From positions 1-64,000 of the forward strand of contig CALXXN010000001.1 in the NCBI GenBank assembly GCA_944392695.1: a DNA stretch of 64,000 nucleotides. Reading direction: 5' to 3'. Positions 1 through 64,000 of this stretch are shown in pieces (positions within the stretch are counted from its first letter, which is position 1; every line of letters starts with the position of its first letter). The translations under genes and the position numbers were made by a program. The notes below the pieces were generated by a model. That model saw only the letters and a list, made by a program, of their open reading frames with translations, searched no databases and had not been told where the DNA came from. The DNA is from an uncultured Spirochaetales bacterium. GTDB lineage: Bacteria; Spirochaetota; Spirochaetia; Sphaerochaetales; Sphaerochaetaceae.

Positions 1-47
1 CCCCAAAGAAGAAACGTGGCAGACCTCCAAAGAAGTTCGAGAACTAA
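1..47 (+). CDS. C-terminal tail of a basic protein, cut by the window edge
   Basis: Only the last 14 codons are inside the window; they read PKKKRGRPPKKFEN and end in TAA. The RGRP core flanked by lysines is like an AT-hook and like the basic tails of some DNA-binding proteins, including some transposases. The reading frame directly after the stop continues as a GLUG-repeat protein that has no start of its own. This makes the end of an inserted element a possible explanation. Identity cannot be decided from 14 residues, and a chance frame is also possible. Confidence 0.35.
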   Translation, partial: PKKKRGRPPKKFEN

Positions 48-1289
48 GCTATAGTCCTACGATTTGAGGTTTCTTTAATCAATGGTGATGATTTCGACAA
101 TGATTCTGCGTTAGGTCTTTTCGGTGCGGTCTCGGGCAGTTCTGCTGTTGTCAGGAATCTTGTCCTCATGGATGTCGCTATCAATGCTCCTTCGAATGGA
201 AACACGGCGGGCATCGCGGGAGTCCTTGCCAATGGTGCGGAAATCGACGGCGTGTCGGTGACTGGGGATTCCAGCATCATCGCAGAGGAGGCAGGCGGTA
301 TCGTCGGGCGTATCATCTCATCTGGTACGGTCTCGGATTGTATCAATCATGCTGATGTGACCAGTACCCGTGACAATGGCAAGGGTGGTGGTATTGCGAT
401 GGTCGCCTACTACACTGTTGATGGTAGCTCAATACAGATCACAGGGTGCACTAACCATGGTGATGTCACAGTATCAACAGGCAGTGGTGCAGGCATAGTT
501 GGCTATGTTGATGATCATGTGCGTGTCAGCGGATCGACGAACAATGGAACCATCACAGCGAAGTATGCAGGTGGTATCATCGGCTATGGCTCCGTACCAG
601 AGGATGCGGCAATCGAAGCATGCACGAACAACGGAAGAATCAATGCATCAACCAATGCAGGTGGTATTGCCGGCATCATCACAGGAGGCAGTGACAGTAC
701 TGTGAGAGACTGTGTTAATAACGGTCCTGTTTCCGCAATAACTGAGACTGCCAGCTCTGGTGGTGTCATCGGTTCCCTCTCGTATTGGACAATTGAGGAC
801 TGTGAGAACCATGGTTCCGTCCTTGGTGGACGCTTCGCTGGTGGTCTTGTTGGAGAACTTGGAGGCAAGGCTGTCATCAAGTCTTCTGATGGAGGTGATG
901 CTGATACCTCGATTTCGACTATTGCCGAGACCTCATTGGTGCGGGGTGATGTGAAAGGACTCTCAGGCCATTTGATTGGAGCTGTCAGGAATAGTCCTGA
1001 CATCGAGACGCGCAGTGAGCTCCAGGTCATGGAAGATGATGAACATGGAGACCTCAAGACGATTGGAGCCATGGGCCCTGATACCGCCTGGGCTGGTCTT
1101 CATATCATATCTGGAACACTCATCGGTATCCCTGATATCGGGCAGGGGCCTGGGCAGATAGAGTTCGCTACAGAAGCGTCCTGGGATTCTATGGATGCTG
1201 CAGGTGGCAAGATCTACCGGCTCACCAGGGCTTCTGGTGATGATTACGAGGTGAACGTCACAGAGTCTGAGTGGTACGGGAACAAGTAA
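48..1289 (+). pseudogene. 5'-truncated GLUG-repeat surface protein
   Basis: The frame is open from the stop codon at 45-47 to TAA at 1287-1289. The first in-frame ATG is at 168, but protein-like sequence starts earlier: INGDDFDN near 78 and LFGAVSGSSAVVRNL near 112-155 are typical GLUG-domain sequence. The gene therefore looks beheaded near bases 48-75 rather than started at 168. The body has about six repeats of roughly 40 residues with the pattern C-x-N-x-G-x-[VI] followed by GGI[VIA]G, expected of GLUG beta-solenoid regions in secreted adhesins or IgA-protease-like proteins. The lipoprotein at 14990 has a related C-terminal half, so the two are probably paralogues. No signal peptide remains, so the product would not be exported even if translated from 168. 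Confidence 0.6.
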
Positions 1290-1312
1290 GAGTCAATTTT
1301 TGACTGGTATAT

Positions 1313-1356
1313 GACAGCTCCTAGGGCTTGGATTCCCGGGAGCTGTCTTTATTGTT
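1313..1356 (+). terminator. Rho-independent terminator after the GLUG gene
   Basis: GACAGCTCC pairs perfectly with GGAGCTGTC around a loop that can pair further (GGG/CCC). TTTATTGTT follows. It lies 24 bases after the stop codon. Confidence 0.75.
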
Positions 1357-1827
1357 GGCTGTCAAATGCTGTAAGGCCTGTCACCCGTAATGAATTCCCC
1401 TGATGAGGGCGGGGTGAATGCAAAACCTGAAGTGGAGACGAAGCCGATTAAATGGTTTGCCTGTTTTTCACGTATCCATGATTGCCAGGAGATCAATGAG
1501 GTCCCGTGATTGCGCCGCATAGCCAAGGCCAGTCGCATTTGCCACAGACTGGGCGATGAGCTCGAATTATATTCGAAGCTTCCCTTCACGTTGAGGATGT
1601 AATCGTCAAGAGAGAAGGCTTCATGGGTAAGGCATGTCTTGCCGATTGGGCGTCATTATTCTTTTGACACCGTTACTGGTGCTGCTTTGAAGGGCTTCAA
1701 CTTCTTCCTGCCTGTCTATGGATCCTCTCATTACTACAGGACGTCACATTGAGCATGAATTACAATCACTGCTGATGCCATCACGAGTGATTGTTATTTC
1801 ATTGTCTCGGAATGGACATGATGGATG
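1357..1827. other. Intergenic stretch without a supported gene
   Basis: No frame here has a start, a ribosome site and protein-like composition together. A 75-codon frame on the minus strand (1362-1589) and a short plus-strand frame near 1650-1750 look faintly protein-like but match no family I recognise. They may be decayed coding sequence left by the rearrangement that truncated the neighbouring gene. Confidence 0.5.
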
Positions 1828-1861
1828 GGGAAAAAGAAACAGCGGTGGAGGACCACCGCTG
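1828..1861 (-). terminator. Rho-independent terminator of oadGAB
   Basis: On the minus strand CAGCGGTGG-TCCT-CCACCGCTG is a perfect 9-bp stem with a 4-base loop. TTTCTTTTTCCCC follows. It lies just past the oadB stop. Confidence 0.85.
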
Positions 1862-1888
1862 CTTCTGTGTTGTACTGTCTGTCTCTTA

Positions 1889-3094
1889 TCAGACCATTGT
1901 CGACATCTGGACGAAGACAGGGACGACGCTCATCAGGACGCCGGCTGCGACTGCGGAACCGATGACACCAGAGACGTTCGGGCCCATGGCATGCATGAGC
2001 AGGAAGTTCTGAGGATCGGCTTCCTGCCCGACCTTGCTGGAGACACGTGCCGCCATCGGGACCGCCGATACACCAGCAGATCCAATGAGGGGATTGACTG
2101 GATGCTTGGGGTCGAGCTTGTTCATCAGCTTGCCCAGGAGGACGCCACCTGCTGTACCGATGCCGAAGGCGACCATGCCGAGGAGCAGGATGCCCAGGGT
2201 CTCGAGGTTGAGGAACCTTTCAGCAGCCATCTTCGAACCGACTGAGAGTCCGAGGAAGATGGTGACTGTGTTCATCAGTGCGTTCTGCATCGTGTCGCTG
2301 AGACGGTCGATGCAGCCACATTCCTTTGCAAGGTTGCCGAACATCAGGGCACCAATCAGGGAACAGGCTGAAGGCAGGAAGATCGCGCACAGTGTGATGA
2401 CTGAGATTGGGAAGATGATCTTCTCAAGCTTTGAGACCGGGCGCATCTGCTGCATGCGGATCATGCGCTCCTTCTTCGTGGTGAGGGCCCTCATGATAGG
2501 TGGCTGGATGATTGGGACCAGTGCCATGTAGGAGTATGCCGCAACGGCAATCGATCCCAGGTAATCCGGGGCCAGATAGCGTGTGACATAGATGGCAGTA
2601 GGTCCATCAGCACCACCAATGATGCCAATCGAGGCAGCGACATTGAGGTCGAAGTTGATTCCAGGGATGAAGGACAGCAGGAGTGCGCCGATCAGGGCGG
2701 TGAAGATACCCAGCTGGGCGGCAGCGCCCAGGAGGAGTGTCTTCGGGTTGGCGATGAGCGGACCGAAGTCCGTCATCGCGCCGACACCCATGAAGATCAG
2801 CACAGGGAAGAGCCCACTCTCGATACCCGCGTTGTACAACACCTGGATGAATCCAATCTGGCCACTTGTCGGGTCAGGATCTCCAGCGATGTATGCGAAG
2901 GGGATGTTCGAAAGGATGCATCCCATTGCGATTGGAATCAGGAGGAGGGGCTCGAAGCCCTTCTTGATTGCCAGGTAGAAGAGCACGAAGCCGACGAGGA
3001 TCATCAGCAGGTTGCCCCATCCCCCATTTATGAAGCCATAGATACCGGTGCTCTGGGCAAGGAGCCCAAGTCCGGTCTTGATTCCTTCAAACAT
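1889..3094 (-). CDS. oadB: Na+-translocating oxaloacetate decarboxylase, beta subunit
   Basis: This is the membrane subunit that decarboxylates carboxybiotin and pumps Na+ out of the cell, completing the reaction started by OadA. The 401-residue protein is hydrophobic throughout, with about nine membrane segments. It carries the family signature [10 protein letters not shown] at residues 160-169, whose aspartate is the conserved ion and proton site, and a second conserved segment [14 protein letters not shown] near residue 340. Length and composition match OadB/MmdB/GcdB proteins; these share the same fold, so the substrate is assigned from the neighbouring alpha chain. It is last in the order oadG-oadA-oadB, 12 bases after oadA, with a good AAGGAGAG ribosome site. 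A terminator follows. Confidence 0.93.
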
Positions 3095-3106
3095 TCATCT
3101 CTCTCC

Positions 3107-5596
3107 TTATGCGATGGTGAGGATGGGGCTATCAGCCTGGAGCTGGTCACCCTGGCTCACATGGATCTGGGAGATGACGCCATCGCAGGGGGCGTAGATG
3201 GGGTTCTCCATCTTCATGGCCTCCATGACGACGATCTCATCATTCAGCTTGACCCTGTCACCGACCTTGACATTCAGGCGGAGCACCAGGCCCGGCATCG
3301 GGGCGTTGACAGCTGTACCACCAGCCTGGGCAGGAGCGGCCTGGGGTGCAGGAGCAGCCTGGACAGGGGCAGCCTGGACAGGGGCAGGGGTGGGCTGGGC
3401 AGCGGCAGGAGCCGGCTGGGGAGCCACAGGAGCGGCCTGTGTTGTTCCACCGATTGTGAGGATCAGCTCATCGGCCTGGCACTGCTGGCCCTGGCTGACA
3501 GCGATTGATGTGACCTGGCCATCGCAAGGAGCGTAGATGGGGTTCTCCATCTTCATGGCCTCCATGACGACGATCTCATCATTCTGCTTGACAGTGTCAC
3601 CGACCTTGACGTTGAGGCGGAGGATCAGGCCCGGCATCGGTGCCTTGACCTCAGTGCTGCCTGTGACGACAGGCTGGGCCACGGGGGCAGCCTGGACGGG
3701 AGCGGCCTGTGGGGCAGGGGCGGCCTGGACAGGAGCAGGAGCGACGACCTGGGCTGTTCCACCAATTGTGAGGATCAGCTCATCTGCCTGGCACTGCTGG
3801 CCCTGGTTGACAGTGATTGATGTGACCTGGCCATCGCAAGGAGCGTAGATGGGGTTCTCCATCTTCATGGCCTCCATGACGACGATCTCATCATTCTGCT
3901 TGACAGTGTCACCGACCTTGACGTTGAGGCGGAGGATCAGGCCCGGCATCGGTGCCTTGACCTCAGTGCTGCCTGTGACGACGGTCTGGGCCACGGGGGC
4001 AGCCTGGACGGCAGGAGCAGCCTGGGCAGCGGCCTGGATGCCATCAGCAATCGAGAGCGGGTAGTTGACACCATTGACAGTGGCGGTATTGTCGGAGAGC
4101 TTGACTCCATAGGCAGTGCCGTTGACTGTGACAGTGTATTCGCCAGAGGTGTTCTTCTTGGCTTCTTCCTTCTTAGGAGCGCTCTTGTCGACCTTGCGCA
4201 CACCATTGACCTTGGCCTTGCCGGTCAGATAGAGGATGCCCTTCTCCTTGCAGCTTGCTGCGATGAAGATGTTCTCCTCTGTCTTCTCAAGACCTGCCTC
4301 TTCAAGCATCTTCTCGGCTGCGGCGCGGCCCTTCTTGGGATCCTTGTCGTTCAGGTCGACGACCTTCTCCGTGGTCGGCTCGAGCTTCAGCTGCTCGCTG
4401 GCTGCCTTGACGACTTCCGGATCGGGCTCGACAGGAGTCTTGCCGAAGTAGCCGAGGACCATCTTGCCGTAACCTTCAGCGAACTTCTTCCAAGGTCCGA
4501 ACATGACGTTGTTGAAGGCCTGCTGGAAGTAGAACTGGCTGACAGGTGTGACCGAGGTGCCGAAACCACCCTTCTTGACGACTTCGCCCATGGCCTCGAC
4601 GATCTGTGGATACTTGTCCATCAGGCCGTTGTCGCGGAGCATCTGGGTGTTGGCTGTGAGGGCGCCACCGGGAAGTGGGAAGAACGGGATCTCAGGGTTG
4701 ACTGCTGTGGCTTCTGGTGGCAGGAAGTAGTCCTTCATGCAATCCTGGAAGACACGCTCAGCTTCCTGGACCTTGGCGACATCGATGTCTAGGTCATAGT
4801 CGGTCCCCCTGAGTGCATGCCACATGGTGAGGATGTCAGGCTGGCAGGTGCCGCCGGAGCAGGGGACCATTGAGAGGTCGACCTGGGTCGCACCAGCCTC
4901 GATGGCTGACATGTACTGCTGGATTGAGACACCAGCTGTCTCATGTGAATGGAATACGATGCTGACATTTGGTCCGAGGATCTTGCGTGCCCTCTTGATT
5001 GTCTCGTAGACGTTGTGAGGGGTGGAAGTACCGGATGCATCCTTGAAGCAGAGGCTGTCGAAGGGGATTCCGGCATCCAGGATCTGGCGCAGGATCTTCT
5101 CATAGAAGTCCGGGTTGTGGGCGGCTGCCTTATAGCTGTCAGGCAGGCTCATCATCGTGATCGTGACCTCGTGCTTGAGCCCTGCGTCATGGATGGCGCG
5201 GCCACTGTCGATCAGGTTGTTGACGTCGTTGAGGGCGTCGAAGTTCCTGATTGTCGTCATGCCGTGTTTCTTGAACATCTGGGCATGGAGCTTGATGATG
5301 TCGCGTGGCTGGGAGTCAAGTCCGACGACGTTGACACCACGGGAAAGGGTCTGGAGGTTGGCATCGGGTCCTGCGACACGGCGGAACTCGTCCATCATGT
5401 CGAAGGCATCTTCATTTGTATAGAAGTAGAGGGACTGGAAGCGGGCACCGCCACCAGCTTCGAAGTGCTTGATGCCAGCTTCCCTGGCAGCCTCGACGGC
5501 GGGCATGAAGTCCTTTGTGAAGACACGGGCGCCATAGACGGACTGGAAGCCGTCACGGAAGGCCGTGCACATGAAGTTGATTTTTTTCTTTGCCAT
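3107..5596 (-). CDS. oadA: Oxaloacetate decarboxylase alpha chain with three biotin domains
   Basis: The cytoplasmic carboxyltransferase moves CO2 from oxaloacetate to biotin. The start is ATG at 5596 because AAGGA lies 9 bases before it; an in-frame TTG at 5605 touches that site. The product has 829 residues against about 600 in the family. Residues 1-460 are the HMGL-like carboxyltransferase and PYC/OADA domains, with RDGFQS, CFKDASG and HSHETAG in the places of the usual RDAHQS, lysine and metal-histidine motifs, so it is a divergent member. A linker follows, then three biotinyl domains, each with VMEAMKMEN. The biotin lysines are at about 578, 682 and 795 (codons 3863-3865, 3551-3553, 3212-3214). 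Ala/Pro/Gln-rich linkers separate them. Pyruvate or another 2-oxoacid as partner is possible. Confidence 0.92.
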   Translation of the reverse strand: MAKKKINFMCTAFRDGFQSVYGARVFTKDFMPAVEAAREAGIKHFEAGGGARFQSLYFYTNEDAFDMMDEFRRVAGPDANLQTLSRGVNVVGLDSQPRDIIKLHAQMFKKHGMTTIRNFDALNDVNNLIDSGRAIHDAGLKHEVTITMMSLPDSYKAAAHNPDFYEKILRQILDAGIPFDSLCFKDASGTSTPHNVYETIKRARKILGPNVSIVFHSHETAGVSIQQYMSAIEAGATQVDLSMVPCSGGTCQPDILTMWHALRGTDYDLDIDVAKVQEAERVFQDCMKDYFLPPEATAVNPEIPFFPLPGGALTANTQMLRDNGLMDKYPQIVEAMGEVVKKGGFGTSVTPVSQFYFQQAFNNVMFGPWKKFAEGYGKMVLGYFGKTPVEPDPEVVKAASEQLKLEPTTEKVVDLNDKDPKKGRAAAEKMLEEAGLEKTEENIFIAASCKEKGILYLTGKAKVNGVRKVDKSAPKKEEAKKNTSGEYTVTVNGTAYGVKLSDNTATVNGVNYPLSIADGIQAAAQAAPAVQAAPVAQTVVTGSTEVKAPMPGLILRLNVKVGDTVKQNDEIVVMEAMKMENPIYAPCDGQVTSITVNQGQQCQADELILTIGGTAQVVAPAPVQAAPAPQAAPVQAAPVAQPVVTGSTEVKAPMPGLILRLNVKVGDTVKQNDEIVVMEAMKMENPIYAPCDGQVTSIAVSQGQQCQADELILTIGGTTQAAPVAPQPAPAAAQPTPAPVQAAPVQAAPAPQAAPAQAGGTAVNAPMPGLVLRLNVKVGDRVKLNDEIVVMEAMKMENPIYAPCDGVISQIHVSQGDQLQADSPILTIA
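3447..4010 (-). repeat. Near-identical direct repeat inside oadA (biotin domain duplication)
   Basis: Two copies of about 252 bp, 3447-3698 and 3759-4010, are offset by exactly 312 bp (104 codons) and differ at only a few positions. Each covers a complete biotinyl domain. A third, more diverged domain lies at about 3120-3310. The near identity points to a recent duplication or ongoing gene conversion. Confidence 0.9.
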
Positions 5597-5611
5597 GGTT
5601 TTCAATCCTTG

Positions 5612-5914
5612 TCACTCATGAGATCTGGAATATGCCGCGGCGATCGCCACTGCGATTTCCGCGTCCCTGGCTCCCGCATTGGCCGCAGGGGCCTGTGTGA
5701 TGGGCGTCGTACTTGCTGAATCCATCTTCCGTGGCTGGGGAGCCGTCTTCGCCGGCGAGATCCTGCCGCAGATCCTGCTCATGATCTTGGTCACGAAGAT
5801 GAGGACCGCGAGGAAGATGAATACGAAACCCATGCCGAGTACGAGAAGCACCAATCCATCCTGCAACTGGCGGATCAGGACGTCCCGTGGCATGTTTGTT
5901 AAGAGTGTCAACAT
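5612..5914 (-). CDS. oadG: Oxaloacetate decarboxylase gamma subunit
   Basis: OadG is the small membrane anchor that holds the alpha and beta chains together. The 100-residue protein has one N-terminal membrane helix (about residues 19-43, LVLLVLGMGFVFIFLAVLIF). A basic, Pro/Ala-rich linker follows, and it ends with the family-typical DAEIAVAIAAAYSRS. It is first in the oadGAB operon, 15 bases before the oadA start, with an AGGAGA ribosome site 9 bases before its ATG. Sequence conservation is always low in this family. The call rests on length, topology, C-terminal motif and position. Confidence 0.85.
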   Translation of the reverse strand: MLTLLTNMPRDVLIRQLQDGLVLLVLGMGFVFIFLAVLIFVTKIMSRICGRISPAKTAPQPRKMDSASTTPITQAPAANAGARDAEIAVAIAAAYSRSHE

Positions 5915-5948
5915 GTAGGCTGTCTCCTGTTTTTCCTAGGTAGTTTCG

Positions 5949-5977
5949 ATTCCCTGACACTATATAGTGTTTGTCAA
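5949..5977 (-). promoter_or_regulatory. oadGAB promoter with a palindrome in the spacer
   Basis: On the minus strand TTGACA (5977-5972), a 17-bp spacer and GGGAAT (5954-5949) form a sigma70-like promoter. The spacer contains the perfect 14-bp palindrome ACACTATATAGTGT (5957-5970). A palindrome in that position is the usual place for a repressor operator. The leader would be about 27 bases. Confidence 0.55.
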
Positions 5978-6043
5978 GAAGATTGCAACGGTGGCCAGTT
6001 GTGTATTTCGCTTCACAGAAAGCAGACATTGTTGGGAAAATCC

Positions 6044-6073
6044 TTGTCTGTCCGGGCGTGTCAGGGTTAGGAT
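6044..6073 (+). promoter_or_regulatory. Candidate leaderless promoter of the yitT-like gene
   Basis: TTGTCT (6044-6049), 18 bases, TAGGAT (6068-6073). The ATG at 6081 lies 7 bases after the -10, so the transcript would start at or one base before the codon. No clear ribosome site is seen. Confidence 0.4.
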
Positions 6074-6080
6074 GTCGTAC

Positions 6081-6986
6081 ATGAGAGCCATCAACTTCAG
6101 ACGACTTGCCAAGGACTACATCCGCATCATCTTTGGTACCTTCCTAGGTGGTTGCGGCATCGCGCTCTTCTCCAACCCCGCGCAGTTGACCGGAGGTGGG
6201 GTGTCAGGTGTCGGCACCATACTCTACTACACCTTGGGCGTGGATCCTGGTATTTCGATGTTGTGCATCAACATCCCCCTTTTCATCCTGGGGGTGAAGG
6301 TCTTTGGTTCACGCTATGGCTTCAAAGTCTTCGTAGGAAGCGTGCTCCTGTCCGTGTGGACCAGCATCATTGGAAACTTGACAGGTTACCAGGGTGTCCT
6401 TGATTACACAGACAGCACTAATGTCCTTGTATCAGGTATATGTTATGGTGTCTTGATGGGTGGTGGCATCGGCATTGTCATGAGGGCCGGCAGCAACACC
6501 GGGGGGACGGACATACTCGCCCAGATCGCGGCCAAGTACACGCCTTTCAATGTGGGTAGCATAGAGTTCTGCATGAACGCCTGCGTCGTCCTGGTGGGTG
6601 GCATCTTCTTCGGTGTGCGCAACATGATCTTCGCCTTTATCATGATGTATATCTCGGGGCAGATGATCAGTTTCGTCGTAGTCAAGCTTGGTACCAGCTT
6701 GGCAAAGACAGCCTACATATTCTCCAATGACAGGACGGCTGAGATCTCGCGTCGTGTCATCAAGGAACTCCACCACGGTGGTACGCTCTTCCATGGGACT
6801 GGCATCTACACTTCGAAGACGCGGAACATGTTGATGGTGGTGGTGCCAAACAACCAGCTGACGTTGCTTGAGGAAATCGTGCACGAGTCGGATCCCAAGG
6901 CCTTCATGTTCATAACAGAGACGTTCCAGGTGCTTGGAAATGGCTTCGAGTCCTTCAGGAGGGCGCTTGCGGACAAGCAGGAGTGA
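6081..6986 (+). CDS. YitT family membrane protein (DUF161 plus DUF2179)
   Basis: The 301-residue protein has five to six membrane segments over residues 15-190, with the family sequence NPAQLTGGGVSGVGTI and the GSNTGGTDILAQI loop. A soluble C-terminal DUF2179 domain of about 85 residues follows. YitT proteins are common inner-membrane proteins, and their transported substrate is not established. The start was placed at ATG 6081 from the promoter spacing; ATG 6072 is equally in frame and would add three residues. It is transcribed away from oadGAB, sharing the intergenic region that contains the ACACTATATAGTGT palindrome. The MFS gene downstream has its own promoter. Confidence 0.85.
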   Translation: MRAINFRRLAKDYIRIIFGTFLGGCGIALFSNPAQLTGGGVSGVGTILYYTLGVDPGISMLCINIPLFILGVKVFGSRYGFKVFVGSVLLSVWTSIIGNLTGYQGVLDYTDSTNVLVSGICYGVLMGGGIGIVMRAGSNTGGTDILAQIAAKYTPFNVGSIEFCMNACVVLVGGIFFGVRNMIFAFIMMYISGQMISFVVVKLGTSLAKTAYIFSNDRTAEISRRVIKELHHGGTLFHGTGIYTSKTRNMLMVVVPNNQLTLLEEIVHESDPKAFMFITETFQVLGNGFESFRRALADKQE

Positions 6987-6994
6987 CCCTGACG

Positions 6995-7023
6995 TTGCCA
7001 GACCTCATCCTTGTGGCTATAGT
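6995..7023 (+). promoter_or_regulatory. Promoter of the MFS transporter gene
   Basis: TTGCCA (6995-7000), 17 bases, TATAGT (7018-7023). It is one of the best sigma70-type matches in the window. A GGAGG ribosome site follows before the ATG at 7047. Confidence 0.6.
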
Positions 7024-7046
7024 CTTTCACCGGAGGCTATGGAAAA

Positions 7047-8222
7047 ATGTTCTCTCTCAACCGCTTCCTTGACGTGAAGGAAGAGAATAGGAAGCTCTTG
7101 GCGTTCACTTATTACGCCTTCCTCTGCTCTGGTGCGATGAGCACGGTCCTTGGCGCCGTGCTGCCAAGCCTGTCGTCTGAGTACGCACTGCCTTATTCCA
7201 TACAAGGTTCGCTCCTGTCATTCCACCAGGTCGGCAACCTGGTCTCGGTCTTCCTCGCAGGCTTCCTGCCTTACGCGATAGGGCGTAAGAAGAGCACGCT
7301 GATCGGCGGTGCCGGGATAATCCTGGGCCTTGTGTTCATGACGCTCTGGGGCAATCCCTTCTTCCTGGTCTTCGCCTTCCTGCTTACAGGAATAGGACGT
7401 GGTACCTTCTCGAACATGACCAACGTCGTTGTTGGTGACAGCTGCCGCAACAAGACAGCGGGACTCAACCTCCTGCATGCCTCCTTCGCCATCGGCGCTT
7501 TCCTTTCCCCGTTGCTGGCCCTGTCTGTCGGATCGTCAGCCTGGAGGGCGCCTTGCTGGATCATCTCGGCCTTCATGCTCATCGCACTCATCCTGCTTGG
7601 CACTTCATCGCTGAGCAATGAGAAAACGGCCAAGGGGGAGGATGGTGGCCGCTCCTTCATCAAGAGCCCCGCCTTCTGGCTCAACACGATGATCATGTTC
7701 TTCTACCTTTGCGCCGAGGCGTCATTGACGGGCTGGCTTGTCACCTATTTCACCGACACAGGCCTCTTCCCACAGTCCCTTGCCACCAGCATGCAGTCAC
7801 TTTTGTGGATCATGATCCTGTTTGGCCGGTTGGCTTGTGCTACGCTTTCATCCCGCGTCAACAAGCCCACGTTGATACTAACACTGGGCTTGATCATGAC
7901 AGCATTCTTCTTGGTCATGATCAATGCCACAAGTCCGGTCATGGCTGTCATTGGTGTCTTTGGGACCGGCGTCTCGATGAGTGGGATATACCCGACAACG
8001 CTTTCAACCATGCCAGGCAAGTACAACTCATCAACAGTCGCTACCGGTTCCTGCATTGGCATCGCCACGATTGGAGGCATCCTCATGCCCATCATCATCG
8101 GTCTTGTGGCAGACCAGACAGGTGACATCTCACGTGGCATCGCACTGATCCTTGGAGCCCTCATCATCATGCTGGCCCTGATGCTCACCAAGCTGGTCCT
8201 CTCAAAGCGTGGACGCGTGTGA
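7047..8222 (+). CDS. Major facilitator superfamily transporter, probably for a sugar
   Basis: The 391-residue protein has about 12 hydrophobic segments. The MFS motif A-like loop GRKKSTLIGG lies after segment 2, and a central hydrophilic loop (SNEKTAKGEDGGRS, near residue 195) divides two six-helix halves. The general form is that of FucP/AraJ-like carriers. It faces rhaD convergently across one shared hairpin, so it is outside the rhamnose operon. It is still the only carrier next to genes for rhamnose breakdown that show no other transporter. L-rhamnose or another deoxysugar is a reasonable guess, not shown by the sequence. Confidence 0.8.
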   Translation: MFSLNRFLDVKEENRKLLAFTYYAFLCSGAMSTVLGAVLPSLSSEYALPYSIQGSLLSFHQVGNLVSVFLAGFLPYAIGRKKSTLIGGAGIILGLVFMTLWGNPFFLVFAFLLTGIGRGTFSNMTNVVVGDSCRNKTAGLNLLHASFAIGAFLSPLLALSVGSSAWRAPCWIISAFMLIALILLGTSSLSNEKTAKGEDGGRSFIKSPAFWLNTMIMFFYLCAEASLTGWLVTYFTDTGLFPQSLATSMQSLLWIMILFGRLACATLSSRVNKPTLILTLGLIMTAFFLVMINATSPVMAVIGVFGTGVSMSGIYPTTLSTMPGKYNSSTVATGSCIGIATIGGILMPIIIGLVADQTGDISRGIALILGALIIMLALMLTKLVLSKRGRV

Positions 8223-8224
8223 GG

Positions 8225-8270
8225 AATTGAGAAGAGGCCTCCACGTGGTCTGTGGAGGCCTCTTGCAATT
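8225..8270. terminator. Shared hairpin between the MFS gene and rhaD
   Basis: AAGAGGCCTCCAC pairs perfectly (13 bp) with GTGGAGGCCTCTT around a 7-base loop. Outer arms AATTG and CAATT extend the stem. No strong T-run follows on either side, but its position between convergent genes fits a two-way terminator. Confidence 0.65.
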
Positions 8271-8287
8271 CCTTATGTCCCCCTGGG

Positions 8288-9088
8288 TCAATCCAGGAAA
8301 CGTTCGTTTATCTTGACGCCGAATGCGTCAGCGAGGATCCTCAACTGTTCATCGCTGATCGTCCTCACGATGCCAGCACCCTTTGCCTTCAGGTAGATTT
8401 CCGCCGCCTTCTCAATCGTGTGGACCAGGCCGAATGTCTCATCGAAATCGGCTCCCGTGCCGAAGATGCCATGGAAGGCCCAGACAACGGCAGGGTAGTC
8501 CTTGACCAGCTTCGAGGTCTCGATGGCGATGTCTGTGCCGCCAGGAATCATCCAGTCGAGGATTCCAACACCTTCAGGGAATACGACTGCGCATTCGGTC
8601 TCGCTCTGCCAGAGTATGCGGGAGAGCGTCCTCGCATCAGGCTCGATCGTATAGCTCAGTGCGGTGATGTTCGCTGGGTGGGCATGGTAGACGACGCGGC
8701 AGCGCCCCCCTGTGGCCTCCATCCTGCTGACATGGTTCATCAGGTGGCTTGGCAGCTCACTGGTGGGCTTCGCCCCATCCTCAAGCCCCCAGAGGATCTT
8801 ATAACCCGCACCATCGGCGTCGATCTTGATGATGCCTATGTTCTTCTCCGGGGCGAGTGGGACATTGCGCATGTAACGTCCGCTTCCCGTCGTGATGAAG
8901 TACTCACCTGCGAGGGCGGGTAGTGTGACAGGGAGGTCCATGTGCCTGTGCTGTGTGAAGAGAGGGGCGCAGTCTGCGACCTCGTCCTCCTTCATACGGT
9001 AGGTCAGGTTGCCTCCATTGCGCTCATGCCAGCCCTGGAGGAAGCCGTCGTAACACATCCTGATGTAATCTTCCAATACCTTCTGCAT
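8288..9088 (-). CDS. rhaD: L-rhamnulose-1-phosphate aldolase
   Basis: This class II aldolase splits L-rhamnulose 1-phosphate into dihydroxyacetone phosphate and L-lactaldehyde. The 266 residues match the usual length (about 274). Expected active-site elements are present: the glutamate in PTSELPSH (about residue 111), zinc histidines in VYHAHP (about 135 and 137) and the later histidine in WAFHGIF. An N-terminal GGNLTYR motif matches the phosphate-binding region. The start is ATG 9088 because GAGGA lies 7 bases upstream; a TTG at 9094 would overlap the rhaA stop. It is last in rhaBAD, two bases after the rhaA stop codon. Confidence 0.95.
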   Translation of the reverse strand: MQKVLEDYIRMCYDGFLQGWHERNGGNLTYRMKEDEVADCAPLFTQHRHMDLPVTLPALAGEYFITTGSGRYMRNVPLAPEKNIGIIKIDADGAGYKILWGLEDGAKPTSELPSHLMNHVSRMEATGGRCRVVYHAHPANITALSYTIEPDARTLSRILWQSETECAVVFPEGVGILDWMIPGGTDIAIETSKLVKDYPAVVWAFHGIFGTGADFDETFGLVHTIEKAAEIYLKAKGAGIVRTISDEQLRILADAFGVKINERFLD

Positions 9089-9090
9089 TT

Positions 9091-10326
9091 TCAATTCCTC
9101 TTGAGGAGGACCTCCTTCTCATAACGCATGACATCCTCGAACCAGCTGAAGTCATCTGACATGCCTTCGCGACGCAGATACTCGTTCCATACCTCCTGCC
9201 AAGGCAGTTCCTTCATCTCTTCCGAGTAGGCGAAGAGGCGGGTGTAGTCCTCGGCCTCCTGCTGGGCCTTCATGGACTTGTTGTCCTCCAGCAGGGCCAT
9301 GAGCAAGGCCTTCTGCATGTTGCGCGTCCCGACGACCCAGGCGACTATGCGGTTGATCGAGGCATCGAAGAAGTCCAGTCCGATCAGGACACGGTCGAGG
9401 GCGTCGTTGCGGACGATTTCCTTGGCGATCTCCTTCAGTTCGTCATCCAGGCGTACGACATGGTCGCTGTCCCAGCGTACGGCGCGTGTGACGTGCAGTG
9501 GGATCTTGTCGAAGAAACAGAGCAGTGCGGAGAGCTTCTCGCTGATCACTTCTGTTGGGTGGTAGTGGCCGCTGTCCAGGAGCTGGTGCACTCCCTCATG
9601 GCTCTTGGCATAGGCGAGGTAGAACTCGTTGGAGCCGACTGTGAATGACTCGAGTCCTATGCCGAATACCTTGCTCTCCACGCTGTCGATGACTCCATCG
9701 AGTTTTTCTGCATAAACCTGGTCGAGGGAGTCACGGAGGCGGAGGCGTGGTGAGAGGCGGTCTGCTGGTGTGTCCTTGAAGCCATCGGGGATCCAGAGGT
9801 TGCATACACTATAGCCATCGAGCTCCTTTGCGAATGTGGCTGCGACGCGGCGGCTTGCGATGCAGTGGCGGATCCAGAAGTCACGCACCTCCTTGTGGGG
9901 AGAGGAGAGTGTCAGGTTGTTGACGACCATGGGATGTGAGAAGCAGGTCGGGTTGAAGTCGAGCCCGAGCTTGTTCTTCTTCGCGAAGTCGATCCACGCC
10001 TGGTAGTCCTCCGGGCGGATTCCATCGCGGTCTGTCTGGCGGTCTGTGACCAGGTAGCTTGCATGGAGGTTCAGCCGCTTGGCGCCAGGGATCATCGAAG
10101 AGGCGAACTCGAAGTCGGCCATCAGCTCCTCCGGGGTCCTGGCACGTCCAGGATGGTCTCCAGTCGTCTGGATACCACCTGAGAGGGCGCTGGCACCTTT
10201 CTCGAAGCCGATCACGTCATCCCCCTGCCAGCAGTTGATGCTGACCGGGGTTTTCCGCAGTGTCTCAATCGCCGCTTCTGTGTCTATGCCGTAGGCGGCG
10301 TATCGTTCCTTTGCATCCTTGTACAT
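9091..10326 (-). CDS. rhaA: L-rhamnose isomerase
   Basis: RhaA converts L-rhamnose to L-rhamnulose using divalent metal. The 411 residues compare with 419 in E. coli. Motifs include SINCWQGDDVIGFE near the N-terminus, LDFNPTCFSHPM, the HYHPTEVISEK segment and VRWDSDHVV, all characteristic of RhaA rather than xylose isomerase. The start is ATG 10326, preceded at 5 bases by a full AGGAGG. The frame runs further upstream, but only into the end of rhaB. It is the middle gene of rhaBAD, with 10 bases to rhaB and 2 bases to rhaD. Confidence 0.95.
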   Translation of the reverse strand: MYKDAKERYAAYGIDTEAAIETLRKTPVSINCWQGDDVIGFEKGASALSGGIQTTGDHPGRARTPEELMADFEFASSMIPGAKRLNLHASYLVTDRQTDRDGIRPEDYQAWIDFAKKNKLGLDFNPTCFSHPMVVNNLTLSSPHKEVRDFWIRHCIASRRVAATFAKELDGYSVCNLWIPDGFKDTPADRLSPRLRLRDSLDQVYAEKLDGVIDSVESKVFGIGLESFTVGSNEFYLAYAKSHEGVHQLLDSGHYHPTEVISEKLSALLCFFDKIPLHVTRAVRWDSDHVVRLDDELKEIAKEIVRNDALDRVLIGLDFFDASINRIVAWVVGTRNMQKALLMALLEDNKSMKAQQEAEDYTRLFAYSEEMKELPWQEVWNEYLRREGMSDDFSWFEDVMRYEKEVLLKRN

Positions 10327-10336
10327 GCCATTCCTC

Positions 10337-11689
10337 CTATATGCACTCATGAATCTCGAAGGATGAGACCAGTATGTCTTTGATATCCGAGCGTCCGAAT
10401 TCCTTTGATGCCAGCATCGCTGAGAGCAGGTTGCCAATCGCGCTGCCTTCGTCTGGGCCGGCCGTGACACGGAGCCCCGTGGCCTTGGCCGTCAGCTGGT
10501 TGAGGTAGTCATCCTTGGAACCTCCACCGACAATGGCCAGGTGGTCAAAGCGCCGACCCGTGATGGCTTCCATGCCACAGATCGCATCCATGTAGGCTTC
10601 CGCCAGGCTCTCGTAGACGACACGGGCTGTCTCTCCAATGCCAGAAGGCCTCCTGAGGCCTTGCTCCTCTAACGCGTCTGCAATCGCCATCGTCATCGAG
10701 GCTGGGGCGAGGAAGCGGTCATCAAGCGCATCGACAAGGCCGATGAACTCACTTGAACGGGCTTCACTGACGATGTCATCGAAGCTGATGTCCCCTCCTG
10801 CTTCCTTCCTGATGTTCTGGAGCATCCATGTGCCCATGATGTTCTTCAGGAAGCGCACCTGACCATCATCAGCCCCTTCGTTCGTGAAGTTCGCCTTTGC
10901 GGCTTCCCCGTTTGTGATTGCCTCTGGCAGGAGGCAGCCTAACAATGACCAAGTGCCTGATGAGAGGTAGGCGGAAGCAGGGCCCAGGGGGCTTGCGAGC
11001 ACGGCTGCTGCCGTATCATGACTTGGGGCCAGGATGAGGGTCGTATCGTAGCCGACTTCGTCACGGACCTCCCCACGGAGCCTTCCAAGCCTGGTGCCTG
11101 GCATTGAGAGTGTTTTGAATATCCTGCCGGGCAGGCCAAGTGCATCAATCAGCCCATGGTCCCATTCCTGACGACCCGCCTCCAGGAGGTTGGTCGTGCT
11201 CGCGTTCGTATACTCCTGCGCCATCTCCCCTGTGAGCTTCCAGGCGAGGTAGTCCGGTATCATCAGCATGTCATGGGCCTTGTCCAGGACAGCCCTGTCT
11301 TCGCTCAGGAGCTGGTAGATGGTGTTGAACCTCTGTTTCTGCGTCCCTGTGCGTTTGTAGAGCTCCTCCTGTGCGATGGGGCAGGCCACGTTGTCAGTGC
11401 GCTTGTCGCGGTAGGAGGTGGCAGGTGTGACCTCCCTGTGGTCCTTGTCCAGAAGGACATAGTCCACACCCCAGGTGTCGATTGAGACGCTGTCGACAGG
11501 GCCGGCCTTCCTCATGCCTGCCAGTACTTCCTTGTAGAGCGCCTCGATGTCCCAGCACAACCTTCCAGCTTTTTCGATGGGCTTGTTTGGGAAGCGATGT
11601 ACGCATTCAGTGTGGATTTCCCCACCATCGAAACACCCAAGCAGGATCTTGCCTGATGATGCCCCGATGTCTATGGCCAGATGTCTCAT
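10337..11689 (-). CDS. rhaB: L-rhamnulokinase
   Basis: RhaB phosphorylates L-rhamnulose at C1 with ATP. It is a FGGY-type carbohydrate kinase with the phosphate loop AIDIGASSGK at the N-terminus. The substrate segment DTWGVDYVLLD is followed by SYRDKRTD and FNTIYQL. The later ATP-site segments are APSHDTAAAV, SSGTWSLLG and IVGGGSKDDYLNQLTA. The start is uncertain. ATG 11689 gives the family N-terminus and 450 residues. A GTG at 11731 would add 14 residues but sits only two bases after AAGGAG. It is first in rhaBAD and divergent from the AraC regulator, whose product probably controls both. Confidence 0.93.
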   Translation of the reverse strand: MRHLAIDIGASSGKILLGCFDGGEIHTECVHRFPNKPIEKAGRLCWDIEALYKEVLAGMRKAGPVDSVSIDTWGVDYVLLDKDHREVTPATSYRDKRTDNVACPIAQEELYKRTGTQKQRFNTIYQLLSEDRAVLDKAHDMLMIPDYLAWKLTGEMAQEYTNASTTNLLEAGRQEWDHGLIDALGLPGRIFKTLSMPGTRLGRLRGEVRDEVGYDTTLILAPSHDTAAAVLASPLGPASAYLSSGTWSLLGCLLPEAITNGEAAKANFTNEGADDGQVRFLKNIMGTWMLQNIRKEAGGDISFDDIVSEARSSEFIGLVDALDDRFLAPASMTMAIADALEEQGLRRPSGIGETARVVYESLAEAYMDAICGMEAITGRRFDHLAIVGGGSKDDYLNQLTAKATGLRVTAGPDEGSAIGNLLSAMLASKEFGRSDIKDILVSSFEIHECI

Positions 11690-11811
11690 GCCAACAGCAT
11701 CCATCCCTATCGCTGCATGCGCAATAGACACTTCTCCTTATTTGTTGATGGAAATCGCCCGGATATTTGTTTAAAAGCGTGGAATAAGGTCAAGTCTTGA
11801 TGTTTTTTTAC

Positions 11812-11840
11812 TTGCGTCCTGCCTCGGGCTGTGTGAGAAT
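11812..11840 (+). promoter_or_regulatory. Candidate leaderless promoter of the rhamnose regulator
   Basis: TTGCGT (11812-11817), 17 bases, GAGAAT (11835-11840), then AAGCAC and the ATG at 11847. The 6-base gap predicts that transcription starts on the ATG itself. No ribosome site precedes the gene. Confidence 0.45.
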
Positions 11841-11846
11841 AAGCAC

Positions 11847-12782
11847 ATGGGATACTTGATGGACCGCTTGAGGCCCCTCACCGATGAGGAGCTTGCTTAC
11901 AAGGAGGCCCGCTCGAAGGGCCTGACTGGTGTGGACCAGGTCATACTCCCCAGCGAAGTGGAGGAGCGTGCACGTTGTGATGAGAAAGTCGTGCTGCGGT
12001 CCTCCTACTATGATGACCGGCCTGGAGGGGTGAAGATGGTGAAACACCCTGTCTACATGCCCCGCTATCTGCACAGCCACCGCTTTGTCGAACTGACCTG
12101 GATCGCGTCAGGTTCTGTCGAGGAGGAGCTGGAGGGCAAGGACATCACGGCTGTTGAAGGCGATGTCGTTATGATCATGCCAGGCTACTACCACAGCATA
12201 TGGACTGATAGTGAGGACACGTTGGCCCTGAATTTCCTGGCCGATCCTGCTTTCTTCGCTTCCCTTGACGAGCGCTTCTCCTTGGACCTCTCCGCCTGCT
12301 CCCATGCAGTCTTCGGCCCTGTCGACCTTGAAGCCCCTGTCGAGTACTTCCTGGCAGAGAGGGAGAAGTGTGATGAAGCCTCACCTTTTGCGATGGAAGT
12401 CGCTTTCGAGCGCATGCTGCTGGCATTGAAACGTTCCACATTGAAGGAGAAGGCCTTGCCAGGTGAGCGCAAGGAGGTCTTCAGGATCCTCTCCTACCTC
12501 GAGGAGCATTCTGCAGATGTGACTCTCACGAGTTTCGCCGAGTATTTCCGCGTCAGCGAGCAGTACGCCTCACGCCTGATCCGGGAGAAGACTGGTTCAT
12601 CCTTCTCCCAGATTGTCAAACGGTTGAGGATGGAGCAGGCGGCCAAGCTGCTGCGCACAGGCCGCCTCTCGGCCAAGGAGGTCGGAGGCAAGGTCGGTTA
12701 CTCGTCCCCAGAGCACTTCAGCCGTACCTTCAAGGCCTGGTACGGCATAGGCCCTGACGAGTGGAGGAAGCGTAACAGCTAG
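11847..12782 (+). CDS. AraC family regulator of the rhamnose genes
   Basis: The 311-residue protein has an N-terminal cupin-like sensing domain (HSHRFVELTWIASGSVEEEL and GDVVMIMPGYYHSIW, residues about 75-125). A C-terminal AraC DNA-binding domain carries two helix-turn-helix units, ending with VGGKVGYSSPEHFSRTFKAWYGIGPDEWRK. It is divergent from rhaBAD and convergent with rhaM. This is the arrangement of a local activator such as RhaS/RhaR, although the sequence is not close enough to name it so. The ligand is presumably L-rhamnose (inference from location). Its stop codon shares the bases CTAG with the rhaM stop on the other strand. Confidence 0.88.
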   Translation: MGYLMDRLRPLTDEELAYKEARSKGLTGVDQVILPSEVEERARCDEKVVLRSSYYDDRPGGVKMVKHPVYMPRYLHSHRFVELTWIASGSVEEELEGKDITAVEGDVVMIMPGYYHSIWTDSEDTLALNFLADPAFFASLDERFSLDLSACSHAVFGPVDLEAPVEYFLAEREKCDEASPFAMEVAFERMLLALKRSTLKEKALPGERKEVFRILSYLEEHSADVTLTSFAEYFRVSEQYASRLIREKTGSSFSQIVKRLRMEQAAKLLRTGRLSAKEVGGKVGYSSPEHFSRTFKAWYGIGPDEWRKRNS

Positions 12783-13096
12783 TCGAGGTGGAACATCTCC
12801 TCGAGAGGGATTGAGACAGGGCTCTCGTCCTCGTTGACATCCATCAGGGGGGCCATGTAGTGCCACCAGCGCTTCATGGCCTCCTCCCCACCGAGGTCCT
12901 GGCTTCCACCATCTCCATTGACACGTTGCACGCTGAAGAGCGTACCTGTCTCATCATCGAGGAAGATTGAGTAATCGGAGACTCCCTGTTTCTTCAACAG
13001 GTCCACGATTTCAGGCCAGATTGCGGCATGACGCCGTCTGTACTCTTCCTTCATTCCTTCTTTCAGATGCATCTTGAATGCGATTTGCCTATCCAT
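12779..13096 (-). CDS. rhaM: L-rhamnose mutarotase
   Basis: RhaM interconverts alpha- and beta-L-rhamnopyranose. The 105-residue length equals the family norm (104 in E. coli). It has the expected pattern: IAFKMHLKEGMKEEYRRRHAAIWPEIVDLL, then SDYSIFLD, then the tail KRWWHYMAPLMD. The ATG at 13096 gives the right N-terminus, but no ribosome site lies at a usable distance. A promoter can be read immediately upstream that would make the transcript leaderless. It lies apart from rhaBAD, tail to tail with the AraC gene, sharing four bases of stop codon (CTAG). Confidence 0.92.
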   Translation of the reverse strand: MDRQIAFKMHLKEGMKEEYRRRHAAIWPEIVDLLKKQGVSDYSIFLDDETGTLFSVQRVNGDGGSQDLGGEEAMKRWWHYMAPLMDVNEDESPVSIPLEEMFHLD

Positions 13097-13100
13097 GGGT

Positions 13101-13128
13101 AAAAATGTAGGCCTCCACAAGGGAGGCC
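13101..13128 (-). terminator. Terminator of trpB, abutting the rhaM start
   Basis: On the minus strand GGCCTCC-CTTGT-GGAGGCC is followed by TACATTTTTACCC. It is 25 bases after the trpB stop and ends 5 bases before the rhaM ATG. Confidence 0.75.
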
Positions 13129-13133
13129 CGCAA
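13104..13133 (-). promoter_or_regulatory. Candidate rhaM promoter containing the trpB terminator
   Basis: TTGCGG (13133-13128), an 18-bp spacer and TACATT (13109-13104) lie 7 bases before the ATG. The spacer is the trpB terminator hairpin, so one inverted repeat may end trpB and separate the rhaM promoter boxes. TTGCGG is the same -35 seen at pepF. Confidence 0.45.
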
Positions 13134-13153
13134 TGGACATTTCCTGACAAGTC

Positions 13154-14446
13154 TTAACGCTTCTTCTGCTGGATGTGTGATAGGAAGTCCTCATAGGCTG
13201 ATGGGCTGTCGATCTTGGGTTCGTATTCGACAAGCGGGTAGTTGTCCATGACGAAGTCGATGTCCTTGTCACCGCGCCCTGAGAGGTTGACGAGTATGGT
13301 GGCGTCGCTGGGCAGCTGGGGTGCGAGTTTCACAGCGTAGGCGACCGCATGGCTGGATTCCAGCGCAGGGATGATGCCTTCTAGTCTTGAGAGGGCATAG
13401 AAGGCCTCAACAGCCTCCCTGTCGGTCGCAGTCATGTAACTGACGCGCTTGATGTCATGAAGCTGGCAATGCTGTGGTCCGACACCTGGGTAGTCCAGGC
13501 CGCTTGCAATCGAGTAGACAGGAAGTGGGTTGCCTGCATCGTCCTGGATCAGGAGTGTCTTGAAGCCATGGAGTATGCCAGGCTTGCCCTTTGTGATGGA
13601 TGCCGCATGCTGGTTTGTGTCCAGGCCGAGTCCTGCCGGTTCGACGCCATAGAGATTCACAGAAGCATCGTCAAGGAAGCCTGAGAATATGCCCATGGCA
13701 TTGCTTCCACCTCCGACACAGGCGACGACATTGTCAGGAAGGCGTCCTGTCATCTCAATCATCTGTCCGCGTGCCTCGACGCCTACAACTGATTGGAAGT
13801 CACGCACCATTGCAGGGAAGGGGTGTGGCCCTACGACAGATCCGATGCAATAAATCTGTGTGATGGGATCGGCAAGATAAGCCTTGAAAGCTTCATCTAC
13901 AGCATCCTTCAGTGTCCTTGTCCCGCTCTTGACGACAACGACCTTGGCCCCGAGGATCTTCATCCTTGCGACGTTCGGAGCCTCCTTCATGACGTCGACC
14001 TCTCCCATGTAGATGTCGCACTCGAGACCCATCAGGGCGGCCGCCGTGGCAAGTGCGACACCATGCTGTCCTGCACCAGTCTCCGCGATGACCTTCTTCT
14101 TGCCCATGCGCTTGGCGAGGAGGACTTCTCCGAGGCAGTGGTTGATCTTATGGGCACCTGTATGGTTCAGGTCCTCCCTCTTGAGGTAGATCTGTGCACC
14201 TCCCAGGATGCGGGACAGGTTCTTTGCATGGAAGACGGGCGAGGGGCGTCCTGTATAGTGCTTGTGCAAGTCGTAGAGCTCTTCTTTGAATGATGGGTCC
14301 GCTGCTGCTTCCTCATAAGCCGCTGCGACTTCATCCATCACGCGCTGCAACGCTTCCGGGACATAGGATCCACCGTAAGCACCGAAATTGCCATCATGGT
14401 CAGGGCGGTTCGTCGTGTCTATTGTCTGTGTGAGCAAGTTGGTCAT
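13154..14446 (-). CDS. trpB: Tryptophan synthase beta chain, solitary
   Basis: TrpB is the PLP enzyme that joins indole and serine. The 430-residue protein has the PLP lysine in NHTGAHKIN (K100), the catalytic glutamate in AETGAGQHG (E122) and the phosphate-binding GGGSNAMG. No trpA or other trp gene flanks it: downstream is rhaM and upstream is over 500 bases without genes. A lone beta chain can make tryptophan from scavenged indole and serine; whether trpA exists elsewhere cannot be seen. It resembles TrpB1 rather than TrpB2 in length and N-terminus. A GGAGG ribosome site precedes the ATG. The promoter region carries two copies of a 10-bp direct repeat. Confidence 0.95.
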
Positions 14447-14476
14447 GTGTCCATCCTCCAGGTTTTGTTTTTGTTT

Positions 14477-14511
14477 ATAGAAACATTACTGTGAATAGAA
14501 ACATGTGTCAA
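14477..14511 (-). promoter_or_regulatory. trpB promoter with tandem operator-like repeats
   Basis: On the minus strand TTGACA (14511-14506), 17 bases, TAATGT (14488-14483). The 10-mer ATGTTTCTAT occurs twice on that strand (14504-14495 and 14486-14477), exactly 18 bp apart, covering the spacer and the -10. This spacing suggests a dimeric regulator binding one face of the helix. Confidence 0.5.
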
Positions 14512-14980
14512 GAACCTGCGGAGTGAACCTCTGTATCAACCCATGGATGGCAATGTAGTCACTTGCTTTGTTTCTGTGCCGATTGGGCTGTGTTCCCTTT
14601 ATCCCGTTTCTATTTTAAGACGTCCTGCTTTCTACAGGATCCAGATTGTGTAGATGAAGGCATGGTCGTGGTGATGGAAGTTTGAAAACACATAAATATT
14701 GTCAACAAAAAAAAAATACTTTATTCTGAGCCAGTATGTGTGGAGAGGGGATGTTTTCCTGCCTTTCCCATATGGCCGTGCATTGTGCATTGCAAGAAGG
14801 GGGCATGAACCATGAAGGTCACATAGACATGATGCTGACATCCGTCAGCTGTTTGAAGTAGCGCTTCGTTTCCTGAAGACGAGGTGGCGAGTCGCATCAT
14901 GAGTTGGTATCAGTACAGGGAAAAACAGTCTTAGGCCTGATTGGCCGATAGGGGCGGTAGATGCCCTGGTTCAAAAAAAA
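14512..14980. other. Gene-free stretch upstream of the lipoprotein gene
   Basis: No supported gene is visible. The stretch is AT-richer than its neighbours and has a run of ten or more A at 14705-14716 next to TTGTCAAC, which may bend the DNA. I see no clear -10/-35 pair for the downstream gene, no tRNA and no recognisable riboswitch. Confidence 0.5.
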
Positions 14981-14989
14981 GGAGGGAAT

Positions 14990-17392
14990 ATGCGTAAAAC
15001 AGCTTATCTGCTTGTGTTTGTAATTGCCGCATTGGTTTTAGCATCATGCAGCAGTCCAGAGCCGACGTTCTATTCAGTTCATTTCGAAACTAATGGCGGT
15101 GATCCTATCGATCCATATGTATTCCAGGAGGGTAGTCAAGTCACTTGGTTGCCCCAGGCACACCGGACTGGACATGAATTCCTTGGTTGGTATGAGGATC
15201 CTGAGCTTACACGGCCATTTGACGTGCAAACAGTCATGACGGGAGACATCACTGTCTATGCCAAGTGGGAGACCTGTACCTATGAAGTCGTGTTCGTTTT
15301 TTCCAATGGATCAGACGACGTCGTCAAGGAATACAAGTATGGAGAACTCGTTGAGCGACCAGAGGATCCTGTCAAAACTGGTTATGTGTTCGAGGGCTGG
15401 TTTGTTGATGGAGCGGAGATGTATGACTTCGATGCCCCTGTCGAAAGAGACCTGGAATTGAGGGCGAAGTGGAGGGAAAAAGATCCCATTTTCGTGTATC
15501 TTTATATCAGCTCAATACATATTTCTGATGAAGTCCTGTATGGCACAGAGGGACTTCCTCTGACACGTCCAGAGGATCCGTTCAGGGAGGGATATGAATT
15601 TGTAGATTGGTATATCGATGGTGACTTTTCTGAAGTGTATGATTTTGAAAAACCTCTTTCTGAGAGTATACGCTTGTATGCCAAATTCAACCCCTTAAGC
15701 TATTCTGTCAGTTTCGAGACTAATGGTGGTTCGGAAATCCCCAGCATGACTGCGACAAATGGCGAAGTGCTTGATGTCGCAGATCCAGAGAGGAAGGGGT
15801 ACACATTTTCAGGCTGGTATTATGATGAAGGCCTTACCCAGGAGTATGATCCTGACACAACGACTTTCACAGAGGCTTTCACTTTATATGCGAAGTGGGA
15901 ACCATGTAAGTTGACCATTTCTTTCATGAGCAAGGGATATTTACATGAAACGGTTGAGACTTATTCTGGCGAGACAATTGAAAGACCTGATGATCCAATC
16001 TGGAAAGGTTCCAAATTTACCGGCTGGTATCTTGATGAAGACTGTACCAAGGCCTTTGATTTCTCAACCCTGCTGTATGAGGACCTGACCCTATATGCGG
16101 GATGGGCTCAGATATATTCAATCACGTTTGATAGCTTCGAATTTCCTTCCACGTTGGATAGTAGTGTTTGTTCTATAGACTTCCCGACTGGGATTTCGGC
16201 TGCAACTGGCGATATTGTGGAAATGCCTCAGGCCACCATCACCATAGGTGACAACGTCATCCAGGTCAAAGAATGGTATCAGGAAGGTTCTGAGACACCA
16301 TTTGATTTCTCAAAGCCAATTGTCATAGACCGTCCCCTGGTCCTCTATGCCCGTTGGGAAGGATATGAAATCAAGGATGGTGTCTACGAGGTTGGCAATG
16401 AATATGGTTTGAAGGTCTGGTGGGATGCTGTTGCAGAAGATCCTTCTGTCAGTTGCATTCTTGTTGAAGACATTCCTCTTGCTACAGGTACGAGTACAAT
16501 GTCGAACTGGACTCCTGTAGGGAGTTTCTCAGGGGTTTTTGATGGTAATGGCCATAAAATTTCCAATTTGCGCATCAGAAGCACCAACGACCAATATACA
16601 CGGTCTGAGATTGCATTGTTCAACACTTTGGAGGAAAGCGCGGTTGTCAAGGACCTCACACTGGAGAACGCACGGATAACCCTGAAATTCATTGATTTTG
16701 GTGCATTGCTGGCATATATGAACAAGGGCGTGATTGATAATTGTCACGTCATTGATGGAAATGTGAGCTGCTATGATAATACAGGCTCGTGCAATAATGG
16801 TGGATTGGTTGGCACGAACAGAGGATTGATCACAGGTTGCTCATTTAGCGGTATCCTGTACGGTAGGATGAATGCCGGCGGTATAGCAGTATATAATTAC
16901 GGCTCGATCTTCGGTTGCGTTTCCGATGGTTCGATGGAGGAGTTCTCGAGTGCCACAGTGTCTCATACAGTAGGTGGAATTGTTGGGGACAATGATGGGA
17001 CTGTCATGGCTTGCATGTCCTCAGCAGGTGTCAGAGCAGGATACAGCGGGGGTGTGGTAGGTAGTTCCAGCACTGACCTGCGCTCTCTATGCTATGTTGG
17101 CTCTCAAGGCGCTATGACTGGAGGCGTTGTTGCAATAAGCAGTGATAGGGACATATCAATCGAAAGTTGCTTCACGTCGACTTCTGCCTTGGCAGGTCCG
17201 GAATACCGTGGATATAAAGCAGTCATAGACGACAAGTCCGCTTACTCTGTAACAGGAGATGGCTGGGCGGATGCTGTAAACAGCATGAATGAAGCGATTG
17301 ATGAATGGAATGTTTCAAATCCAGACAACCTTTGTCAGTATAGGTTTGAATACGACGGTTCACAGCAGTTGCCAGTCATAGTTGAAGCTTGA
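14990..17392 (+). CDS. Surface lipoprotein with InlB repeats and a GLUG domain
   Basis: The 800-residue protein begins with a lipoprotein signal peptide and lipobox LASC, with the acylated cysteine near residue 20. Six InlB/Flg_new repeats of about 65-70 residues follow (residues 28-455). They contain FETNGG and repeats of F.GWY.D...T..[FY]D...L.YAKWE. From about 460 to 800 is a GLUG-type region: FSGVFDGNGHKISNLRI, ALFNTLEESAVVKDLTLENA, then GGLVGTNRG, GGIAVYN and GGIVGDNDG. Such proteins sit on the outer surface and are thought to bind carbohydrate or host material; the exact role is unknown. The gene stands alone with a strong AAGGAGGG site and its own terminator. The truncated gene at 48-1289 is a paralogue of its C-terminal half. 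Confidence 0.85.
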   Translation: MRKTAYLLVFVIAALVLASCSSPEPTFYSVHFETNGGDPIDPYVFQEGSQVTWLPQAHRTGHEFLGWYEDPELTRPFDVQTVMTGDITVYAKWETCTYEVVFVFSNGSDDVVKEYKYGELVERPEDPVKTGYVFEGWFVDGAEMYDFDAPVERDLELRAKWREKDPIFVYLYISSIHISDEVLYGTEGLPLTRPEDPFREGYEFVDWYIDGDFSEVYDFEKPLSESIRLYAKFNPLSYSVSFETNGGSEIPSMTATNGEVLDVADPERKGYTFSGWYYDEGLTQEYDPDTTTFTEAFTLYAKWEPCKLTISFMSKGYLHETVETYSGETIERPDDPIWKGSKFTGWYLDEDCTKAFDFSTLLYEDLTLYAGWAQIYSITFDSFEFPSTLDSSVCSIDFPTGISAATGDIVEMPQATITIGDNVIQVKEWYQEGSETPFDFSKPIVIDRPLVLYARWEGYEIKDGVYEVGNEYGLKVWWDAVAEDPSVSCILVEDIPLATGTSTMSNWTPVGSFSGVFDGNGHKISNLRIRSTNDQYTRSEIALFNTLEESAVVKDLTLENARITLKFIDFGALLAYMNKGVIDNCHVIDGNVSCYDNTGSCNNGGLVGTNRGLITGCSFSGILYGRMNAGGIAVYNYGSIFGCVSDGSMEEFSSATVSHTVGGIVGDNDGTVMACMSSAGVRAGYSGGVVGSSSTDLRSLCYVGSQGAMTGGVVAISSDRDISIESCFTSTSALAGPEYRGYKAVIDDKSAYSVTGDGWADAVNSMNEAIDEWNVSNPDNLCQYRFEYDGSQQLPVIVEA

Positions 17393-17405
17393 TGCGGAAA
17401 GCATA

Positions 17406-17443
17406 CAAGGAAGGGTCTGAATGCAGGCCCTTCCTTGTTTTCC
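17406..17443 (+). terminator. Rho-independent terminator of the InlB/GLUG gene
   Basis: CAAGGAAGGG pairs perfectly with CCCTTCCTTG around a 12-base loop. TTTTCC follows. Confidence 0.85.
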
Positions 17444-17519
17444 TCCACTTATCATAGCGAGGCTTGTTTTTCACTGAGGCTCTTATGCCACCTTATTGCA
17501 TCGGAAAGCCATTATATGG

Positions 17520-18167
17520 TCAAAGACTTCTCAAGCGTTCCTTGGCTTCCTGACTTATGCGGCGGGAATCCCGGCACTTCTGCTTGGCCATGCGACAGAC
17601 TTCAGGACTAAGGGCTTTGAAGAAGGGTGCTGTCTCATCTGGGAACTTGGTATAGGAGGTCGCCATGAACCAGGCGATGGCCATCTTCAGGAGGTGGCTT
17701 TCCGCCTCTACTGCTGTGATGGATGGTAACAGTTCTCCAAGCCGCTCTTCCTCAAGGAAGCGTGACATTAATGTGATGGCCCCGAGACGTCTCACCATCT
17801 CGTCTTCATGTTCCAGCAGGGAGAGGAAGAACCGATAGGCATCCTCCTTCTCCGCTTTTTTGAAATACAATGATGAGGGCAGGGCGTCTGTCACTATCCA
17901 TGAGACGAGGCAGGGCCTGAGACCCTCGATCGACCTGGCCTTGGTCTCGAAGGGCTCTTTCTTGGAGAAAACAACTAGGCCTTTGACGACAGCGTCTTCG
18001 ATGAAATGGATTTCGATATCATCAGTCTGGACTTCTTTTGCCTTCTTCCTGACTTCAGACATCGTGGCCCCACAGCTCGGCAATGTACAGCCAGGGCTGA
18101 GGCCTTCATTGAAGGCCGCCCTTTTCCCCCTTTCATCCCCTGTGGGCCAGTCGATCCTAATAGCCAA
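17520..18167 (-). CDS. AlkD-like DNA alkylation repair (HEAT-repeat) protein
   Basis: The 215-residue, mainly helical protein has the HEAT-like pattern of the DNA alkylation repair family. Near residues 120-145 is EDEMVRRLGAITLMSRFL, and near 165-185 is LLKMAIAWFMATSYTKFPDETAPFF, which match the conserved W-x-x-A and K-x-P region. AlkD enzymes remove positively charged alkylated bases. Some relatives lack glycosylase activity, so the reaction is not certain. The start is TTG 18167, supported by AGGAG six bases upstream; this overlaps the end of the LUD gene by 11 bases. It is last in an operon beginning at purO. Confidence 0.65.
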   Translation of the reverse strand: MAIRIDWPTGDERGKRAAFNEGLSPGCTLPSCGATMSEVRKKAKEVQTDDIEIHFIEDAVVKGLVVFSKKEPFETKARSIEGLRPCLVSWIVTDALPSSLYFKKAEKEDAYRFFLSLLEHEDEMVRRLGAITLMSRFLEEERLGELLPSITAVEAESHLLKMAIAWFMATSYTKFPDETAPFFKALSPEVCRMAKQKCRDSRRISQEAKERLRSL

Positions 18168-18831
18168 GTGCTTCTCCTACGAGTACCACGGTTATGCGGT
18201 CCTTGATGCGCTGGCGCTTCAGGATCAGCGTGTCACAGCAGATCGTATCTTCCCCGCAGTCGGCGTGGCACATCAGGTCATGTTCATCAAATGAGGGTGA
18301 GACGCAGATGCCTTTCTTTGCACAGTAGGTGTCCTTGCCCAGGCGTACGCAATTGGCAGGTGAGGCCACGCGCTTCACACGCTCGACAGCCTCACGGAGG
18401 CTGGGTACGATCTTGTTCACTCCGACAACCAGGATGACCTTCTCCGGGCCGAAGGCTATAGCTGAAATCCTGTTGCCGCGTCCATCGACCTCGTAGACTT
18501 CGCCATGCTCTGTGATGGCATTGGCAGAAGCGAGGTAGAAGTCAGCCATGAAGATGGAGGCGTTGCGCTTCCTTGCCTCCTCAGGGCTGAGTCCTGGTGC
18601 GTTGCGGTCAATGTGCTGGGTCTCATCTTCGAGGTACTTCAGTATCCCGCATTCAATCAGGCTCTGGGAGCCTCCTGTCGCGGTTGAAGAGCCAGGAGGG
18701 ACCAGTTGCTTGACCAACTTGAGTGCATCCTCCTTCGTCTCCACATAAGCTGTGGCGAAGGCATTCGCATCCAACCTTTCCATGACGCGCTTCACACGCA
18801 TCCGCTCTGTCTTGGCAAGGTTCGCATCCAT
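18157..18831 (-). CDS. LUD-domain protein (lactate utilisation family)
   Basis: The 224-residue protein has the LUD/DUF162 fold signatures. These are ATGGSQSLIECGILKYL near residue 55, the central FYLASANAITEHGEVYEVDGRGNRISAIAFGPEKVILVVGVNKIV, and a C-terminal cysteine-rich stretch CVRLGKDTYCAKKGIC. LutC/YkgG relatives help oxidise L-lactate, but stand-alone LUD proteins also occur in many anaerobes with unknown roles. No LutA or LutB partner is nearby. It lies 9 bases after the AICAR transformylase gene, with AGGAG six bases before its ATG. Its co-transcription with purine genes is unexplained. Confidence 0.8.
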   Translation of the reverse strand: MDANLAKTERMRVKRVMERLDANAFATAYVETKEDALKLVKQLVPPGSSTATGGSQSLIECGILKYLEDETQHIDRNAPGLSPEEARKRNASIFMADFYLASANAITEHGEVYEVDGRGNRISAIAFGPEKVILVVGVNKIVPSLREAVERVKRVASPANCVRLGKDTYCAKKGICVSPSFDEHDLMCHADCGEDTICCDTLILKRQRIKDRITVVLVGEALGY

Positions 18832-18840
18832 AGCTTGCTC

Positions 18841-20010
18841 CTAATGCAGGAAAAGCCTGACGCCATTGAGCACCATGACGATGCCATGTTCGTCGGCTGC
18901 CCTGATCACATCATCGTCCCTCAATGAGCCTCCGGGCTGGACGATGTATCTGACAGCGCTCTTCGCAGCGCGGTCTATGTTGTCCCTGAAGGGAAAGAAG
19001 GCATCTGATGCCAGTGACAGGGGTTGGAAGGAGGCGATGAATGCCTTTTTCTCCTCCTTCGTGAGCTCCTCTGGCTTGTGGGTGAAGCAAGCCTCCCAGG
19101 AAGCGATGACATCGACCTCCCTCTCATCAGCAAGGTACTGCTCGATGACATTGTCCTTGTCATTGCGGCTGAGTCCTGGCTTGAAGGGCAGGCCGAGCAC
19201 GGCGGGGTGGTGGCGCAGCATCCACAGGTCGGCCTTGCCTCCTGCGAGGCGTGTGCAGTGGATCCTGCTCTGCTGTCCCGCACCGACACCAACGCTCTGC
19301 CCCCGGCAGGCGTAGCAGACGGAGTTCGACTGCGTGTACTTCAGTGTGAGCATCGCGACTACGAGGTCCCTCCTTGCTTCTTCACTGATGTCCTCCGCCT
19401 TGGTCACGATGTTGGTGAAATCCTTGTCGGAGGGGATGAATGTGTTCCTCTCCTGGGTGAATGTGAGTCCGAAGAGCGTCCTCGTCTCCAAAGCAGATGA
19501 TGGCTTATAAGAGGGATCCATCTGGAGTATGCAGTAGCTTCCCTTACGCTTCGCCTTTAGTACTTCAAGGGCCTCTGGAGTGTAGCCAGGTGCGAGTATG
19601 CCATCTGACACCTCTCCCTTGATGACCTTGGCGCAGGACTCATCACAGATGTCGGAGAGTATGATGAAGTCCCCGAATGAGCTCATCCTGTCAGCACCCC
19701 TGGCCCTTATGTAGGCCGTGGCGATGGGGCTGGGCTCCTTTGGTGCGAAGTACATCCTGCTTTCAGTCTCATCGAGTGGCACGGCGAGGGCAGCACCAGC
19801 AGGGGAGGTGTGTTTGAACGAAGCTGCGGCAGGAAGGCCAGTGGCTGTCTTCAGGTCGCATACGAGCTGCCAGCCTGAGAGGGCGTCAAGCAGGTTGATG
19901 TAGCCAGGACGCCCGTTCAGGACGGAAAGGGGGAGGAGGGGCCCATCGCAGGAGATACTTGCTTCTCCCTGGTAGGGGTTGCACCCGTATTTGAGACCTA
20001 GGACAGCCAC
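18841..20010 (-). CDS. Stand-alone AICAR transformylase (PurH C-terminal type)
   Basis: This enzyme formylates AICAR to FAICAR with 10-formyl-tetrahydrofolate, the step before ring closure to IMP. The 389 residues correspond to only the transformylase half of PurH. Landmarks are LKYGCNPYQ at the start, AASFKHTSPAGAAL with the catalytic Lys-His pair, LTLKYTQSNSVCYA, VGAGQQSRIHCTRLA, DAFFPFRDNID and IVQPGGSLRDDDVI. The N-terminal IMP cyclohydrolase domain of normal PurH is missing, and the gene upstream supplies that activity with another fold. The start is GTG 20010 with GGAG seven bases upstream, two bases after the purO stop. Confidence 0.93.
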   Translation of the reverse strand: MAVLGLKYGCNPYQGEASISCDGPLLPLSVLNGRPGYINLLDALSGWQLVCDLKTATGLPAAASFKHTSPAGAALAVPLDETESRMYFAPKEPSPIATAYIRARGADRMSSFGDFIILSDICDESCAKVIKGEVSDGILAPGYTPEALEVLKAKRKGSYCILQMDPSYKPSSALETRTLFGLTFTQERNTFIPSDKDFTNIVTKAEDISEEARRDLVVAMLTLKYTQSNSVCYACRGQSVGVGAGQQSRIHCTRLAGGKADLWMLRHHPAVLGLPFKPGLSRNDKDNVIEQYLADEREVDVIASWEACFTHKPEELTKEEKKAFIASFQPLSLASDAFFPFRDNIDRAAKSAVRYIVQPGGSLRDDDVIRAADEHGIVMVLNGVRLFLH

Positions 20011-20012
20011 CT

Positions 20013-20690
20013 TCAGTCTCCGTTGTTCTTATTGAGTACTGTCATCTCATCGCCCAGCTGGACGAAGAGGGAGATCCTGTTGTCTTCATCGAGGGCCTTC
20101 CACAATTCGCTTGCAAGCTCTTCGAGGGTATCTGGAATCTCCAACCTCTCTGGATCCTTTGTGAAGGGCGGAAGCAGTCCACTCTCGCTTTCAAGATAGG
20201 TGTGGATGCAGTGTCCGATACCACGCTGGAAGGGGTAGCTGTAGAGCACACGCACACAGTTATCACCCTCCTTGCGGGCGATTGAGAGACTGTAGCAGGA
20301 CTGGCTCTCATCGTAGACAGCGTTGATCCTGCTTGTGTAGATTGGTTCATCGTCCTCGTAGGACATCTTCAAGAGGGCGTCACGGTGGCTGCCGCCAGCT
20401 GCCAAGGTGTCCCAGATCATGTCTGTCTGTGTGCCGTTGGTGAGGATGACCTTGTCCTCGAACTGCCTCATCGCATTGTAGATGATCAGGCTTGGATCCT
20501 CGACCTTGTCCTCCTCAAAGGGCATGGTCTTGAGCACACCATCGTCATCAAAGGCGAAGACGCGGTTGCGGCTGTTGGCGCTGCGTCCCATTATCGCATA
20601 GGCGAGGACGGCCTTGCCTTCGCTTGTCGCACCGGCGATTATCAGGCGCCCAGGATATTTCCTTCCTTCAAGATACTCCGTGATCGTCAT
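20013..20690 (-). CDS. purO: IMP cyclohydrolase, PurO type
   Basis: The enzyme closes FAICAR to IMP, the last step of purine synthesis. The 225 residues carry the PurO pattern YPGRLIIAGATSEGKAVLAYAIMGRSANSRNRVF at the N-terminus and the internal segment LTNGTQTDMIWDTLAAG; these resemble the family first described in archaea. It is followed immediately by the transformylase, so two adjacent genes do what bifunctional PurH does elsewhere. GAGGAG lies about 11 bases before the ATG. On the transcribed strand a small hairpin (AGCCCC/GGGGCT, about 20726-20754) lies in the leader; I recognise no riboswitch class in it. Confidence 0.88.
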   Translation of the reverse strand: MTITEYLEGRKYPGRLIIAGATSEGKAVLAYAIMGRSANSRNRVFAFDDDGVLKTMPFEEDKVEDPSLIIYNAMRQFEDKVILTNGTQTDMIWDTLAAGGSHRDALLKMSYEDDEPIYTSRINAVYDESQSCYSLSIARKEGDNCVRVLYSYPFQRGIGHCIHTYLESESGLLPPFTKDPERLEIPDTLEELASELWKALDEDNRISLFVQLGDEMTVLNKNNGD

Positions 20691-20903
20691 CGTGCTTGTA
20701 ACTCCTCTTTCAACACATCAGCCCCTGTATTCTCATTCCTGTGGGGGCTCTTCTTATATAAGGGATTTTACCACCATCTATCACCTGGTTGGCAAGAGCG
20801 CTTTTTCCATCTTCCACGAACTACAAGCAAACATCACAAACAATGATATAGCCATATTAAACAATGATTTATGGTCAGTAGCAGGAAAAATCCCCAACAA
20901 GTG

Positions 20904-20932
20904 TTGACATAAAATCCTTTTGGTGGCATCCT
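20904..20932 (+). promoter_or_regulatory. Probable promoter of tRNA-fMet
   Basis: A consensus TTGACA (20904-20909), 17 bases and a weak CATCCT (20927-20932) would start transcription a few bases before the tRNA. Confidence 0.4.
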
Positions 20933-20947
20933 CCTAAGAGCATTCGA

Positions 20948-21020
20948 CGCAGGGTAGAGCAGTTGGCAGCTCATCGGGCTCATAACCCGGGGGTCGTAGG
21001 TTCGAGTCCTACCCCTGCTA
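20948..21020 (+). tRNA. Initiator tRNA-fMet (CAT)
   Basis: The 73 bases fold into a standard cloverleaf. Acceptor GCAGGG pairs with CCCTGC, D-stem GAGC with GCTC, and anticodon stem TCGGG with CCCGG around CTCATAA; T-stem GTAGG pairs with CCTAC. Two initiator marks are present: an unpaired first base (C1 opposite T72) and three G-C pairs at the base of the anticodon stem. CCA is not encoded. E. coli has A72 here, so the C1-U72 pair is slightly unusual. Confidence 0.95.
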
Positions 21021-21055
21021 TTAACTTGAAAAACCAATTAACTCAAAAAACCCAG

Positions 21056-21090
21056 AAAACCCCATTTCAAAGGAAGGAATGGGGTTTTTC
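21056..21090 (+). terminator. Rho-independent terminator after tRNA-fMet
   Basis: AACCCCATT pairs with AATGGGGTT around an 11-base loop, ending in a T-run. Confidence 0.85.
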
Positions 21091-21229
21091 GTCGTGATTT
21101 CCAAGTTAATTAGTTCCCTTGAGGGGCTGAAGTCGCATTATCAGAAACCATTGCCATCAACTTTCCTTCGAATGATACCCGATGCCATGTCTCGTACAGG
21201 GGCATCTCATAATCGGTACCTGATATTCA

Positions 21230-22585
21230 TCACAGCAGGAAAGCCATGTAGCAAGGGATGTATGTGACACCATCCTTCTTTGAGAAGTTCTTTGGGTGGA
21301 TTACGTAGGAGTCTCCAATCCTCCTGCTGAATTTTTCACGGAACTTCTCAAGGCTTGTGATCCTGTAACGGTCTCCTGATTTGACCTCGATTGGGAAGAT
21401 CTTGTTCCGGATCTTCGTCCCACGTGAGATCAGGAAGTCGATTTCCATCACATTCCGCTTCGCAACCGCATCATACTTTGTGTAGAAGAAGAGATTGTGC
21501 CCAGCTGCGGTGAGGCACTGGGCGACAGCGTTTTCAAAAAACATCCCCTCATTCAACGACAGGCGTCCAAGATAAAGCTCCTTGTAGAGTTCGTTGTTTG
21601 CATTCTTGTTGTCACCAAGGCTGTGGCTGACAAGGAGGCCTGTATCGCCCATGTAGCATTTGACATAAGTGCGGTCCTCATTGATGGCAAGGCCGACTTC
21701 TGGATCACTTGTATTGAATACGATATTCGCAATCATTGATTCACTGAGCCAGAAGAATGTCTCCTTGTAAGATTCGAATGTAGAACCTTTCTCTATGTCG
21801 TTGTAGACAACGCGCCTCTCGTGGTGGCTCAGCAGGGAAGGAATCTGCTCGTAAATCGCAGCGACCTTTGATCTATAGCCTTCATCGATTTTCATGATGT
21901 CCTGGCGGTATAGGCTTAATATGTTCCGTTTTTCCCTGTCGGCCGCCTCAAAGGACCGGATGGCTGAGCCAAGATAGGCCATGACACTCTGAGGCATTCC
22001 TCCTACTATCATGTACTCCCTGAAGAGGAGCATGGCCTCCTTGTGGATGGCGTCAATGAGTGGTTCCTCCTTCTGGTAGCATTCTTTCACGTACTCGATG
22101 AGGCGTTCTTTGCCAAGTGCCCAGGCGAACTCTTCAAAGTCAAGAGGATACATCTTGATTTCCTCCTCTTCGGAAGGGATGACGATGCCTTTGACATTCT
22201 GCCTCAGTGAAATCAAGGAGCCTGTCTCTATGTAGTCGAAGCGTCCATCTGCGACGAGATGCTTTACAGCCTGGCGTGCCAATGGGAACAACTGGACTTC
22301 ATCAAAGACAAAAAGTGTGTTCCGCTCATACAGCTTGACGTTTAATAAAAGGGAGATTGTCTGGAAGAACCTGTCCAAGTCATAGAGTATGGAGAAAGTA
22401 TCCTTGACCTCCTGTGGGCATATGGAGAAGTCGATAACCACTACCGATTTGTATTCATTTTCTCCGAACTTCCGGACTGTCGTGCTCTTGCCAACACGCC
22501 TGGCCCCGGAGACCAGGAGGGCAGTCTTTCCATTATTTTCTTTCCATTCAAGGAGTCTGCTGTATATTTTCCGCTTAAGGAGCAT
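21230..22585 (-). CDS. AAA+ ATPase with DUF4143 (AAA_14 family)
   Basis: The 451-residue protein has an N-terminal P-loop ATPase: Walker A SGARRVGKSTT near residue 27, Walker B LFVFDEVQLF near 93, and arginine-bearing ETGSLI near 120. The C-terminal DUF4143 region has a nuclease-like E-x-K site in EIDFLISRG and IFPIEVKSGD. Such ATPases are found in many copies in gut anaerobes and spirochaetes, often near mobile or toxin-like regions; their function is not established. The gene lies alone between two tRNA genes and is less GC-rich than the rest of the window, which suggests acquisition. Just upstream of its ATG are three 34-bp tandem repeats that cover its probable promoter. Confidence 0.85.
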   Translation of the reverse strand: MLLKRKIYSRLLEWKENNGKTALLVSGARRVGKSTTVRKFGENEYKSVVVIDFSICPQEVKDTFSILYDLDRFFQTISLLLNVKLYERNTLFVFDEVQLFPLARQAVKHLVADGRFDYIETGSLISLRQNVKGIVIPSEEEEIKMYPLDFEEFAWALGKERLIEYVKECYQKEEPLIDAIHKEAMLLFREYMIVGGMPQSVMAYLGSAIRSFEAADREKRNILSLYRQDIMKIDEGYRSKVAAIYEQIPSLLSHHERRVVYNDIEKGSTFESYKETFFWLSESMIANIVFNTSDPEVGLAINEDRTYVKCYMGDTGLLVSHSLGDNKNANNELYKELYLGRLSLNEGMFFENAVAQCLTAAGHNLFFYTKYDAVAKRNVMEIDFLISRGTKIRNKIFPIEVKSGDRYRITSLEKFREKFSRRIGDSYVIHPKNFSKKDGVTYIPCYMAFLL

Positions 22586-22606
22586 GACTATAAATTACAC
22601 TGTAAT

Positions 22607-22700
22607 CCAAGAACCCGCAAGTTACGAATTACCCAATTCCCCAAGAACCCGCAGGTTTGAAATTGCCAAATCACCCAAGAGTACGCAGGTTTGAAAACGA
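22607..22700. repeat. Three tandem 34-bp repeats upstream of the DUF4143 ATPase
   Basis: Units start at 22607, 22641 and 22675, each beginning CCAAGA, with the core CGCARGTTTGAAA-like sequence in the last two. Period is exactly 34 bp and the third copy is cut short near 22700. On the minus strand the first unit supplies TTGCGG, which with TAATTT 17 bp downstream could be the ATPase promoter. There are no spacers, so this is not a CRISPR array. Confidence 0.8.
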
Positions 22701-22969
22701 ACTGCTTCAGCCTCAACGACAAGCTTGGCGGGATCCTGGACAATCCTGAGGCGGCCGCTGTCTTCAAGCCGTTGATGGACAAGCTTGCCGAGGCTGCCAG
22801 CAAGGGTCGTGGCATGGGAAGCCTCAGCGATGGTATGATGAAGATGCTGCGTGGTTTCACCGTCCTGCGCATGCTTTCCATGGTTCCAACGATGATTGGT
22901 GGTGCTGCTGGCATCACGAAGGAGGAACTCCTATCGCTCAACGACAGGTTGAACCGGATTCGCAAGTGA
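22691..22969 (+). pseudogene. C-terminal remnant of a larger gene, probably a glycoside hydrolase
   Basis: About 88 codons (FSLNDKLGGILDNPEAAAVF to DRLNRIRK) read as a compact helical tail. It resembles the small C-terminal domain found on some glycoside hydrolases (pattern L-x-[ED]-I-L-x-[DN]-P-x-A, then a Gly/Met-rich stretch, then a last helix). Nothing of a catalytic domain precedes it: coding similarity stops where the third 34-bp repeat ends. A TTG at 22691 could start translation, but no ribosome site is seen. It is most simply the 3' end of a gene whose front was replaced by the ATPase and its repeats. A terminator follows at the normal distance. Confidence 0.55.
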
Positions 22970-22976
22970 GCAAAGC

Positions 22977-23012
22977 AAGAGGCCTGCCGGATCACCAGCA
23001 GGCCTCTTTATT
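22977..23012. terminator. Hairpin between the gene remnant and tRNA-Pro
   Basis: AAGAGGCCTGC pairs perfectly with GCAGGCCTCTT (11 bp), then TATT. It can serve the plus-strand remnant and the minus-strand tRNA. Confidence 0.75.
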
Positions 23013-23013
23013 G

Positions 23014-23086
23014 TCGGGCAGAGAGGATTTGAACCTCCGACCCCTTGGTCCCGAACCAAGTGCGCTAGCCCCTGCGCTACTACCCG
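23014..23086 (-). tRNA. tRNA-Pro (CGG)
   Basis: On the minus strand a 73-base cloverleaf is formed. Acceptor CGGGTAG pairs with CTGCCCG, D-stem GCGC with GCGC, anticodon stem CTTGG with CCAAG around TTCGGGA (anticodon CGG), and the T-arm is GGAGG-TTCAAAT-CCTCT. CCA is not encoded. Confidence 0.95.
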
Positions 23087-23131
23087 AGACAACAGGGCTA
23101 TTTTGTTTGAAAGCGCCCTCTGTGTCAATCG

Positions 23132-24340
23132 TCAGAATGATACGTAGCAGCCCAGGTCCCAGTCGAAGAAATTGCCATAGCTTGTCATGTTGCTGAATGT
23201 GTAGCTGACCTCTGCGAAGACGTGCAGGGCGCCAAGCACCTCGAGGTGCACGTTCAAGCCAAGCTCAAGGTAGAGGAAGTTCTCCCAGCCTGCCCCGTTG
23301 CTGTTGTTGGGCACTCCTGTCGCAAGACCTGCGTTCGCAAATACATAACCATATGGAATCGTGTTGTCTGACAGGAAGTTCGGACCATAGGCGTAGAGCC
23401 TCAGCTGGTTCTGGATCGTGAAGGGTATGTTCGTGTAGCCGATTCCAGGGAAGGAGACGGTGTCTGCGAACTTGGGCACGTCAGAACCAAGCAGGAGCTG
23501 GGTGTACAGCCTGTCCTCGATGACCAGTGAGAAGCGGTTCCAGCGCTTCCAGTCCTCCTTGTTGTAAAGGACCTTCGCCCAGGTCACATCAGCATCCAGC
23601 TTGTACCAGTCGCTCCTCGTGTCGAAGAGGCTGTCCATGTCGTTGAAGAGCCACCAGGGGGCAAGGGAGAGCGTCGCCGTCCCCATCAGGCCCTCCCTGT
23701 AGATCTTGTTCCTCTCCTGGTACATGTTGTCCAGTGTCGCAGAGACTGAGATCGAGTTGGAGAGCATGTAGGCATCTCCTGCGATGTCAGGGGCTGCGGT
23801 GAAGTACTGCTCCCCATCCCAGTAGCGGATGGGATAGTCACCATCTGCCGCTGTGCTTGGGTTCAGGTATCCATCGAGGAAGCTCCTTCCCGCCCTGATG
23901 TTGGGAAAGGAGTCGAAGGCCTGCTCGAAACGCACGTTGACCGCGGCATCGACTGTCAAGAGGCGCTTGTCAGTGCGGTGGTTGTCGAAGAAGGCGTTGC
24001 GGAAGACATAGCTGATCTGGGAATAGAAGCTGTAATAGTCGTACTGTGCGTCATCCATCTGGCTGTCTTCAAGGTATGCACCTGTCCCAGGGTCCTGGAT
24101 CAGGCGGCGCTCCGCCAGGCCCAGGGAGATGTCCATCATCACTGTCGTGTCGACGCCATCGAACCAGCCCATGTCAGACGCCCCCTGCTGGAGGCGTGCC
24201 GAGATGGGGAAGTATGTGATGTTGCCGAAGGCGAAGTCAGACATGTGGCCCATGCCTGCGACAGCAGAGAAGGAGGTCGATGCTCCAAGGATGGCAGCCG
24301 TTGATAAAAGGAGAAGGGCCGCCAGGCCCCTCCTCCTCAT
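23132..24340 (-). CDS. Predicted outer-membrane beta-barrel protein
   Basis: The 402-residue protein has an N-terminal signal peptide (RRRGLAALLLLSTAAILGAS, cleavage probably near residues 20-28). Many alternating aromatic/polar strands follow, and the last residues CYVSF end in phenylalanine, as outer-membrane barrels do. Content is rich in Tyr, Trp, Asn and Asp with few cysteines. I do not recognise the family; spirochaetes carry many such lineage-specific barrels. It overlaps the rlmKL stop codon by four bases (ATGA), so it is translated in the hslO-rlmKL-barrel operon. Confidence 0.7.
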   Translation of the reverse strand: MRRRGLAALLLLSTAAILGASTSFSAVAGMGHMSDFAFGNITYFPISARLQQGASDMGWFDGVDTTVMMDISLGLAERRLIQDPGTGAYLEDSQMDDAQYDYYSFYSQISYVFRNAFFDNHRTDKRLLTVDAAVNVRFEQAFDSFPNIRAGRSFLDGYLNPSTAADGDYPIRYWDGEQYFTAAPDIAGDAYMLSNSISVSATLDNMYQERNKIYREGLMGTATLSLAPWWLFNDMDSLFDTRSDWYKLDADVTWAKVLYNKEDWKRWNRFSLVIEDRLYTQLLLGSDVPKFADTVSFPGIGYTNIPFTIQNQLRLYAYGPNFLSDNTIPYGYVFANAGLATGVPNNSNGAGWENFLYLELGLNVHLEVLGALHVFAEVSYTFSNMTSYGNFFDWDLGCYVSF

Positions 24341-26577
24341 TCCTCAACCTCCGCTTGAGTGGCTTTCTTCACGCGGATCACACGGCGTGTCGTCTGGATC
24401 TTCGCCTTATGGCGGATAAGGAAGCACTTGTGGATCCTCATGTCGCGTTCGAAGTCGCGTCCGATCGTCTGCTCGGTGATGTCCTCGACAGCGTACTTGT
24501 CGATGACGGATGGATCCATCGAGAAGCGGCGGAAGTTGCAACTGAAGATCATCACTCCATCGTTCTCAAGGTGCATCATGGCTGCATCAATCAGCTTCAC
24601 GTGGTCCCTCTGGACATCGAAGCTGGCCCTGTCCTTGCTGTTCGACCAGGTCGGAGGATCGCAGAAGATCAGGTCATAGCGGTCGAAGCTGTCCCAGAGG
24701 TAGTCCATGACATCGCTCCTGTAGAAGAAGTTGCCGATGTCTGTCGACCAGCCATTGATCCTGAAGTTCTCCATGGCCCAGTCGAGGTAGGTGGAAGAGC
24801 TGTCCACACTCGTAGTACTGAGGGCGCCGCCCTTGACTGCGTTCAGCGAGGCTGTCGCAGTGTAGCAGAAGAGGTTCAGGAAGCGCTTGCCATCGCTGTG
24901 CTCCTGGATCCACTTCCTGATTGGCCTGTGGTCAAGGAATATGCCTGTGTCGAGGTAGTCTGTGAAGTTCACCAAGACCTTCAGCCCATTCTCATTGACG
25001 ACATGGAAGCGGTTTTTCGAAGCCAGGCGCTTGTACTGGGAGGCGCCTTTCTGGCTCTTGCGCTGCTTGATGTGGATATCGTCGGCATCGATGCCCGTCG
25101 CCCTTTCTGTTGCAAGTACGAGTTCTTCAAGGCGCCTCGCGGCATCTTCCGCAGGGATGGTCGAGGGGGCCGCATACTCCGAGAGGACGATGTGGCGTCC
25201 TTCGTAGATGTCGATCGCCGCACTGTATTCTGGCATGTCGGCATCATAGATCCTGTAGCAACTGACACCCTCTGCCTCCATCGCGGGACGGATCGCATCC
25301 AGGTTCTTGACAAGGCGGTTGTAAGCCATCTGCGCCCCAGCCGAGAGGGGTTGGGACATGCGCTCCGCCTTGCGTTGCATGGCGCGCTCGATGATCGCCT
25401 GCTTCTCCTCATCAGTGTAGACCTGGTAGTGGGCCAGCTGGCACTGAATCGGACCGTTGAAGAGGGCGTTGGTGCGCTGTGGTTTCATATCGATGTTGGA
25501 CAGGAGCGCGCTGTCCCCACAGAGTATGGAGACCTGCCAGCCCTTGAACTTGTCTTGCATGACCTCTCCGATCCTGGAGTAGAGCTTGGCGAGGTCTGCC
25601 ATGTCCATCCTCATGCCATAGGGCGGGTCTGTGACGATGAAGCCACTCTCCTTGCCGACCTCATCCTCTGTGATGCTTGTGAAGTCCTTCACGGAGAACT
25701 CGATAAGGTCGTAGACATTGGCCTTCAAGGCTGCGGCCTTGGCCATCTCGACATTCTGCCTGTTGATGTCTGAGGCGAGGATGCGGATCTTGCGGTCCCT
25801 TGCGGCTTCAGCGGCATCGCCAAGCTCGTCGAGGACATGGTTGTATGTGTCGACATCGAAACCAGGCAGGCTCTCAAAGGCATAAGGGACCTTCCTCATC
25901 AAGCCCGGTGCGATACCAGCTGCTATCAAGGCAGCCTCGACAGGAATCGTCCCCAGTCCGCAGAATGGATCCATCAGGATGCCTGGCTCACCATCCTGGA
26001 CGGTCTTGTACCAAGGACTGCGCATCAGGACGGCGCTTGCGAGGTTCTCCTTCATCACCGCATCAGCAACCCCTGTCCTGTAGCCCCGCTTGTGCAGGCC
26101 CTCTCCGGAGAAGTCGACATAGATGATGACACGTTCCCTCCTTATATGAAGGTGGAAGGTGATGTCAGGGTGCTCTGTGGAGACATCAGGGCGCTGGCCG
26201 TCCCAGACACCCTTGAGATGGTCGACGATGGCGTCTTTCAGCCTGAGTGCGGCGAAGTGGCTGTTCTTCAGCCAGTTCGCTCCTTGGACTGTCTGGGTGA
26301 CCTGGAAGGTCTGCCCTGGCTTCAACCATTTCTCCCATTCGAAGCCGATCGAGGATTCGTAGAGCTTGTCCGCTGAGTCGATGTCCTCATCCCAGCACAG
26401 CGCCATGAGGACGCGTGTGGAGATACGTGTGGACATCGTGAAACGGTAGCCGACCTCGAGTGGACCGGAGAACTGCACACCTGCCGAGGTCAGCTTGGCC
26501 TGGGTGGCTCCTGCGGCCTGGGCTTCAGCGAGTACTAGGTCACCTTGGTTCAGGGCTGATTGTGCGAAGAAGATCAT
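24337..26577 (-). CDS. rlmL: Bifunctional 23S rRNA methyltransferase RlmKL
   Basis: In E. coli this enzyme makes m2G2445 and m7G2069 in 23S rRNA. The 746 residues (E. coli 702) contain, in order, a THUMP domain (about 40-150), the RlmL methyltransferase with MDPFCGLGTIPVEAA near 210 and VTDPPYGMR near 315, and the RlmK half with LNLFCYTATASL near 600 and FCDPPTWSNSK near 660. Both SAM-binding sites and both N/D-PP-Y/T catalytic motifs are intact. The start overlaps the hslO stop by four bases (ATGA), and its end overlaps the next start in the same way. Confidence 0.93.
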   Translation of the reverse strand: MIFFAQSALNQGDLVLAEAQAAGATQAKLTSAGVQFSGPLEVGYRFTMSTRISTRVLMALCWDEDIDSADKLYESSIGFEWEKWLKPGQTFQVTQTVQGANWLKNSHFAALRLKDAIVDHLKGVWDGQRPDVSTEHPDITFHLHIRRERVIIYVDFSGEGLHKRGYRTGVADAVMKENLASAVLMRSPWYKTVQDGEPGILMDPFCGLGTIPVEAALIAAGIAPGLMRKVPYAFESLPGFDVDTYNHVLDELGDAAEAARDRKIRILASDINRQNVEMAKAAALKANVYDLIEFSVKDFTSITEDEVGKESGFIVTDPPYGMRMDMADLAKLYSRIGEVMQDKFKGWQVSILCGDSALLSNIDMKPQRTNALFNGPIQCQLAHYQVYTDEEKQAIIERAMQRKAERMSQPLSAGAQMAYNRLVKNLDAIRPAMEAEGVSCYRIYDADMPEYSAAIDIYEGRHIVLSEYAAPSTIPAEDAARRLEELVLATERATGIDADDIHIKQRKSQKGASQYKRLASKNRFHVVNENGLKVLVNFTDYLDTGIFLDHRPIRKWIQEHSDGKRFLNLFCYTATASLNAVKGGALSTTSVDSSSTYLDWAMENFRINGWSTDIGNFFYRSDVMDYLWDSFDRYDLIFCDPPTWSNSKDRASFDVQRDHVKLIDAAMMHLENDGVMIFSCNFRRFSMDPSVIDKYAVEDITEQTIGRDFERDMRIHKCFLIRHKAKIQTTRRVIRVKKATQAEVEE

Positions 26578-27509
26578 TTTGCCACCTCCTGCTTGAAGAC
26601 CTCCTCCAGCTCATCACGGGAGAAGGAGTATATGGTGCCACAGTTGAAGCATTCGAGTTCCAAGGGGAAGGAACCGGCCAGGATCCCCTGTTTTTCATTT
26701 GCAGGCAGCTTTGCCAGATAATCCAGGAAGTGCTGCCTGGTACAGGGGCAGGAGAATGCGACGAAGGATGATGAGAGGTGTTCGACGCCGAAATCAGCGA
26801 ACTCCTTCTCAACATATTCCTTGTTCGTCATTCCTTCCGATATCGCCTTGCCAAGGTCGCTGAGCGAGGATGCCTTCTCCTGAAGCTTCGTCAGCAGCTC
26901 CTCGCTGCAGCCCGGCATGGCCTGGATGAAGAGTCCTCCAGCCCCTGTGACATTCCCGCTCCTGTCGAAGTGCGGGCAGATGTAGAAGAGAGTTGCTGTC
27001 TGCTCGCTCTCCTGGAAGTAGAGCGCCAGGTCCTTGGCTATGTTGCCGTACTGCATCATGATGGTGCCTGTCACAGGCTCCTTCGCTCCTTCAAGGATGC
27101 GGCTGACACTCAGGAAGCCCGGTCCGAAGAGAGGGGAGGTGTCCAAGCTCTCGAGTGGCTTGTCGAGTTTTATAGGGTTCTCAAGAAGGTATCCCCTCAC
27201 GGCACCTATGGCCCAGGCCTCGATGCTGAGGCCTTTGATGGGACCTCCGCATTCTATCTGGAGCAGGACCCTGTCATCGCCTTTGATGGTTGATGAGAGC
27301 AGCAGTCCTGCGATGTAGGCCTGTCCAAGCACATAGGTCTCAAGAAGGCCTGTGCGGTGGTTGGCCTTCATCTGGTTCACGATGTGTGTGGCGCTCACGC
27401 AGGTGAGCCTCACCTGTCCGCCGGAGAGGAGGAAGACGTCCTTCGAGTCATCCTCAAGCCCAGCCAGGTGTTTCCTCAGTTCTTCACTGTCTATCAAGGA
27501 TTTGATCAT
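26574..27509 (-). CDS. hslO: Redox-switched chaperone Hsp33
   Basis: Hsp33 is activated by oxidants through release of zinc from four cysteines and then holds unfolding proteins. The 311-residue protein has the family N-terminal domain (LGQAYIAGLLLSSTIKGDDRVLLQI). It also has the zinc site as C-x-C (FSCPCTRQ, near 255) and C-x2-C (ECFNCGTIYSFS, near 288), so the switch is complete. It is the first gene of the hslO-rlmKL-barrel operon. TATATC about 12 bases before the ATG may be its -10. Confidence 0.93.
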   Translation of the reverse strand: MIKSLIDSEELRKHLAGLEDDSKDVFLLSGGQVRLTCVSATHIVNQMKANHRTGLLETYVLGQAYIAGLLLSSTIKGDDRVLLQIECGGPIKGLSIEAWAIGAVRGYLLENPIKLDKPLESLDTSPLFGPGFLSVSRILEGAKEPVTGTIMMQYGNIAKDLALYFQESEQTATLFYICPHFDRSGNVTGAGGLFIQAMPGCSEELLTKLQEKASSLSDLGKAISEGMTNKEYVEKEFADFGVEHLSSSFVAFSCPCTRQHFLDYLAKLPANEKQGILAGSFPLELECFNCGTIYSFSRDELEEVFKQEVAK

Positions 27510-27563
27510 TGCGCTGGCAATGATATATAAACAAATGGATTTGAGGAAGAGCGCTTGATATGG

Positions 27564-27592
27564 AAAGGGGAGGCGTCCATGCCTCCCCCTTT
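27564..27592 (-). terminator. Hairpin after ftsH
   Basis: AAAGGGGAGGC and GCCTCCCCCTTT form a GC-rich stem with one bulge just beyond the ftsH stop. The T-run on the minus strand is short. Confidence 0.6.
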
Positions 27593-27609
27593 GATGCCAT
27601 GTGTTTTGA

Positions 27610-29604
27610 TCAGGCTTCGATCTCGTGGATCACGAGTTCGTCTGCCATCTTCTTGAACTCGTCGCCATCCACGACTTCGTCTGCGAGCAGCTTCTTGGCG
27701 ATTGTATCGAGCGCCTTCCAGTTGCGCTTGAGGTTGCCAAGCACCTTCTCATAACGCTTGCTGATGACTGCCTCGCATTCCTCATCGATGTATCTCTGCG
27801 TGTCCTCCGAGTAGTTGCGGTTGCCACCGACTCCATCGATGCCACTGTCCTGGCGTGGGAGCGTCATGTTCCTGAAACGCTCTGACATGCCGTACTCGCA
27901 GATCATCTTGCGGACCTGGTCGGATGCGCGCTGGATGTCATTCGAGGCACCTGTGGAGATGCTGTTGAAGGTCACCTCTTCAGCGGCACGTCCACCAAGA
28001 AGGACATCGACGTTCCCAAGGAGCTCCTCCTCAGAGAGCAGGAAGCGGTCCTCTGTCGGGTATTGCAACGTGTAGCCGAGGGCTCCGAAACCACGAGGCA
28101 CGATGCTGATCTTGCTGACAGGGGAAGAGCCCTTGGTCAGGTAGGCTGTCAAGGCGTGGCCTGTCTCATGGTAAGCGACGCGTGTGCGCTCGGCCTCGTT
28201 CATCACGCGTCCCTTGCGCTCTAGTCCTGCGATCGACTTCTCAATGGCTTCCTCGAAGTCGGCTTGGACGACCTTCTCACGGCCGGCCCTGACCGCGAGG
28301 AGGGCGGCTTCGTTGCATATGTTTGCAAGATCGGCACCGGCAAGTCCTGCAGAGGCCTGGGCGATCTTCCTCAGGTCGACCGAGTTGTCCATCTTGAGGT
28401 TCTTCGAGTGGATTTTCAAAATCGCGAGGCGTCCCTCGAGGTCTGGCTTGTCAACCAGGACCTGGCGGTCGAAGCGGCCTGGGCGGAGCAGGGCGGGGTC
28501 GAGGATCTCGGCCCTGTTCGTCGCGGCCAGGACGATGACACCGCTGCGTGAGTCGAAACCGTCCATCTCGACAAGCATCTGGTTAAGCGTCTGCTCACGC
28601 TCATCATTGCCTCCGATGCCTGCTGATGACCTCTGGCGTCCGATGGCGTCGATCTCATCGATGAAGATGATGCACGGGGCCTTCTCCCTTGCCTGCTTGA
28701 AGAGGTCACGGACCCTTGCGGCACCGACGCCAACGAACATCTCGACGAAGTCAGCGCCTGACATCTTGAAGAAGGGCACTCCTGCCTCACCTGCGACAGC
28801 CCGTGCCAGGAGCGTCTTACCAGTTCCTGGAGGGCCTACGAGCAACACACCCTTGGGGATCTTCGCACCTATCTTCGTGTACTTTTCCTTGTTTTTGAGG
28901 AAGTCGACGATCTCTTCGAGCTCTTGCTTGCTCTCATCGCAGCCTGCTACATCGGAGAACTTGACCCCGGTGTCACCTTCGGCGACGATCTGGCTCTTGT
29001 TCTGGTTGAAGCTCATCACTCCGTTGCCTGTGCTGTTCAACCTCTTCGCCATCCAGCGGAAGAGGAAGATGAATATGATCAGCGGCAGGAAGGCCGAGAG
29101 CAGCGAGAGTATGATCGATGGCTGGCTTGGAGCCGTGGCATAATACTCGACGCCCATCTCATCCAGCAGGGGCACGAAGGAAGGATCGTCGATGATGTAG
29201 GTCGCATAGGGGATGATCTTCGAGGTGTCGACCTGCCAAGGCAGTTCCTTGTTGGCCGCGTATTCCTTTATGATCTGCGCGGCATCATCCTGTGTCATCG
29301 AGTAGCCGATATACTGCGTGTCAGTGAAGGCGACCTGCTGGATCTGCCCATCCTGGATCATCTGCTTGAACCTGCTGTACTCAACCTCGACCGGCTCCAT
29401 GTGTGGTGAGAAGAGCCAGTTGTTGAAGAGTATGATCAGCACGATCATGACGATGAAGTAGATGATTGAGAATGACCACTTCTTCCTGGTGTTCGGGTTC
29501 ATGCCGCCTGTGTCATTATTATGGATGCCAGGGCGTGGTCCCTGTTCATCCTTCTTCCTCGTCTCAATGACGAGGTTCTTGTCATCTTTATCAGTGGAAC
29601 TCAT
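27610..29604 (-). CDS. ftsH: ATP-dependent zinc metalloprotease FtsH
   Basis: FtsH pulls misfolded membrane and short-lived cytoplasmic proteins into a zinc protease. The start is ATG 29604, with GGGAG five bases upstream; the frame extends to 29661 without support. The 664-residue protein has two membrane helices (about 43-65 and 162-184) around a periplasmic domain. The AAA+ module has GPPGTGKT (257-264) and FIDEIDAIG, the second region of homology is [18 protein letters not shown], and the zinc motif is HETGH (479-483). It stands as a single gene with a hairpin behind it; the usual tilS and hpt neighbours are absent. Confidence 0.97.
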
Positions 29605-29881
29605 TGGTCTCCCTTCCAAATCTTTTTCTTTATGTTGATAAGTTCCAAAAGCTTTGCCCAATCGTCAACTGTCATATTTGAGCATGCCGGCCTCACGGGA
29701 CATGAAGGCCTCCTTCGTCCTTTAGCGATGGTTGGATGTTGACCGGCTGTTGAGGGCTGGTTCATGTTTTTGAAAGGTCTTCATCTCATTATGGTGCCAT
29801 GAAGAGACCTGCAAGCACGGCACACATGTACATCAAAACGTCTGTAAATCACGGGTTCTTCAAAAAAACAGAAAACAACCA
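29605..29881. other. Divergent intergenic region between ftsH and the efflux operon
   Basis: No gene is seen. On the minus strand TTGACG at about 29668-29673 is a possible ftsH -35, but no good -10 lies at the right distance. No CIRCE element or other heat-shock motif is recognised. Confidence 0.4.
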
Positions 29882-29910
29882 TTGTCTCTCCATGACCACA
29901 TGTGTATGTT
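29882..29910 (+). promoter_or_regulatory. Promoter of the efflux operon
   Basis: TTGTCT (29882-29887), 17 bases, TATGTT (29905-29910). The first gene begins 33 bases later behind GGTGGTG. Confidence 0.45.
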
Positions 29911-29943
29911 GTGTGCAGGTTTGTATCTGATTTTGGTGGTGAT

Positions 29944-31368
29944 ATGAAGAAAAATGTATTATTGGCCGCCCTGCTGCTATCAAGCGCAGTCCCTTTGATG
30001 GCGACCCCCTATGCCGAGATCCTGTCAGCGGCCATGGCCAACAGCCCTCAGATGAGGGCCAGTGAGCTGGCCTACCAGAACAGCCAGCTGACACAGCAGC
30101 AGTACAACCTGCCAGACAGTGTCCAGGTGACCGTGTCTACGGGTACTGTCTCAGTACTGCCTGCTGACAACGCCCGTAATCCAATGAATGGACGTGAGAC
30201 TGTCAGCCCTGACTTCTCAATGGCGCCTTCTGTCGAGGTCGTACTTCCCAATGATGGGCAGACGACGATCACAGCCTCGACAGGTCTTGGCTTCGAGTAC
30301 GATGGTAGCGGCTATTATGATTTCACTCCGTCTATCAGTGCAAAGCACACATTCGACCTGACAGGCTGGGACAGTGAGGCTAGTGCCGACCTATCAAGCG
30401 CCAGAGCCTCTTTGCAGAGCGAGCAGGTCTGGCAACGTACCCGGCTCAGTTTTGAGAACCAGGTCCTGACCTCGATCAAGGCCATCCTCCAGGCCGAGCA
30501 GGCCCTTGACCAGGCCCGCTACAACCTGGAAGTCGCTGAGAAGGAGCTCCAGGACAACCTGACGCTTGGCTTGATGAGCGAGGGTTCTGTCAGTTACCAG
30601 CAGGAAGTCAACTCAATCAACCTGCAGAAGGGCAACATCGATGCCATGGAGAAGCAAATAGCTACGGCCCAGGAGCAGTACAAGACCCTGACAGGCCTTG
30701 ATTGGGATGGTGTCGATGAGCTTCCAACCCCCGACCTCACGGTCAACATCCTCCCCACTGGGAACACGACTGTCATCCTGTCCCAGATTGATGTCCAGAT
30801 CGCCGAGCAGGCCCTTGCTGACAAACGCCATGCCGTCAGCCCGTCAGGAATCACGCTGTCTGGTGGTGTGAACGGGACGATCAACAAGAATGACAACAGC
30901 GCAGGTGGAAATGTCGGCTTGTCCTACAATGCCGGCAACTGGTCCGTTGGAACCACTTTCAGCGGATCTTATGACAATTCCGACTTCATTCCATCCCTCA
31001 CTTTTACAGGCAGCTGGTCCAACAAGACCACCAAGCGCTCTGATGAGCTTCAAATCCAGATACTTGAGAATGAAGTCATCAGCGCCCAGAGCGACCTTAC
31101 AGCAGCCCGTACGAGTTATGTGCAGGCGATGCAGGATCTGGCCAACAGGGTGATCAGTCACAACTACACGGTGCAGAACCAGGTGGCGACCGATGCTTAC
31201 AACACAGCCGCCCTGGAGCATCAGAAGCAGCTCTATGAGGCAGGGCTGTGCAGCGCGGATGATGTGCGCCAGGCTGAGAAGACGATTGAATGGGCCTCAT
31301 ATGACAACATGATCAACACTGTTGATGGGCTTTTGCTGCAGAATGAGATCCAGCAGCAGAACATATGA
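29944..31368 (+). CDS. TolC-like outer-membrane efflux protein
   Basis: This is the outer-membrane and periplasmic tunnel of a tripartite pump. The 474-residue protein has a signal peptide (KKNVLLAALLLSSAVPLMA) and two OEP-type helical repeats. The first includes ILQAEQALDQARYNLEVAEKEL, and the second includes LENEVISAQSDLTAARTSYVQAMQDL and the closing ALEHQKQLYEAGLCSADDVRQAEKTI. Between them lie beta-rich segments. The start is ATG 29944, which opens the signal peptide. The next three genes encode the fusion protein, ATPase and permease of an ABC-type pump, so this is its exit duct. Substrate unknown. Confidence 0.85.
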   Translation: MKKNVLLAALLLSSAVPLMATPYAEILSAAMANSPQMRASELAYQNSQLTQQQYNLPDSVQVTVSTGTVSVLPADNARNPMNGRETVSPDFSMAPSVEVVLPNDGQTTITASTGLGFEYDGSGYYDFTPSISAKHTFDLTGWDSEASADLSSARASLQSEQVWQRTRLSFENQVLTSIKAILQAEQALDQARYNLEVAEKELQDNLTLGLMSEGSVSYQQEVNSINLQKGNIDAMEKQIATAQEQYKTLTGLDWDGVDELPTPDLTVNILPTGNTTVILSQIDVQIAEQALADKRHAVSPSGITLSGGVNGTINKNDNSAGGNVGLSYNAGNWSVGTTFSGSYDNSDFIPSLTFTGSWSNKTTKRSDELQIQILENEVISAQSDLTAARTSYVQAMQDLANRVISHNYTVQNQVATDAYNTAALEHQKQLYEAGLCSADDVRQAEKTIEWASYDNMINTVDGLLLQNEIQQQNI

Positions 31369-31390
31369 TTGAACTGAAAGGAAGAGAGTC

Positions 31391-32515
31391 ATGAGTGACA
31401 AGAACGACATCAAGATAGAAGACGAGAAGGTCCTATCAGAGAGCGAGAAGCGTGAACAGGAGCTCCGTGAGCAGGCCAAGGCCAACAAGAGGCGCAAGAG
31501 GATCCGCAAGATCATCATCTGGCTGGTCGTCATCGCCATCATCGTCCTGGTCGGCAACTGGTATTTGAACCTCCGTGCGACGATGCAGGCCCAGCAACAG
31601 GCCGCATTGAATTCAAGCACCCGTGTCGAAGTGCAGGTGACGCAGGATGTCTACACTGCGACGATCGACCTTTCTGGCTATGTCGAGGCCTATGACATAC
31701 AGGAAGCCAGGTTCCGTGCGACAGGTCCTGTGACAAGTGTCAATGTCGAGGAGGGCGACAGCGTCAAGAAGGGCGATGTCCTGGCCTCGATTGACAATAC
31801 GAACCAGACTTATCAGGTCGAGAGCATACGCAACCAGATCCGCCAGGCTGAACTCAATGGGACACCATCCCAGCTTGAACTCCTCAAGCTCCAGCTGACT
31901 ACTGCGGAGAACAACCTCGAATATACCAACCTCGTCGCCAACTTCGATGGCACTGTCGCCAGTGTCAACATCGATGAGGGCGACTACTTCGAAGCTGGTA
32001 CGACGACTGCGGCGATCACGATTGCTGACCTTTCCAAGCTGAAGGCGACTGTCGAGATTGATGAGATCGACATGCAGTATGTGACGCTTGGCCAGACCGC
32101 CTATCTGACCTTCGATTCCCTCCCAGGCCAGACAATCGAGGCGACTGTCTCCTACATCCCGACTCTTGGTACCTACTCATCCCAGGGTATTGGTGTCGTC
32201 GAGGTCGAACTGACCATCGACAACCCACCTGCCTCACTGAAGCCTGGCTACAGCTTCGAGGGTACGATCGCCAGCGAGGGTGATGTCGAGATGATGCTTG
32301 TCCCGCAGGCCGCAGTCACGACAGGCCGTGGCGGCTTGACTACGGTCGAGCGCTTGAACGCTGATGGAAGCACAGAGACTGTCCCTGTCTCCGTAAAGTA
32401 CCTCGGAGAGGGCTTTACACAGCTCCTGTCAGGTAATCTTTCCGTTGGAGATACACTGGTATACGAACGCAGCAACAGCAGCATGGGCATGATGATGGGC
32501 GGAGGCCCTAGGTGA
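31391..32515 (+). CDS. Periplasmic membrane-fusion protein (MacA-like)
   Basis: The 374-residue protein has a charged cytoplasmic start rich in Lys/Glu/Arg and one membrane helix at about residues 40-60 (IIIWLVVIAIIVLVGNWYL). A biotinyl-lipoyl-like domain is split around a short hairpin (VTSVNVEEGDSVKKGDVLASIDN, then GTVASVNIDEGDYFEAGTTTAAI), followed by the beta-barrel and membrane-proximal domains. It bridges the ABC permease to the TolC-like channel. The C-terminus ends in a Met/Gly-rich tail (GMMMGGGPR), seen in some MacA relatives. AAGGAAGAG precedes the ATG. Its stop overlaps the next start by one base. Confidence 0.87.
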   Translation: MSDKNDIKIEDEKVLSESEKREQELREQAKANKRRKRIRKIIIWLVVIAIIVLVGNWYLNLRATMQAQQQAALNSSTRVEVQVTQDVYTATIDLSGYVEAYDIQEARFRATGPVTSVNVEEGDSVKKGDVLASIDNTNQTYQVESIRNQIRQAELNGTPSQLELLKLQLTTAENNLEYTNLVANFDGTVASVNIDEGDYFEAGTTTAAITIADLSKLKATVEIDEIDMQYVTLGQTAYLTFDSLPGQTIEATVSYIPTLGTYSSQGIGVVEVELTIDNPPASLKPGYSFEGTIASEGDVEMMLVPQAAVTTGRGGLTTVERLNADGSTETVPVSVKYLGEGFTQLLSGNLSVGDTLVYERSNSSMGMMMGGGPR

Positions 32516-33198
32516 TGGACAACGTCATAGAACTGGTGAACGTGCGCCGCTACTACCTGGTGGGGGACTTCTGCGTCAAGGCCCTTGATGGGGTGTCTGT
32601 GAACATACGCCGTGGTTCATTCACAGCGATCATGGGCCCTTCCGGCTCTGGCAAGAGCACGATGATGAACCTCATCGGCTGCCTTGACACACCAACCAGC
32701 GGCTTCATCAGGATAGACGGCGAGTACACGAACAACCTGTCTGAGAAGGAACTTGCCAGCCTTCGCAACCGCAAGGTCGGCTTCGTCTTCCAGCAGTTCA
32801 ACCTCCTGGGCAAGCAGAACGCGCTTGAGAATGTCATGACACCACTGCTCTATGCCGGTGTCAAAGGTCATGAGAGGCGTGAGAGGGCTGAGGCCCTGCT
32901 TGAACGTGTTGGCCTGAAGGACAGGATGAAGCACCTGCCAAGCGAGCTGTCAGGTGGTCAGAAACAGCGCGTCGCCATCGCACGCGCCTTGGTCAACAAC
33001 CCATCCATTCTTTTGGCTGACGAGCCTACAGGGGCCTTGGACAGCCGGACTGGTGAGCAGATCATGGAACTCTTCCAGGATTTGAACGACGAAGGCAGGA
33101 CCGTGGTGTTCGTCACTCATGACAGGGGACTTGGAATGCGTTGCCGCGAACAGGTCTACATCCATGATGGCAAGATCGTGGAGGGGTACGAGAGATGA
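32515..33198 (+). CDS. ABC transporter ATPase of the MacB/LolD type
   Basis: The 227-residue ATPase contains Walker A GPSGSGKST near residue 40, Q-loop FVFQQFNLL, signature LSGGQKQRVAIARAL and Walker B ILLADEPTGALD, the last being typical of the MacB/LolD/FtsE group. The histidine switch is FVTHD. The start is ATG 32515, 8 bases after GGAGG; a GTG directly before it is also in frame. It powers the permease encoded next with a 4-base overlap. In MacB these two parts are fused; here they are separate genes. Confidence 0.92.
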   Translation: MDNVIELVNVRRYYLVGDFCVKALDGVSVNIRRGSFTAIMGPSGSGKSTMMNLIGCLDTPTSGFIRIDGEYTNNLSEKELASLRNRKVGFVFQQFNLLGKQNALENVMTPLLYAGVKGHERRERAEALLERVGLKDRMKHLPSELSGGQKQRVAIARALVNNPSILLADEPTGALDSRTGEQIMELFQDLNDEGRTVVFVTHDRGLGMRCREQVYIHDGKIVEGYER

Positions 33199-34376
33199 TC
33201 TGGGAGAACATAAAGATCGCCATAACCAGCATGGTGCACAACAAGTTGCGCACCTTGCTCTCACTCTTGGGCATCATCATCGGTGTCGGATCCGTCGTCG
33301 CCATCCTCAACCTTGGACAGTCGGTCAGTGAGTCGATTAATGAGAGCATGCAGATTGGTGGCATCGACATGGTCAACATCTTCCCGACAGGTTCAGCACG
33401 TGAGCTGAATGTCTTTGATGAGCAGTTCGGTGACACGCTCATGCGCAATGTCGAGGGGATCGAGTCCGTCCTTCCAGCCGCCAGCTCGTCGACAAGGATC
33501 CGCAGTGGACAGGAGATCCTGAGCGTGACAATCGGCGGTGTCACATCGAACTTCTTCGATGTCAACTCTGCTGAACTGCTGTATGGTGAATACTTCTCCG
33601 CGAACGACAACATAAACCGCCGCCAGGTCGTCGTCCTCGGCAAGGATGTAGCAGATGAGCTCTTCCCAGTAGGCAATGCGGTTGGTTCCTATGTGTCTAT
33701 TTTCCGCCAGTCTTCAAGACGCTACCTGGTCGTGGGTGTCCTTGATGAGAAGGATGCGACACTTGGGACAAGCTTCAACAACAGTGTGTTCATACCGTTG
33801 AACACCTATGACCAGCGTTTCCGCAGGGTATCGACACTATCGAGCTACACCTGCAAGGTCGCAGATGGTTACAATCCGACGGCGGTGGCAGACGAGGTCG
33901 AAGCCTATCTGAATGAGATTGTCGGTTCGGATTACTTCACCGTATTCAGTGCTGCAAGCCTTGTCGACATGGCCAACCAGGTCACGAGCACCTTTTCGAG
34001 CTTCCTCGCCGCAATCGCAGCGATTTCGCTCCTGGTCGGAGGCATCGGCATCATGAACATCATGCTTGTCTCGGTTGCCGAGAGGACACGTGAGATTGGT
34101 ATACGCAAGGCCCTCGGTGCAAGCCCCAGGGTGATCATGATGCAGTTCCTGATCGAAGCCCTGACACTGACAATCATAGGTGGTGTGATCGGCATCCTTT
34201 TCGGGTCGCTCCTGAGTTATGCTGTTGTCAATGTCGTTGGCTGGCAGTTATATTTCAGCTGGTCCGCCATAGTGATCAGCCTTGGCTTCAGCGCATTCGT
34301 GGGTATCTTTTTCGGATGGTATCCTGCAGCCAAGGCCTCGAAGCTAGACCCGATCGAGGCCCTGAGCTACGAATGA
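33195..34376 (+). CDS. ABC transporter permease of the MacB/FtsX type
   Basis: The 393-residue protein has the MacB topology. One membrane helix lies near the N-terminus (LRTLLSLLGIIIGVGSVVAILNLG), then a periplasmic domain of about 230 residues. Three helices follow at the C-terminus, with the conserved segment VAERTREIGIRKALGASPRVIMMQFLIEAL between them. This class works by mechanotransmission: ATP use in the cytoplasm drives the periplasmic part and pushes substrate through the TolC-like channel. Macrolides, peptides or lipids are possible substrates. The start ATG overlaps the ATPase stop (ATGA). Confidence 0.92.
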   Translation: MIWENIKIAITSMVHNKLRTLLSLLGIIIGVGSVVAILNLGQSVSESINESMQIGGIDMVNIFPTGSARELNVFDEQFGDTLMRNVEGIESVLPAASSSTRIRSGQEILSVTIGGVTSNFFDVNSAELLYGEYFSANDNINRRQVVVLGKDVADELFPVGNAVGSYVSIFRQSSRRYLVVGVLDEKDATLGTSFNNSVFIPLNTYDQRFRRVSTLSSYTCKVADGYNPTAVADEVEAYLNEIVGSDYFTVFSAASLVDMANQVTSTFSSFLAAIAAISLLVGGIGIMNIMLVSVAERTREIGIRKALGASPRVIMMQFLIEALTLTIIGGVIGILFGSLLSYAVVNVVGWQLYFSWSAIVISLGFSAFVGIFFGWYPAAKASKLDPIEALSYE

Positions 34377-34399
34377 TGGCGGTACGCTGAGAGGAAGAC

Positions 34400-35773
34400 G
34401 TGGCCAAGGAAGGTGGAAGGAAGCGCAAGCGTCGCATAGCAGGATGGTTCTCGCAGAACGACAGGGAGTCACTGCTTGTCGGCATCACGACGACTGTCGC
34501 CTTCCTGGGCATCGCCGTCATGATCATCTTCATGGCAGATGTCGTCATCTCCTCTGAGCGGCTGCAGATGACCAACGATATCGAGCGCAGCTTCAACGAC
34601 ATCATCTTCGCCCTTGACCAGGGACGGACCCAGACGGGTTCGGTCATGTCGGACGACAAGGTCAATGGTGTTGGCATATACAACGCATCGGGAAGTCTCG
34701 TGATGAGCTGGGGCAGGGTGTACAACATGCTGCCTGTGGGAACGTTGACCCAGCAGATGGCTGAGGTGGGCGATTCTGTCATTGTCAGTTTCGACGAGGA
34801 TTCCCGGACAGCTGAGTACATACGCTTCGTGCAACATCCATTGATGAGTTCGACAAGCCTGCTGTCGGCGGCCTTCACAGGTGCCTCCGCACTTAGTGAC
34901 CAGTCGCATTTCATCTTCATCTCCTTCGATGGAAGCGAGTACATCAGCCAGCGCAACATGATCCGCCTTGTCTCCCTCCTGGCGATTGCCGGAGTGATCC
35001 TCCTCTACGTGTTCGTCATGAGCACGAACAGGGAGAACCGGCAGTACAAGGAGAAGATGGCCAAGCAGGACAACCTGGCAGCCCTGGGGCAGGCGGCACG
35101 TACCTTGACTCATGAAATCAAGAACCCACTTAGTGCGATCACGATCCAGGTCGCACTCCTCAAGCGCCAGCTCAGGGATTCAGAGTACCTCGATGAGGTC
35201 ACTTTGATTGAGAGCGAGACCCAGCGCTTGATCCACCTGACGAACCGGGTCTCAGACTTCCTGCGCAACCCAGAGGGCCAGCCAGAACAGGTCGATGTCG
35301 CAGCCATGGTCGATCAGCTTGTGCCACTCTTTGCCTACCCTGTGAAGGTCCTGGAAGGAAGCCTCAAGCATGCCTATGTCCTTTTCGACCAGGACAGGTT
35401 GCGCTCAGTGATTGAGAACATCATCAAGAATGGTTGTGAAAGCTGTGAGGGCCGCGACCCCCAGGTGGAGATTGAAATCGTGCTTGGACGTGGTGGCATG
35501 TATCACATCTACATACGCGACCGCGGTGATGGCATACAGGGGGATCCTGAGAAATTGTTCGATCCCTTCTACACGACAAAAATCCATGGTTCCGGTATAG
35601 GACTTGCGATTTCACGTCAGTTCCTCCAGGCCCGTGGTGGTGACATCAAGCTGAGCCCACGTCCAGGAGGGGGGACGGTTGTCGAGTTGGTCATCGCGAA
35701 GTATTCTTTCGTACAGGAGCTCGTCGTCCAAGGTGCCCGGAGGAAGAAGGAGAAGGGGGGCCTTGGCCGCTAG
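34400..35773 (+). CDS. Sensor histidine kinase of the efflux operon
   Basis: The 457-residue protein has two membrane helices (about 25-48 and 188-207) around a 140-residue periplasmic sensor. HisKA follows with H238 in LTHEIKNPLSA, then an HATPase domain with NIIKNGCES, RDRGDGI and the GSGIGLAISRQFLQARGGDI lid. It is probably the partner of the NtrC-type regulator encoded 15 bases downstream. GTG 34400 starts the frame behind AGGAA. Since it follows the pump genes directly, it may sense pump substrate or envelope stress (inference). A basic tail ends the protein. Confidence 0.92.
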   Translation: MAKEGGRKRKRRIAGWFSQNDRESLLVGITTTVAFLGIAVMIIFMADVVISSERLQMTNDIERSFNDIIFALDQGRTQTGSVMSDDKVNGVGIYNASGSLVMSWGRVYNMLPVGTLTQQMAEVGDSVIVSFDEDSRTAEYIRFVQHPLMSSTSLLSAAFTGASALSDQSHFIFISFDGSEYISQRNMIRLVSLLAIAGVILLYVFVMSTNRENRQYKEKMAKQDNLAALGQAARTLTHEIKNPLSAITIQVALLKRQLRDSEYLDEVTLIESETQRLIHLTNRVSDFLRNPEGQPEQVDVAAMVDQLVPLFAYPVKVLEGSLKHAYVLFDQDRLRSVIENIIKNGCESCEGRDPQVEIEIVLGRGGMYHIYIRDRGDGIQGDPEKLFDPFYTTKIHGSGIGLAISRQFLQARGGDIKLSPRPGGGTVVELVIAKYSFVQELVVQGARRKKEKGGLGR

Positions 35774-35788
35774 CCGCTGGAGGTTTCC

Positions 35789-37141
35789 ATGAAGGTCTTG
35801 ATCGTAGATGACGAAGTCAACATCCGTACGACGATGGGGCGTTTCTTCGCCATCGAGGACATAGACTCAGATGGTGCTGAGAACGGACTTTCCGCACAAA
35901 GGATGCTGAAGGAGACGGCCTATGATGCCGTCCTCGTCGATCTCAGGATGCCTGGCATGGATGGTCTTGAACTGATCCGATGGATCCGGGCCGAGGGCTT
36001 CCGCATGCCTGTGATCATGATCAGCGCCCATGGTGACATCTCCGATGCCGTGACAGCTTTGAAGGAAGGTGCGCAGGACTATATCGTCAAACCCTTCGAC
36101 CCAGAGGAGCTGTGCATAAAGATCAAGAGCCTCGTCGAATCATCGAACCTCCGCAACGTGGTGGAGAACGCCAAGGCCTCCAGCGAGGACAGCTGCTCCT
36201 TTGTCGGAGAGGCTCCCGCCATGGCCAGGATAAAGGAACTGATCCGCAAGACAGCCCCTTCATCGGCCACCGTGCTGATCACTGGTGAGTCAGGCACTGG
36301 CAAGGAGGTCGTCGCCCGCGAGATCCACGCCAAATCATCAGTCAGCAATGGCCCCTTCGTGGCGATAAACATCGGTGGTGTTCCTGAGAACCTTCTTGAA
36401 AGCGAGCTCTTCGGCTATGAGAAGGGTGCCTTCACTGGTGCTGTCAGCCGCAAGACCGGCATGTTTGAACTGGCATCTGGTGGTACGCTCTTCCTTGACG
36501 AGATCGGCGACATGCCCCTGTCGTTACAGGTCAAGATCCTCCGTGTCCTCCAGGACCGCAAGATCACGCGACTTGGTGGTACCAGTCCCATGCCGATCAA
36601 TGCCAGGATCATTGCCGCGACCAACAAGGACCTTGAAGCCATGGTAAGGGATGGAAGCTTCCGCGAGGACCTCTTCTACCGCCTCAATGTGGTAAGGATC
36701 GAGATCCCTCCACTGCGTGAGCGTGCGGATGACATCCCCCTCCTGGCTGCCAACATCATAGGCCGCTATAACCGGACCATGGGTACTAAGATCACCGGTT
36801 TCACTCCAGAAGCCCTTGAGATGCTCAAGAGACATGAGTTCTATGGGAACGTCAGGGAACTTGAGAACATCCTGGAGCGTACAATGATTTTCGCAGAAGG
36901 CAGCATCATACGTGTTGAGGATCTTGACCTGCGTGGCTCTGTCTCACGCCCAGGGACTGTGCACAACCAAGGTGAGGCGGCTGTCAATGAAGGTGCTGTC
37001 ACACTGAAGGATATTGAGAAGAACGCCATCATACGTTCATTGCAGCGCTGGGAGGGCAACCGCACCCACGCCGCCGAGGAACTGGGGATCAGCAGACGTA
37101 CCCTTATCAGCAAGATCGCTGAGTATGGAATCCAGCTGTAA
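35789..37141 (+). CDS. NtrC family sigma54-dependent response regulator
   Basis: The 450-residue protein has a receiver domain with phosphate acceptor D51 (VLVDLRMPGMDGL). The AAA+ domain has Walker A GESGTGKE (166-173), GAFTGA (213-218) for contact with sigma54 and Walker B GTLFLDEIG. A C-terminal Fis-type helix-turn-helix follows (NRTHAAEELGISRRTLISKI). The intact GAFTGA loop means it should act at sigma54 promoters. No convincing -24/-12 element (GG-N10-GC) was identified by eye in front of the efflux operon. It follows the kinase gene by 15 bases and ends the operon. Confidence 0.93.
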   Translation: MKVLIVDDEVNIRTTMGRFFAIEDIDSDGAENGLSAQRMLKETAYDAVLVDLRMPGMDGLELIRWIRAEGFRMPVIMISAHGDISDAVTALKEGAQDYIVKPFDPEELCIKIKSLVESSNLRNVVENAKASSEDSCSFVGEAPAMARIKELIRKTAPSSATVLITGESGTGKEVVAREIHAKSSVSNGPFVAINIGGVPENLLESELFGYEKGAFTGAVSRKTGMFELASGGTLFLDEIGDMPLSLQVKILRVLQDRKITRLGGTSPMPINARIIAATNKDLEAMVRDGSFREDLFYRLNVVRIEIPPLRERADDIPLLAANIIGRYNRTMGTKITGFTPEALEMLKRHEFYGNVRELENILERTMIFAEGSIIRVEDLDLRGSVSRPGTVHNQGEAAVNEGAVTLKDIEKNAIIRSLQRWEGNRTHAAEELGISRRTLISKIAEYGIQL

Positions 37142-37166
37142 TCCCATTTGGGACTCATTTGACGCC

Positions 37167-37196
37167 TTGAAACGCGCTTTGCCCCTGTGCTAAGCT
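37167..37196 (+). promoter_or_regulatory. Candidate leaderless promoter of the Crp-family gene
   Basis: TTGAAA (37167-37172), 18 bases, TAAGCT (37191-37196), then 7 bases to the ATG at 37204. No ribosome site is present. Confidence 0.45.
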
Positions 37197-37203
37197 CGCT
37201 TTG

Positions 37204-37803
37204 ATGCAAGACTTCAAGCACTACCTGACCACCTGTGACGCCATTGAGGGCAGGCGCCTTGCCATACGCAAGGGCCAGTTCCTTGATGACATGCGGCCTG
37301 ATGGTGAGCCTGTGCTCGTGCTGGTCGAGGAGGGCTCGGTCGAAGTCCTGGGCCGGAGCGGCACGCTTGTGAACAAGCTCGCCCCTGGTTCTGTCTTCGG
37401 TGTGGTCAACCTTTTCTCCGGAGAAGCCATGCCAAGCCGTCTCAGGGCGGTGGAGGATGCCATCCTGGTGCTCTTTCCAAAGTCAGCCGTGAGGCAGGCG
37501 ATGGACAAGGACCTGGCTTTCCTCCATGCCTATTGCCGTCTCTTGAATGACAGGCTTGGCTTCCTTATGTCGAGGATCTCACTTCTTTCCTTGAAGTCGA
37601 ACAGGCAGCGTGTGGCCGCCTGGGTCCTTGATGGAATGCCTGGCCTGTTCAAGCGGCGTGAGGAGCTGGCCGGGTATCTGGCGATCAGCCGTTCGGCGCT
37701 CTTCAGGGAGCTGTCCTACTTCACTGATGTGGGTGCGCTCCGTGTCGAGGGGGATGTGATTGAGGTCCTGGATGAGGGAAAACTGATGGAGGTGTTGAGA
37801 TGA
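37204..37803 (+). CDS. Crp/Fnr family transcription regulator
   Basis: The 199-residue protein has a cyclic-nucleotide-binding-like barrel (GEPVLVLVEEGSVEVL, APGSVFGVVNLFSG), a long dimer helix and a C-terminal winged helix (RREELAGYLAISRSALFRELSYFTDVGALRV). No cysteine cluster for Fe-S binding and no clear cAMP-contact residues are visible, so the ligand is unknown. It starts an operon with three ABC importer genes and overlaps the binding-protein gene by four bases (ATGA). It probably regulates that importer, possibly itself too. Confidence 0.85.
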   Translation: MQDFKHYLTTCDAIEGRRLAIRKGQFLDDMRPDGEPVLVLVEEGSVEVLGRSGTLVNKLAPGSVFGVVNLFSGEAMPSRLRAVEDAILVLFPKSAVRQAMDKDLAFLHAYCRLLNDRLGFLMSRISLLSLKSNRQRVAAWVLDGMPGLFKRREELAGYLAISRSALFRELSYFTDVGALRVEGDVIEVLDEGKLMEVLR

Positions 37804-38747
37804 GGAAGATCCTCATGATGCTTGTCTGTACAATCATCGTGCTGCTTCCGCTGGCTGCGGATGATGCCACACCTGTGCGTGTGGCCGCACTGCGTGGACC
37901 TACGGCCATGGGCTTGGTTGGTCTGATGGATGAGGCTTCAAATGGTCCTGTGAATGGTAATGATTATACGTTCTCGATTGTTGGAAGCCCAACGGAAATC
38001 ACTCCCATGCTTGTGCGTGGCGAGGTTGATATCGCAGCAATGCCCGCCAATCTGGCATCTGTGATCTGGAACAACACGGATGGCAGGATCCAGGTGCTTG
38101 CTGTCAACACTCTTGGTGTCCTCTACATCGTTGAAAAGGGGGACAGTGTGCATTCCCTTGCCGACCTCGAAGGACGGACGATTTACGCGAGTGGCCGTGG
38201 TTCCACTCCACAGTACGCCTTGGATTACATCCTTGATGAGGCAGGCCTTTCCGATAGTGTGCGTGTTGAATGGAAGAGCGAGCATGCAGAAGCCGTCGCA
38301 GCCCTCGTCAACGATACGGATGGCGTCGCCCTCCTGCCTCAGCCCTTTGTGACGACGGCGGTCATGCAGGATTCCTCGATACGTGTCGCGCTCGACCTTA
38401 ACGAGGCTTGGGAGGAGGTCAGTCCTGAAAGCGCGCTGATTACAGGAGTCATTGTCGCCCGCACGGACTTCATCAATGAGGAGAAGGCTGCTGTCGACCA
38501 GTTCCTTGTCGATTACAAGGCCTCCACGGATTTCGCCAACAGTGATGTCGAAGGTGCGGCTGTCCTGGTCGGGCAGGCTGGCATAGTGCCTGAGGCAGTC
38601 GCCCTAAAGGCCTTGCCTGAGTGCAACATCGTCTGTATCACAGGAGATGAGCTTGAGAACGACCTCTCTGCTTATCTTGAAGTCTTGTACAACGCCAATC
38701 CCACCTCGGTAGGTGGAAGTCTGCCTGATGAGGCCTTCTACTACTGA
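37800..38747 (+). CDS. ABC importer substrate-binding protein (NMT1/SsuA-like)
   Basis: The 315-residue protein has a short signal peptide (LMMLVCTIIVLLPLAA) and a type II periplasmic-binding fold. Similarity in pattern is to NMT1/SsuA/ThiY-like proteins: VAALRGPTAMGLVGLMDEA, PTEITPMLVRGEVDIAAMPANLASVIWN, then SLADLEGRTIYASGRGSTPQYALDYIL. The small aromatic or sulfonate-type ligands of this class are candidates. No lipobox is seen, so it is likely soluble in the periplasm. It is second in a four-gene operon with regulator, permease and ATPase. Confidence 0.85.
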   Translation: MRKILMMLVCTIIVLLPLAADDATPVRVAALRGPTAMGLVGLMDEASNGPVNGNDYTFSIVGSPTEITPMLVRGEVDIAAMPANLASVIWNNTDGRIQVLAVNTLGVLYIVEKGDSVHSLADLEGRTIYASGRGSTPQYALDYILDEAGLSDSVRVEWKSEHAEAVAALVNDTDGVALLPQPFVTTAVMQDSSIRVALDLNEAWEEVSPESALITGVIVARTDFINEEKAAVDQFLVDYKASTDFANSDVEGAAVLVGQAGIVPEAVALKALPECNIVCITGDELENDLSAYLEVLYNANPTSVGGSLPDEAFYY

Positions 38748-39486
38748 GCGCATCATAAAGCTGACAGCTGTGCTCTTCTGGCTGCTCGTATGGCATGTCG
38801 CCGCAAGAGTGGTCGGGGAGCGCATACTCCTTGTCTCTCCGGTGGACGTCGTCTTGAGGCTTTTCAAGCTCCTGCAGGACGCATCCACCTGGGCATCTGC
38901 CGCCTTCTCGACACTGCGTGTCGCAGGCGGCTTCTTCCTTGCATTGCTTGCCGCCTTGGTGTTGGCCCCGCTGGCAGCTGGTTTCAAACCCATCAGGATC
39001 CTCTTGTCTCCACTTGTGCAGGCTTTCAAGACAGTGCCCGTCGCCTCGATCGTCATCGTCGTGCTGATCTGGGTCTCATCCCGCAATCTTTCGGTGATCA
39101 TCAGCTTCATGATGGTCTTCCCTGTGCTCTATACGGACATGTTGGGAGCGATTGACACGACAGACCAGCAGATGGTCGAGATGGCCCGGGTCTTCCGGCT
39201 GGGTACTTGGCAGCGCCTCCGCCTGGTGTATATACCGCAGGTCTATCCCTGGTTCCTCTCTTCGTCATCCCTTGCGTTGGGCCTTGCCTGGAAGAGCGCT
39301 GTGGCTGCCGAGGTCATCGGCATACCGCAGGGCAGCCTCGGAGAGCGGCTTTACGAGGCGAAGCTCTTCTTCGCTACTGCCGATGTCTTCGCATATACAC
39401 TGGTGATTGTAGCCTTGTCAGTGCTGTTCGAGTATGTGATGAAGGCTATCATCAAGTTCATAGGACATCGTTTGGAGGCAGTATGA
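38728..39486 (+). CDS. ABC importer permease (BPD type)
   Basis: The 252-residue protein has about six membrane helices and the EAA loop that docks on the ATPase. In that loop EMARVFRLGTWQRLRLVYIPQVYPWFLSS matches the TauC/SsuC/ThiX group. ATG 38728 was chosen because AGGTGGAAG lies just upstream; a GTG at 38713 is in frame too. The start lies inside the end of the binding-protein gene (20-base overlap), and the stop overlaps the ATPase start (ATGA). Confidence 0.87.
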   Translation: MRPSTTERIIKLTAVLFWLLVWHVAARVVGERILLVSPVDVVLRLFKLLQDASTWASAAFSTLRVAGGFFLALLAALVLAPLAAGFKPIRILLSPLVQAFKTVPVASIVIVVLIWVSSRNLSVIISFMMVFPVLYTDMLGAIDTTDQQMVEMARVFRLGTWQRLRLVYIPQVYPWFLSSSSLALGLAWKSAVAAEVIGIPQGSLGERLYEAKLFFATADVFAYTLVIVALSVLFEYVMKAIIKFIGHRLEAV

Positions 39487-40043
39487 AAGGCATGTTCACA
39501 AAGCATTATGATGGAGTGGCCGTACTGGATGGCTTCATCCTCGACGTTGTGGACGGGGCCATGAACAGGATCACAGGGCCCTCTGGCCGTGGCAAGACGA
39601 CACTGCTGCGCCTGGTCGCCGGCTTGGAACCTGATGAGGCAGATTGTGCTGACTTCAAGGGGCGGACGGTCTCCATGCTCTTCCAAGAAGACCGCCTTGC
39701 GATGACAATGGGCATGGTAAGCAATTTGCGTCATGCCCTGGGCCGGGATGTGGGCCTTGATGCCATCCTGTCGATGCTAAATGAACTTGGCTTGGAGGAT
39801 CATGATAAGCGTGTTGATGAATGTTCTGGTGGTATGAGGCGGCGCATAGCGCTTGCCAGGGCCTTGCTGGCACATTCCGAACTCCTGATCCTGGATGAAC
39901 CATTCACAGGACTTGACCCTGGCAGCCGTCGTCTTGCCTGCGAGGCGATAGTGCGTCATCAAGATGGCCGCACCGTCCTGGTCGTCACCCATGAGGATGA
40001 TGACGAGGTCCTGCTGCCAATCGCCCGCACGATAGCGCTGTAG
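39483..40043 (+). CDS. Small ABC importer ATPase
   Basis: The 186-residue protein has all ATPase motifs: Walker A GPSGRGKTT near residue 32, a Q-loop in LFQEDRL, signature ECSGGMRRRIALARAL, Walker B LLILDEPFTGLD and switch histidine in VVTHEDDDE. It is about 60 residues shorter than TauB/SsuB, lacking the C-terminal extension and much of the usual N-terminal strand region. The frame is intact, so it may be a reduced but working subunit. The start is ATG 39483, overlapping the permease stop; the frame is open upstream to 39207, but that part is inside the permease gene. Confidence 0.87.
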   Translation: MKGMFTKHYDGVAVLDGFILDVVDGAMNRITGPSGRGKTTLLRLVAGLEPDEADCADFKGRTVSMLFQEDRLAMTMGMVSNLRHALGRDVGLDAILSMLNELGLEDHDKRVDECSGGMRRRIALARALLAHSELLILDEPFTGLDPGSRRLACEAIVRHQDGRTVLVVTHEDDDEVLLPIARTIAL

Positions 40044-40051
40044 TGATGCCA

Positions 40052-40080
40052 TTGCGGCTAAGGGGCCGCTTGGTTAACAT
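40052..40080 (+). promoter_or_regulatory. Candidate leaderless promoter of pepF
   Basis: TTGCGG (40052-40057), 17 bases, TAACAT (40075-40080), then GGGGAT and the ATG at 40087. The inverted repeat GCGGC/GCCGC (40055-40070) overlaps the -35 and spacer. Confidence 0.45.
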
Positions 40081-40086
40081 GGGGAT

Positions 40087-41808
40087 ATGAATGAAGGACA
40101 TCTCCCCCATTGGGACCTTGGCAGCATTTTCAGTACGTCGGATGATTTCCGCCGTGGCATTGATGACGTCGGATCTGGTTGCACCGCGATCAGCCAGATG
40201 ATGGATGATGGTGCCTCACTTAAGGAGGTGCTGGGGCCATACGAGGACCTCATGGCCCGCTATGAGACGCTCTCCGCATATGCCTCATCCGATCTTTCGA
40301 CAGACACAGGTGACAGCAGGAGGCTACGTGCCGTGACTGATGTGGAAGCCCTGGGATTGTCAGTCAAGGCGCTTGAGCAACGCTTCCTCACACATCTGAC
40401 AACCCATCAGGGTGAGCTTTCTGATGAAGCCCTTTCTTCCCATGCTTATGTGTTAGGCCATATGAATGAAGAGGCCCGTCATCGGATGAGCGGGGCCGAG
40501 GAGGCCTTGGCCGCCGACCTCAACAGGAGTGGTGCTTACGCATTTGAACGTCTCTTCGACCGTCTGACAAGTACTGCGGAGGACGGAGGCCGTTCCCTTA
40601 ATGAGCTGCGTGGAGATGCTTACAGCGCAGACAAGGACTTGCGGGCCAGTTCCTACAAGAGGGAGAAGGATGCGCTACGCCGTATCCAGGATCCTGTGGC
40701 CGCCTGCCTCAATGCGATCAAGGGCAGTTGCCTGACGATAGAGGCCCGCCAAGGATGGAAAGGCCCTCTTGAGCACAGCCTCTTCATATCCAGATTGGAG
40801 CCGGGGTCGCTCGATGCCCTTCTTGGTGCGATCGAGGACTCCCTTGGCATGTTCCACCGTTACCTGAGGACAAAAGCCAGGTTGCTTGGTGAGGAAAAAC
40901 TGCCTTGGAGCGATCTTTTCGCACCAATCCAGCTACCAGGTCTTGAAAACAGGACGTATTCATTTGATGAGGCACGTGAGCTGGTCGAGGATGCTTTCTC
41001 TTCATTCTCACCTAGGCTTGGGGCTTTCGCCATGAAGGCCTTTGGTTCTGGGTGGATTGATGCCGAGCCGCGTCCTGGCAAGGTTGGTGGTGCCTATGAT
41101 GTGGCCTTCCCCTCTGTCGGCGAGAGCCGTGTGCTTACAAATTTCACAGGAGACTGGTCTTCTGTATCGACGCTAGCACATGAGCTAGGCCATGCCTACC
41201 ATGATTCGCAGGTGGCAGGCCTGCCATATTTGCTTGGTGTCTACCCGATGACCTTGGCTGAGACCGCCAGCATATTCAGTGAACAGCTCCTGTTCCAGCG
41301 TGAGCTCTCACGCCGTGATGAGCGTTCCGCAATCCCCCTGATAGAGAGTTTCGTCTCTGATACGACCCAGGTCTGTGTCGACATACTCTCACGCTATCTC
41401 TTCGAGAGCAGGCTCTTTGAGAAACGCAGGGAGGGGGAGCTCTCGGCACAGGAACTATCAGCCTTGATGCTCTCTGCCCAGGAGGACAGCTATGGCGATG
41501 CGCTTTGCGACAAGCATGAGCTGATGTGGGCGGTGAAGGGTCATTATTATTCGTTGGACTTCAGTTTCTACAATTATCCCTATGCCTTTGGCCAGCTCTT
41601 CGCACTTGGTCTTCATGCCTCAGGCCAGGGTGACCCCTCATTCCCAGCTCGTTATGACCAGCTGCTCGCCTCCACAGGTGGCATGAGCTGCGAAGCTGTT
41701 GCTGCCATGGCTGGAATTGATATCACGGACAAGGCGTTCTGGCTTTCCGGACTTGATGTCGTAGGGGAATACGTAAGGAGGTTGGAAGACTTTGCTTCTC
41801 ACATGTGA
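40087..41808 (+). CDS. pepF: Oligoendopeptidase F (M3B)
   Basis: PepF is a cytoplasmic zinc peptidase that cuts short peptides. The 573-residue length fits the family (about 600). The zinc site is HELGHAYHD (365-373) with the downstream glutamate in MTLAETASIFSE. The C-terminal helix has the substrate tyrosines in YYSLDFSFYNYPYAFGQLFALG. No signal peptide is seen. The gene has no ribosome site but a well-placed promoter for a leaderless transcript. The downstream rlmD-like gene starts inside its end, so the two are co-transcribed. Confidence 0.95.
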   Translation: MNEGHLPHWDLGSIFSTSDDFRRGIDDVGSGCTAISQMMDDGASLKEVLGPYEDLMARYETLSAYASSDLSTDTGDSRRLRAVTDVEALGLSVKALEQRFLTHLTTHQGELSDEALSSHAYVLGHMNEEARHRMSGAEEALAADLNRSGAYAFERLFDRLTSTAEDGGRSLNELRGDAYSADKDLRASSYKREKDALRRIQDPVAACLNAIKGSCLTIEARQGWKGPLEHSLFISRLEPGSLDALLGAIEDSLGMFHRYLRTKARLLGEEKLPWSDLFAPIQLPGLENRTYSFDEARELVEDAFSSFSPRLGAFAMKAFGSGWIDAEPRPGKVGGAYDVAFPSVGESRVLTNFTGDWSSVSTLAHELGHAYHDSQVAGLPYLLGVYPMTLAETASIFSEQLLFQRELSRRDERSAIPLIESFVSDTTQVCVDILSRYLFESRLFEKRREGELSAQELSALMLSAQEDSYGDALCDKHELMWAVKGHYYSLDFSFYNYPYAFGQLFALGLHASGQGDPSFPARYDQLLASTGGMSCEAVAAMAGIDITDKAFWLSGLDVVGEYVRRLEDFASHM

Positions 41809-42940
41809 ACGGCTCATGACACCTTCATACGGGGTCTCCAGCACCGTAGACGGTCCAGTGCTCCTTCCTGGCCTCCTTCTAGGTGAGGTGGCCGAGGTCT
41901 CATCCATCATCAAGCGCCAGGGGCGCAAGGAGGCCGTGGTCGAAGGTGTTGTAAAACCAAGTGCGATGAGGAAGACTCCCCGCTGTCCATTGAGTGGTGT
42001 CTGTGGAGGTTGTGACTTCGATCATGTGGATGAGGTGGATGGAGCCGCCATCAAGCGCTCCCTCGTGGTCTCAAGGGTGTCGCGTGCGCTTGGATGTGAT
42101 GCCTCATCCATCTATCCAGAAGCCATCTGGGCTCCAAGCGAGGGTTACAGGGCGCGTTGCCGTGTCCATCTCTCGATGAGGGACCGCCGCATGGGATTCC
42201 TTGCCAAGAGGAGCAACGAGCTTGTCGAAGTCAGGGACTGCCCACTGCTTTCACCAAGGTTGAAGTGCTTCCTTTCAAAGCCTGATGAGTCTTTGAGGCG
42301 TGCCTGGCCCCAGGCGCTCTCCAAGGGTGTCAACAAGAAGACAGGATACGTTGAGCTCCCGCTCTTCGATGCGGATGACAGGGTCCTGATTGGCTCAGAC
42401 GAGGGCGTGAAGACAATTGGAAGCATTGCTTACAAACTCTCAGCCTCTGTGTTCTTCCAGTCAAACCCTGTCTTGATGCCACGCCTCCTGGACTTTGTGA
42501 AGGAGCATGCTTATGGGGAGCACATCATGGACCTCTACAGTGGAGTTGGCACGTTTTCAGCGCTATTCGAGGGCTCCGGGGCTATCGTAACTGCGGTTGA
42601 GAAGGATCCTTCATGTCTGGCATTCGCCCGTAAGAACGCACCTTCTGCCAACTTCTTCACGGACGATGTGGCCCTCTGGGGGCGTAAACGCAAGGATGAA
42701 GCCGACTGCATCATCGTCGATCCCCCACGTACAGGGCTTGGAGAAGACGCTTCGCGCCTTGTCTCATCTTGGAAGGCGCAGCGTATCATTTATGTGAGCT
42801 GTGACAGCCGCTCGATGGCTCGGGACCTGGCAATACTAAGCCAGGCTTACGAAGCTGTTGAGGGTCTTGTCATTGATTTCTATCCATCATCTTCGCATGA
42901 GGAGAGCGTCCTTGTGCTGGACAGGAGGCGGGATGTCTGA
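41792..42940 (+). CDS. RlmD/TrmA family uracil-5-methyltransferase
   Basis: The 382-residue protein is an RNA m5U methyltransferase. It has a [4Fe-4S] site (CPLSGVCGGCDF near residue 64, plus RDCPLL near 150), a SAM site (MDLYSGVGTFSALF near 251), DPPRTGLG near 312 and the catalytic cysteine in IIYVSCDSRSMARDL. The TRAM domain at the start is short. RlmD (U1939 of 23S rRNA) and RlmCD are the likely relatives; TrmA lacks the Fe-S cysteines. TTG 41792 was chosen because AAGGAGG lies 10 bases upstream; ATG 41816 is the alternative. It overlaps pepF by 17 bases and cutC by 8. Confidence 0.88.
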   Translation: MLLTCERLMTPSYGVSSTVDGPVLLPGLLLGEVAEVSSIIKRQGRKEAVVEGVVKPSAMRKTPRCPLSGVCGGCDFDHVDEVDGAAIKRSLVVSRVSRALGCDASSIYPEAIWAPSEGYRARCRVHLSMRDRRMGFLAKRSNELVEVRDCPLLSPRLKCFLSKPDESLRRAWPQALSKGVNKKTGYVELPLFDADDRVLIGSDEGVKTIGSIAYKLSASVFFQSNPVLMPRLLDFVKEHAYGEHIMDLYSGVGTFSALFEGSGAIVTAVEKDPSCLAFARKNAPSANFFTDDVALWGRKRKDEADCIIVDPPRTGLGEDASRLVSSWKAQRIIYVSCDSRSMARDLAILSQAYEAVEGLVIDFYPSSSHEESVLVLDRRRDV

Positions 42941-43676
42941 TCGTAAGTTGATTGAAGTGTGTCTTGGTTCGGTTGAATCTGTACTTGCCGCCGGGCGTGG
43001 TGGTGCTGACCGTGTGGAATTGTGCAGCGATCTCTTCGAAGGAGGCCTTTCCCCATCCATCGGTACTGTGCGCACCGCGCTGCGCCTGTCGTCCATACCA
43101 ATCAACGCAATGGTGCGTCCACGTGGTGGTGACTTCTGTTACAGCGATGTCGAATTCGAAGTCATGAAGGAAGAGGTCAGGGCCTTCAAGGCAGAGGGTG
43201 TGAATGGCATTGTCTTCGGCATCCTCACCGAGGATGGGCGTGTCGACATGGAGCGCTCCAAGGAGATCATCAGCCTCGCCCGTCCACTCAGCGTGACATT
43301 CCATCGGGCCTTTGACATGACGTACGACCTGGCGTCATCGCTTGAGGACCTTGTAAGCCTTGGTGTCGACCGTGTGCTTACGAGTGGTGGCGAAGCGACT
43401 GTGCCAGAGGGGGCTGAAGTGCTCCGCGACCTTGTCAGGCAGGCTGGTGACAGGATCATCGTCATGCCTGGTTGCGGGCTTAGCGAGCGCAATTTCCACC
43501 GTATGGACGGAATAATCGGAGCCAAGGAATACCATGTCGCCTTGGACGTGGAAAGCTGTAGCAGGATGCGCTTCCATCCAGGACACATCTACATGGGCGG
43601 CCTGTTGCGCCAGGATGAGTTCACCATCACCCATACTGATGAGTCCCGTGTCCGGGCAATTGTCTCTCAGCTCTGA
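42933..43676 (+). CDS. cutC: CutC family protein
   Basis: The 247-residue TIM-barrel protein matches CutC end to end: IEVCLGSVESVLAAGRGGADRVELCSDLFEGGLSPSIG, then NAMVRPRGGDFCYS, TFHRAFDMTYD, RVLTSGGEATVPEGAEVLRDLV, and MPGCGLS. CutC was linked to copper tolerance, but that role is disputed and its reaction is unknown. The start is ATG 42933 with a full AGGAGG five bases upstream. The frame is open further upstream only within rlmD. Its last 10 bases overlap the end of rlmN on the other strand. Confidence 0.93.
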   Translation: MSDRKLIEVCLGSVESVLAAGRGGADRVELCSDLFEGGLSPSIGTVRTALRLSSIPINAMVRPRGGDFCYSDVEFEVMKEEVRAFKAEGVNGIVFGILTEDGRVDMERSKEIISLARPLSVTFHRAFDMTYDLASSLEDLVSLGVDRVLTSGGEATVPEGAEVLRDLVRQAGDRIIVMPGCGLSERNFHRMDGIIGAKEYHVALDVESCSRMRFHPGHIYMGGLLRQDEFTITHTDESRVRAIVSQL

Positions 43677-44686
43677 TTGCGGCGGCTGGTCGCCAGCTGT
43701 CCACAGGCTCCACCAATGCTCCGTCCCTTGCTCATCCGTATCGTGTAGGGGACGCGTAGTTTGTCGAGTTCATGGGTGAAGGCGCGGATCTCAGCCTGGG
43801 ATGGGCTTTGCCAGGGCAGGTCATCGACCTGGTTCCAAGGAATCAGGTTGACGACACATTGCAGGCCTGTGGCGAATGAAGAGAGCGCCTTGGCGCTGTC
43901 AGGGTCTGTGTTGACACCACTCAACATGCAATATTCGAGGGTTATCCGCTTATCGCATGAACGCTGGAAGAGGAGCAGGGCCTTCTTCAATTCAGCAAGT
44001 GGGAAGCTCCTGTTTACAGGCATTATGCGGTTACGCGTCCTGTCATCAGCGGTGACCAGTGAGACCGCGAGCCTGATGCCCAGTTTCAATTCCGCCAAGC
44101 TGCGTATGCCGGGGACGAGGCCACAGGTCGAGATTGTCATCTTCCGATAGGAAATGCCATAGGTCTTGGGGTTGTGCATCCAGGTGACGGCACTCATGAG
44201 GGCACCAAGGTTATGCATTGGCTCCCCCATGCCCATGAAGACGATGTGTCCAACAGTTGGGTCGATTTCCTTCAGATGGCGCATCTGCTCGACAATCTCA
44301 TAATCCTTGAGGTTGCGCACAAGACCCATCGTACCTGTCTTGCAGAAGGCACATCCCATTGCACAACCTACCTGGCTTGAGATGCAGGCAGTCTTCCTTC
44401 CTGTGCCATCAGAAAGCATTACGCATTCTATGAGTTCCCCATCCTCCAGCTCCACGAGGAGCTTCAAGGCGCTGCGCTCTTCATGCCGCTCGACAACATG
44501 CGATGAAATCACCTTGAGGCCATCAGCTTTCCATCTCTCCCTGTCCTTCTTGGGCAGGTTGGTCATCTGATCCCAGTCAGTGGCACCTTTCGCAAGCCAG
44601 GAAAGCACCTGACCTGCTTGATAACTCTTCTCCAAGCCAAGTGCTTGGCTGAGACTGGCTTCATTCATCGCGTAAAGGCTGGACAT
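43667..44686 (-). CDS. rlmN: Dual-specificity rRNA/tRNA adenine-C2 methyltransferase
   Basis: RlmN is a radical-SAM enzyme that makes m2A in 23S rRNA (A2503) and in some tRNAs. The 339-residue protein has the cluster motif C-x3-C-x2-C (C108, C112, C115 in GCAMGCAFCKTG), FMGMGEPMHN and the second catalytic cysteine in SIGGACGQL near the end. The start is ATG 44686, with GGAGG six bases upstream. The frame is open to 44854, but the extra 56 codons are not RlmN-like. RlmN rather than Cfr is indicated by length and by the GMGEP context. Confidence 0.94.
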   Translation of the reverse strand: MSSLYAMNEASLSQALGLEKSYQAGQVLSWLAKGATDWDQMTNLPKKDRERWKADGLKVISSHVVERHEERSALKLLVELEDGELIECVMLSDGTGRKTACISSQVGCAMGCAFCKTGTMGLVRNLKDYEIVEQMRHLKEIDPTVGHIVFMGMGEPMHNLGALMSAVTWMHNPKTYGISYRKMTISTCGLVPGIRSLAELKLGIRLAVSLVTADDRTRNRIMPVNRSFPLAELKKALLLFQRSCDKRITLEYCMLSGVNTDPDSAKALSSFATGLQCVVNLIPWNQVDDLPWQSPSQAEIRAFTHELDKLRVPYTIRMSKGRSIGGACGQLATSRRNQS

Positions 44687-44933
44687 CGTCTTCCTCCAAT
44701 CCCCTTTCGTTGCGCGTATTGTATACCACAAGGCAGGGTGGGGTGAAGCTGAGATGGAAAGCCCATGGAAAACCAGATGAATGGTCTGGGACGGTGCAAA
44801 TGGTGAGACAAGATGGAGTTCTAATTTGTAATAACCTATTAATACACCGAACACGGATTATAAAATCAAGTAAGCAAGATACAATCAAAAGAACTTACCT
44901 GCAGTAAACTGGAACATGTGCTACGATTGATGC

Positions 44934-45593
44934 ATGGATGTGATGCGCTTTGAAGTGGATGGTTTTGTGGTGGAGCTTGCTCCTTCCTCAGGGCCGCTGC
45001 TGTTGTGGCCTTGCTTCGAGGATGAGGCCTGGCCCCGTCTGGAGCGTGGCTTGTCATTTGCCAGGATCCTGCTGGATGCCTCTCAATGGAACAGCTTGCT
45101 GAGCCCTTGGCCGGCACCAGCTGTGTTCAAAGGAGCTTTGCCATTTGCAGGTGAGGCTTCATTGTTCCTCGAATCCCTCGTCCATGTGATACTGCCTGAA
45201 GCCACTTCCCGCTGCGGGGCAGGAGGACAAGCCCGGATTATCGCAGGCACGTCAATGGCAGGCCTTTTCGCCCTTTGGACAGTGCACGAATGTGATGCTT
45301 TCGATGCGCTTGCCGCAGTATCTCCATCGTTGTGGTATCCCGGATTTGATGAGTATATCACTGCACACAGTGTGTGCACCAATCTCAAGAAGGCCGCCAT
45401 CTTGCTTGGTGATAAGGAATCAAAGGGTAGGAACAATGCTTTCTCAAGCGTGGAGTCTGTCTGTGGGCTCATGGCATCAAGACTTGCCGCGCAAGGTGTG
45501 GATAGCTTGTACAGGCTTGTGCCAGGAGGGCATGTGGACAGGGAAGGACGCAGGTTGACGGAGGCCTTGGATTTCATCCTTCGTGATGATTGA
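44934..45593 (+). CDS. Putative alpha/beta-hydrolase esterase
   Basis: The 219-residue protein has a nucleophile elbow G-x-S-x-x-G (IIAGTSMAGLFALW, serine near residue 107). SPSLWYPGFDEY and a late histidine in LVPGGHVDREG follow, the pattern of enterochelin-esterase-like hydrolases. The N-terminal lid part is shorter than in Fes or IroE, and no signal peptide is present. A role in siderophore hydrolysis would fit the ABC pair nearby but is only a guess. TACGAT (44922-44927) lies six bases before the ATG with no ribosome site, another possible leaderless start; its -35 is weak. Confidence 0.7.
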   Translation: MDVMRFEVDGFVVELAPSSGPLLLWPCFEDEAWPRLERGLSFARILLDASQWNSLLSPWPAPAVFKGALPFAGEASLFLESLVHVILPEATSRCGAGGQARIIAGTSMAGLFALWTVHECDAFDALAAVSPSLWYPGFDEYITAHSVCTNLKKAAILLGDKESKGRNNAFSSVESVCGLMASRLAAQGVDSLYRLVPGGHVDREGRRLTEALDFILRDD

Positions 45594-45868
45594 TGCCCCT
45601 TGCATTGCTTCCGCGGGCAGGATGGAATAACAGAAAGCACGAGAGGGGGGCCTATCATATGCAACTGCCTTTTCCATTGATGCGCATTGTATGTGCAACG
45701 GCAGACCTGTTTGAGCTTATGCATCCTTTTCCATCGTTGCAGGACCTGGATCATGCTTTCAGGAAGACATGCAAGGATGGCTGTCCAGGTTTGCTGATTG
45801 GGATGTGATTGGCCACCTGGTGGTAAGCCATCATTGCACATGTTGTGTGTGGGGTTCTGATGGGATTG
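45594..45868. other. Gene-free stretch between the hydrolase and the ABC pair
   Basis: No supported gene. The spaced words ATATGCAACTGCC and GTATGTGCAACGGC (about 45657-45705) resemble each other, but I can attach no function to them. Confidence 0.4.
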
Positions 45869-45899
45869 ATGGCCATGGGAAACCGTCCCCATGGCCATG
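45869..45899 (-). terminator. Hairpin after the ABC transporter pair
   Basis: ATGGCCATGGG and CCCATGGCCAT pair perfectly (11 bp) directly beyond the stop at 45906. There is no T-run, so it may act with Rho or protect the transcript end. Confidence 0.5.
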
Positions 45900-45905
45900 T
45901 CTGAT

Positions 45906-47645
45906 TCACTCCCGCACTGTCCAGGATTGCAGGCCTGACTGCAGTGCCGCCATTTGTGCGAAACGGCCACCTGCTTCCATGAGGCTCCTGCCAGGACCTT
46001 CCTCTTCAATCCGGCCATTTGCGAGGACAAGGATATGGTCTGCGTTGATCACGGTCCTCAGACGGTGTGCGATTACAAGGACCGTCTTGTCTTTCGTAAG
46101 TGCGCTGATGGCCTTCTGGACCTCGCTCTCGCTTTCCACATCAAGGGATGCTGTCGCTTCGTCAAGCAGTATGATAGGTGCCTCCTTGAGGAGGGCGCGT
46201 GCGATGCTGATCCTCTGCCTCTCCCCTCCAGAGAGGGATGCGCCGTTCTCACTGAGCACAGTGTCATATCCGTCAGGAAGGGTTTTGATGAAGTCATCGC
46301 ACTGTGCGGCACGTGCGGCCCTGATGACATCTTCATCGCTTGCGCCCTTGCGGCCAAGGCGTATGTTCTCCATGATGGTGTCATTGAAGAGCGTGACATC
46401 CTGGAAGACGGAGGAGTAGTGTGTGAGCAAGACCTCTGGATCCACTGTTGATATGTCCACGCCATCAACGAGTATCCTGCCTTCGTCGACATCCCAGAAG
46501 CGTTCTGCGAGCCTGCAGGCGGTTGTCTTCCCACCACCCGATGGTCCGACAAGTGCCGTGACTTCCCCCTCCTTGGCTGTGAAGGATAGGTCCTTGAGGA
46601 CTGACTTGCCGCTTTCGTAAGAGAAGGAGACGTGGTCGAATGTGATGTCATGGCCCTGAGGGGTGAAACACTTGGATCCCTCCTGGACAGGGCTGTCGAT
46701 TACAGCCTTGACGCGCTTGATCCTGAGTTTCGCACTGAAAGTCGCGCTGATGTTCTGCAAAAGGTTGTCGATCGGGTTGTAGACCATTACGGCTGCGGCC
46801 ATGAAGCCGATGAAGTACAACAGGCTGAGCCTGCCATCCAGCAAGAGGGTGGTTCCTGTGATCACCGTGCTGGCGATGCCCAGCTTCAGGACTATGAAGC
46901 CCGCTGATACGAAGATGCCACTGACGAGTTCGTTCCTGATCTCATGACGTACTTGGTTGGCAGTGACAAGCCTGAAGGCCGATGCGTCCTTGTCCTCCAT
47001 GTTGCAGGCGCGTATCTCCCTTATCGTCTCAAGTGTCTGCTGGATATGGTTTGCCGTGGCCAGCTTCGCCTTGATGTTGGCTGTACCTTCCCTGTCCTGC
47101 AATCTCTTCCCGATGACGGGGAAGAGTACGGCTATGGGGACGACCCATAAGGCCGCCAAAGCCATGCGCCAGTCGATACAGGCCATCATCACCGCTATGA
47201 CAAGGGTCGAGACCGCAGTTGCCAAGGTCTGTGGTATGTAGTGGCTGAACATCTGGTCAAGCTCGGCACAGTCTCCGACAATGGCCTGGGTCACGTCACT
47301 GAGGTTCCTGTGGCTGAAGAATGAGAGGGGGAGTTTCCTCAAATGCTCGGCCATGCGGATCCTCCTGTCGGAGCTTTCCTCATAAGTGTTGATGTAAAGT
47401 GTCGGGTACTGCATGTAGTGGAGCACCCAGATCAAGGCAAGCACGATGATGGCGATGCCTGTCAAGGGGAGTACTGATGCAGCCTCCCCATCAATCATGT
47501 TGAGCAGCTCACGTACTGCCAACAGTGATACTGAGACAGGCAGCATCAATGACAGGTTGCACAGGATTGTCAGCACGACTGCCTTCTCCAAACCCGTGGC
47601 GCCCTTGTGTGAGAGCGCATATGTCCTTTCTATCCATTTTGTCAT
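45906..47645 (-). CDS. ABC half-transporter, second of a pair (YbtP/Q-like)
   Basis: The 579-residue protein has six membrane helices (about 25-320) fused to an ATPase: Walker A VGPSGGGKTT near 370, signature LSGGERQRISIARALL near 478, Walker B IILLDEATASLD near 500 and switch histidine in VIAHRL. Type IV exporter fold. Pairs like this under an AraC regulator include YbtP/YbtQ, which import iron-siderophore despite exporter folds; peptide or drug export is the alternative. It begins one base after the stop of the first half-transporter, and both halves have complete ATP sites. Confidence 0.88.
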   Translation of the reverse strand: MTKWIERTYALSHKGATGLEKAVVLTILCNLSLMLPVSVSLLAVRELLNMIDGEAASVLPLTGIAIIVLALIWVLHYMQYPTLYINTYEESSDRRIRMAEHLRKLPLSFFSHRNLSDVTQAIVGDCAELDQMFSHYIPQTLATAVSTLVIAVMMACIDWRMALAALWVVPIAVLFPVIGKRLQDREGTANIKAKLATANHIQQTLETIREIRACNMEDKDASAFRLVTANQVRHEIRNELVSGIFVSAGFIVLKLGIASTVITGTTLLLDGRLSLLYFIGFMAAAVMVYNPIDNLLQNISATFSAKLRIKRVKAVIDSPVQEGSKCFTPQGHDITFDHVSFSYESGKSVLKDLSFTAKEGEVTALVGPSGGGKTTACRLAERFWDVDEGRILVDGVDISTVDPEVLLTHYSSVFQDVTLFNDTIMENIRLGRKGASDEDVIRAARAAQCDDFIKTLPDGYDTVLSENGASLSGGERQRISIARALLKEAPIILLDEATASLDVESESEVQKAISALTKDKTVLVIAHRLRTVINADHILVLANGRIEEEGPGRSLMEAGGRFAQMAALQSGLQSWTVRE

Positions 47646-47646
47646 C

Positions 47647-49401
47647 TCAAAGCTCCTTTTTTATCTTCCAGCTGGCACCTTCATTCCATTTGGACCACAT
47701 CTGGCTGAAGAGCCCACCTTTGGACACAAGGGCATCGAAAGTCCCTTCTTCTACGACCCGGCCCTTGTCCATGACGATGATATCGTCCGCATTGACCACA
47801 GTGGATAGCCTGTGGGCGACCATCAGCACAGTACGCCCTTTGACAAGCTCCTTGACCGCTTCTTGGAGTTTTTCCTCATTCTCTGCATCAGCATAGGCCG
47901 TAGCTTCATCGAGGATCACAAGAGGGGCGTCCTTGAGGAAGGCCCTTGCCAACGCTATGCGTTGCACCTCACCCCCGCTGAACCAGGTGCCCTCGGATCC
48001 GAATACCGTGTCCACACCATTGGGCAACCTTGCGATGATATCGTCGCAACGTGCCTTTGAAAGGGCTTGCCTGACTTCCTCATCGCTTGCACCAGGTCGT
48101 CCTGCCCGTACATTCTCCTTGATGCTGAGCTGGAAGAGCCTGACATCCTGGAAGACAATGGCCGTCTTCTCCATCAATGCCCCATGGTCAAGGTCCCTCA
48201 GGTCCACGCCTGCGGATGTGATGCTACCTGCATCAACATCCCAGAAACGCGCAGCAAGCGCTGCAATGGTTGATTTGCCTCCTCCTGATGGTCCCACAAG
48301 TGCGGTGAGCCTGCCTTCTTTCAATGTGAAAGAGACATCATCAACCGCCTTCACATCGCGTCCAGGATAGGTGAATGAGACATGTGAGAACTTGAGCTCA
48401 TGTCCATCAGGTGGCATCTTTCCTCCTTCTTCCAGGCTTTTTATCGACATGACCTCCTCGATTCCCTCTACTGCAGCGTGGATTTTCATCACAGCCTCTG
48501 ATGAGTACATCAGCTTGTTGATGAAGGTCCCGCAGGCGGGGGCGAACAAGGTGTAGAAGATGAAGTCGACCAGGACCAGGGCAGGGTCTCCACGGCCTGC
48601 CAGGATGAGCGCCATGGGAATCAGCATGACGAATGCCGAGTTGATGATGGTCAGGAAGGCGCTCTGTCCTTTCCTGCAGGAGAGTGCGTAGTCCAGGGCC
48701 GCATCACCATTCTCCTTGATGGTTCGGTGGAAGGCCTTGAAGGACCAGACTGTCTGGTTGAATGTCTTGAGCACGGGAACCGCCCTGACGTATTCCACCG
48801 CCTCTGCCGCCATCTTACCCAGCTGTTTCTGGTAGCGCATGTAGAATCCTGCGTTGCGCCCTCCCATCATGCTCATCATCGCCATCAGGGCCAGGACCAT
48901 TGTCAACAGGACGGCAAGACCCATCCAAGGAGAGAACACGAACAAGAGTGTGATGGCTGCAACCGGGGTGACAATGGCTGCTGCGATGTCCGGTAGCTTG
49001 TGGGCAAGCATGTCCTCGGTCATCGAACTGCCATCATCTATGAGCTTGCGGATCCTCCCGCTCTGGTTCCCTGTGAAGAAGCCAAGTGGGAGCCCGCGTA
49101 CATGATCCATCGCCATGATGCGCATGTTGCGTGCCGTGTTGAAGGCGGCGATATGCGTGCTCATCAGAGCCGCGATGTAGATTGCTATATTGGCTATTGC
49201 CGCCCAAAGCGCCCACCATCCATAACGTACCGCTTCCGCCCCACCTCCCATGAGTATTGTCGAAACCGCCCCATGGATGAAGACATATGGCAAGAGGCCA
49301 AGCACGGCCGCTCCTGCAGATAGGACAAGTCCAAAGGCTGTCAGCGCCTTCCACCGCCCGGAATAACCTGACAATTTGCCAAGGCATTGTGAGAGTCTCA
49401 T
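47647..49401 (-). CDS. ABC half-transporter, first of a pair (YbtP/Q-like)
   Basis: The 584-residue protein has an N-terminal six-helix domain (about 15-315). The ATPase has Walker A VGPSGGGKST near 380, signature FSGGEVQRIALARAFL near 487 (FSGGE in place of LSGGQ) and Walker B LVILDEATAYAD with tyrosine in the usual serine position. It probably forms a heterodimer with the next gene product. GGAGGAGG precedes the ATG. A 16-bp inverted repeat lies 14 bases upstream of the start, and a similar one precedes the AraC regulator gene. Shared control, perhaps by iron or a siderophore, is therefore likely. Confidence 0.88.
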   Translation of the reverse strand: MRLSQCLGKLSGYSGRWKALTAFGLVLSAGAAVLGLLPYVFIHGAVSTILMGGGAEAVRYGWWALWAAIANIAIYIAALMSTHIAAFNTARNMRIMAMDHVRGLPLGFFTGNQSGRIRKLIDDGSSMTEDMLAHKLPDIAAAIVTPVAAITLLFVFSPWMGLAVLLTMVLALMAMMSMMGGRNAGFYMRYQKQLGKMAAEAVEYVRAVPVLKTFNQTVWSFKAFHRTIKENGDAALDYALSCRKGQSAFLTIINSAFVMLIPMALILAGRGDPALVLVDFIFYTLFAPACGTFINKLMYSSEAVMKIHAAVEGIEEVMSIKSLEEGGKMPPDGHELKFSHVSFTYPGRDVKAVDDVSFTLKEGRLTALVGPSGGGKSTIAALAARFWDVDAGSITSAGVDLRDLDHGALMEKTAIVFQDVRLFQLSIKENVRAGRPGASDEEVRQALSKARCDDIIARLPNGVDTVFGSEGTWFSGGEVQRIALARAFLKDAPLVILDEATAYADAENEEKLQEAVKELVKGRTVLMVAHRLSTVVNADDIIVMDKGRVVEEGTFDALVSKGGLFSQMWSKWNEGASWKIKKEL

Positions 49402-49414
49402 TCCTCCTCCTTGT

Positions 49415-49430
49415 GTTAGCCTTTGCTAAC
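49415..49430. promoter_or_regulatory. Operator-like inverted repeat upstream of the ABC pair
   Basis: GTTAGCCTTTGCTAAC is a perfect 6-bp inverted repeat with a 4-bp centre. It matches 13 of 16 positions of the element at 50458-50473. The half-site is somewhat like the TTAGG/CCTAA core of DtxR-type iron boxes. Confidence 0.55.
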
Positions 49431-49499
49431 TACAAGGCATTCTAACTGTCTGGACCTACCTGGTGATAGCACGCGCTTGTCAGCGCCTGTGCGTTTCTG

Positions 49500-50453
49500 T
49501 CATCGTCCTGCATTTTGACGGTATTCGCTGGGACTGAGCCCATACAGTGAGCGGAATGCGGATGAGAACCTGCTATGGTTGGCATAGCCAGCCTTCTCTG
49601 CGACCTGGGCTATGCTGAGCGTGGGCCTGGACAAGAGCAGCTGGCCAGCATATGTCAGCCTCTTCTTGCGCAGGAAGCTTCCAAGTGTGACCTTGTACTC
49701 GCTTTTGAAACAACTGCGGAGCAAGGTGGAGGAAAGGGCGAAGCGCCTGCTGAGTTCCTTGATGCCCTCCCTGGTCGCGGGATTCGCCTCGATGTATTCG
49801 AAGCACTCATGTACACGCCGCAGTGCGATAGGGGACCAGTGCACGCCTTCTTGTTCATCAGTGTCGAGGGATGATATGACAATGAGGGCCTCAATCACGC
49901 AAAGCTTTGCGGCATCCTTGTCCCGTGTGTACAGTTCATGGTCGAGGTTCCTGAACAAGTGGTCGAGCCTGCCTCCATTGATCAGCAGCAGGTTGTCCTT
50001 CCTTGCCTCAAGTTTTTCCTGCAGCCCTTTGATGTCGACTGTGAGTTCTGGAAGGAATGCCTTGAGTGACCGGGATGCGGCTGTGGGATCGATCAACAGT
50101 GTCAGCCCCCTGTAATGGCCCATGGGCAGAAGCCCCACTCCGAACTCATGGATCCTGCTGGTCAGGTTCACACAGCTGTCTCCCGCCTTCATCCTGATCA
50201 GCCTCCCGTCAGACAGGCTCACATCATAGTGCCCTTCCTTGCAATGGTTGACTTCGATCATGTCAGGCGGGACAGTTCCATGATAATGTATGGATTCACA
50301 TTCGAGCTCGTCGAAGATCAGGTCTATCCCTTCCAGTAGTTCATGGTGGACAAGGCGGCCATCGCCCTGTCCGCCGCTGCATGTGAGATGGATTATATCG
50401 TGATGGCCCCTGTCTTCTACGTCCTCGTCAGGGAATATCTTTCTGAGTTCCAT
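49500..50453 (-). CDS. AraC family regulator of the ABC pair
   Basis: The 317-residue protein has an N-terminal domain of the PchR/YbtA kind (HYHGTVPPDMIEVNHCKEGHYDVSL near residue 57 and SRIHEFGVGLLPMGHYRGLTLLID). The C-terminal AraC domain ends SIAQVAEKAGYANHSRFSSAFRSLYGLSPSEYRQ. In PchR and YbtA this N-terminal domain binds a ferric siderophore and activates uptake genes. The ABC pair follows on the same strand after about 100 bases. The initiator region overlaps an inverted repeat also found before the ABC genes, consistent with self-control. Confidence 0.85.
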   Translation of the reverse strand: MELRKIFPDEDVEDRGHHDIIHLTCSGGQGDGRLVHHELLEGIDLIFDELECESIHYHGTVPPDMIEVNHCKEGHYDVSLSDGRLIRMKAGDSCVNLTSRIHEFGVGLLPMGHYRGLTLLIDPTAASRSLKAFLPELTVDIKGLQEKLEARKDNLLLINGGRLDHLFRNLDHELYTRDKDAAKLCVIEALIVISSLDTDEQEGVHWSPIALRRVHECFEYIEANPATREGIKELSRRFALSSTLLRSCFKSEYKVTLGSFLRKKRLTYAGQLLLSRPTLSIAQVAEKAGYANHSRFSSAFRSLYGLSPSEYRQNAGR

Positions 50454-50457
50454 AAAA

Positions 50458-50505
50458 GTTACCTTTAGCTAACATCAAGATAGCAGATTCCCCTCCGTCA
50501 ATCAA
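50458..50505 (-). promoter_or_regulatory. Promoter and operator of the AraC gene
   Basis: On the minus strand TTGATT (50505-50500), 17 bases, TATCTT (50482-50477). GTTACCTTTAGCTAAC (50458-50473) covers the predicted start point. The ribosome site AAAGG lies within this operator, so a bound protein could block initiation. Confidence 0.55.
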
Positions 50506-50522
50506 GTTGCTATGCTTCCAGC

Positions 50523-51800
50523 ATGAGTGATAACACCAAGGCGGCCCGCGACCTGGCCGCATTCATAGCAGCAAGTCCCACTGCCTTCCATGCCACGGCA
50601 TCTGTGGCGGCCATGTTGGAAGCAGAGGGCTTCAAGGCCCTTGATGAGGCTGCCACCTTCAAACTGGAGAAGGGTGGCAGGTATTATGTCGTGAGGAACT
50701 CATCATCCCTCATCGCCTTCATCATCCCTGATGGTGGGATCGAGGGCATGCGTTGTGCCTCCGCCCATACAGACAGCCCCTCCTTCAAGATCAAGCCAAA
50801 TCCTGTGGATGTTTCGAGTGGGGCCTATGCCACGTTGAACGTGGAGAGTTATGGTGGAGCTGTTTACAACAGCTGGTGCGACCGCCCGCTGTCCATCGCA
50901 GGACGTGCGCAGGTCAGGACAAGCTCGGGCATCGAGGAGCGTCTCGTCGACTTCGGACGTGACCTTGTCTCCATCGTCAACCTGGCGATCCATCAGAACC
51001 GTGAGGTGAACGATGGTGTGAAGATCAGTGTCCAGACTGACATGAAGCCCATACTCGGCCTTGGTTGCAACAGGGACTCGTTCGACAAGCTGCTTGCTGA
51101 TGAGCTTGGAGTGGCGGCGGATGATGTGCTCTCACACGACCTGTTCCTCTATGACAGGACGCCTGCTTCGATCTGGGGGCTTGAAGATGCATTCATCTCA
51201 TCAGGCCGCCTTGATGACCTGATGTGCGCCTGGAGCGCGGCAAGCGCCTTTTCCAAGGCTGATGCTGGACGCTTCATCAAGTTGCTGGCCCTTTTCGATA
51301 ACGAGGAGGTCGGATCCGGCAGCCGCCAAGGGGCGCTCTCGGACTTCCTCGTGACAACATGGGCCCGTGTGGCCAATGCGCTTGGACTGGATGTGGAAGG
51401 GAAGGCCATGGTCGAGGCCAGGTCGATAATGGTATCTGCGGACAACTGCCATGCCTTGCATCCCAACCACACAGCCAAGTGCGATCCAACGAACAAGCCT
51501 GTTGTCAATGGCGGGGTGTGCATCAAATACTCTGCAAACCAGAAGTACACTACCGATTCATATAGTGCGGCCTTCCTTGCCGATTTGATGGACCGTGGTG
51601 GCATACCGCGCCAGGTCTTCGTCAACAACAGCGATGTAAGGGGAGGTAGCACGCTTGGCAACCTCAGTGCCCAGAAGCTGAGCATCGCAAGCGTCGACAT
51701 CGGGGCGGCCCAGCTTGCAATGCACTCTGCCTGGGAGACGGCTGGGACAAAGGATGTAGGATACCTGGTACAGCTGTTCAAGGCCTTCTTTACCTGTTAG
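50523..51800 (+). CDS. apeB: M18 family aspartyl aminopeptidase
   Basis: The 425-residue protein is a M18 metallopeptidase that removes N-terminal acidic residues. Metal and catalytic motifs are SAHTDSPSFKIKP near residue 79, LFDNEEVGSGSRQGA near 260 and the closing HPNHTAKCDPTNKPVVNGG near 318. Length fits ApeB/PepC-type enzymes. No signal peptide. TATGCT lies six bases before the ATG with no ribosome site, so the transcript may be leaderless; the -35 is poor. It is divergent from the AraC regulator, sharing a 70-base intergenic region. Confidence 0.94.
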   Translation: MSDNTKAARDLAAFIAASPTAFHATASVAAMLEAEGFKALDEAATFKLEKGGRYYVVRNSSSLIAFIIPDGGIEGMRCASAHTDSPSFKIKPNPVDVSSGAYATLNVESYGGAVYNSWCDRPLSIAGRAQVRTSSGIEERLVDFGRDLVSIVNLAIHQNREVNDGVKISVQTDMKPILGLGCNRDSFDKLLADELGVAADDVLSHDLFLYDRTPASIWGLEDAFISSGRLDDLMCAWSAASAFSKADAGRFIKLLALFDNEEVGSGSRQGALSDFLVTTWARVANALGLDVEGKAMVEARSIMVSADNCHALHPNHTAKCDPTNKPVVNGGVCIKYSANQKYTTDSYSAAFLADLMDRGGIPRQVFVNNSDVRGGSTLGNLSAQKLSIASVDIGAAQLAMHSAWETAGTKDVGYLVQLFKAFFTC

Positions 51801-51830
51801 GTATCAGGGCTTCCTCTGGGTTTTCATGGG

Positions 51831-51860
51831 CGATGTGGTCTCCACATCGTCCATTATTGT
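51831..51860 (+). terminator. Terminator of apeB
   Basis: CGATGTGG pairs perfectly with CCACATCG around TCT, with GG/CC extension, then CATTATTGTCTT. Confidence 0.65.
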
Positions 51861-51901
51861 CTTGTACGAAGTATGATTTACTTTACATTTTCAGCTTTTC
51901 C

Positions 51902-52135
51902 ACTTATGTCATAGGTCCTGTTTCCTGCTTCATTTGATCAAGCTTTGACATATGTCATAAGTTGACTTGTGACATAGGTGTTTCCTGCTTGAAATGAGGC
52001 AGGAATGAACATTTTGTACCAGTTCATCCTACAAACTTCTTACATTCCTGGGATGTCCGCTTGAGCTGGAACACGTCAGAAGTCTGGCTTATGTCATAAG
52101 TTGGAAGCGCTTGCAAAGGAACTTGTGACATAAGT
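51902..52135. repeat. Five copies of a 15-bp palindrome upstream of a small secreted protein
   Basis: Sites start at 51902, 51948, 51965, 52087 and 52121. The consensus is ACTTRTGWCATARGT; the ideal form ACTTATGTCATAAGT is a palindrome with one central base. Sites at 51902 and 51965 also share the downstream word TTTCCTGCTT, so part of the region is a duplication. Copies are paired: about 17 bases apart at 51948/51965 and 34 at 52087/52121. Nothing else accounts for this 430-base gap between genes. Confidence 0.8.
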
Positions 52136-52233
52136 TAATTTCTTTTAATGCAATAAATTATTTGAAAAATCCATTGACTTCCACCATGCCTTCTGCCTAC
52201 TATTGGGCCAAGTTCGATGATAGAGGTGGAGAT

Positions 52234-52509
52234 ATGAAAGCATACATGAAGAAGATCCTGGTCAGCCTGGTGCTCATGATGATGGTGTTGTCATCATTGG
52301 CCGCTGCTACTGATGTGGTCACATTGCACCTGTATGCGACTGTTCCTCCAAGGGCCAGCGTCTCTGTCGACGATTCAGTCGTCAGTGCCAGTGTCAACTC
52401 TTCAGATGTGAGCTTTGATGTTTATGACCTCGATGGCCAGCTGGTCGCCTCCAACAGCTCCTTCCCCGCACAGGCTGGAAGCTATAGGCTTTCATTCAGC
52501 GCGGTTTGA
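52234..52509 (+). CDS. Small secreted protein of unknown function
   Basis: The 91-residue product has a clear signal peptide (KKILVSLVLMMMVLSSLAAA, cleavage near residue 25). A mature part of about 65 residues follows, rich in Ser, Val, Asp and Tyr with predicted strands (TLHLYATVPPRASVSVDDS and SFDVYDLDGQLVASNSS), like a small all-beta domain. No cysteine remains after cleavage and no family is recognised. GGTGGAG precedes ATG 52234; the frame is open upstream to 52162, but those codons have no ribosome site. Its long upstream region carries five palindromes, so expression is probably under tight control. Confidence 0.6.
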   Translation: MKAYMKKILVSLVLMMMVLSSLAAATDVVTLHLYATVPPRASVSVDDSVVSASVNSSDVSFDVYDLDGQLVASNSSFPAQAGSYRLSFSAV

Positions 52510-52534
52510 GGTACACCTCTTTAATTTCCTGTTT

Positions 52535-52565
52535 GACCTCCATGGGGGAGCCTCCTGTGGAGGTC
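52535..52565 (+). terminator. Hairpin after the small secreted protein gene
   Basis: GACCTCCA pairs with TGGAGGTC around a 15-base loop that can itself fold. Only a weak T-rich tail follows (ATTCGTTGTG). Confidence 0.5.
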
Positions 52566-52580
52566 ATTCGTTGTGCATGA

Positions 52581-52609
52581 TTGACCATGCGTCTTCTTGG
52601 TCCTAAAGT
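52581..52609 (+). promoter_or_regulatory. Candidate leaderless promoter of fhs
   Basis: TTGACC (52581-52586), 17 bases, TAAAGT (52604-52609), then exactly six bases to the ATG at 52616. No ribosome site exists. Confidence 0.5.
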
Positions 52610-52615
52610 CTGTAC

Positions 52616-54286
52616 ATGCTCTCAGATATGGAAATCGCACACAGCGTGGAGATGCTCCCCATAATGGATGTCGCAGCCAGGCTTGGCATCCCAGGGGACC
52701 TCGTCGAGCCTTATGGCCGTTACAAGGCCAAGATCGACTACATGGCTTATACATCCCGTCCCCGCCAGGGGCGGCTCGTCCTTGTCACAGCCATCAACCC
52801 AACCCCTGCAGGGGAGGGCAAGACGACAGTGTCCATCGGGCTTGCTGACGCGCTTTCAAGGCGTGGGGTCAAGACCTGCCTGGCACTCAGGGAGCCCTCC
52901 CTGGGGCCTGTCTTCGGACTGAAGGGAGGGGCCGCTGGTGGAGGCTGGGCCCAGGTCGTACCCATGGAGGATATCAACCTCCACTTCACGGGTGACTTCC
53001 ATGCGGTCACTTCTGCCAACAACCTCATCGCGGCCTTGGTCGACAACTCAATCCACCAGGGCAATCCGCTTGACATCGACCCTCGCAGGGTGTCCTGGCG
53101 TCGTTGCCTTGACATGAATGACAGGCAGTTGAGGCATGTCATCTCCGGTCTTGGTGGCAGGAGCGATGGCACACCACGTGAGGAGGGCTTTGACATCACG
53201 ACGGCAAGCGAGGTCATGGCGGCTTTCTGCCTTGCGATGGACTTGGCGGACCTGAAGAAGCGTGTGGCCCGCATGGTCGTCGCCAGGACCTATGATGACA
53301 GGCCTGTGACAGTCGCCGACCTCGGTGGCACGGATGCTGTCTGCATACTCCTCCGGGATGCGCTCAAGCCCAACCTCGTACAGACACTGGAGGGCACTCC
53401 CGCATTCGTCCATGGCGGACCATTCGCCAATATCGCCCATGGTTGTAACAGTGTGATCGCCACGAGGCTGGCCTTGAAGCTTGCAGATGTCGTCGTCACA
53501 GAGGCAGGCTTCGGTGCTGACCTTGGGGCGGAGAAATTCATAGATATCAAGTGCAGGCTTTCGTCGATGATGCCATCAGCCATTGTCCTTGTCGCCTCGG
53601 TACGTGCCTTGAAGAGCCATGGGGGTGCGGCAAAGGATGCGCTCTCTCAAGAAGACCTGGAGGCTTTGGCGGAAGGGCTGTCGAACCTCGACCGTCATAT
53701 CTCGAACATCAGGGATGTCTGGAACATCACACCTGTAGTCGCCCTGAACCGCTTTTCAAGCGATACGGATGCAGAACTCTCACTTGTCACAAGCCATGTA
53801 AGCGCACAGGGTGTGAGGATCTGTCCTTGCGAGGTCTTCGCAAGTGGCGGCGAGGGTGGACTTGGCCTGGCTGATGAGGTGATGAAGGCCCTTGATGAGT
53901 CAGGGCGGCAGCAGGCGCACTTCACTTATCCTGATGACATCTCACCTGCGGACAAGATCCGTGCAGTGGCACGTCGGATCTACCACGCAGATGGTGTGGA
54001 CTTCGCACCTGGCGTGATCACCAAGCTGCGCAAGGCTGAAGCTGAAGGTTGGAGGACTTGTCCTGTCTGCATAGCCAAGACCCAGTACTCGTTTTCTGAC
54101 GACCCCAGGAAGACAGGTGCACCTGAGGGTTTCAGGATAAAGATCCGCGATGTACGCGTCAGTGCAGGGGCTGGCTTCATCGTCGCCTATGCAGGGGACA
54201 TCATGACGATGCCAGGGCTTCCCAAGGAACCTGCCGCCACGCTGATGAGGATAAGTGATGACGGAATCATCTCAGGACTGTCTTGA
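52616..54286 (+). CDS. fhs: Formate-tetrahydrofolate ligase
   Basis: Fhs makes 10-formyl-tetrahydrofolate from formate, THF and ATP, feeding purine synthesis and, in acetogens, the Wood-Ljungdahl route. The 556-residue protein has the nucleotide loop TAINPTPAGEGKTTVSIGLADAL near residue 59, LREPSLGPVFGLKGGAAGGGWAQVVPMEDINLHFTGD, and the C-terminal AKTQYSFSDDPRKTGAPEGF. It supplies the cofactor used by the AICAR transformylase at 18.8-20 kb. No ribosome site precedes the ATG, and the promoter is placed for a leaderless transcript. Its stop codon overlaps the -35 of the glnA promoter. Confidence 0.96.
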   Translation: MLSDMEIAHSVEMLPIMDVAARLGIPGDLVEPYGRYKAKIDYMAYTSRPRQGRLVLVTAINPTPAGEGKTTVSIGLADALSRRGVKTCLALREPSLGPVFGLKGGAAGGGWAQVVPMEDINLHFTGDFHAVTSANNLIAALVDNSIHQGNPLDIDPRRVSWRRCLDMNDRQLRHVISGLGGRSDGTPREEGFDITTASEVMAAFCLAMDLADLKKRVARMVVARTYDDRPVTVADLGGTDAVCILLRDALKPNLVQTLEGTPAFVHGGPFANIAHGCNSVIATRLALKLADVVVTEAGFGADLGAEKFIDIKCRLSSMMPSAIVLVASVRALKSHGGAAKDALSQEDLEALAEGLSNLDRHISNIRDVWNITPVVALNRFSSDTDAELSLVTSHVSAQGVRICPCEVFASGGEGGLGLADEVMKALDESGRQQAHFTYPDDISPADKIRAVARRIYHADGVDFAPGVITKLRKAEAEGWRTCPVCIAKTQYSFSDDPRKTGAPEGFRIKIRDVRVSAGAGFIVAYAGDIMTMPGLPKEPAATLMRISDDGIISGLS

Positions 54287-54311
54287 CAAAGACATGCCTT
54301 GTGGAAAGAAT
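54283..54311 (+). promoter_or_regulatory. glnA operon promoter overlapping the fhs stop
   Basis: TTGACA (54283-54288), 17 bases, AAGAAT (54306-54311). The predicted start near 54318 leaves a leader of about 59 bases that contains almost nothing but the hairpin at 54324-54357, a T-rich tail and the ribosome site. Confidence 0.55.
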
Positions 54312-54323
54312 GATGCCAACAGC

Positions 54324-54366
54324 AAGGGCGCTGCGGTCACTCGACCGCGGTGCCCTTTCCCTTTTT
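54324..54366 (+). terminator. Terminator/attenuator in the glnA leader
   Basis: Fifteen base pairs (AAGGGCGCTGCGGTC with GACCGCGGTGCCCTT, two G-U) close the loop ACTC. TCCCTTTTT and then the ribosome site GGAGGAGG follow. It can end fhs transcripts, but it also stands between any possible glnA promoter and the glnA ATG at 54377, so glnA expression requires read-through. Confidence 0.7.
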
Positions 54367-54376
54367 GGAGGAGGAG

Positions 54377-55690
54377 ATGACAAGACAGTTCGCTGATATC
54401 AAAGCAATGCTGGATGAGTATGAAGTGAAATTCGTACGCCTCGCTTTCTGCGACATCCTTGGCTCATTGAAGAACATCGCCATCATGGCTGATGAGCTGG
54501 AGGGTGCGGTTGAGCATGGGATATCATTCGACGCATCGAGCATAGAAGGCTTCGGACGGATCAACGAGTCCGACCTCTTCCTCAAGCCTGACCTGGACAG
54601 TTTCGCCATCCTGCCTTGGCGGCCGGCCACTGGCGCCGTGGCGCGTTTCTACTGCCAGATCACTTATCCTGATGGCCGTCCCTTCGAGGGTTGCGGGCGC
54701 AGCCTGCTCTCCTCCCTTGAGGACAGGGCTATTGCCAAGGGCTACAGCATGCTCCTAGGCCCTGAATGTGAGTTCTACCTCTTTGAGACAGATAGCGAGG
54801 GCAAGGCGACGACAAGACCGCTTGACAGGGCAGGTTATTTCGACGTCTACCCGGTCGACAGGGGGGAGAATGTAAGACGTGAGATCTGCTTCGCGCTTGA
54901 GGACATGGGTATCAAGCCGGAGCGGAGCCACCATGAGTCCGGACCCGGGCAGAACGAGATCGACTTCAGGGCATCAAGTCCACTGAAGGCTGCTGATGAT
55001 TTCCTATCCTTCAAGATGGCGGTCAAGTCGGTCTCCAGCGCGAAGGGCCTCTTTGCCTCCTTCCTGCCTAAGCCGCTGAGAAGTGAAAGCGGCAGCGGCC
55101 TTCATATCAACATGTCGCTGAGGAAGGATGGCAGGGCCCTCTTTGAAGATTTCGCCACCTCTCCAGACAAGGAAGCCTCCGCCTTCATGGCTGGTGTGAT
55201 GAGGCACATGGAGGAAGTCACTGTCTTCCTGAACCCTCTTCCTTCGTCCTACGAGAGGCTTGGCCGGAGTGAGGCGCCTGGCCGGGTGAGCTGGTCATGC
55301 CAGAACCGCTCGAGCCTGATCCGTGTGCCTGCGGCCCAGGGGGAGGGCGCAAGGATGGAAGTGCGTAGCGCGGATGGGGCAGTGAACCCGTATTTCGCTT
55401 TCGCCCTCTTGCTCTCAGCTGGTTTCGAGGGTATCGAGGATGGCCTTGGCCTGCCACCGGCCTATGACAAGAGCAGCTACGACGAGGAGGCCTCAAGGGT
55501 CCTCCGGCCACTTCCCGGGAGCCTCCTGGAAGCGGTGGAGAAGGCGAAGGAGAGCGACTTCGTCAAAGCTGTCATCCCATCTCCTGTCCTGGAATCTTAC
55601 CTGCGTGTCAAGGAGAAACAGGCCTTGGCATGGGAGTCGACCGGGGACAAGGATGCGTTCGAGCTCGAACACTACCTTCCTTATATCTAG
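54377..55690 (+). CDS. glnA: Glutamine synthetase type I
   Basis: GlnA joins ammonia to glutamate with ATP. The 437-residue protein has the GSI N-terminal domain (VRLAFCDILGSLKNIAIMADELEGAVEHGISFDASSIEGF) and the latch FYCQITYPDGRPFEG. Active-site segments are GPECEFYLF, SGPGQNEIDF, GSGLHINMSL, the NRSSLIRVP loop and EVRSADGAVNPYFAFALLL. No adenylylation tyrosine motif of the usual enterobacterial sequence is evident near residue 390. ATG 54377 follows GGAGGAGG at once; the frame is open to 54350, but that lies in the terminator. It is first in glnA-ANTAR-glnN. Confidence 0.95.
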   Translation: MTRQFADIKAMLDEYEVKFVRLAFCDILGSLKNIAIMADELEGAVEHGISFDASSIEGFGRINESDLFLKPDLDSFAILPWRPATGAVARFYCQITYPDGRPFEGCGRSLLSSLEDRAIAKGYSMLLGPECEFYLFETDSEGKATTRPLDRAGYFDVYPVDRGENVRREICFALEDMGIKPERSHHESGPGQNEIDFRASSPLKAADDFLSFKMAVKSVSSAKGLFASFLPKPLRSESGSGLHINMSLRKDGRALFEDFATSPDKEASAFMAGVMRHMEEVTVFLNPLPSSYERLGRSEAPGRVSWSCQNRSSLIRVPAAQGEGARMEVRSADGAVNPYFAFALLLSAGFEGIEDGLGLPPAYDKSSYDEEASRVLRPLPGSLLEAVEKAKESDFVKAVIPSPVLESYLRVKEKQALAWESTGDKDAFELEHYLPYI

Positions 55691-55705
55691 GAGAGGAGGT
55701 GGAGG

Positions 55706-56287
55706 ATGCCCAACGCCTTGCTGTTGAGAAGCCCTGACAGGCCACGGGAGAAGGAGCTCGTGCTCACTGGCGCGGGTTATGAGGTGACGATCTCGTCTTC
55801 TGTCTGTGAAGCCAGGAAGCTTCTCCTGGATGTCGATTTCCAACTCTTGGTCATAGAGTCGCCGCTGCTCGATGGCAGTGGCAGGGAAGTGGCGTCCAGC
55901 GCGGCGGCAATGGAGGGTCTTGATGTCGTCCTGCTTGTCAATGCAAGCCAGGTCGACGCCCTCTCATTCTCCCTTGGGCGTCTGGGAGTCTATGTCCTCT
56001 CGAGGACCTGCAGTGCTGCAGAGCTGAGGGCCCTCTTGAGGATAATCGCAGCGGGCAGGAGCCGGATAGACCGGCTCGAGGAGCGTTGCAGGAAGCTTGT
56101 GCGCCGCTTGAATGATGAGCGTGTGCTATGTGAGGCGAAGTGCCTGCTTGCACGCAGGCTTGGGCTGAGCGAGGAGGAAGCCCATCATATGATCGAGAGG
56201 CGGGCCATGGACGACAGGACCAGCCTCATCGATGCCGCACTTGGAGTCAGGCGGGAGGAGCTGGCCCTCTGGCACCAGGGAGGCTGA
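55706..56287 (+). CDS. ANTAR-domain RNA-binding regulator
   Basis: The 193-residue protein has an N-terminal receiver-like domain (about 1-115). The phosphate site is altered: where D is normal, [13 protein letters not shown] shows Glu/Ser, so it is probably not phosphorylated there. A coiled segment ([19 protein letters not shown]) follows, then a C-terminal ANTAR domain ([39 protein letters not shown]). ANTAR proteins bind paired RNA hairpins and prevent terminator formation, often in nitrogen genes. It lies between two glutamine synthetase genes, 15 bases after glnA and 16 before glnN. The terminator just before glnA is the obvious candidate target. Confidence 0.85.
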
Positions 56288-56303
56288 ACGAGGAACCAAG
56301 GAC

Positions 56304-58391
56304 ATGTTTGACATCAGTGAAGAATTTGGAAGCATGGTCTTCTCTGACCATGTGATGAGGCAGTTATTGCCTAAGACGGTCTATGAATCTCTCAAGAAGA
56401 CAAGGGAGGAGGGGCGTAGCCTTGACGAGGCTGTGGCCGATGTCGTCGCAGCAGCGATGAAGGACTGGGCCATGTCGAAGGGGGCCACCCACTACACCCA
56501 CTGGTTCCAGCCGATGACTGGGATCACGGCAGAGAAGCATGATGCCTTCCTCAGCCGTGACAGCCAAGGCCATATGATCAGTGAGTTCTCTGGCAAGGCC
56601 CTGGTCAAGGGTGAGCCTGATGCTTCCTCATTCCCCTCTGGCGGTCTGCGCGCCACCTTCGAGGCGAGAGGATATACGGCCTGGGATCCGACGAGCTACG
56701 CTTTCATCAAGGATGGCACCTTGTGCATCCCGACAGCCTTCTGCTCCTACACAGGCCAGGTCCTGGACAAGAAGACCCCATTGCTGCGCAGCATGGATGC
56801 GCTCAGCGCTGCCGCTGTCCGTGTGCTCGCGCTCTTCGGCAAGAAGGTCCGCCGTGTCAATGCGACAGTCGGCCCTGAGCAGGAGTATTTCCTAATCGAC
56901 AGGGCTGATTACGACAAGAGGCTTGACTTGAGGGTCAGCGGACGTACCCTGATCGGCGCCCCCGCCGCCAAGGGCCAGGAGCTTGACGACCATTACTTTG
57001 GTTCGATCCGCCCAAGGGTCAAGGCGTTCATGGAGGATTTGGACAAGGAGCTGTGGCGTCTTGGCGTACCTTCAAAGACAGAGCATAACGAAGTCGCACC
57101 ATGCCAGCATGAGATGGCACCCATTTTTGACAATGTCAATGTCGCGACAGATGCCAACCAGCTGACAATGGAGCTGATGCGCAAGGTCGCCGAGCGCCAT
57201 GGCCTCGCATGCCTCTTGCATGAAAAGCCGTTCAAGGGTGTCAACGGATCCGGCAAGCACAACAACTGGTCTATCTCCACAGACAGTGGTGAGAACCTGC
57301 TCGATCCTGGCCGCACGCCGGCTGGCAACGCGCAGTTCCTCCTCTTCCTGACCGCTGTGATCCGTGCTGTCGATGAATACCAGGACCTGTTGAGGATTTC
57401 TGTCGCATCGGCAGGCAACGACCACCGCCTTGGGGCGAACGAGGCCCCTCCCGCCATCGTGTCGATCTTTGTCGGTGACGAACTCGAGTCTGTGATCTCG
57501 TCCTTGACCGGGTCTGCTGGTTCTGGGAAGGAGAAGAAATCCGGCGTGATCGATATCGGGGCGGCTGTGCTTCCGAAGCTCGCACGCGACAACAGCGACC
57601 GCAACCGGACAAGCCCCTTCGCCTTCACGGGTGACAAGTTCGAGTTCCGCATGCCAGGCTCCTCGTTCAACATCGCTTGTACGAACATCATGCTGAACAC
57701 AGCTGTCGCTGACAGTCTTGAAGCCTTTGCGGATGAGCTTGAGCCGGCGGCAGGTGACAAAGAGGCGTTCTTGAAGAGCCTGAACGCCTTGGTCACACGC
57801 GAGCTCAAGGCCCATGAGAGGATCATCTTCAATGGCAACGGCTATTCGAAGGAGTGGGAGGAGGAGGCTGCCCGCCGCGGCTTGTCAAACTACAAGAAGA
57901 CGCCTGATGCGCTTGAACACTATACAGATGAGAAGAATGTCTCACTCTTCGAGCGCCATCATGTCTATACCCGCGAGGAGCTCGTCAGCCGTGCCGAGAT
58001 CTGCCTTGATGAGTATCAGAAGGCAGTGCGCATAGAAGCTTCCGCCATGCTTGAGATGCTGCACCGTCAGGTCATTCCTGCAGCGAGCGCCTTCTCAAAA
58101 GACCTCGCACAGTCCATCCAGGCGAAGTCCGCGCTTGGGCTTGAGTCGAAAGGCGAGAGGACGTTGTGCCGCCGTGTCACAGGCCTGCTCGACTCGTTGG
58201 TCGAGTCTGTCGACGCGCTTGATGTGATCGCATCACGCAAAGTCGACGGTGTCATGGATGGCGCACGCTACGCATCAGATGTGATCCTCGCACAGATGGA
58301 CGTGTGCCGTGATGCCTCTGACAGCCTTGAGGCCTTGGTAGGTAAGGAATACTGGCCTGTCCCGACATATTCGGACATCCTTTTCAGGTGA
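56304..58391 (+). CDS. glnN: Glutamine synthetase type III
   Basis: The 695-residue protein matches type III glutamine synthetases of Bacteroides and spirochaetes. The N-terminal domain has [18 protein letters not shown] and [21 protein letters not shown]. Catalytic segments are [66 protein letters not shown] and the late [16 protein letters not shown] 56304 lies after AAGGA; the frame extends back to 56232, inside the ANTAR gene. Holding both type I and type III enzymes in one operon with an antiterminator suggests a switch between nitrogen states. Confidence 0.95.
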
Positions 58392-58428
58392 TTGCTGGTA
58401 AGACTCCAGAATTGTGTTTTTCCCCTTT

Positions 58429-58461
58429 CCCGGTCCTGCAGCTGCAGGGCCGGGTTTCCCC
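58429..58461 (+). terminator. Terminator of the glutamine synthetase operon
   Basis: CCCGGTCCTGC-AGCT-GCAGGGCCGGG forms 11 pairs (one G-U) with a tetraloop, then TTTCCCC. Confidence 0.75.
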
Positions 58462-58547
58462 ATGCCACATATGTCCCGCAATTCCGTGCCGCCCAACACG
58501 CACGGCCCTTGCTTTGTTATATTCCCCTATCAAGGAGAGAATAGGAA

Positions 58548-59105
58548 ATGAGAAAGGATTTCGGTTCAAAAGCCTGGTCATACCCACAGCCTGTGCTGAT
58601 CATCGGCACCTATGACGAGGAGGGCAGGCCTGATGCGATGAATGCCGCCTGGGGAGGCATCTACGATGATGACAAGTTCATCCTCTGCCTGAGCAAGGGT
58701 CACAAGACCACAAAGAACATCAATGCACTCAAGGCCTTCACGGTCTCATTCGCGACTGAAGAGCAGATGGTGGCTTGCGACTATGTCGGAATCACAAGTG
58801 GCAACAGCGTCCCAGACAAGGTCCAGAAGGCAGGCTTCACAGTCACGAAGAGCAGCCATGTCAACGCACCGCTTTTCAACGAGCTGCCGATGGCCATCGA
58901 GTGCGAGCTTGTCAGGATTGACGACGATGAGCACATAATCGGACGCATCGTCAACGTCTCTGTCGACGAATCTGTCCTCGGCACTGACGGCCAGCCTGAT
59001 GTCACACTGCTTAAACCGATCAGCTTCGACCCAGTGCGTGCAGGCTACCTTGCCACAGGTGAGAGGGTGGGTGATGCCTTCAAGGCGGGCCGCGCCCTGA
59101 AGTGA
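58548..59105 (+). CDS. Flavin reductase family FMN-binding protein
   Basis: The 185-residue protein has the split-barrel FMN fold. It starts with WSYPQPVLIIGTYDEEGRPDAMNAAWGG, then ILCLSKGHKTTKNINALKAFTVSFATEEQMVACDYVGITSGNSVPDKV and an LLKPISFDPVRAGYLATGERVGDAF tail. Relatives bind FMN and reduce it or pass electrons in anaerobes; the physiological partner is unknown. AAGGAGA lies nine bases before the ATG. It is transcribed alone, followed by its own terminator. Confidence 0.85.
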   Translation: MRKDFGSKAWSYPQPVLIIGTYDEEGRPDAMNAAWGGIYDDDKFILCLSKGHKTTKNINALKAFTVSFATEEQMVACDYVGITSGNSVPDKVQKAGFTVTKSSHVNAPLFNELPMAIECELVRIDDDEHIIGRIVNVSVDESVLGTDGQPDVTLLKPISFDPVRAGYLATGERVGDAFKAGRALK

Positions 59106-59128
59106 GCAGTACTGCCAGACAATGAGAG

Positions 59129-59160
59129 GAGGGCCTTGGAAGAGAATCCAGGGCCCTCTG
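59129..59160 (+). terminator. Terminator of the flavin reductase gene
   Basis: GAGGGCCTTGG and CCAGGGCCCTC form 11 pairs (one G-U) around an 8-base loop. It ends just before the -35 of the next gene. Confidence 0.65.
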
Positions 59161-59190
59161 TTGCACAAGCCCCCTGCCATGGATGAGAAT
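59161..59190 (+). promoter_or_regulatory. Candidate leaderless promoter of the mnmA-like gene
   Basis: TTGCAC (59161-59166), 18 bases, GAGAAT (59185-59190), then 7 bases to the ATG at 59198. The -10 matches that of the rhamnose regulator. Confidence 0.4.
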
Positions 59191-59197
59191 CGGGGAC

Positions 59198-60274
59198 ATG
59201 AGGATTCTTGTAGGACTCTCGGGAGGTATAGACTCCTCCGTCGCCGCCTACCTCTTGAAGAAGGAAGGCCATGAGGTTGAAGGCGCCACGATGCTCATCT
59301 GGCGCAAGGACTCGCCATACCCCGCACCGGTCAGCCCGAACAGCTGCTATTCACCAGCCCGGGCTGAGGACAAGGCCGCGGTCACGGCTTTCTGCAGGCG
59401 CATCGGCATCCCCCACCACATCATCGATTGCACCCGGCTTTACGAGGAGGGGGTCCTCGAGGACTTCCGCCGTGAGTACATGGATGGACGTACGCCCAAT
59501 CCCTGTGTCTGGTGTAATGTGAAGATCAAGTTCGGTGCCATGCTGGATGAGGTCCGCGCCCAGGGCATCCCCTTCGATTATTTCGCCACAGGGCACTATG
59601 CCAGGATAACAAGGGATGAGTCCACTGGGCGTTACCAACTGAGGAAGGCGGTCGATCCCCTCAAGGACCAGTCCTACTTCCTTTACCGCCTCTCTCAGGA
59701 CCAGCTTGCCCATACGCTCTTCCCACTTGGCTCCTATCACAAGACGGAAGTCAGGAAAATCGACGAGGAGCAGGGCTTTCATGAGAAGGGGGCTGCGGAA
59801 AGCCAGGACTTCTACGGTGGTGACTACAGTGAACTCCTCGGTGTCGAGGACAAGCTTGGTGAGATCGTCATGACTGATGGGCGTGTAGTTGGGCATCACA
59901 ATGGCTATTGGCACTATACCGTTGGCCAGAGGAGGGGGCTTGGCGTCGCCGCTCCAGCCCCCCTGTATGTGCTTTACACCGACAGCGCAACGAACAGGGT
60001 CTATGTCGGTTACAGGGATGAGCTGGGTGTGTCCACCGCCTATGTCGACCATGTCGTCTGGACGAGCTGCCTGGACTTCGAGGAGGGACGTGTCTATACG
60101 GTCAAGGTCCGTAGCGCTTCGAAAGGTTCCCCTGCCTATGTGACGAAGACAGGTGATGACAGCCTGCGCATCGACTTCCTCTCCCCAGAGGATGGAGTCA
60201 GTGCAGGGCAGAGCGCTGTCGTCTACGATGGAGACCTCGTCGTGGCTGGAGGCCTGCTAGCCTCTCCACGTTAG
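59198..60274 (+). CDS. MnmA-like tRNA 2-thiouridylase, atypical
   Basis: MnmA adds sulfur to U34 of some tRNAs. The 358-residue protein has the PP-loop LVGLSGGIDSSVAAYLL at the N-terminus, RTPNPCVWCNVKIKFG near residue 105, YFATGHYARI, DPLKDQSYFLYRL and YTVGQRRGLGV near 240. The first active cysteine is present, in a C-x2-C pair. Where normal MnmA has its second catalytic cysteine (S-x-[ED]-I-C-F), this protein reads AESQDFYGGDY with none. It may use another cysteine or another sulfur-transfer scheme, or modify a different substrate. The start is ATG 59198; an ATG at 59183 is in frame but overlaps the -10. Confidence 0.82.
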   Translation: MRILVGLSGGIDSSVAAYLLKKEGHEVEGATMLIWRKDSPYPAPVSPNSCYSPARAEDKAAVTAFCRRIGIPHHIIDCTRLYEEGVLEDFRREYMDGRTPNPCVWCNVKIKFGAMLDEVRAQGIPFDYFATGHYARITRDESTGRYQLRKAVDPLKDQSYFLYRLSQDQLAHTLFPLGSYHKTEVRKIDEEQGFHEKGAAESQDFYGGDYSELLGVEDKLGEIVMTDGRVVGHHNGYWHYTVGQRRGLGVAAPAPLYVLYTDSATNRVYVGYRDELGVSTAYVDHVVWTSCLDFEEGRVYTVKVRSASKGSPAYVTKTGDDSLRIDFLSPEDGVSAGQSAVVYDGDLVVAGGLLASPR

Positions 60275-60330
60275 ACAAAGGCATCAACACGTGTTAACCT
60301 CATTGTGTACTAAGCAAGGAGGAACTCCAG

Positions 60331-61140
60331 ATGCGCGTCATCATACAGAATGATTATGACAGGCTCTCGAAGTGGGCCGCCAGGCATATCGCAAAGACGA
60401 TCAGGGACTTCGGCCCCACTCCGGAGAGGCCATTCATCCTTGGTCTTCCCACAGGATCTTCCCCGATTGGGACCTACAAGGAGCTGATCCGCCTCAACAA
60501 GGAAGGTGTGATTTCCTTCAAGAACGTCGTCACCTTCAACATGGATGAGTATGTCGGACTGCCCAAGGAACATCCTGAGAGCTACTGGTCCTTCATGCAT
60601 ACGAACTTCTTCAACCACATCGACATCCCTGCCGACCATATCAACATCCTCAACGGCAACGCCCCAGACCTCGAGGCTGAGTGCCGCCGCTATGAGGAGA
60701 AGATCGCCTCCTATGGTGGCATCGACCTCTTCCTTGGTGGTATTGGCGCGGATGGCCACATCGCCTTCAACGAGCCCTTCAGCTCACTTGCTTCACGCAC
60801 AAGGATCAAGACACTGACCTATGATACGAAGGTCATGAACTCCCGCTTCTTCGGTGGTGACGTCAACGCAGTGCCAAGCACGGCCCTGACAGTCGGTGTC
60901 CAGACAGTCACTGACAGCAAGGAGGTCGTCATCCTGGTCAACGGCCACAACAAGGCCCGTGCCCTCCAGGCGACTGTCGAGGGTGCTGTCTCCCAGTACT
61001 GGACCTGCTCGGCCCTCCAGATGCACCCCAAGGCCATCATTGTCTGTGACGAGAGTGCCTGTTCTGAGCTCAAGGTCGGCACTTACAAGTACTTCAAGGA
61101 CATCGAAGCTCCTTACCTCGACCCAGACGGGATCCTCTAA
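60331..61140 (+). CDS. nagB: Glucosamine-6-phosphate deaminase
   Basis: NagB turns glucosamine 6-phosphate into fructose 6-phosphate and ammonia. The 269-residue protein equals the E. coli length (266) and keeps the active residues: [15 protein letters not shown] near 40, [10 protein letters not shown] (general base D72), and [14 protein letters not shown] (D141, H143, E148 region). AAGGAGG precedes the ATG. A 10-bp palindrome AACACGTGTT lies at 60286-60295, about 40 bases upstream, a possible operator. No nagA is near. Ammonia release links it loosely to the adjacent nitrogen operon. Confidence 0.96.
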
Positions 61141-61152
61141 GAGGAAAACAGG

Positions 61153-61184
61153 CAAGCCACTTGGACGGTTCCAGGTGGCTTGTC
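61153..61184 (+). terminator. Hairpin after nagB
   Basis: CAAGCCACTTGG and CCAGGTGGCTTG form 12 pairs (one G-U) with a 6-base loop, 12 bases after the stop. Confidence 0.65.
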
Positions 61185-61275
61185 ACTTGAATGCAAGGCT
61201 GAACTGATGAAGGGGATGCAGGTTGCATCATCAAGGCAAAGAGAGGCTCTGCCGATAGACGGTAGCCTCCTGACA

Positions 61276-61315
61276 GAAAAAAGCGGAAGCCACCCCGTGC
61301 CAGAAGGGTGGCTTC
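61276..61315 (-). terminator. Rho-independent terminator of the trmJ-gdpD operon
   Basis: On the minus strand GAAGCCACCC and GGGTGGCTTC form a perfect 10-bp stem, followed by CGCTTTTTTC. Confidence 0.85.
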
Positions 61316-61333
61316 GTCATTCCATGGCTCTTC

Positions 61334-62137
61334 TCACTGTCTGATGCCAAGCTCCTTGGCGACCTTGATGACAGTGGCTGGGTCGTCTGTCATCACAGTG
61401 TCGACACCCATGTTGAAGAGTTCCCTCATCTCTGCTTCCTCGTTGATCGTCCAGACCATGACAATGGCATCACGTTTGTGCATCGCATCAACGAAGGATG
61501 GGGTCACGACCTTGACAGGCCCAGCCTGGCGGGGGATCTGGAAGATGATCTTCCTCTTGAAGGAGGAGGGCAGTGTGTGGGTCTTCTGCCTGAAAAGGAG
61601 GGGTACGACCTCTGCTGTCGTCACACTTGTCAGAATCTCAGGTGCATCCTTGCGCAGCTTCTTCAGGTTCGACAGGTGGAAGGAGGCTCCAACGACCCTG
61701 TCTACGGCGTCATGGCGGCGGATCGTCTCGATGAAGGCATCGACGATTTCAGGGCACTTTGTCTTCAAATCTATGTTGAAGCGCTGTCCAGGACAGGCCT
61801 CAAGGGCCTCAGAGAGCGTGCAGATCCTGACACCCTGGCCCCTGAATGGATAGCTCTTGCCTCCATCCTTGGTGAAGGTGTAGCCGGCATCGTAGTGTCG
61901 GAGCTCTTCGAGGGTGTGGTCCTCGACCCTGCCTGTGCCATCTGTGTTGCGTTCAAGGGTGGGGTCATGCCAGATGACGAGCTGCCCATCCTTTGTGATA
62001 TGTATATCGGTCTCTACGACATCAATGCCCATCTTCACCGCCGATTCGAAGGCGGGCAGGGTGTTCTCAGGGAAGTGCTTGCTGTCACCGCGGTGGGCGA
62101 CGACCCTGGGCATCGGGGCAAGGAAGCTATGTGTCAT
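61334..62137 (-). CDS. Glycerophosphodiester phosphodiesterase
   Basis: The enzyme releases glycerol 3-phosphate from deacylated phospholipids. The 267-residue protein has the GDPD core: VVAHRGDSKHFPENTLPAFESAVKMGIDVVETDIHITKDGQLVIWHDPTLERNTDGTG, with catalytic His in AHRG and HDP and metal ligands in E-x-D. NIDLKTKCPEI and the closing VMVWTINEEAEMRELFNMGVDTVMTDDP follow. No signal peptide is present, so it acts in the cytoplasm, like UgpQ. It starts one base after the TrmJ stop, in the same operon. Confidence 0.93.
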   Translation of the reverse strand: MTHSFLAPMPRVVAHRGDSKHFPENTLPAFESAVKMGIDVVETDIHITKDGQLVIWHDPTLERNTDGTGRVEDHTLEELRHYDAGYTFTKDGGKSYPFRGQGVRICTLSEALEACPGQRFNIDLKTKCPEIVDAFIETIRRHDAVDRVVGASFHLSNLKKLRKDAPEILTSVTTAEVVPLLFRQKTHTLPSSFKRKIIFQIPRQAGPVKVVTPSFVDAMHKRDAIVMVWTINEEAEMRELFNMGVDTVMTDDPATVIKVAKELGIRQ

Positions 62138-62138
62138 G

Positions 62139-62870
62139 TCAGGACTCCTTGTGGATCTTGATCTGTTCGACCTTGCGCCAGATCTTGTCGAAACGCTGCA
62201 TCTCGCTCTCGCTCAAGCCAGCACGCTCAAGCATGTCACGCAGGAAGGAGCTGGTCCACTTGCGCTCCTCATCCCACTTGAAATAGCCGATTGCCGCCAG
62301 ATGGTCGGAGGCTTCCTCGACCGCACCAGCGATGCGTTCATGGCTGACTGCGTTCATGCCTGTGGGGTAGGCCTGGGCACGCATGAAGAGGACGTAGGCG
62401 ATGATCTGCACGGCCTGTGAGAGGTTGAGGGAGGGGAAGGCATCGCTAGTCGGGATCGTGACGATTGATGAGCACTTCATCACCTCATCATCCCTGAGTC
62501 CATCAGACTCACGTCCGAAAACGATTGAGACAGGACCCTCTGGCAACTGGCTGACATGGTCGGCGAGCTGTTCGGGCGAGTAGGCTGACATCTTGCGCAG
62601 CTTGCCACGGCGGCGTGTCGCACCGACTGTGAAGATGCTGTCGGCAAGGGCCTCGTCAAGGCTCTTGCAGATCCTTGCGTTCTCATAAATGTCATAAGCG
62701 TGCAGCGCGAGGGTGCGCACCCTGTTGTCGTCGTAAGTCCTGTCTGTCACGAGGACGAGGGATGAGAGCCCCATCGTCTTCATCGCACGGCAGACAGAGC
62801 CGATGTTAGCACCATCCTGGGTGTCGACCAGGACGATCCGTATCCTCTTCAGGTATTCCTTGTCTTCCAT
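62139..62870 (-). CDS. TrmJ-like SpoU family RNA methyltransferase
   Basis: The 243-residue protein has the SPOUT knot motifs: IRIVLVDTQDGANIGSVCRAMKTMGLSSLVLV (motif 1), VSIVFGRESDGLRDDEV (motif 2) and SFPSLNLSQAVQIIAYVLF-like sequence (motif 3, DAFPSLNLSQAV). A C-terminal helical extension of about 75 residues is typical of TrmJ, which makes 2'-O-methyl at tRNA position 32. TrmH-like targets cannot be excluded. First gene of an operon with the glycerophosphodiesterase. Confidence 0.88.
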   Translation of the reverse strand: MEDKEYLKRIRIVLVDTQDGANIGSVCRAMKTMGLSSLVLVTDRTYDDNRVRTLALHAYDIYENARICKSLDEALADSIFTVGATRRRGKLRKMSAYSPEQLADHVSQLPEGPVSIVFGRESDGLRDDEVMKCSSIVTIPTSDAFPSLNLSQAVQIIAYVLFMRAQAYPTGMNAVSHERIAGAVEEASDHLAAIGYFKWDEERKWTSSFLRDMLERAGLSESEMQRFDKIWRKVEQIKIHKES

Positions 62871-62881
62871 CTCAGGAAAGG

Positions 62882-62910
62882 ATTCTAGCCTCCACAGGCC
62901 TGTGGTGCAA
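62882..62910 (-). promoter_or_regulatory. Promoter of the trmJ-gdpD operon with a palindrome in the spacer
   Basis: TTGCAC (62910-62905), 17 bases, TAGAAT (62887-62882). The perfect 14-bp palindrome CCACAGGCCTGTGG (62892-62905) fills most of the spacer. The leader would be only about 5 bases. Confidence 0.55.
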
Positions 62911-62923
62911 CACTAGGGCGTGA

Positions 62924-62952
62924 TTGCGCCGTGCGCCCATCTGTCGTATCCT
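62924..62952 (+). promoter_or_regulatory. Candidate promoter of the AI-2E permease gene
   Basis: TTGCGC (62924-62929), 17 bases, TATCCT (62947-62952), with the ATG 8 bases later. The leader would be one or two bases at most. Confidence 0.5.
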
Positions 62953-62960
62953 GAAAGGGT

Positions 62961-64000
62961 ATGAGAGAAAGCGCCAACCCCTATTCACGACAGGTCCGCA
63001 ACACGCTTGTGGCTGCCGCGATCATCCTCTTCCTCTTCGTCCTGAAGGCGGCCCAGGAGGTTGTCCTGCCTGTGGCCATGGCGCTTTTCATCTTCGCCTT
63101 CGTCAACCCTCTGATGGAACGCCTGGGACGTTGGAAGGTCCCCAACCTCCTTTCAATAGCGATCTGCCTGGCGCTGGTCGTCGTGATCTTTTTCGGGTTC
63201 CTGTACATATTGATCATGATGGCGGACATGCTCCTGGCCCGGCTTCCATACTACGCCGACCGCATCCGCTCATTGGACAGCCTGCTGTCTGGTTACATCG
63301 TGGAGCATTTCGACGATGTGCCACCAGGCTTCTCATTCCTGACCCTGCTCAATGTCGACTGGTACAGCCTTGCCTCCAGCTGGCTGGCAGGCTTCTCGAG
63401 CAAGGCCGTCTCAATCCTGTCTGATGCGATGATGGTCTTCGTAATCCTCCTCTTCCTGCTCTTGGAGAGGACGACCTTCCTGCCCAAGATCTCCTACGCC
63501 TTCCCTCGGGACAAGAGCCAGAAGTTCTCATCGATGCTTGGACGCATCAACCGCCAGATCTCGAAATACCTGGTCCTGAAGCTCCTGATCAGCCTGATCA
63601 CTGGCTTGATGTTCTACCTCACCGCTGTTGTGACAGGACTCGATTTCGCCCTTGTCTGGGGTGTGCTTGCGACCTTGCTCAACTTCATCCCAACAATCGG
63701 GTCCATCATCGTCACCGTCCTTACGATCCTCATGGCGGTGATCCAATTCGCCCCTGACAGCTGGATCAACATCGTCTATGTCTTCCTGCTGACGATTTCG
63801 ATTGAGATGATCCTTGGCAACATCATCGATCCAAGGCTGCAAGGGGTGCAGTTGAACATGTCGCCTTTGATGATACTGGTCTCGCTCTCCATCTGGGGCT
63901 ACATCTGGGGACTGCCGGGCATGTTCCTTGCCGTACCTATCATGTCGATCATCCAGATTGTCTGTGCGATCACGCCATCCTTGAAGCCCATCGCCGTCCT
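62961..64000 (+). CDS. AI-2E family transporter (PF01594), cut by the window end
   Basis: The first 346 codons are present and no stop is reached. The protein starts MRESANPYSRQVRN and shows paired membrane segments at about 15-60 and 70-90. An extracellular stretch of about 60 residues follows, then the conserved core KYLVLKLLISLITGLMFYLTAVVTGLDFALVWGVLATLLNFIPTIGS and MILGNIIDPRLQGVQLNMSPLMILVSLSIWGYIWGLPGMFLAVP. Family members move autoinducer-2 or act as Na+/H+ antiporters; the substrate here is unknown. It is divergent from the TrmJ-like gene, sharing about 90 bases. Confidence 0.88.
   Translation, partial: MRESANPYSRQVRNTLVAAAIILFLFVLKAAQEVVLPVAMALFIFAFVNPLMERLGRWKVPNLLSIAICLALVVVIFFGFLYILIMMADMLLARLPYYADRIRSLDSLLSGYIVEHFDDVPPGFSFLTLLNVDWYSLASSWLAGFSSKAVSILSDAMMVFVILLFLLLERTTFLPKISYAFPRDKSQKFSSMLGRINRQISKYLVLKLLISLITGLMFYLTAVVTGLDFALVWGVLATLLNFIPTIGSIIVTVLTILMAVIQFAPDSWINIVYVFLLTISIEMILGNIIDPRLQGVQLNMSPLMILVSLSIWGYIWGLPGMFLAVPIMSIIQIVCAITPSLKPIAV

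Follow-up and report, generated by a model that had tools for sequence, protein, structure and literature searches.

The alpha chain of an oxaloacetate decarboxylase Na+ pump encoded by a gut spirochaete carries three tandem biotinyl domains, and it is probable that a single swinging biotin domain became three here by duplication of the inner domain, giving the pump redundant parallel carriers. The gene, oadA, lies in the window, by which we mean the whole 64,000-nucleotide stretch of DNA that was analyzed, with oadG directly upstream and oadB directly downstream, all on one strand. The features used in the analysis are as follows.

5612..5914, minus strand: oadG, gamma subunit, 100 aa (PF04277, E 9e-15; TIGR01195 above cut-off)
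3107..5596, minus strand: oadA, oxaloacetate decarboxylase alpha chain, 829 aa (translation from the ATG at 5596; Pfam)
4157..5596, minus strand: carboxyltransferase (CT) and association region of OadA, about residues 1-480 (PYC_OADA 307-496, HMGL-like, fold match)
3977..4048, minus strand: hinge rich in Ala ahead of domain 1, residues 517-540 approximately (pLDDT <50)
3764..3964, minus strand: biotinyl domain 1 (inner), biotin Lys578, codon 3863-3865 (PF00364, 72.2 bits; pLDDT mostly >=80)
3668..3763, minus strand: linker of about 32 residues, Ala/Pro-rich, joining domains 1 and 2 (pLDDT <50 over most of it)
3452..3652, minus strand: biotinyl domain 2, Lys682, codon 3551-3553 (PF00364, 71.9 bits; near-identical to domain 1)
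3332..3451, minus strand: linker of about 40 residues, Ala/Pro-rich, joining domains 2 and 3 (pLDDT <50; DNA with 15- and 21-bp tandem repeats)
3113..3313, minus strand: biotinyl domain 3 (C-terminal), Lys795, codon 3212-3214 (PF00364, 70.0 bits; 80-81% nt identity to domains 1 and 2)
3761..4012, minus strand: repeat unit copy A, 252 bp (245/252 sites equal at a 312-bp offset; Tandem Repeats Finder)
3449..3700, minus strand: repeat unit copy B, 252 bp (312-bp offset comparison; Tandem Repeats Finder)
1889..3094, minus strand: oadB, 401 aa, the beta subunit in the membrane, which decarboxylates carboxybiotin and pumps Na+ (PF03977, E 3e-158)

Three biotinyl domains in a pump operon

A Pfam search of the protein placed PF00364 in three separate stretches (total E 8.1e-57), and motif inspection found VMEAMKMEN in each of them, with the lysines at 578, 682, and 795. 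The sequence-only reading had described three full copies with this motif, joined by Ala/Pro-rich linkers, two of them almost identical over 252 bp with a 312-bp period, and the description holds throughout: the linkers are evident in the sequence, and Tandem Repeats Finder reported a period of 312 with 1.8 copies and 96% matches. The repeat unit, 104 codons long, covers one biotinyl domain and a portion of linker. Copies 1 and 2 are identical at 203/207 nt and 67/69 residues; copy 3 matches copies 1 and 2 at 165 and 167 of 207 nt and at 53 and 54 of 69 residues, respectively. The two linkers, both rich in Ala and Pro, are unlike each other in sequence. Across the multi-domain proteins that we collected (n = 86), linkers span 20 to 42 residues (mean, 31.7) and consist of 38% Ala and 22% Pro.

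AlphaFold2, run on an alignment of 28 sequences, gave a model with a mean pLDDT of 75.3 and a pTM of 0.58, in which the three biotinyl domains have six strands each and a pLDDT of mostly >=80, while residues 517-540, 616-645, and 720-758, between or before the folded domains, fall below 50. The protein thus has the makings of a tandem swinging arm: carrier domains with a modification lysine on flexible Ala/Pro linkers. It also gave a sequence match to the E. coli E2p entry 7b9k.

For the catalytic part, PF02436 was above its cut-off and PF00682 (HMGL-like) just below. Asp15, Lys185, His216, and His218, which we take to be the metal-site residues of the carboxyltransferase domain, are invariant in the alignment of 28 sequences, and Asp15, His216, and His218 align to the CT domain of Vibrio cholerae OadA (2nx9). 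The best Foldseek matches of the model were pyruvate carboxylases, the top one a two-subunit pyruvate carboxylase; transcarboxylase 5S (TMt 0.82) and the V. cholerae OAD carboxyltransferase 2nx9 (TMt 0.83) were also recovered. In NCBIfam, the protein scored 399.9 bits against a cut-off of 756.5 for the oadA equivalog TIGR01108 and passed the cut-off of PRK09282 (PycB, pyruvate carboxylase subunit B; 452.6 versus 402 bits). We call it a putative divergent OadA subfamily, scoring below the TIGR01108 equivalog group; the call is made because of the operon and the missing biotin carboxylase (see below), not because of the TIGR01108 score. The window OadA has three biotinyl domains; a single one is the number in characterized members and does not define the family.

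The assignment to a Na+ pump, also proposed from the sequence alone, is supported by the adjoining oadG and oadB and by a CT domain of the PYC/OadA/5S type. Over 81-391, the window OadB aligns to 6iva, the beta chain of Salmonella, and it retains the counterparts of Asp203, Ser382, and Asn412 of that chain (positions counted by eye on the alignment), residues proposed as Na+ ligands in PMC7274780. In 14/14 complete three-domain loci of the family, oadA lies between OadB and OadG, all on one strand, and OadB was found in 30/30 multi-domain loci among the best 80 of 567 genome-contig loci.

The source genome, assembled in 39 contigs and 96.49% complete, gave no match to biotin carboxylase (PF02785), the partner expected of PycB, in a search that returned matches in 13/14 control genomes. 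It has one biotin ligase, with BioY close beside it. Its other PF00364 match scores 28 bits and has no MKM motif; in our reading of the sequence, this protein would be membrane-fusion-like. The lack of a biotin carboxylase, the single ligase, and BioY together point to decarboxylation via OadB rather than ATP-driven carboxylation, and OadA is probably the only biotin protein of this genome, working as a decarboxylase.

Elsewhere in the window, positions 8288-12782 hold what we presume to be a rhamnose utilization cluster (aldolase, isomerase, and kinase) with an AraC-type regulator, and a 34-bp tandem repeat of 2.6 copies occupies 22607-22696. Near the contig start, a frame at 168-1289 made of short imperfect repeats (NHGDVT and NNGTI types) looks like a repeat-rich surface protein.

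Domain number across the family and origin of the third domain

We searched 139 genomes of the family Sphaerochaetaceae and found an OadA match in 129. We set 20 of them aside because the gene was truncated or split between two frames or contigs or, for G133, because the locus was not retrieved, and kept the remaining 109 complete frames. Biotinyl domains were counted with an HMM built for this analysis at a threshold of 60 bits, which excludes the hits of 15 to 36 bits seen in most proteins at about residues 360-490, within the carboxyltransferase/association region. Among the 109 frames, 33 have one domain, 58 have two, 14 have three, and 4 have none. Three-domain genes make up 4/14 complete frames in the genus of the window (g1) and 10/39 in a second genus (g16), so that 13 genomes besides that of the window (3 in g1 and 10 in g16) have a complete three-domain gene. 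Two or three domains occur in 13/21 genera having complete frames; genus g3 has one-domain genes only (19/19). One g1 member (G006) shares sequence with Bullifex porci, and two g16 members share sequence with Candidatus Ornithospirochaeta records. Three further loci (L031, L034, and L035) come from the same genomes as G098, G076, and G074 and are not extra cases. The zero-domain frame of G115 seems to stem from a frameshift, since the domain is in a neighboring 114-aa frame.

All three genomes of genus g13 (L127/G027, L213/G161, and L216/G162) have an OadA whose end is biotinyl-like or unrecognized, without MKM (24 bits, 33 bits, and no hit). In one of them (G027), a separate 156-aa biotin carrier (L231) lies elsewhere, in our reading beside a gamma-like and a carboxyltransferase-like gene, and the carrier of the g13 OadA may be supplied by another operon.

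The identities between copies indicate where the third domain came from. In all 14 three-domain proteins, copies 1 and 2 are 94 to 98.5% identical in amino acid sequence, and copy 3 is about 76% identical to them. The copies of two-domain proteins average 74% identity (57 pairs), the same distance as that of copy 3; one two-domain protein (G120), whose copies keep AMKM, was left out of these pairwise identities. In comparison with two-domain relatives, both positions 1 and 2 of three-domain proteins match the first domain, and position 3 matches the second. Together, the copy identities and position matches lead to the conclusion that the third domain arose as a copy of the inner one.

Copies 1 and 2 nonetheless differ in all 14 genes, at 3 to 20 of 201 nt, mostly at silent sites. 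Within a protein, their nucleotide identity exceeds every cross-species comparison made in 13/14 cases (G091 is the exception), as would follow either from repeated recent duplication or from homogenization by gene conversion. On a family tree built from the carboxyltransferase part (109 rows, quick IQ-TREE, unrooted), domain number changed at least 16 times over the 105 rows with at least one domain; taken separately, switches between two and three domains number 10 or more among 72 proteins, and switches between one domain and more than one number 6 or more. Because the tree is unrooted and quick, these counts lump gains with losses. Some two-domain genes sit within groups of three-domain ones. 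The commonest state in the family is thus two biotinyl domains, and a third has arisen repeatedly, often recently, by duplication of the inner domain and is not a one-off.

Beyond the family, 61 first relatives and 392 genomes of the phylum were covered, with domains counted in some genes, mostly in long frames. Two domains were found in G038, G051, G057, and G187 and one in G221, G351, G359, and G460, among others. Loci from records naming no spirochaete had one domain at 60 bits in 36/36 cases among the best 80 of 567, which is a biased sample for that reason. Two-domain OadA proteins occur in other families of the class or phylum (L113 in G051, L114 in G057, L117 in G038, L226 in G187, and L067), four of these five with an ESMKM motif; carrier duplication is therefore not confined to one family.

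Drift, selection, and other accounts of the extra domains

A serious rival, to which we assign a real but minor probability, is that the expansion is nearly neutral: linker DNA recombines easily, and copy number drifts between two and three with no kinetic benefit, extra carrier domains being tolerated because one suffices. The minimum of 16 changes over the family tree, 10 of them between two and three, would fit such drift, as would the 15- and 21-bp tandem repeats in the linker DNA and the redundancy with which E2p lipoyl domains are said to be able to act (passages in PMC8421416 and PMC6270654). The frequent flips, and the nesting of two-domain genes among three-domain genes, are compatible with near-neutrality or with repeats collapsed in assembly. 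Selection on the copies argues against drift. The biotinylation motif, [A/S]MKM, is kept in 158/158 domains of complete multi-domain proteins, with no lysine-less copy among them, and the pooled dN/dS between copies 1 and 2 is 0.063 (sum dN 0.20, sum dS 3.24; 14 genes). The window gene by itself (3/201 nt different, dN 0.013, dS 0.023) is uninformative on selection, because the differences are too few and the duplication too recent. Hits of 25 to 60 bits after the CT domain were confined to truncated frames and a single g13 frame; decayed extra copies are therefore not hidden by the 60-bit threshold. The spread of multi-domain proteins over 13 of the 21 genera also speaks against drift, and from these comparisons the repeat looks real and under purifying selection across relatives.

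A division of labor among the domains is unlikely. Under this proposal, the C-terminal domain, which differs from the others by about 24%, would prefer OadB, and the inner copies would prefer CT sites or neighboring alpha chains, with the carboxyl group handed on stepwise. Within genera, there is some positional signal across species: same-position copies agree at 0.775 (1-1) and 0.750 (2-2) versus 0.701 (1-2) in g16 and at 0.814 (1-1) and 0.807 (2-2) versus 0.751 (1-2) in g1. Across genera, however, copies from the same protein agree better (0.718) than same-position copies (0.678 and 0.655), and this weak positional signal points to homogenization, not specialization. Moreover, we know of no case of biotin-to-biotin carboxyl transfer.

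It is very unlikely that the extra domains are a biotin store, a cofactor reserve in a genome with OadA as its sole clear biotin protein. The source genome, with no other strong biotinyl domain and no biotin carboxylase, fits this idea, but g16 refutes it as a general cause: biotin carboxylase is present in 10/10 three-domain g16 genomes, and its absence therefore does not explain the expansion. Many two-domain genomes of g1 lack biotin carboxylase, so that copy number does not track it.

The sequence-only reading had named an assembly artefact, with one or two true copies, as the outcome that would undo it. A repeat miscounted in assembly, with two copies in the true gene, is now barely credible. 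The 39-contig assembly could raise such a doubt, and contigs end inside the repeat region in five other genomes (G002, G009, G073, G080, and G082), which we take as no more than a caution. The artefact is rejected on the strength of the 13 further genomes with complete three-domain genes and the differences between copies in all 14; the linkers are also distinct, and a collapse would reduce, not increase, the copy count. Three-domain genes may, by the same token, be undercounted, some two-domain calls nested among three-domain ones being collapsed repeats. At one contig end (L006, G002), the second domain has MAAMKM in place of MEAMKM, which may be an error made in assembling the repeat. Equally hard to credit is that the gene encodes subunit B of a two-subunit pyruvate carboxylase, as the PRK09282 score, the missed oadA equivalog cut-off, and the top fold match might suggest, against an operon with OadB and OadG and a genome in which the biotin carboxylase search found nothing.

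Proposed parallel carriers and known systems

The usual description of a biotin enzyme has a single swinging arm on each chain, and lipoyl enzymes vary from one to three. We favor redundant parallel carriers because E. coli E2p is the nearest working analogue. In a two-domain ancestor, the inner domain and one linker (312 bp, or 104 codons) would have been duplicated in tandem and in frame. Unequal recombination within the repetitive linker DNA, which codes for Ala and Pro, is the probable cause, and the 15- and 21-bp repeats are a plausible substrate for it. The single biotin ligase of the genome would be expected to biotinylate all three domains. Any one of the three biotins could then receive CO2 from oxaloacetate at the CT domain, and its flexible domain would take the carboxybiotin to an OadB, where decarboxylation would be coupled to Na+ export. 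The three would be redundant in catalysis, and a benefit may come from a higher local carrier concentration or a longer reach from the CT sites to the membrane part.

The parallel with the lipoyl domains of pyruvate dehydrogenase, drawn from the sequence alone, stands at the level of architecture; the greater reach or load proposed with it for three biotins is a conjecture. E. coli E2p has three lipoyl domains on Ala-Pro linkers of 20 to 30 residues, which are said to act redundantly, randomly, and independently, as given in the relevant passages of two papers (PMC8421416 and PMC6270654); like the window OadA, it thus has three near-identical tandem carrier domains on Ala/Pro linkers. Unlike OadA, its carriers are lipoyl domains located N-terminally to the catalytic core of a soluble complex, whereas those of OadA are biotinyl domains in a membrane pump. 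The Klebsiella, Salmonella, and Vibrio OadGAB systems, in the account of PMC7274780 drawn on here, share the CT-association-biotinyl layout, OadB and OadG, and the Na+-site residues of the beta chain; they differ in having a single C-terminal biotinyl domain, and the window OadA is of a divergent subfamily under the NCBIfam oadA cut-off. Glutaconyl-CoA decarboxylase of Clostridium symbiosum, another Na+-pump decarboxylase, has two biotin carriers per complex, GcdC1 and GcdC2, with Ala/Pro linkers, as described in a section of PMC7145394. Its carriers are separate subunits, unlike the tandem domains of the carboxyltransferase chain seen here.

A two-biotin OadA has already been published. The 2010 Geobacter bemidjiensis genome paper (PMC2996986) reports two biotin attachment domains in the OadA Gbem_1454 and no OadB or OadG homologs in the genome; according to its authors, homologs associated with the pump have only a single biotin domain. 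The window OadA, by contrast, has three and lies in a pump operon. Our searches of open-license PMC papers gave no report of a pump-associated OadA with two or three biotins. The earlier statement that known OadA proteins carry one biotinyl domain therefore stands for the characterized members; it fails for the family, where 58/109 carry two and 14 carry three, and for Gbem_1454.

The beta3gamma3 assembly of oxaloacetate decarboxylase can bind up to six alpha chains, as stated in the part of PMC7274780 on its architecture, and three biotins on each would make up to 18 carriers per three beta sites, a figure that is arithmetic and not evidence. A bolder version, which we hold to be distinctly improbable, is a multi-headed pump in which the three biotins of each alpha chain are matched to beta3gamma3; one carboxyltransferase would load three pump units at once, the shuttle would no longer limit turnover, and the number of carriers would become a gear that evolution can shift in a primary Na+ pump.

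How oxaloacetate decarboxylation is coupled to Na+ transport is, according to PMC7274780, poorly understood. The natural pumps with one, two, and three biotins, which include the two-domain form of a named species, Bullifex porci, offer a ready set for comparison, in which one can ask whether a decarboxylase pump is limited by its carrier.
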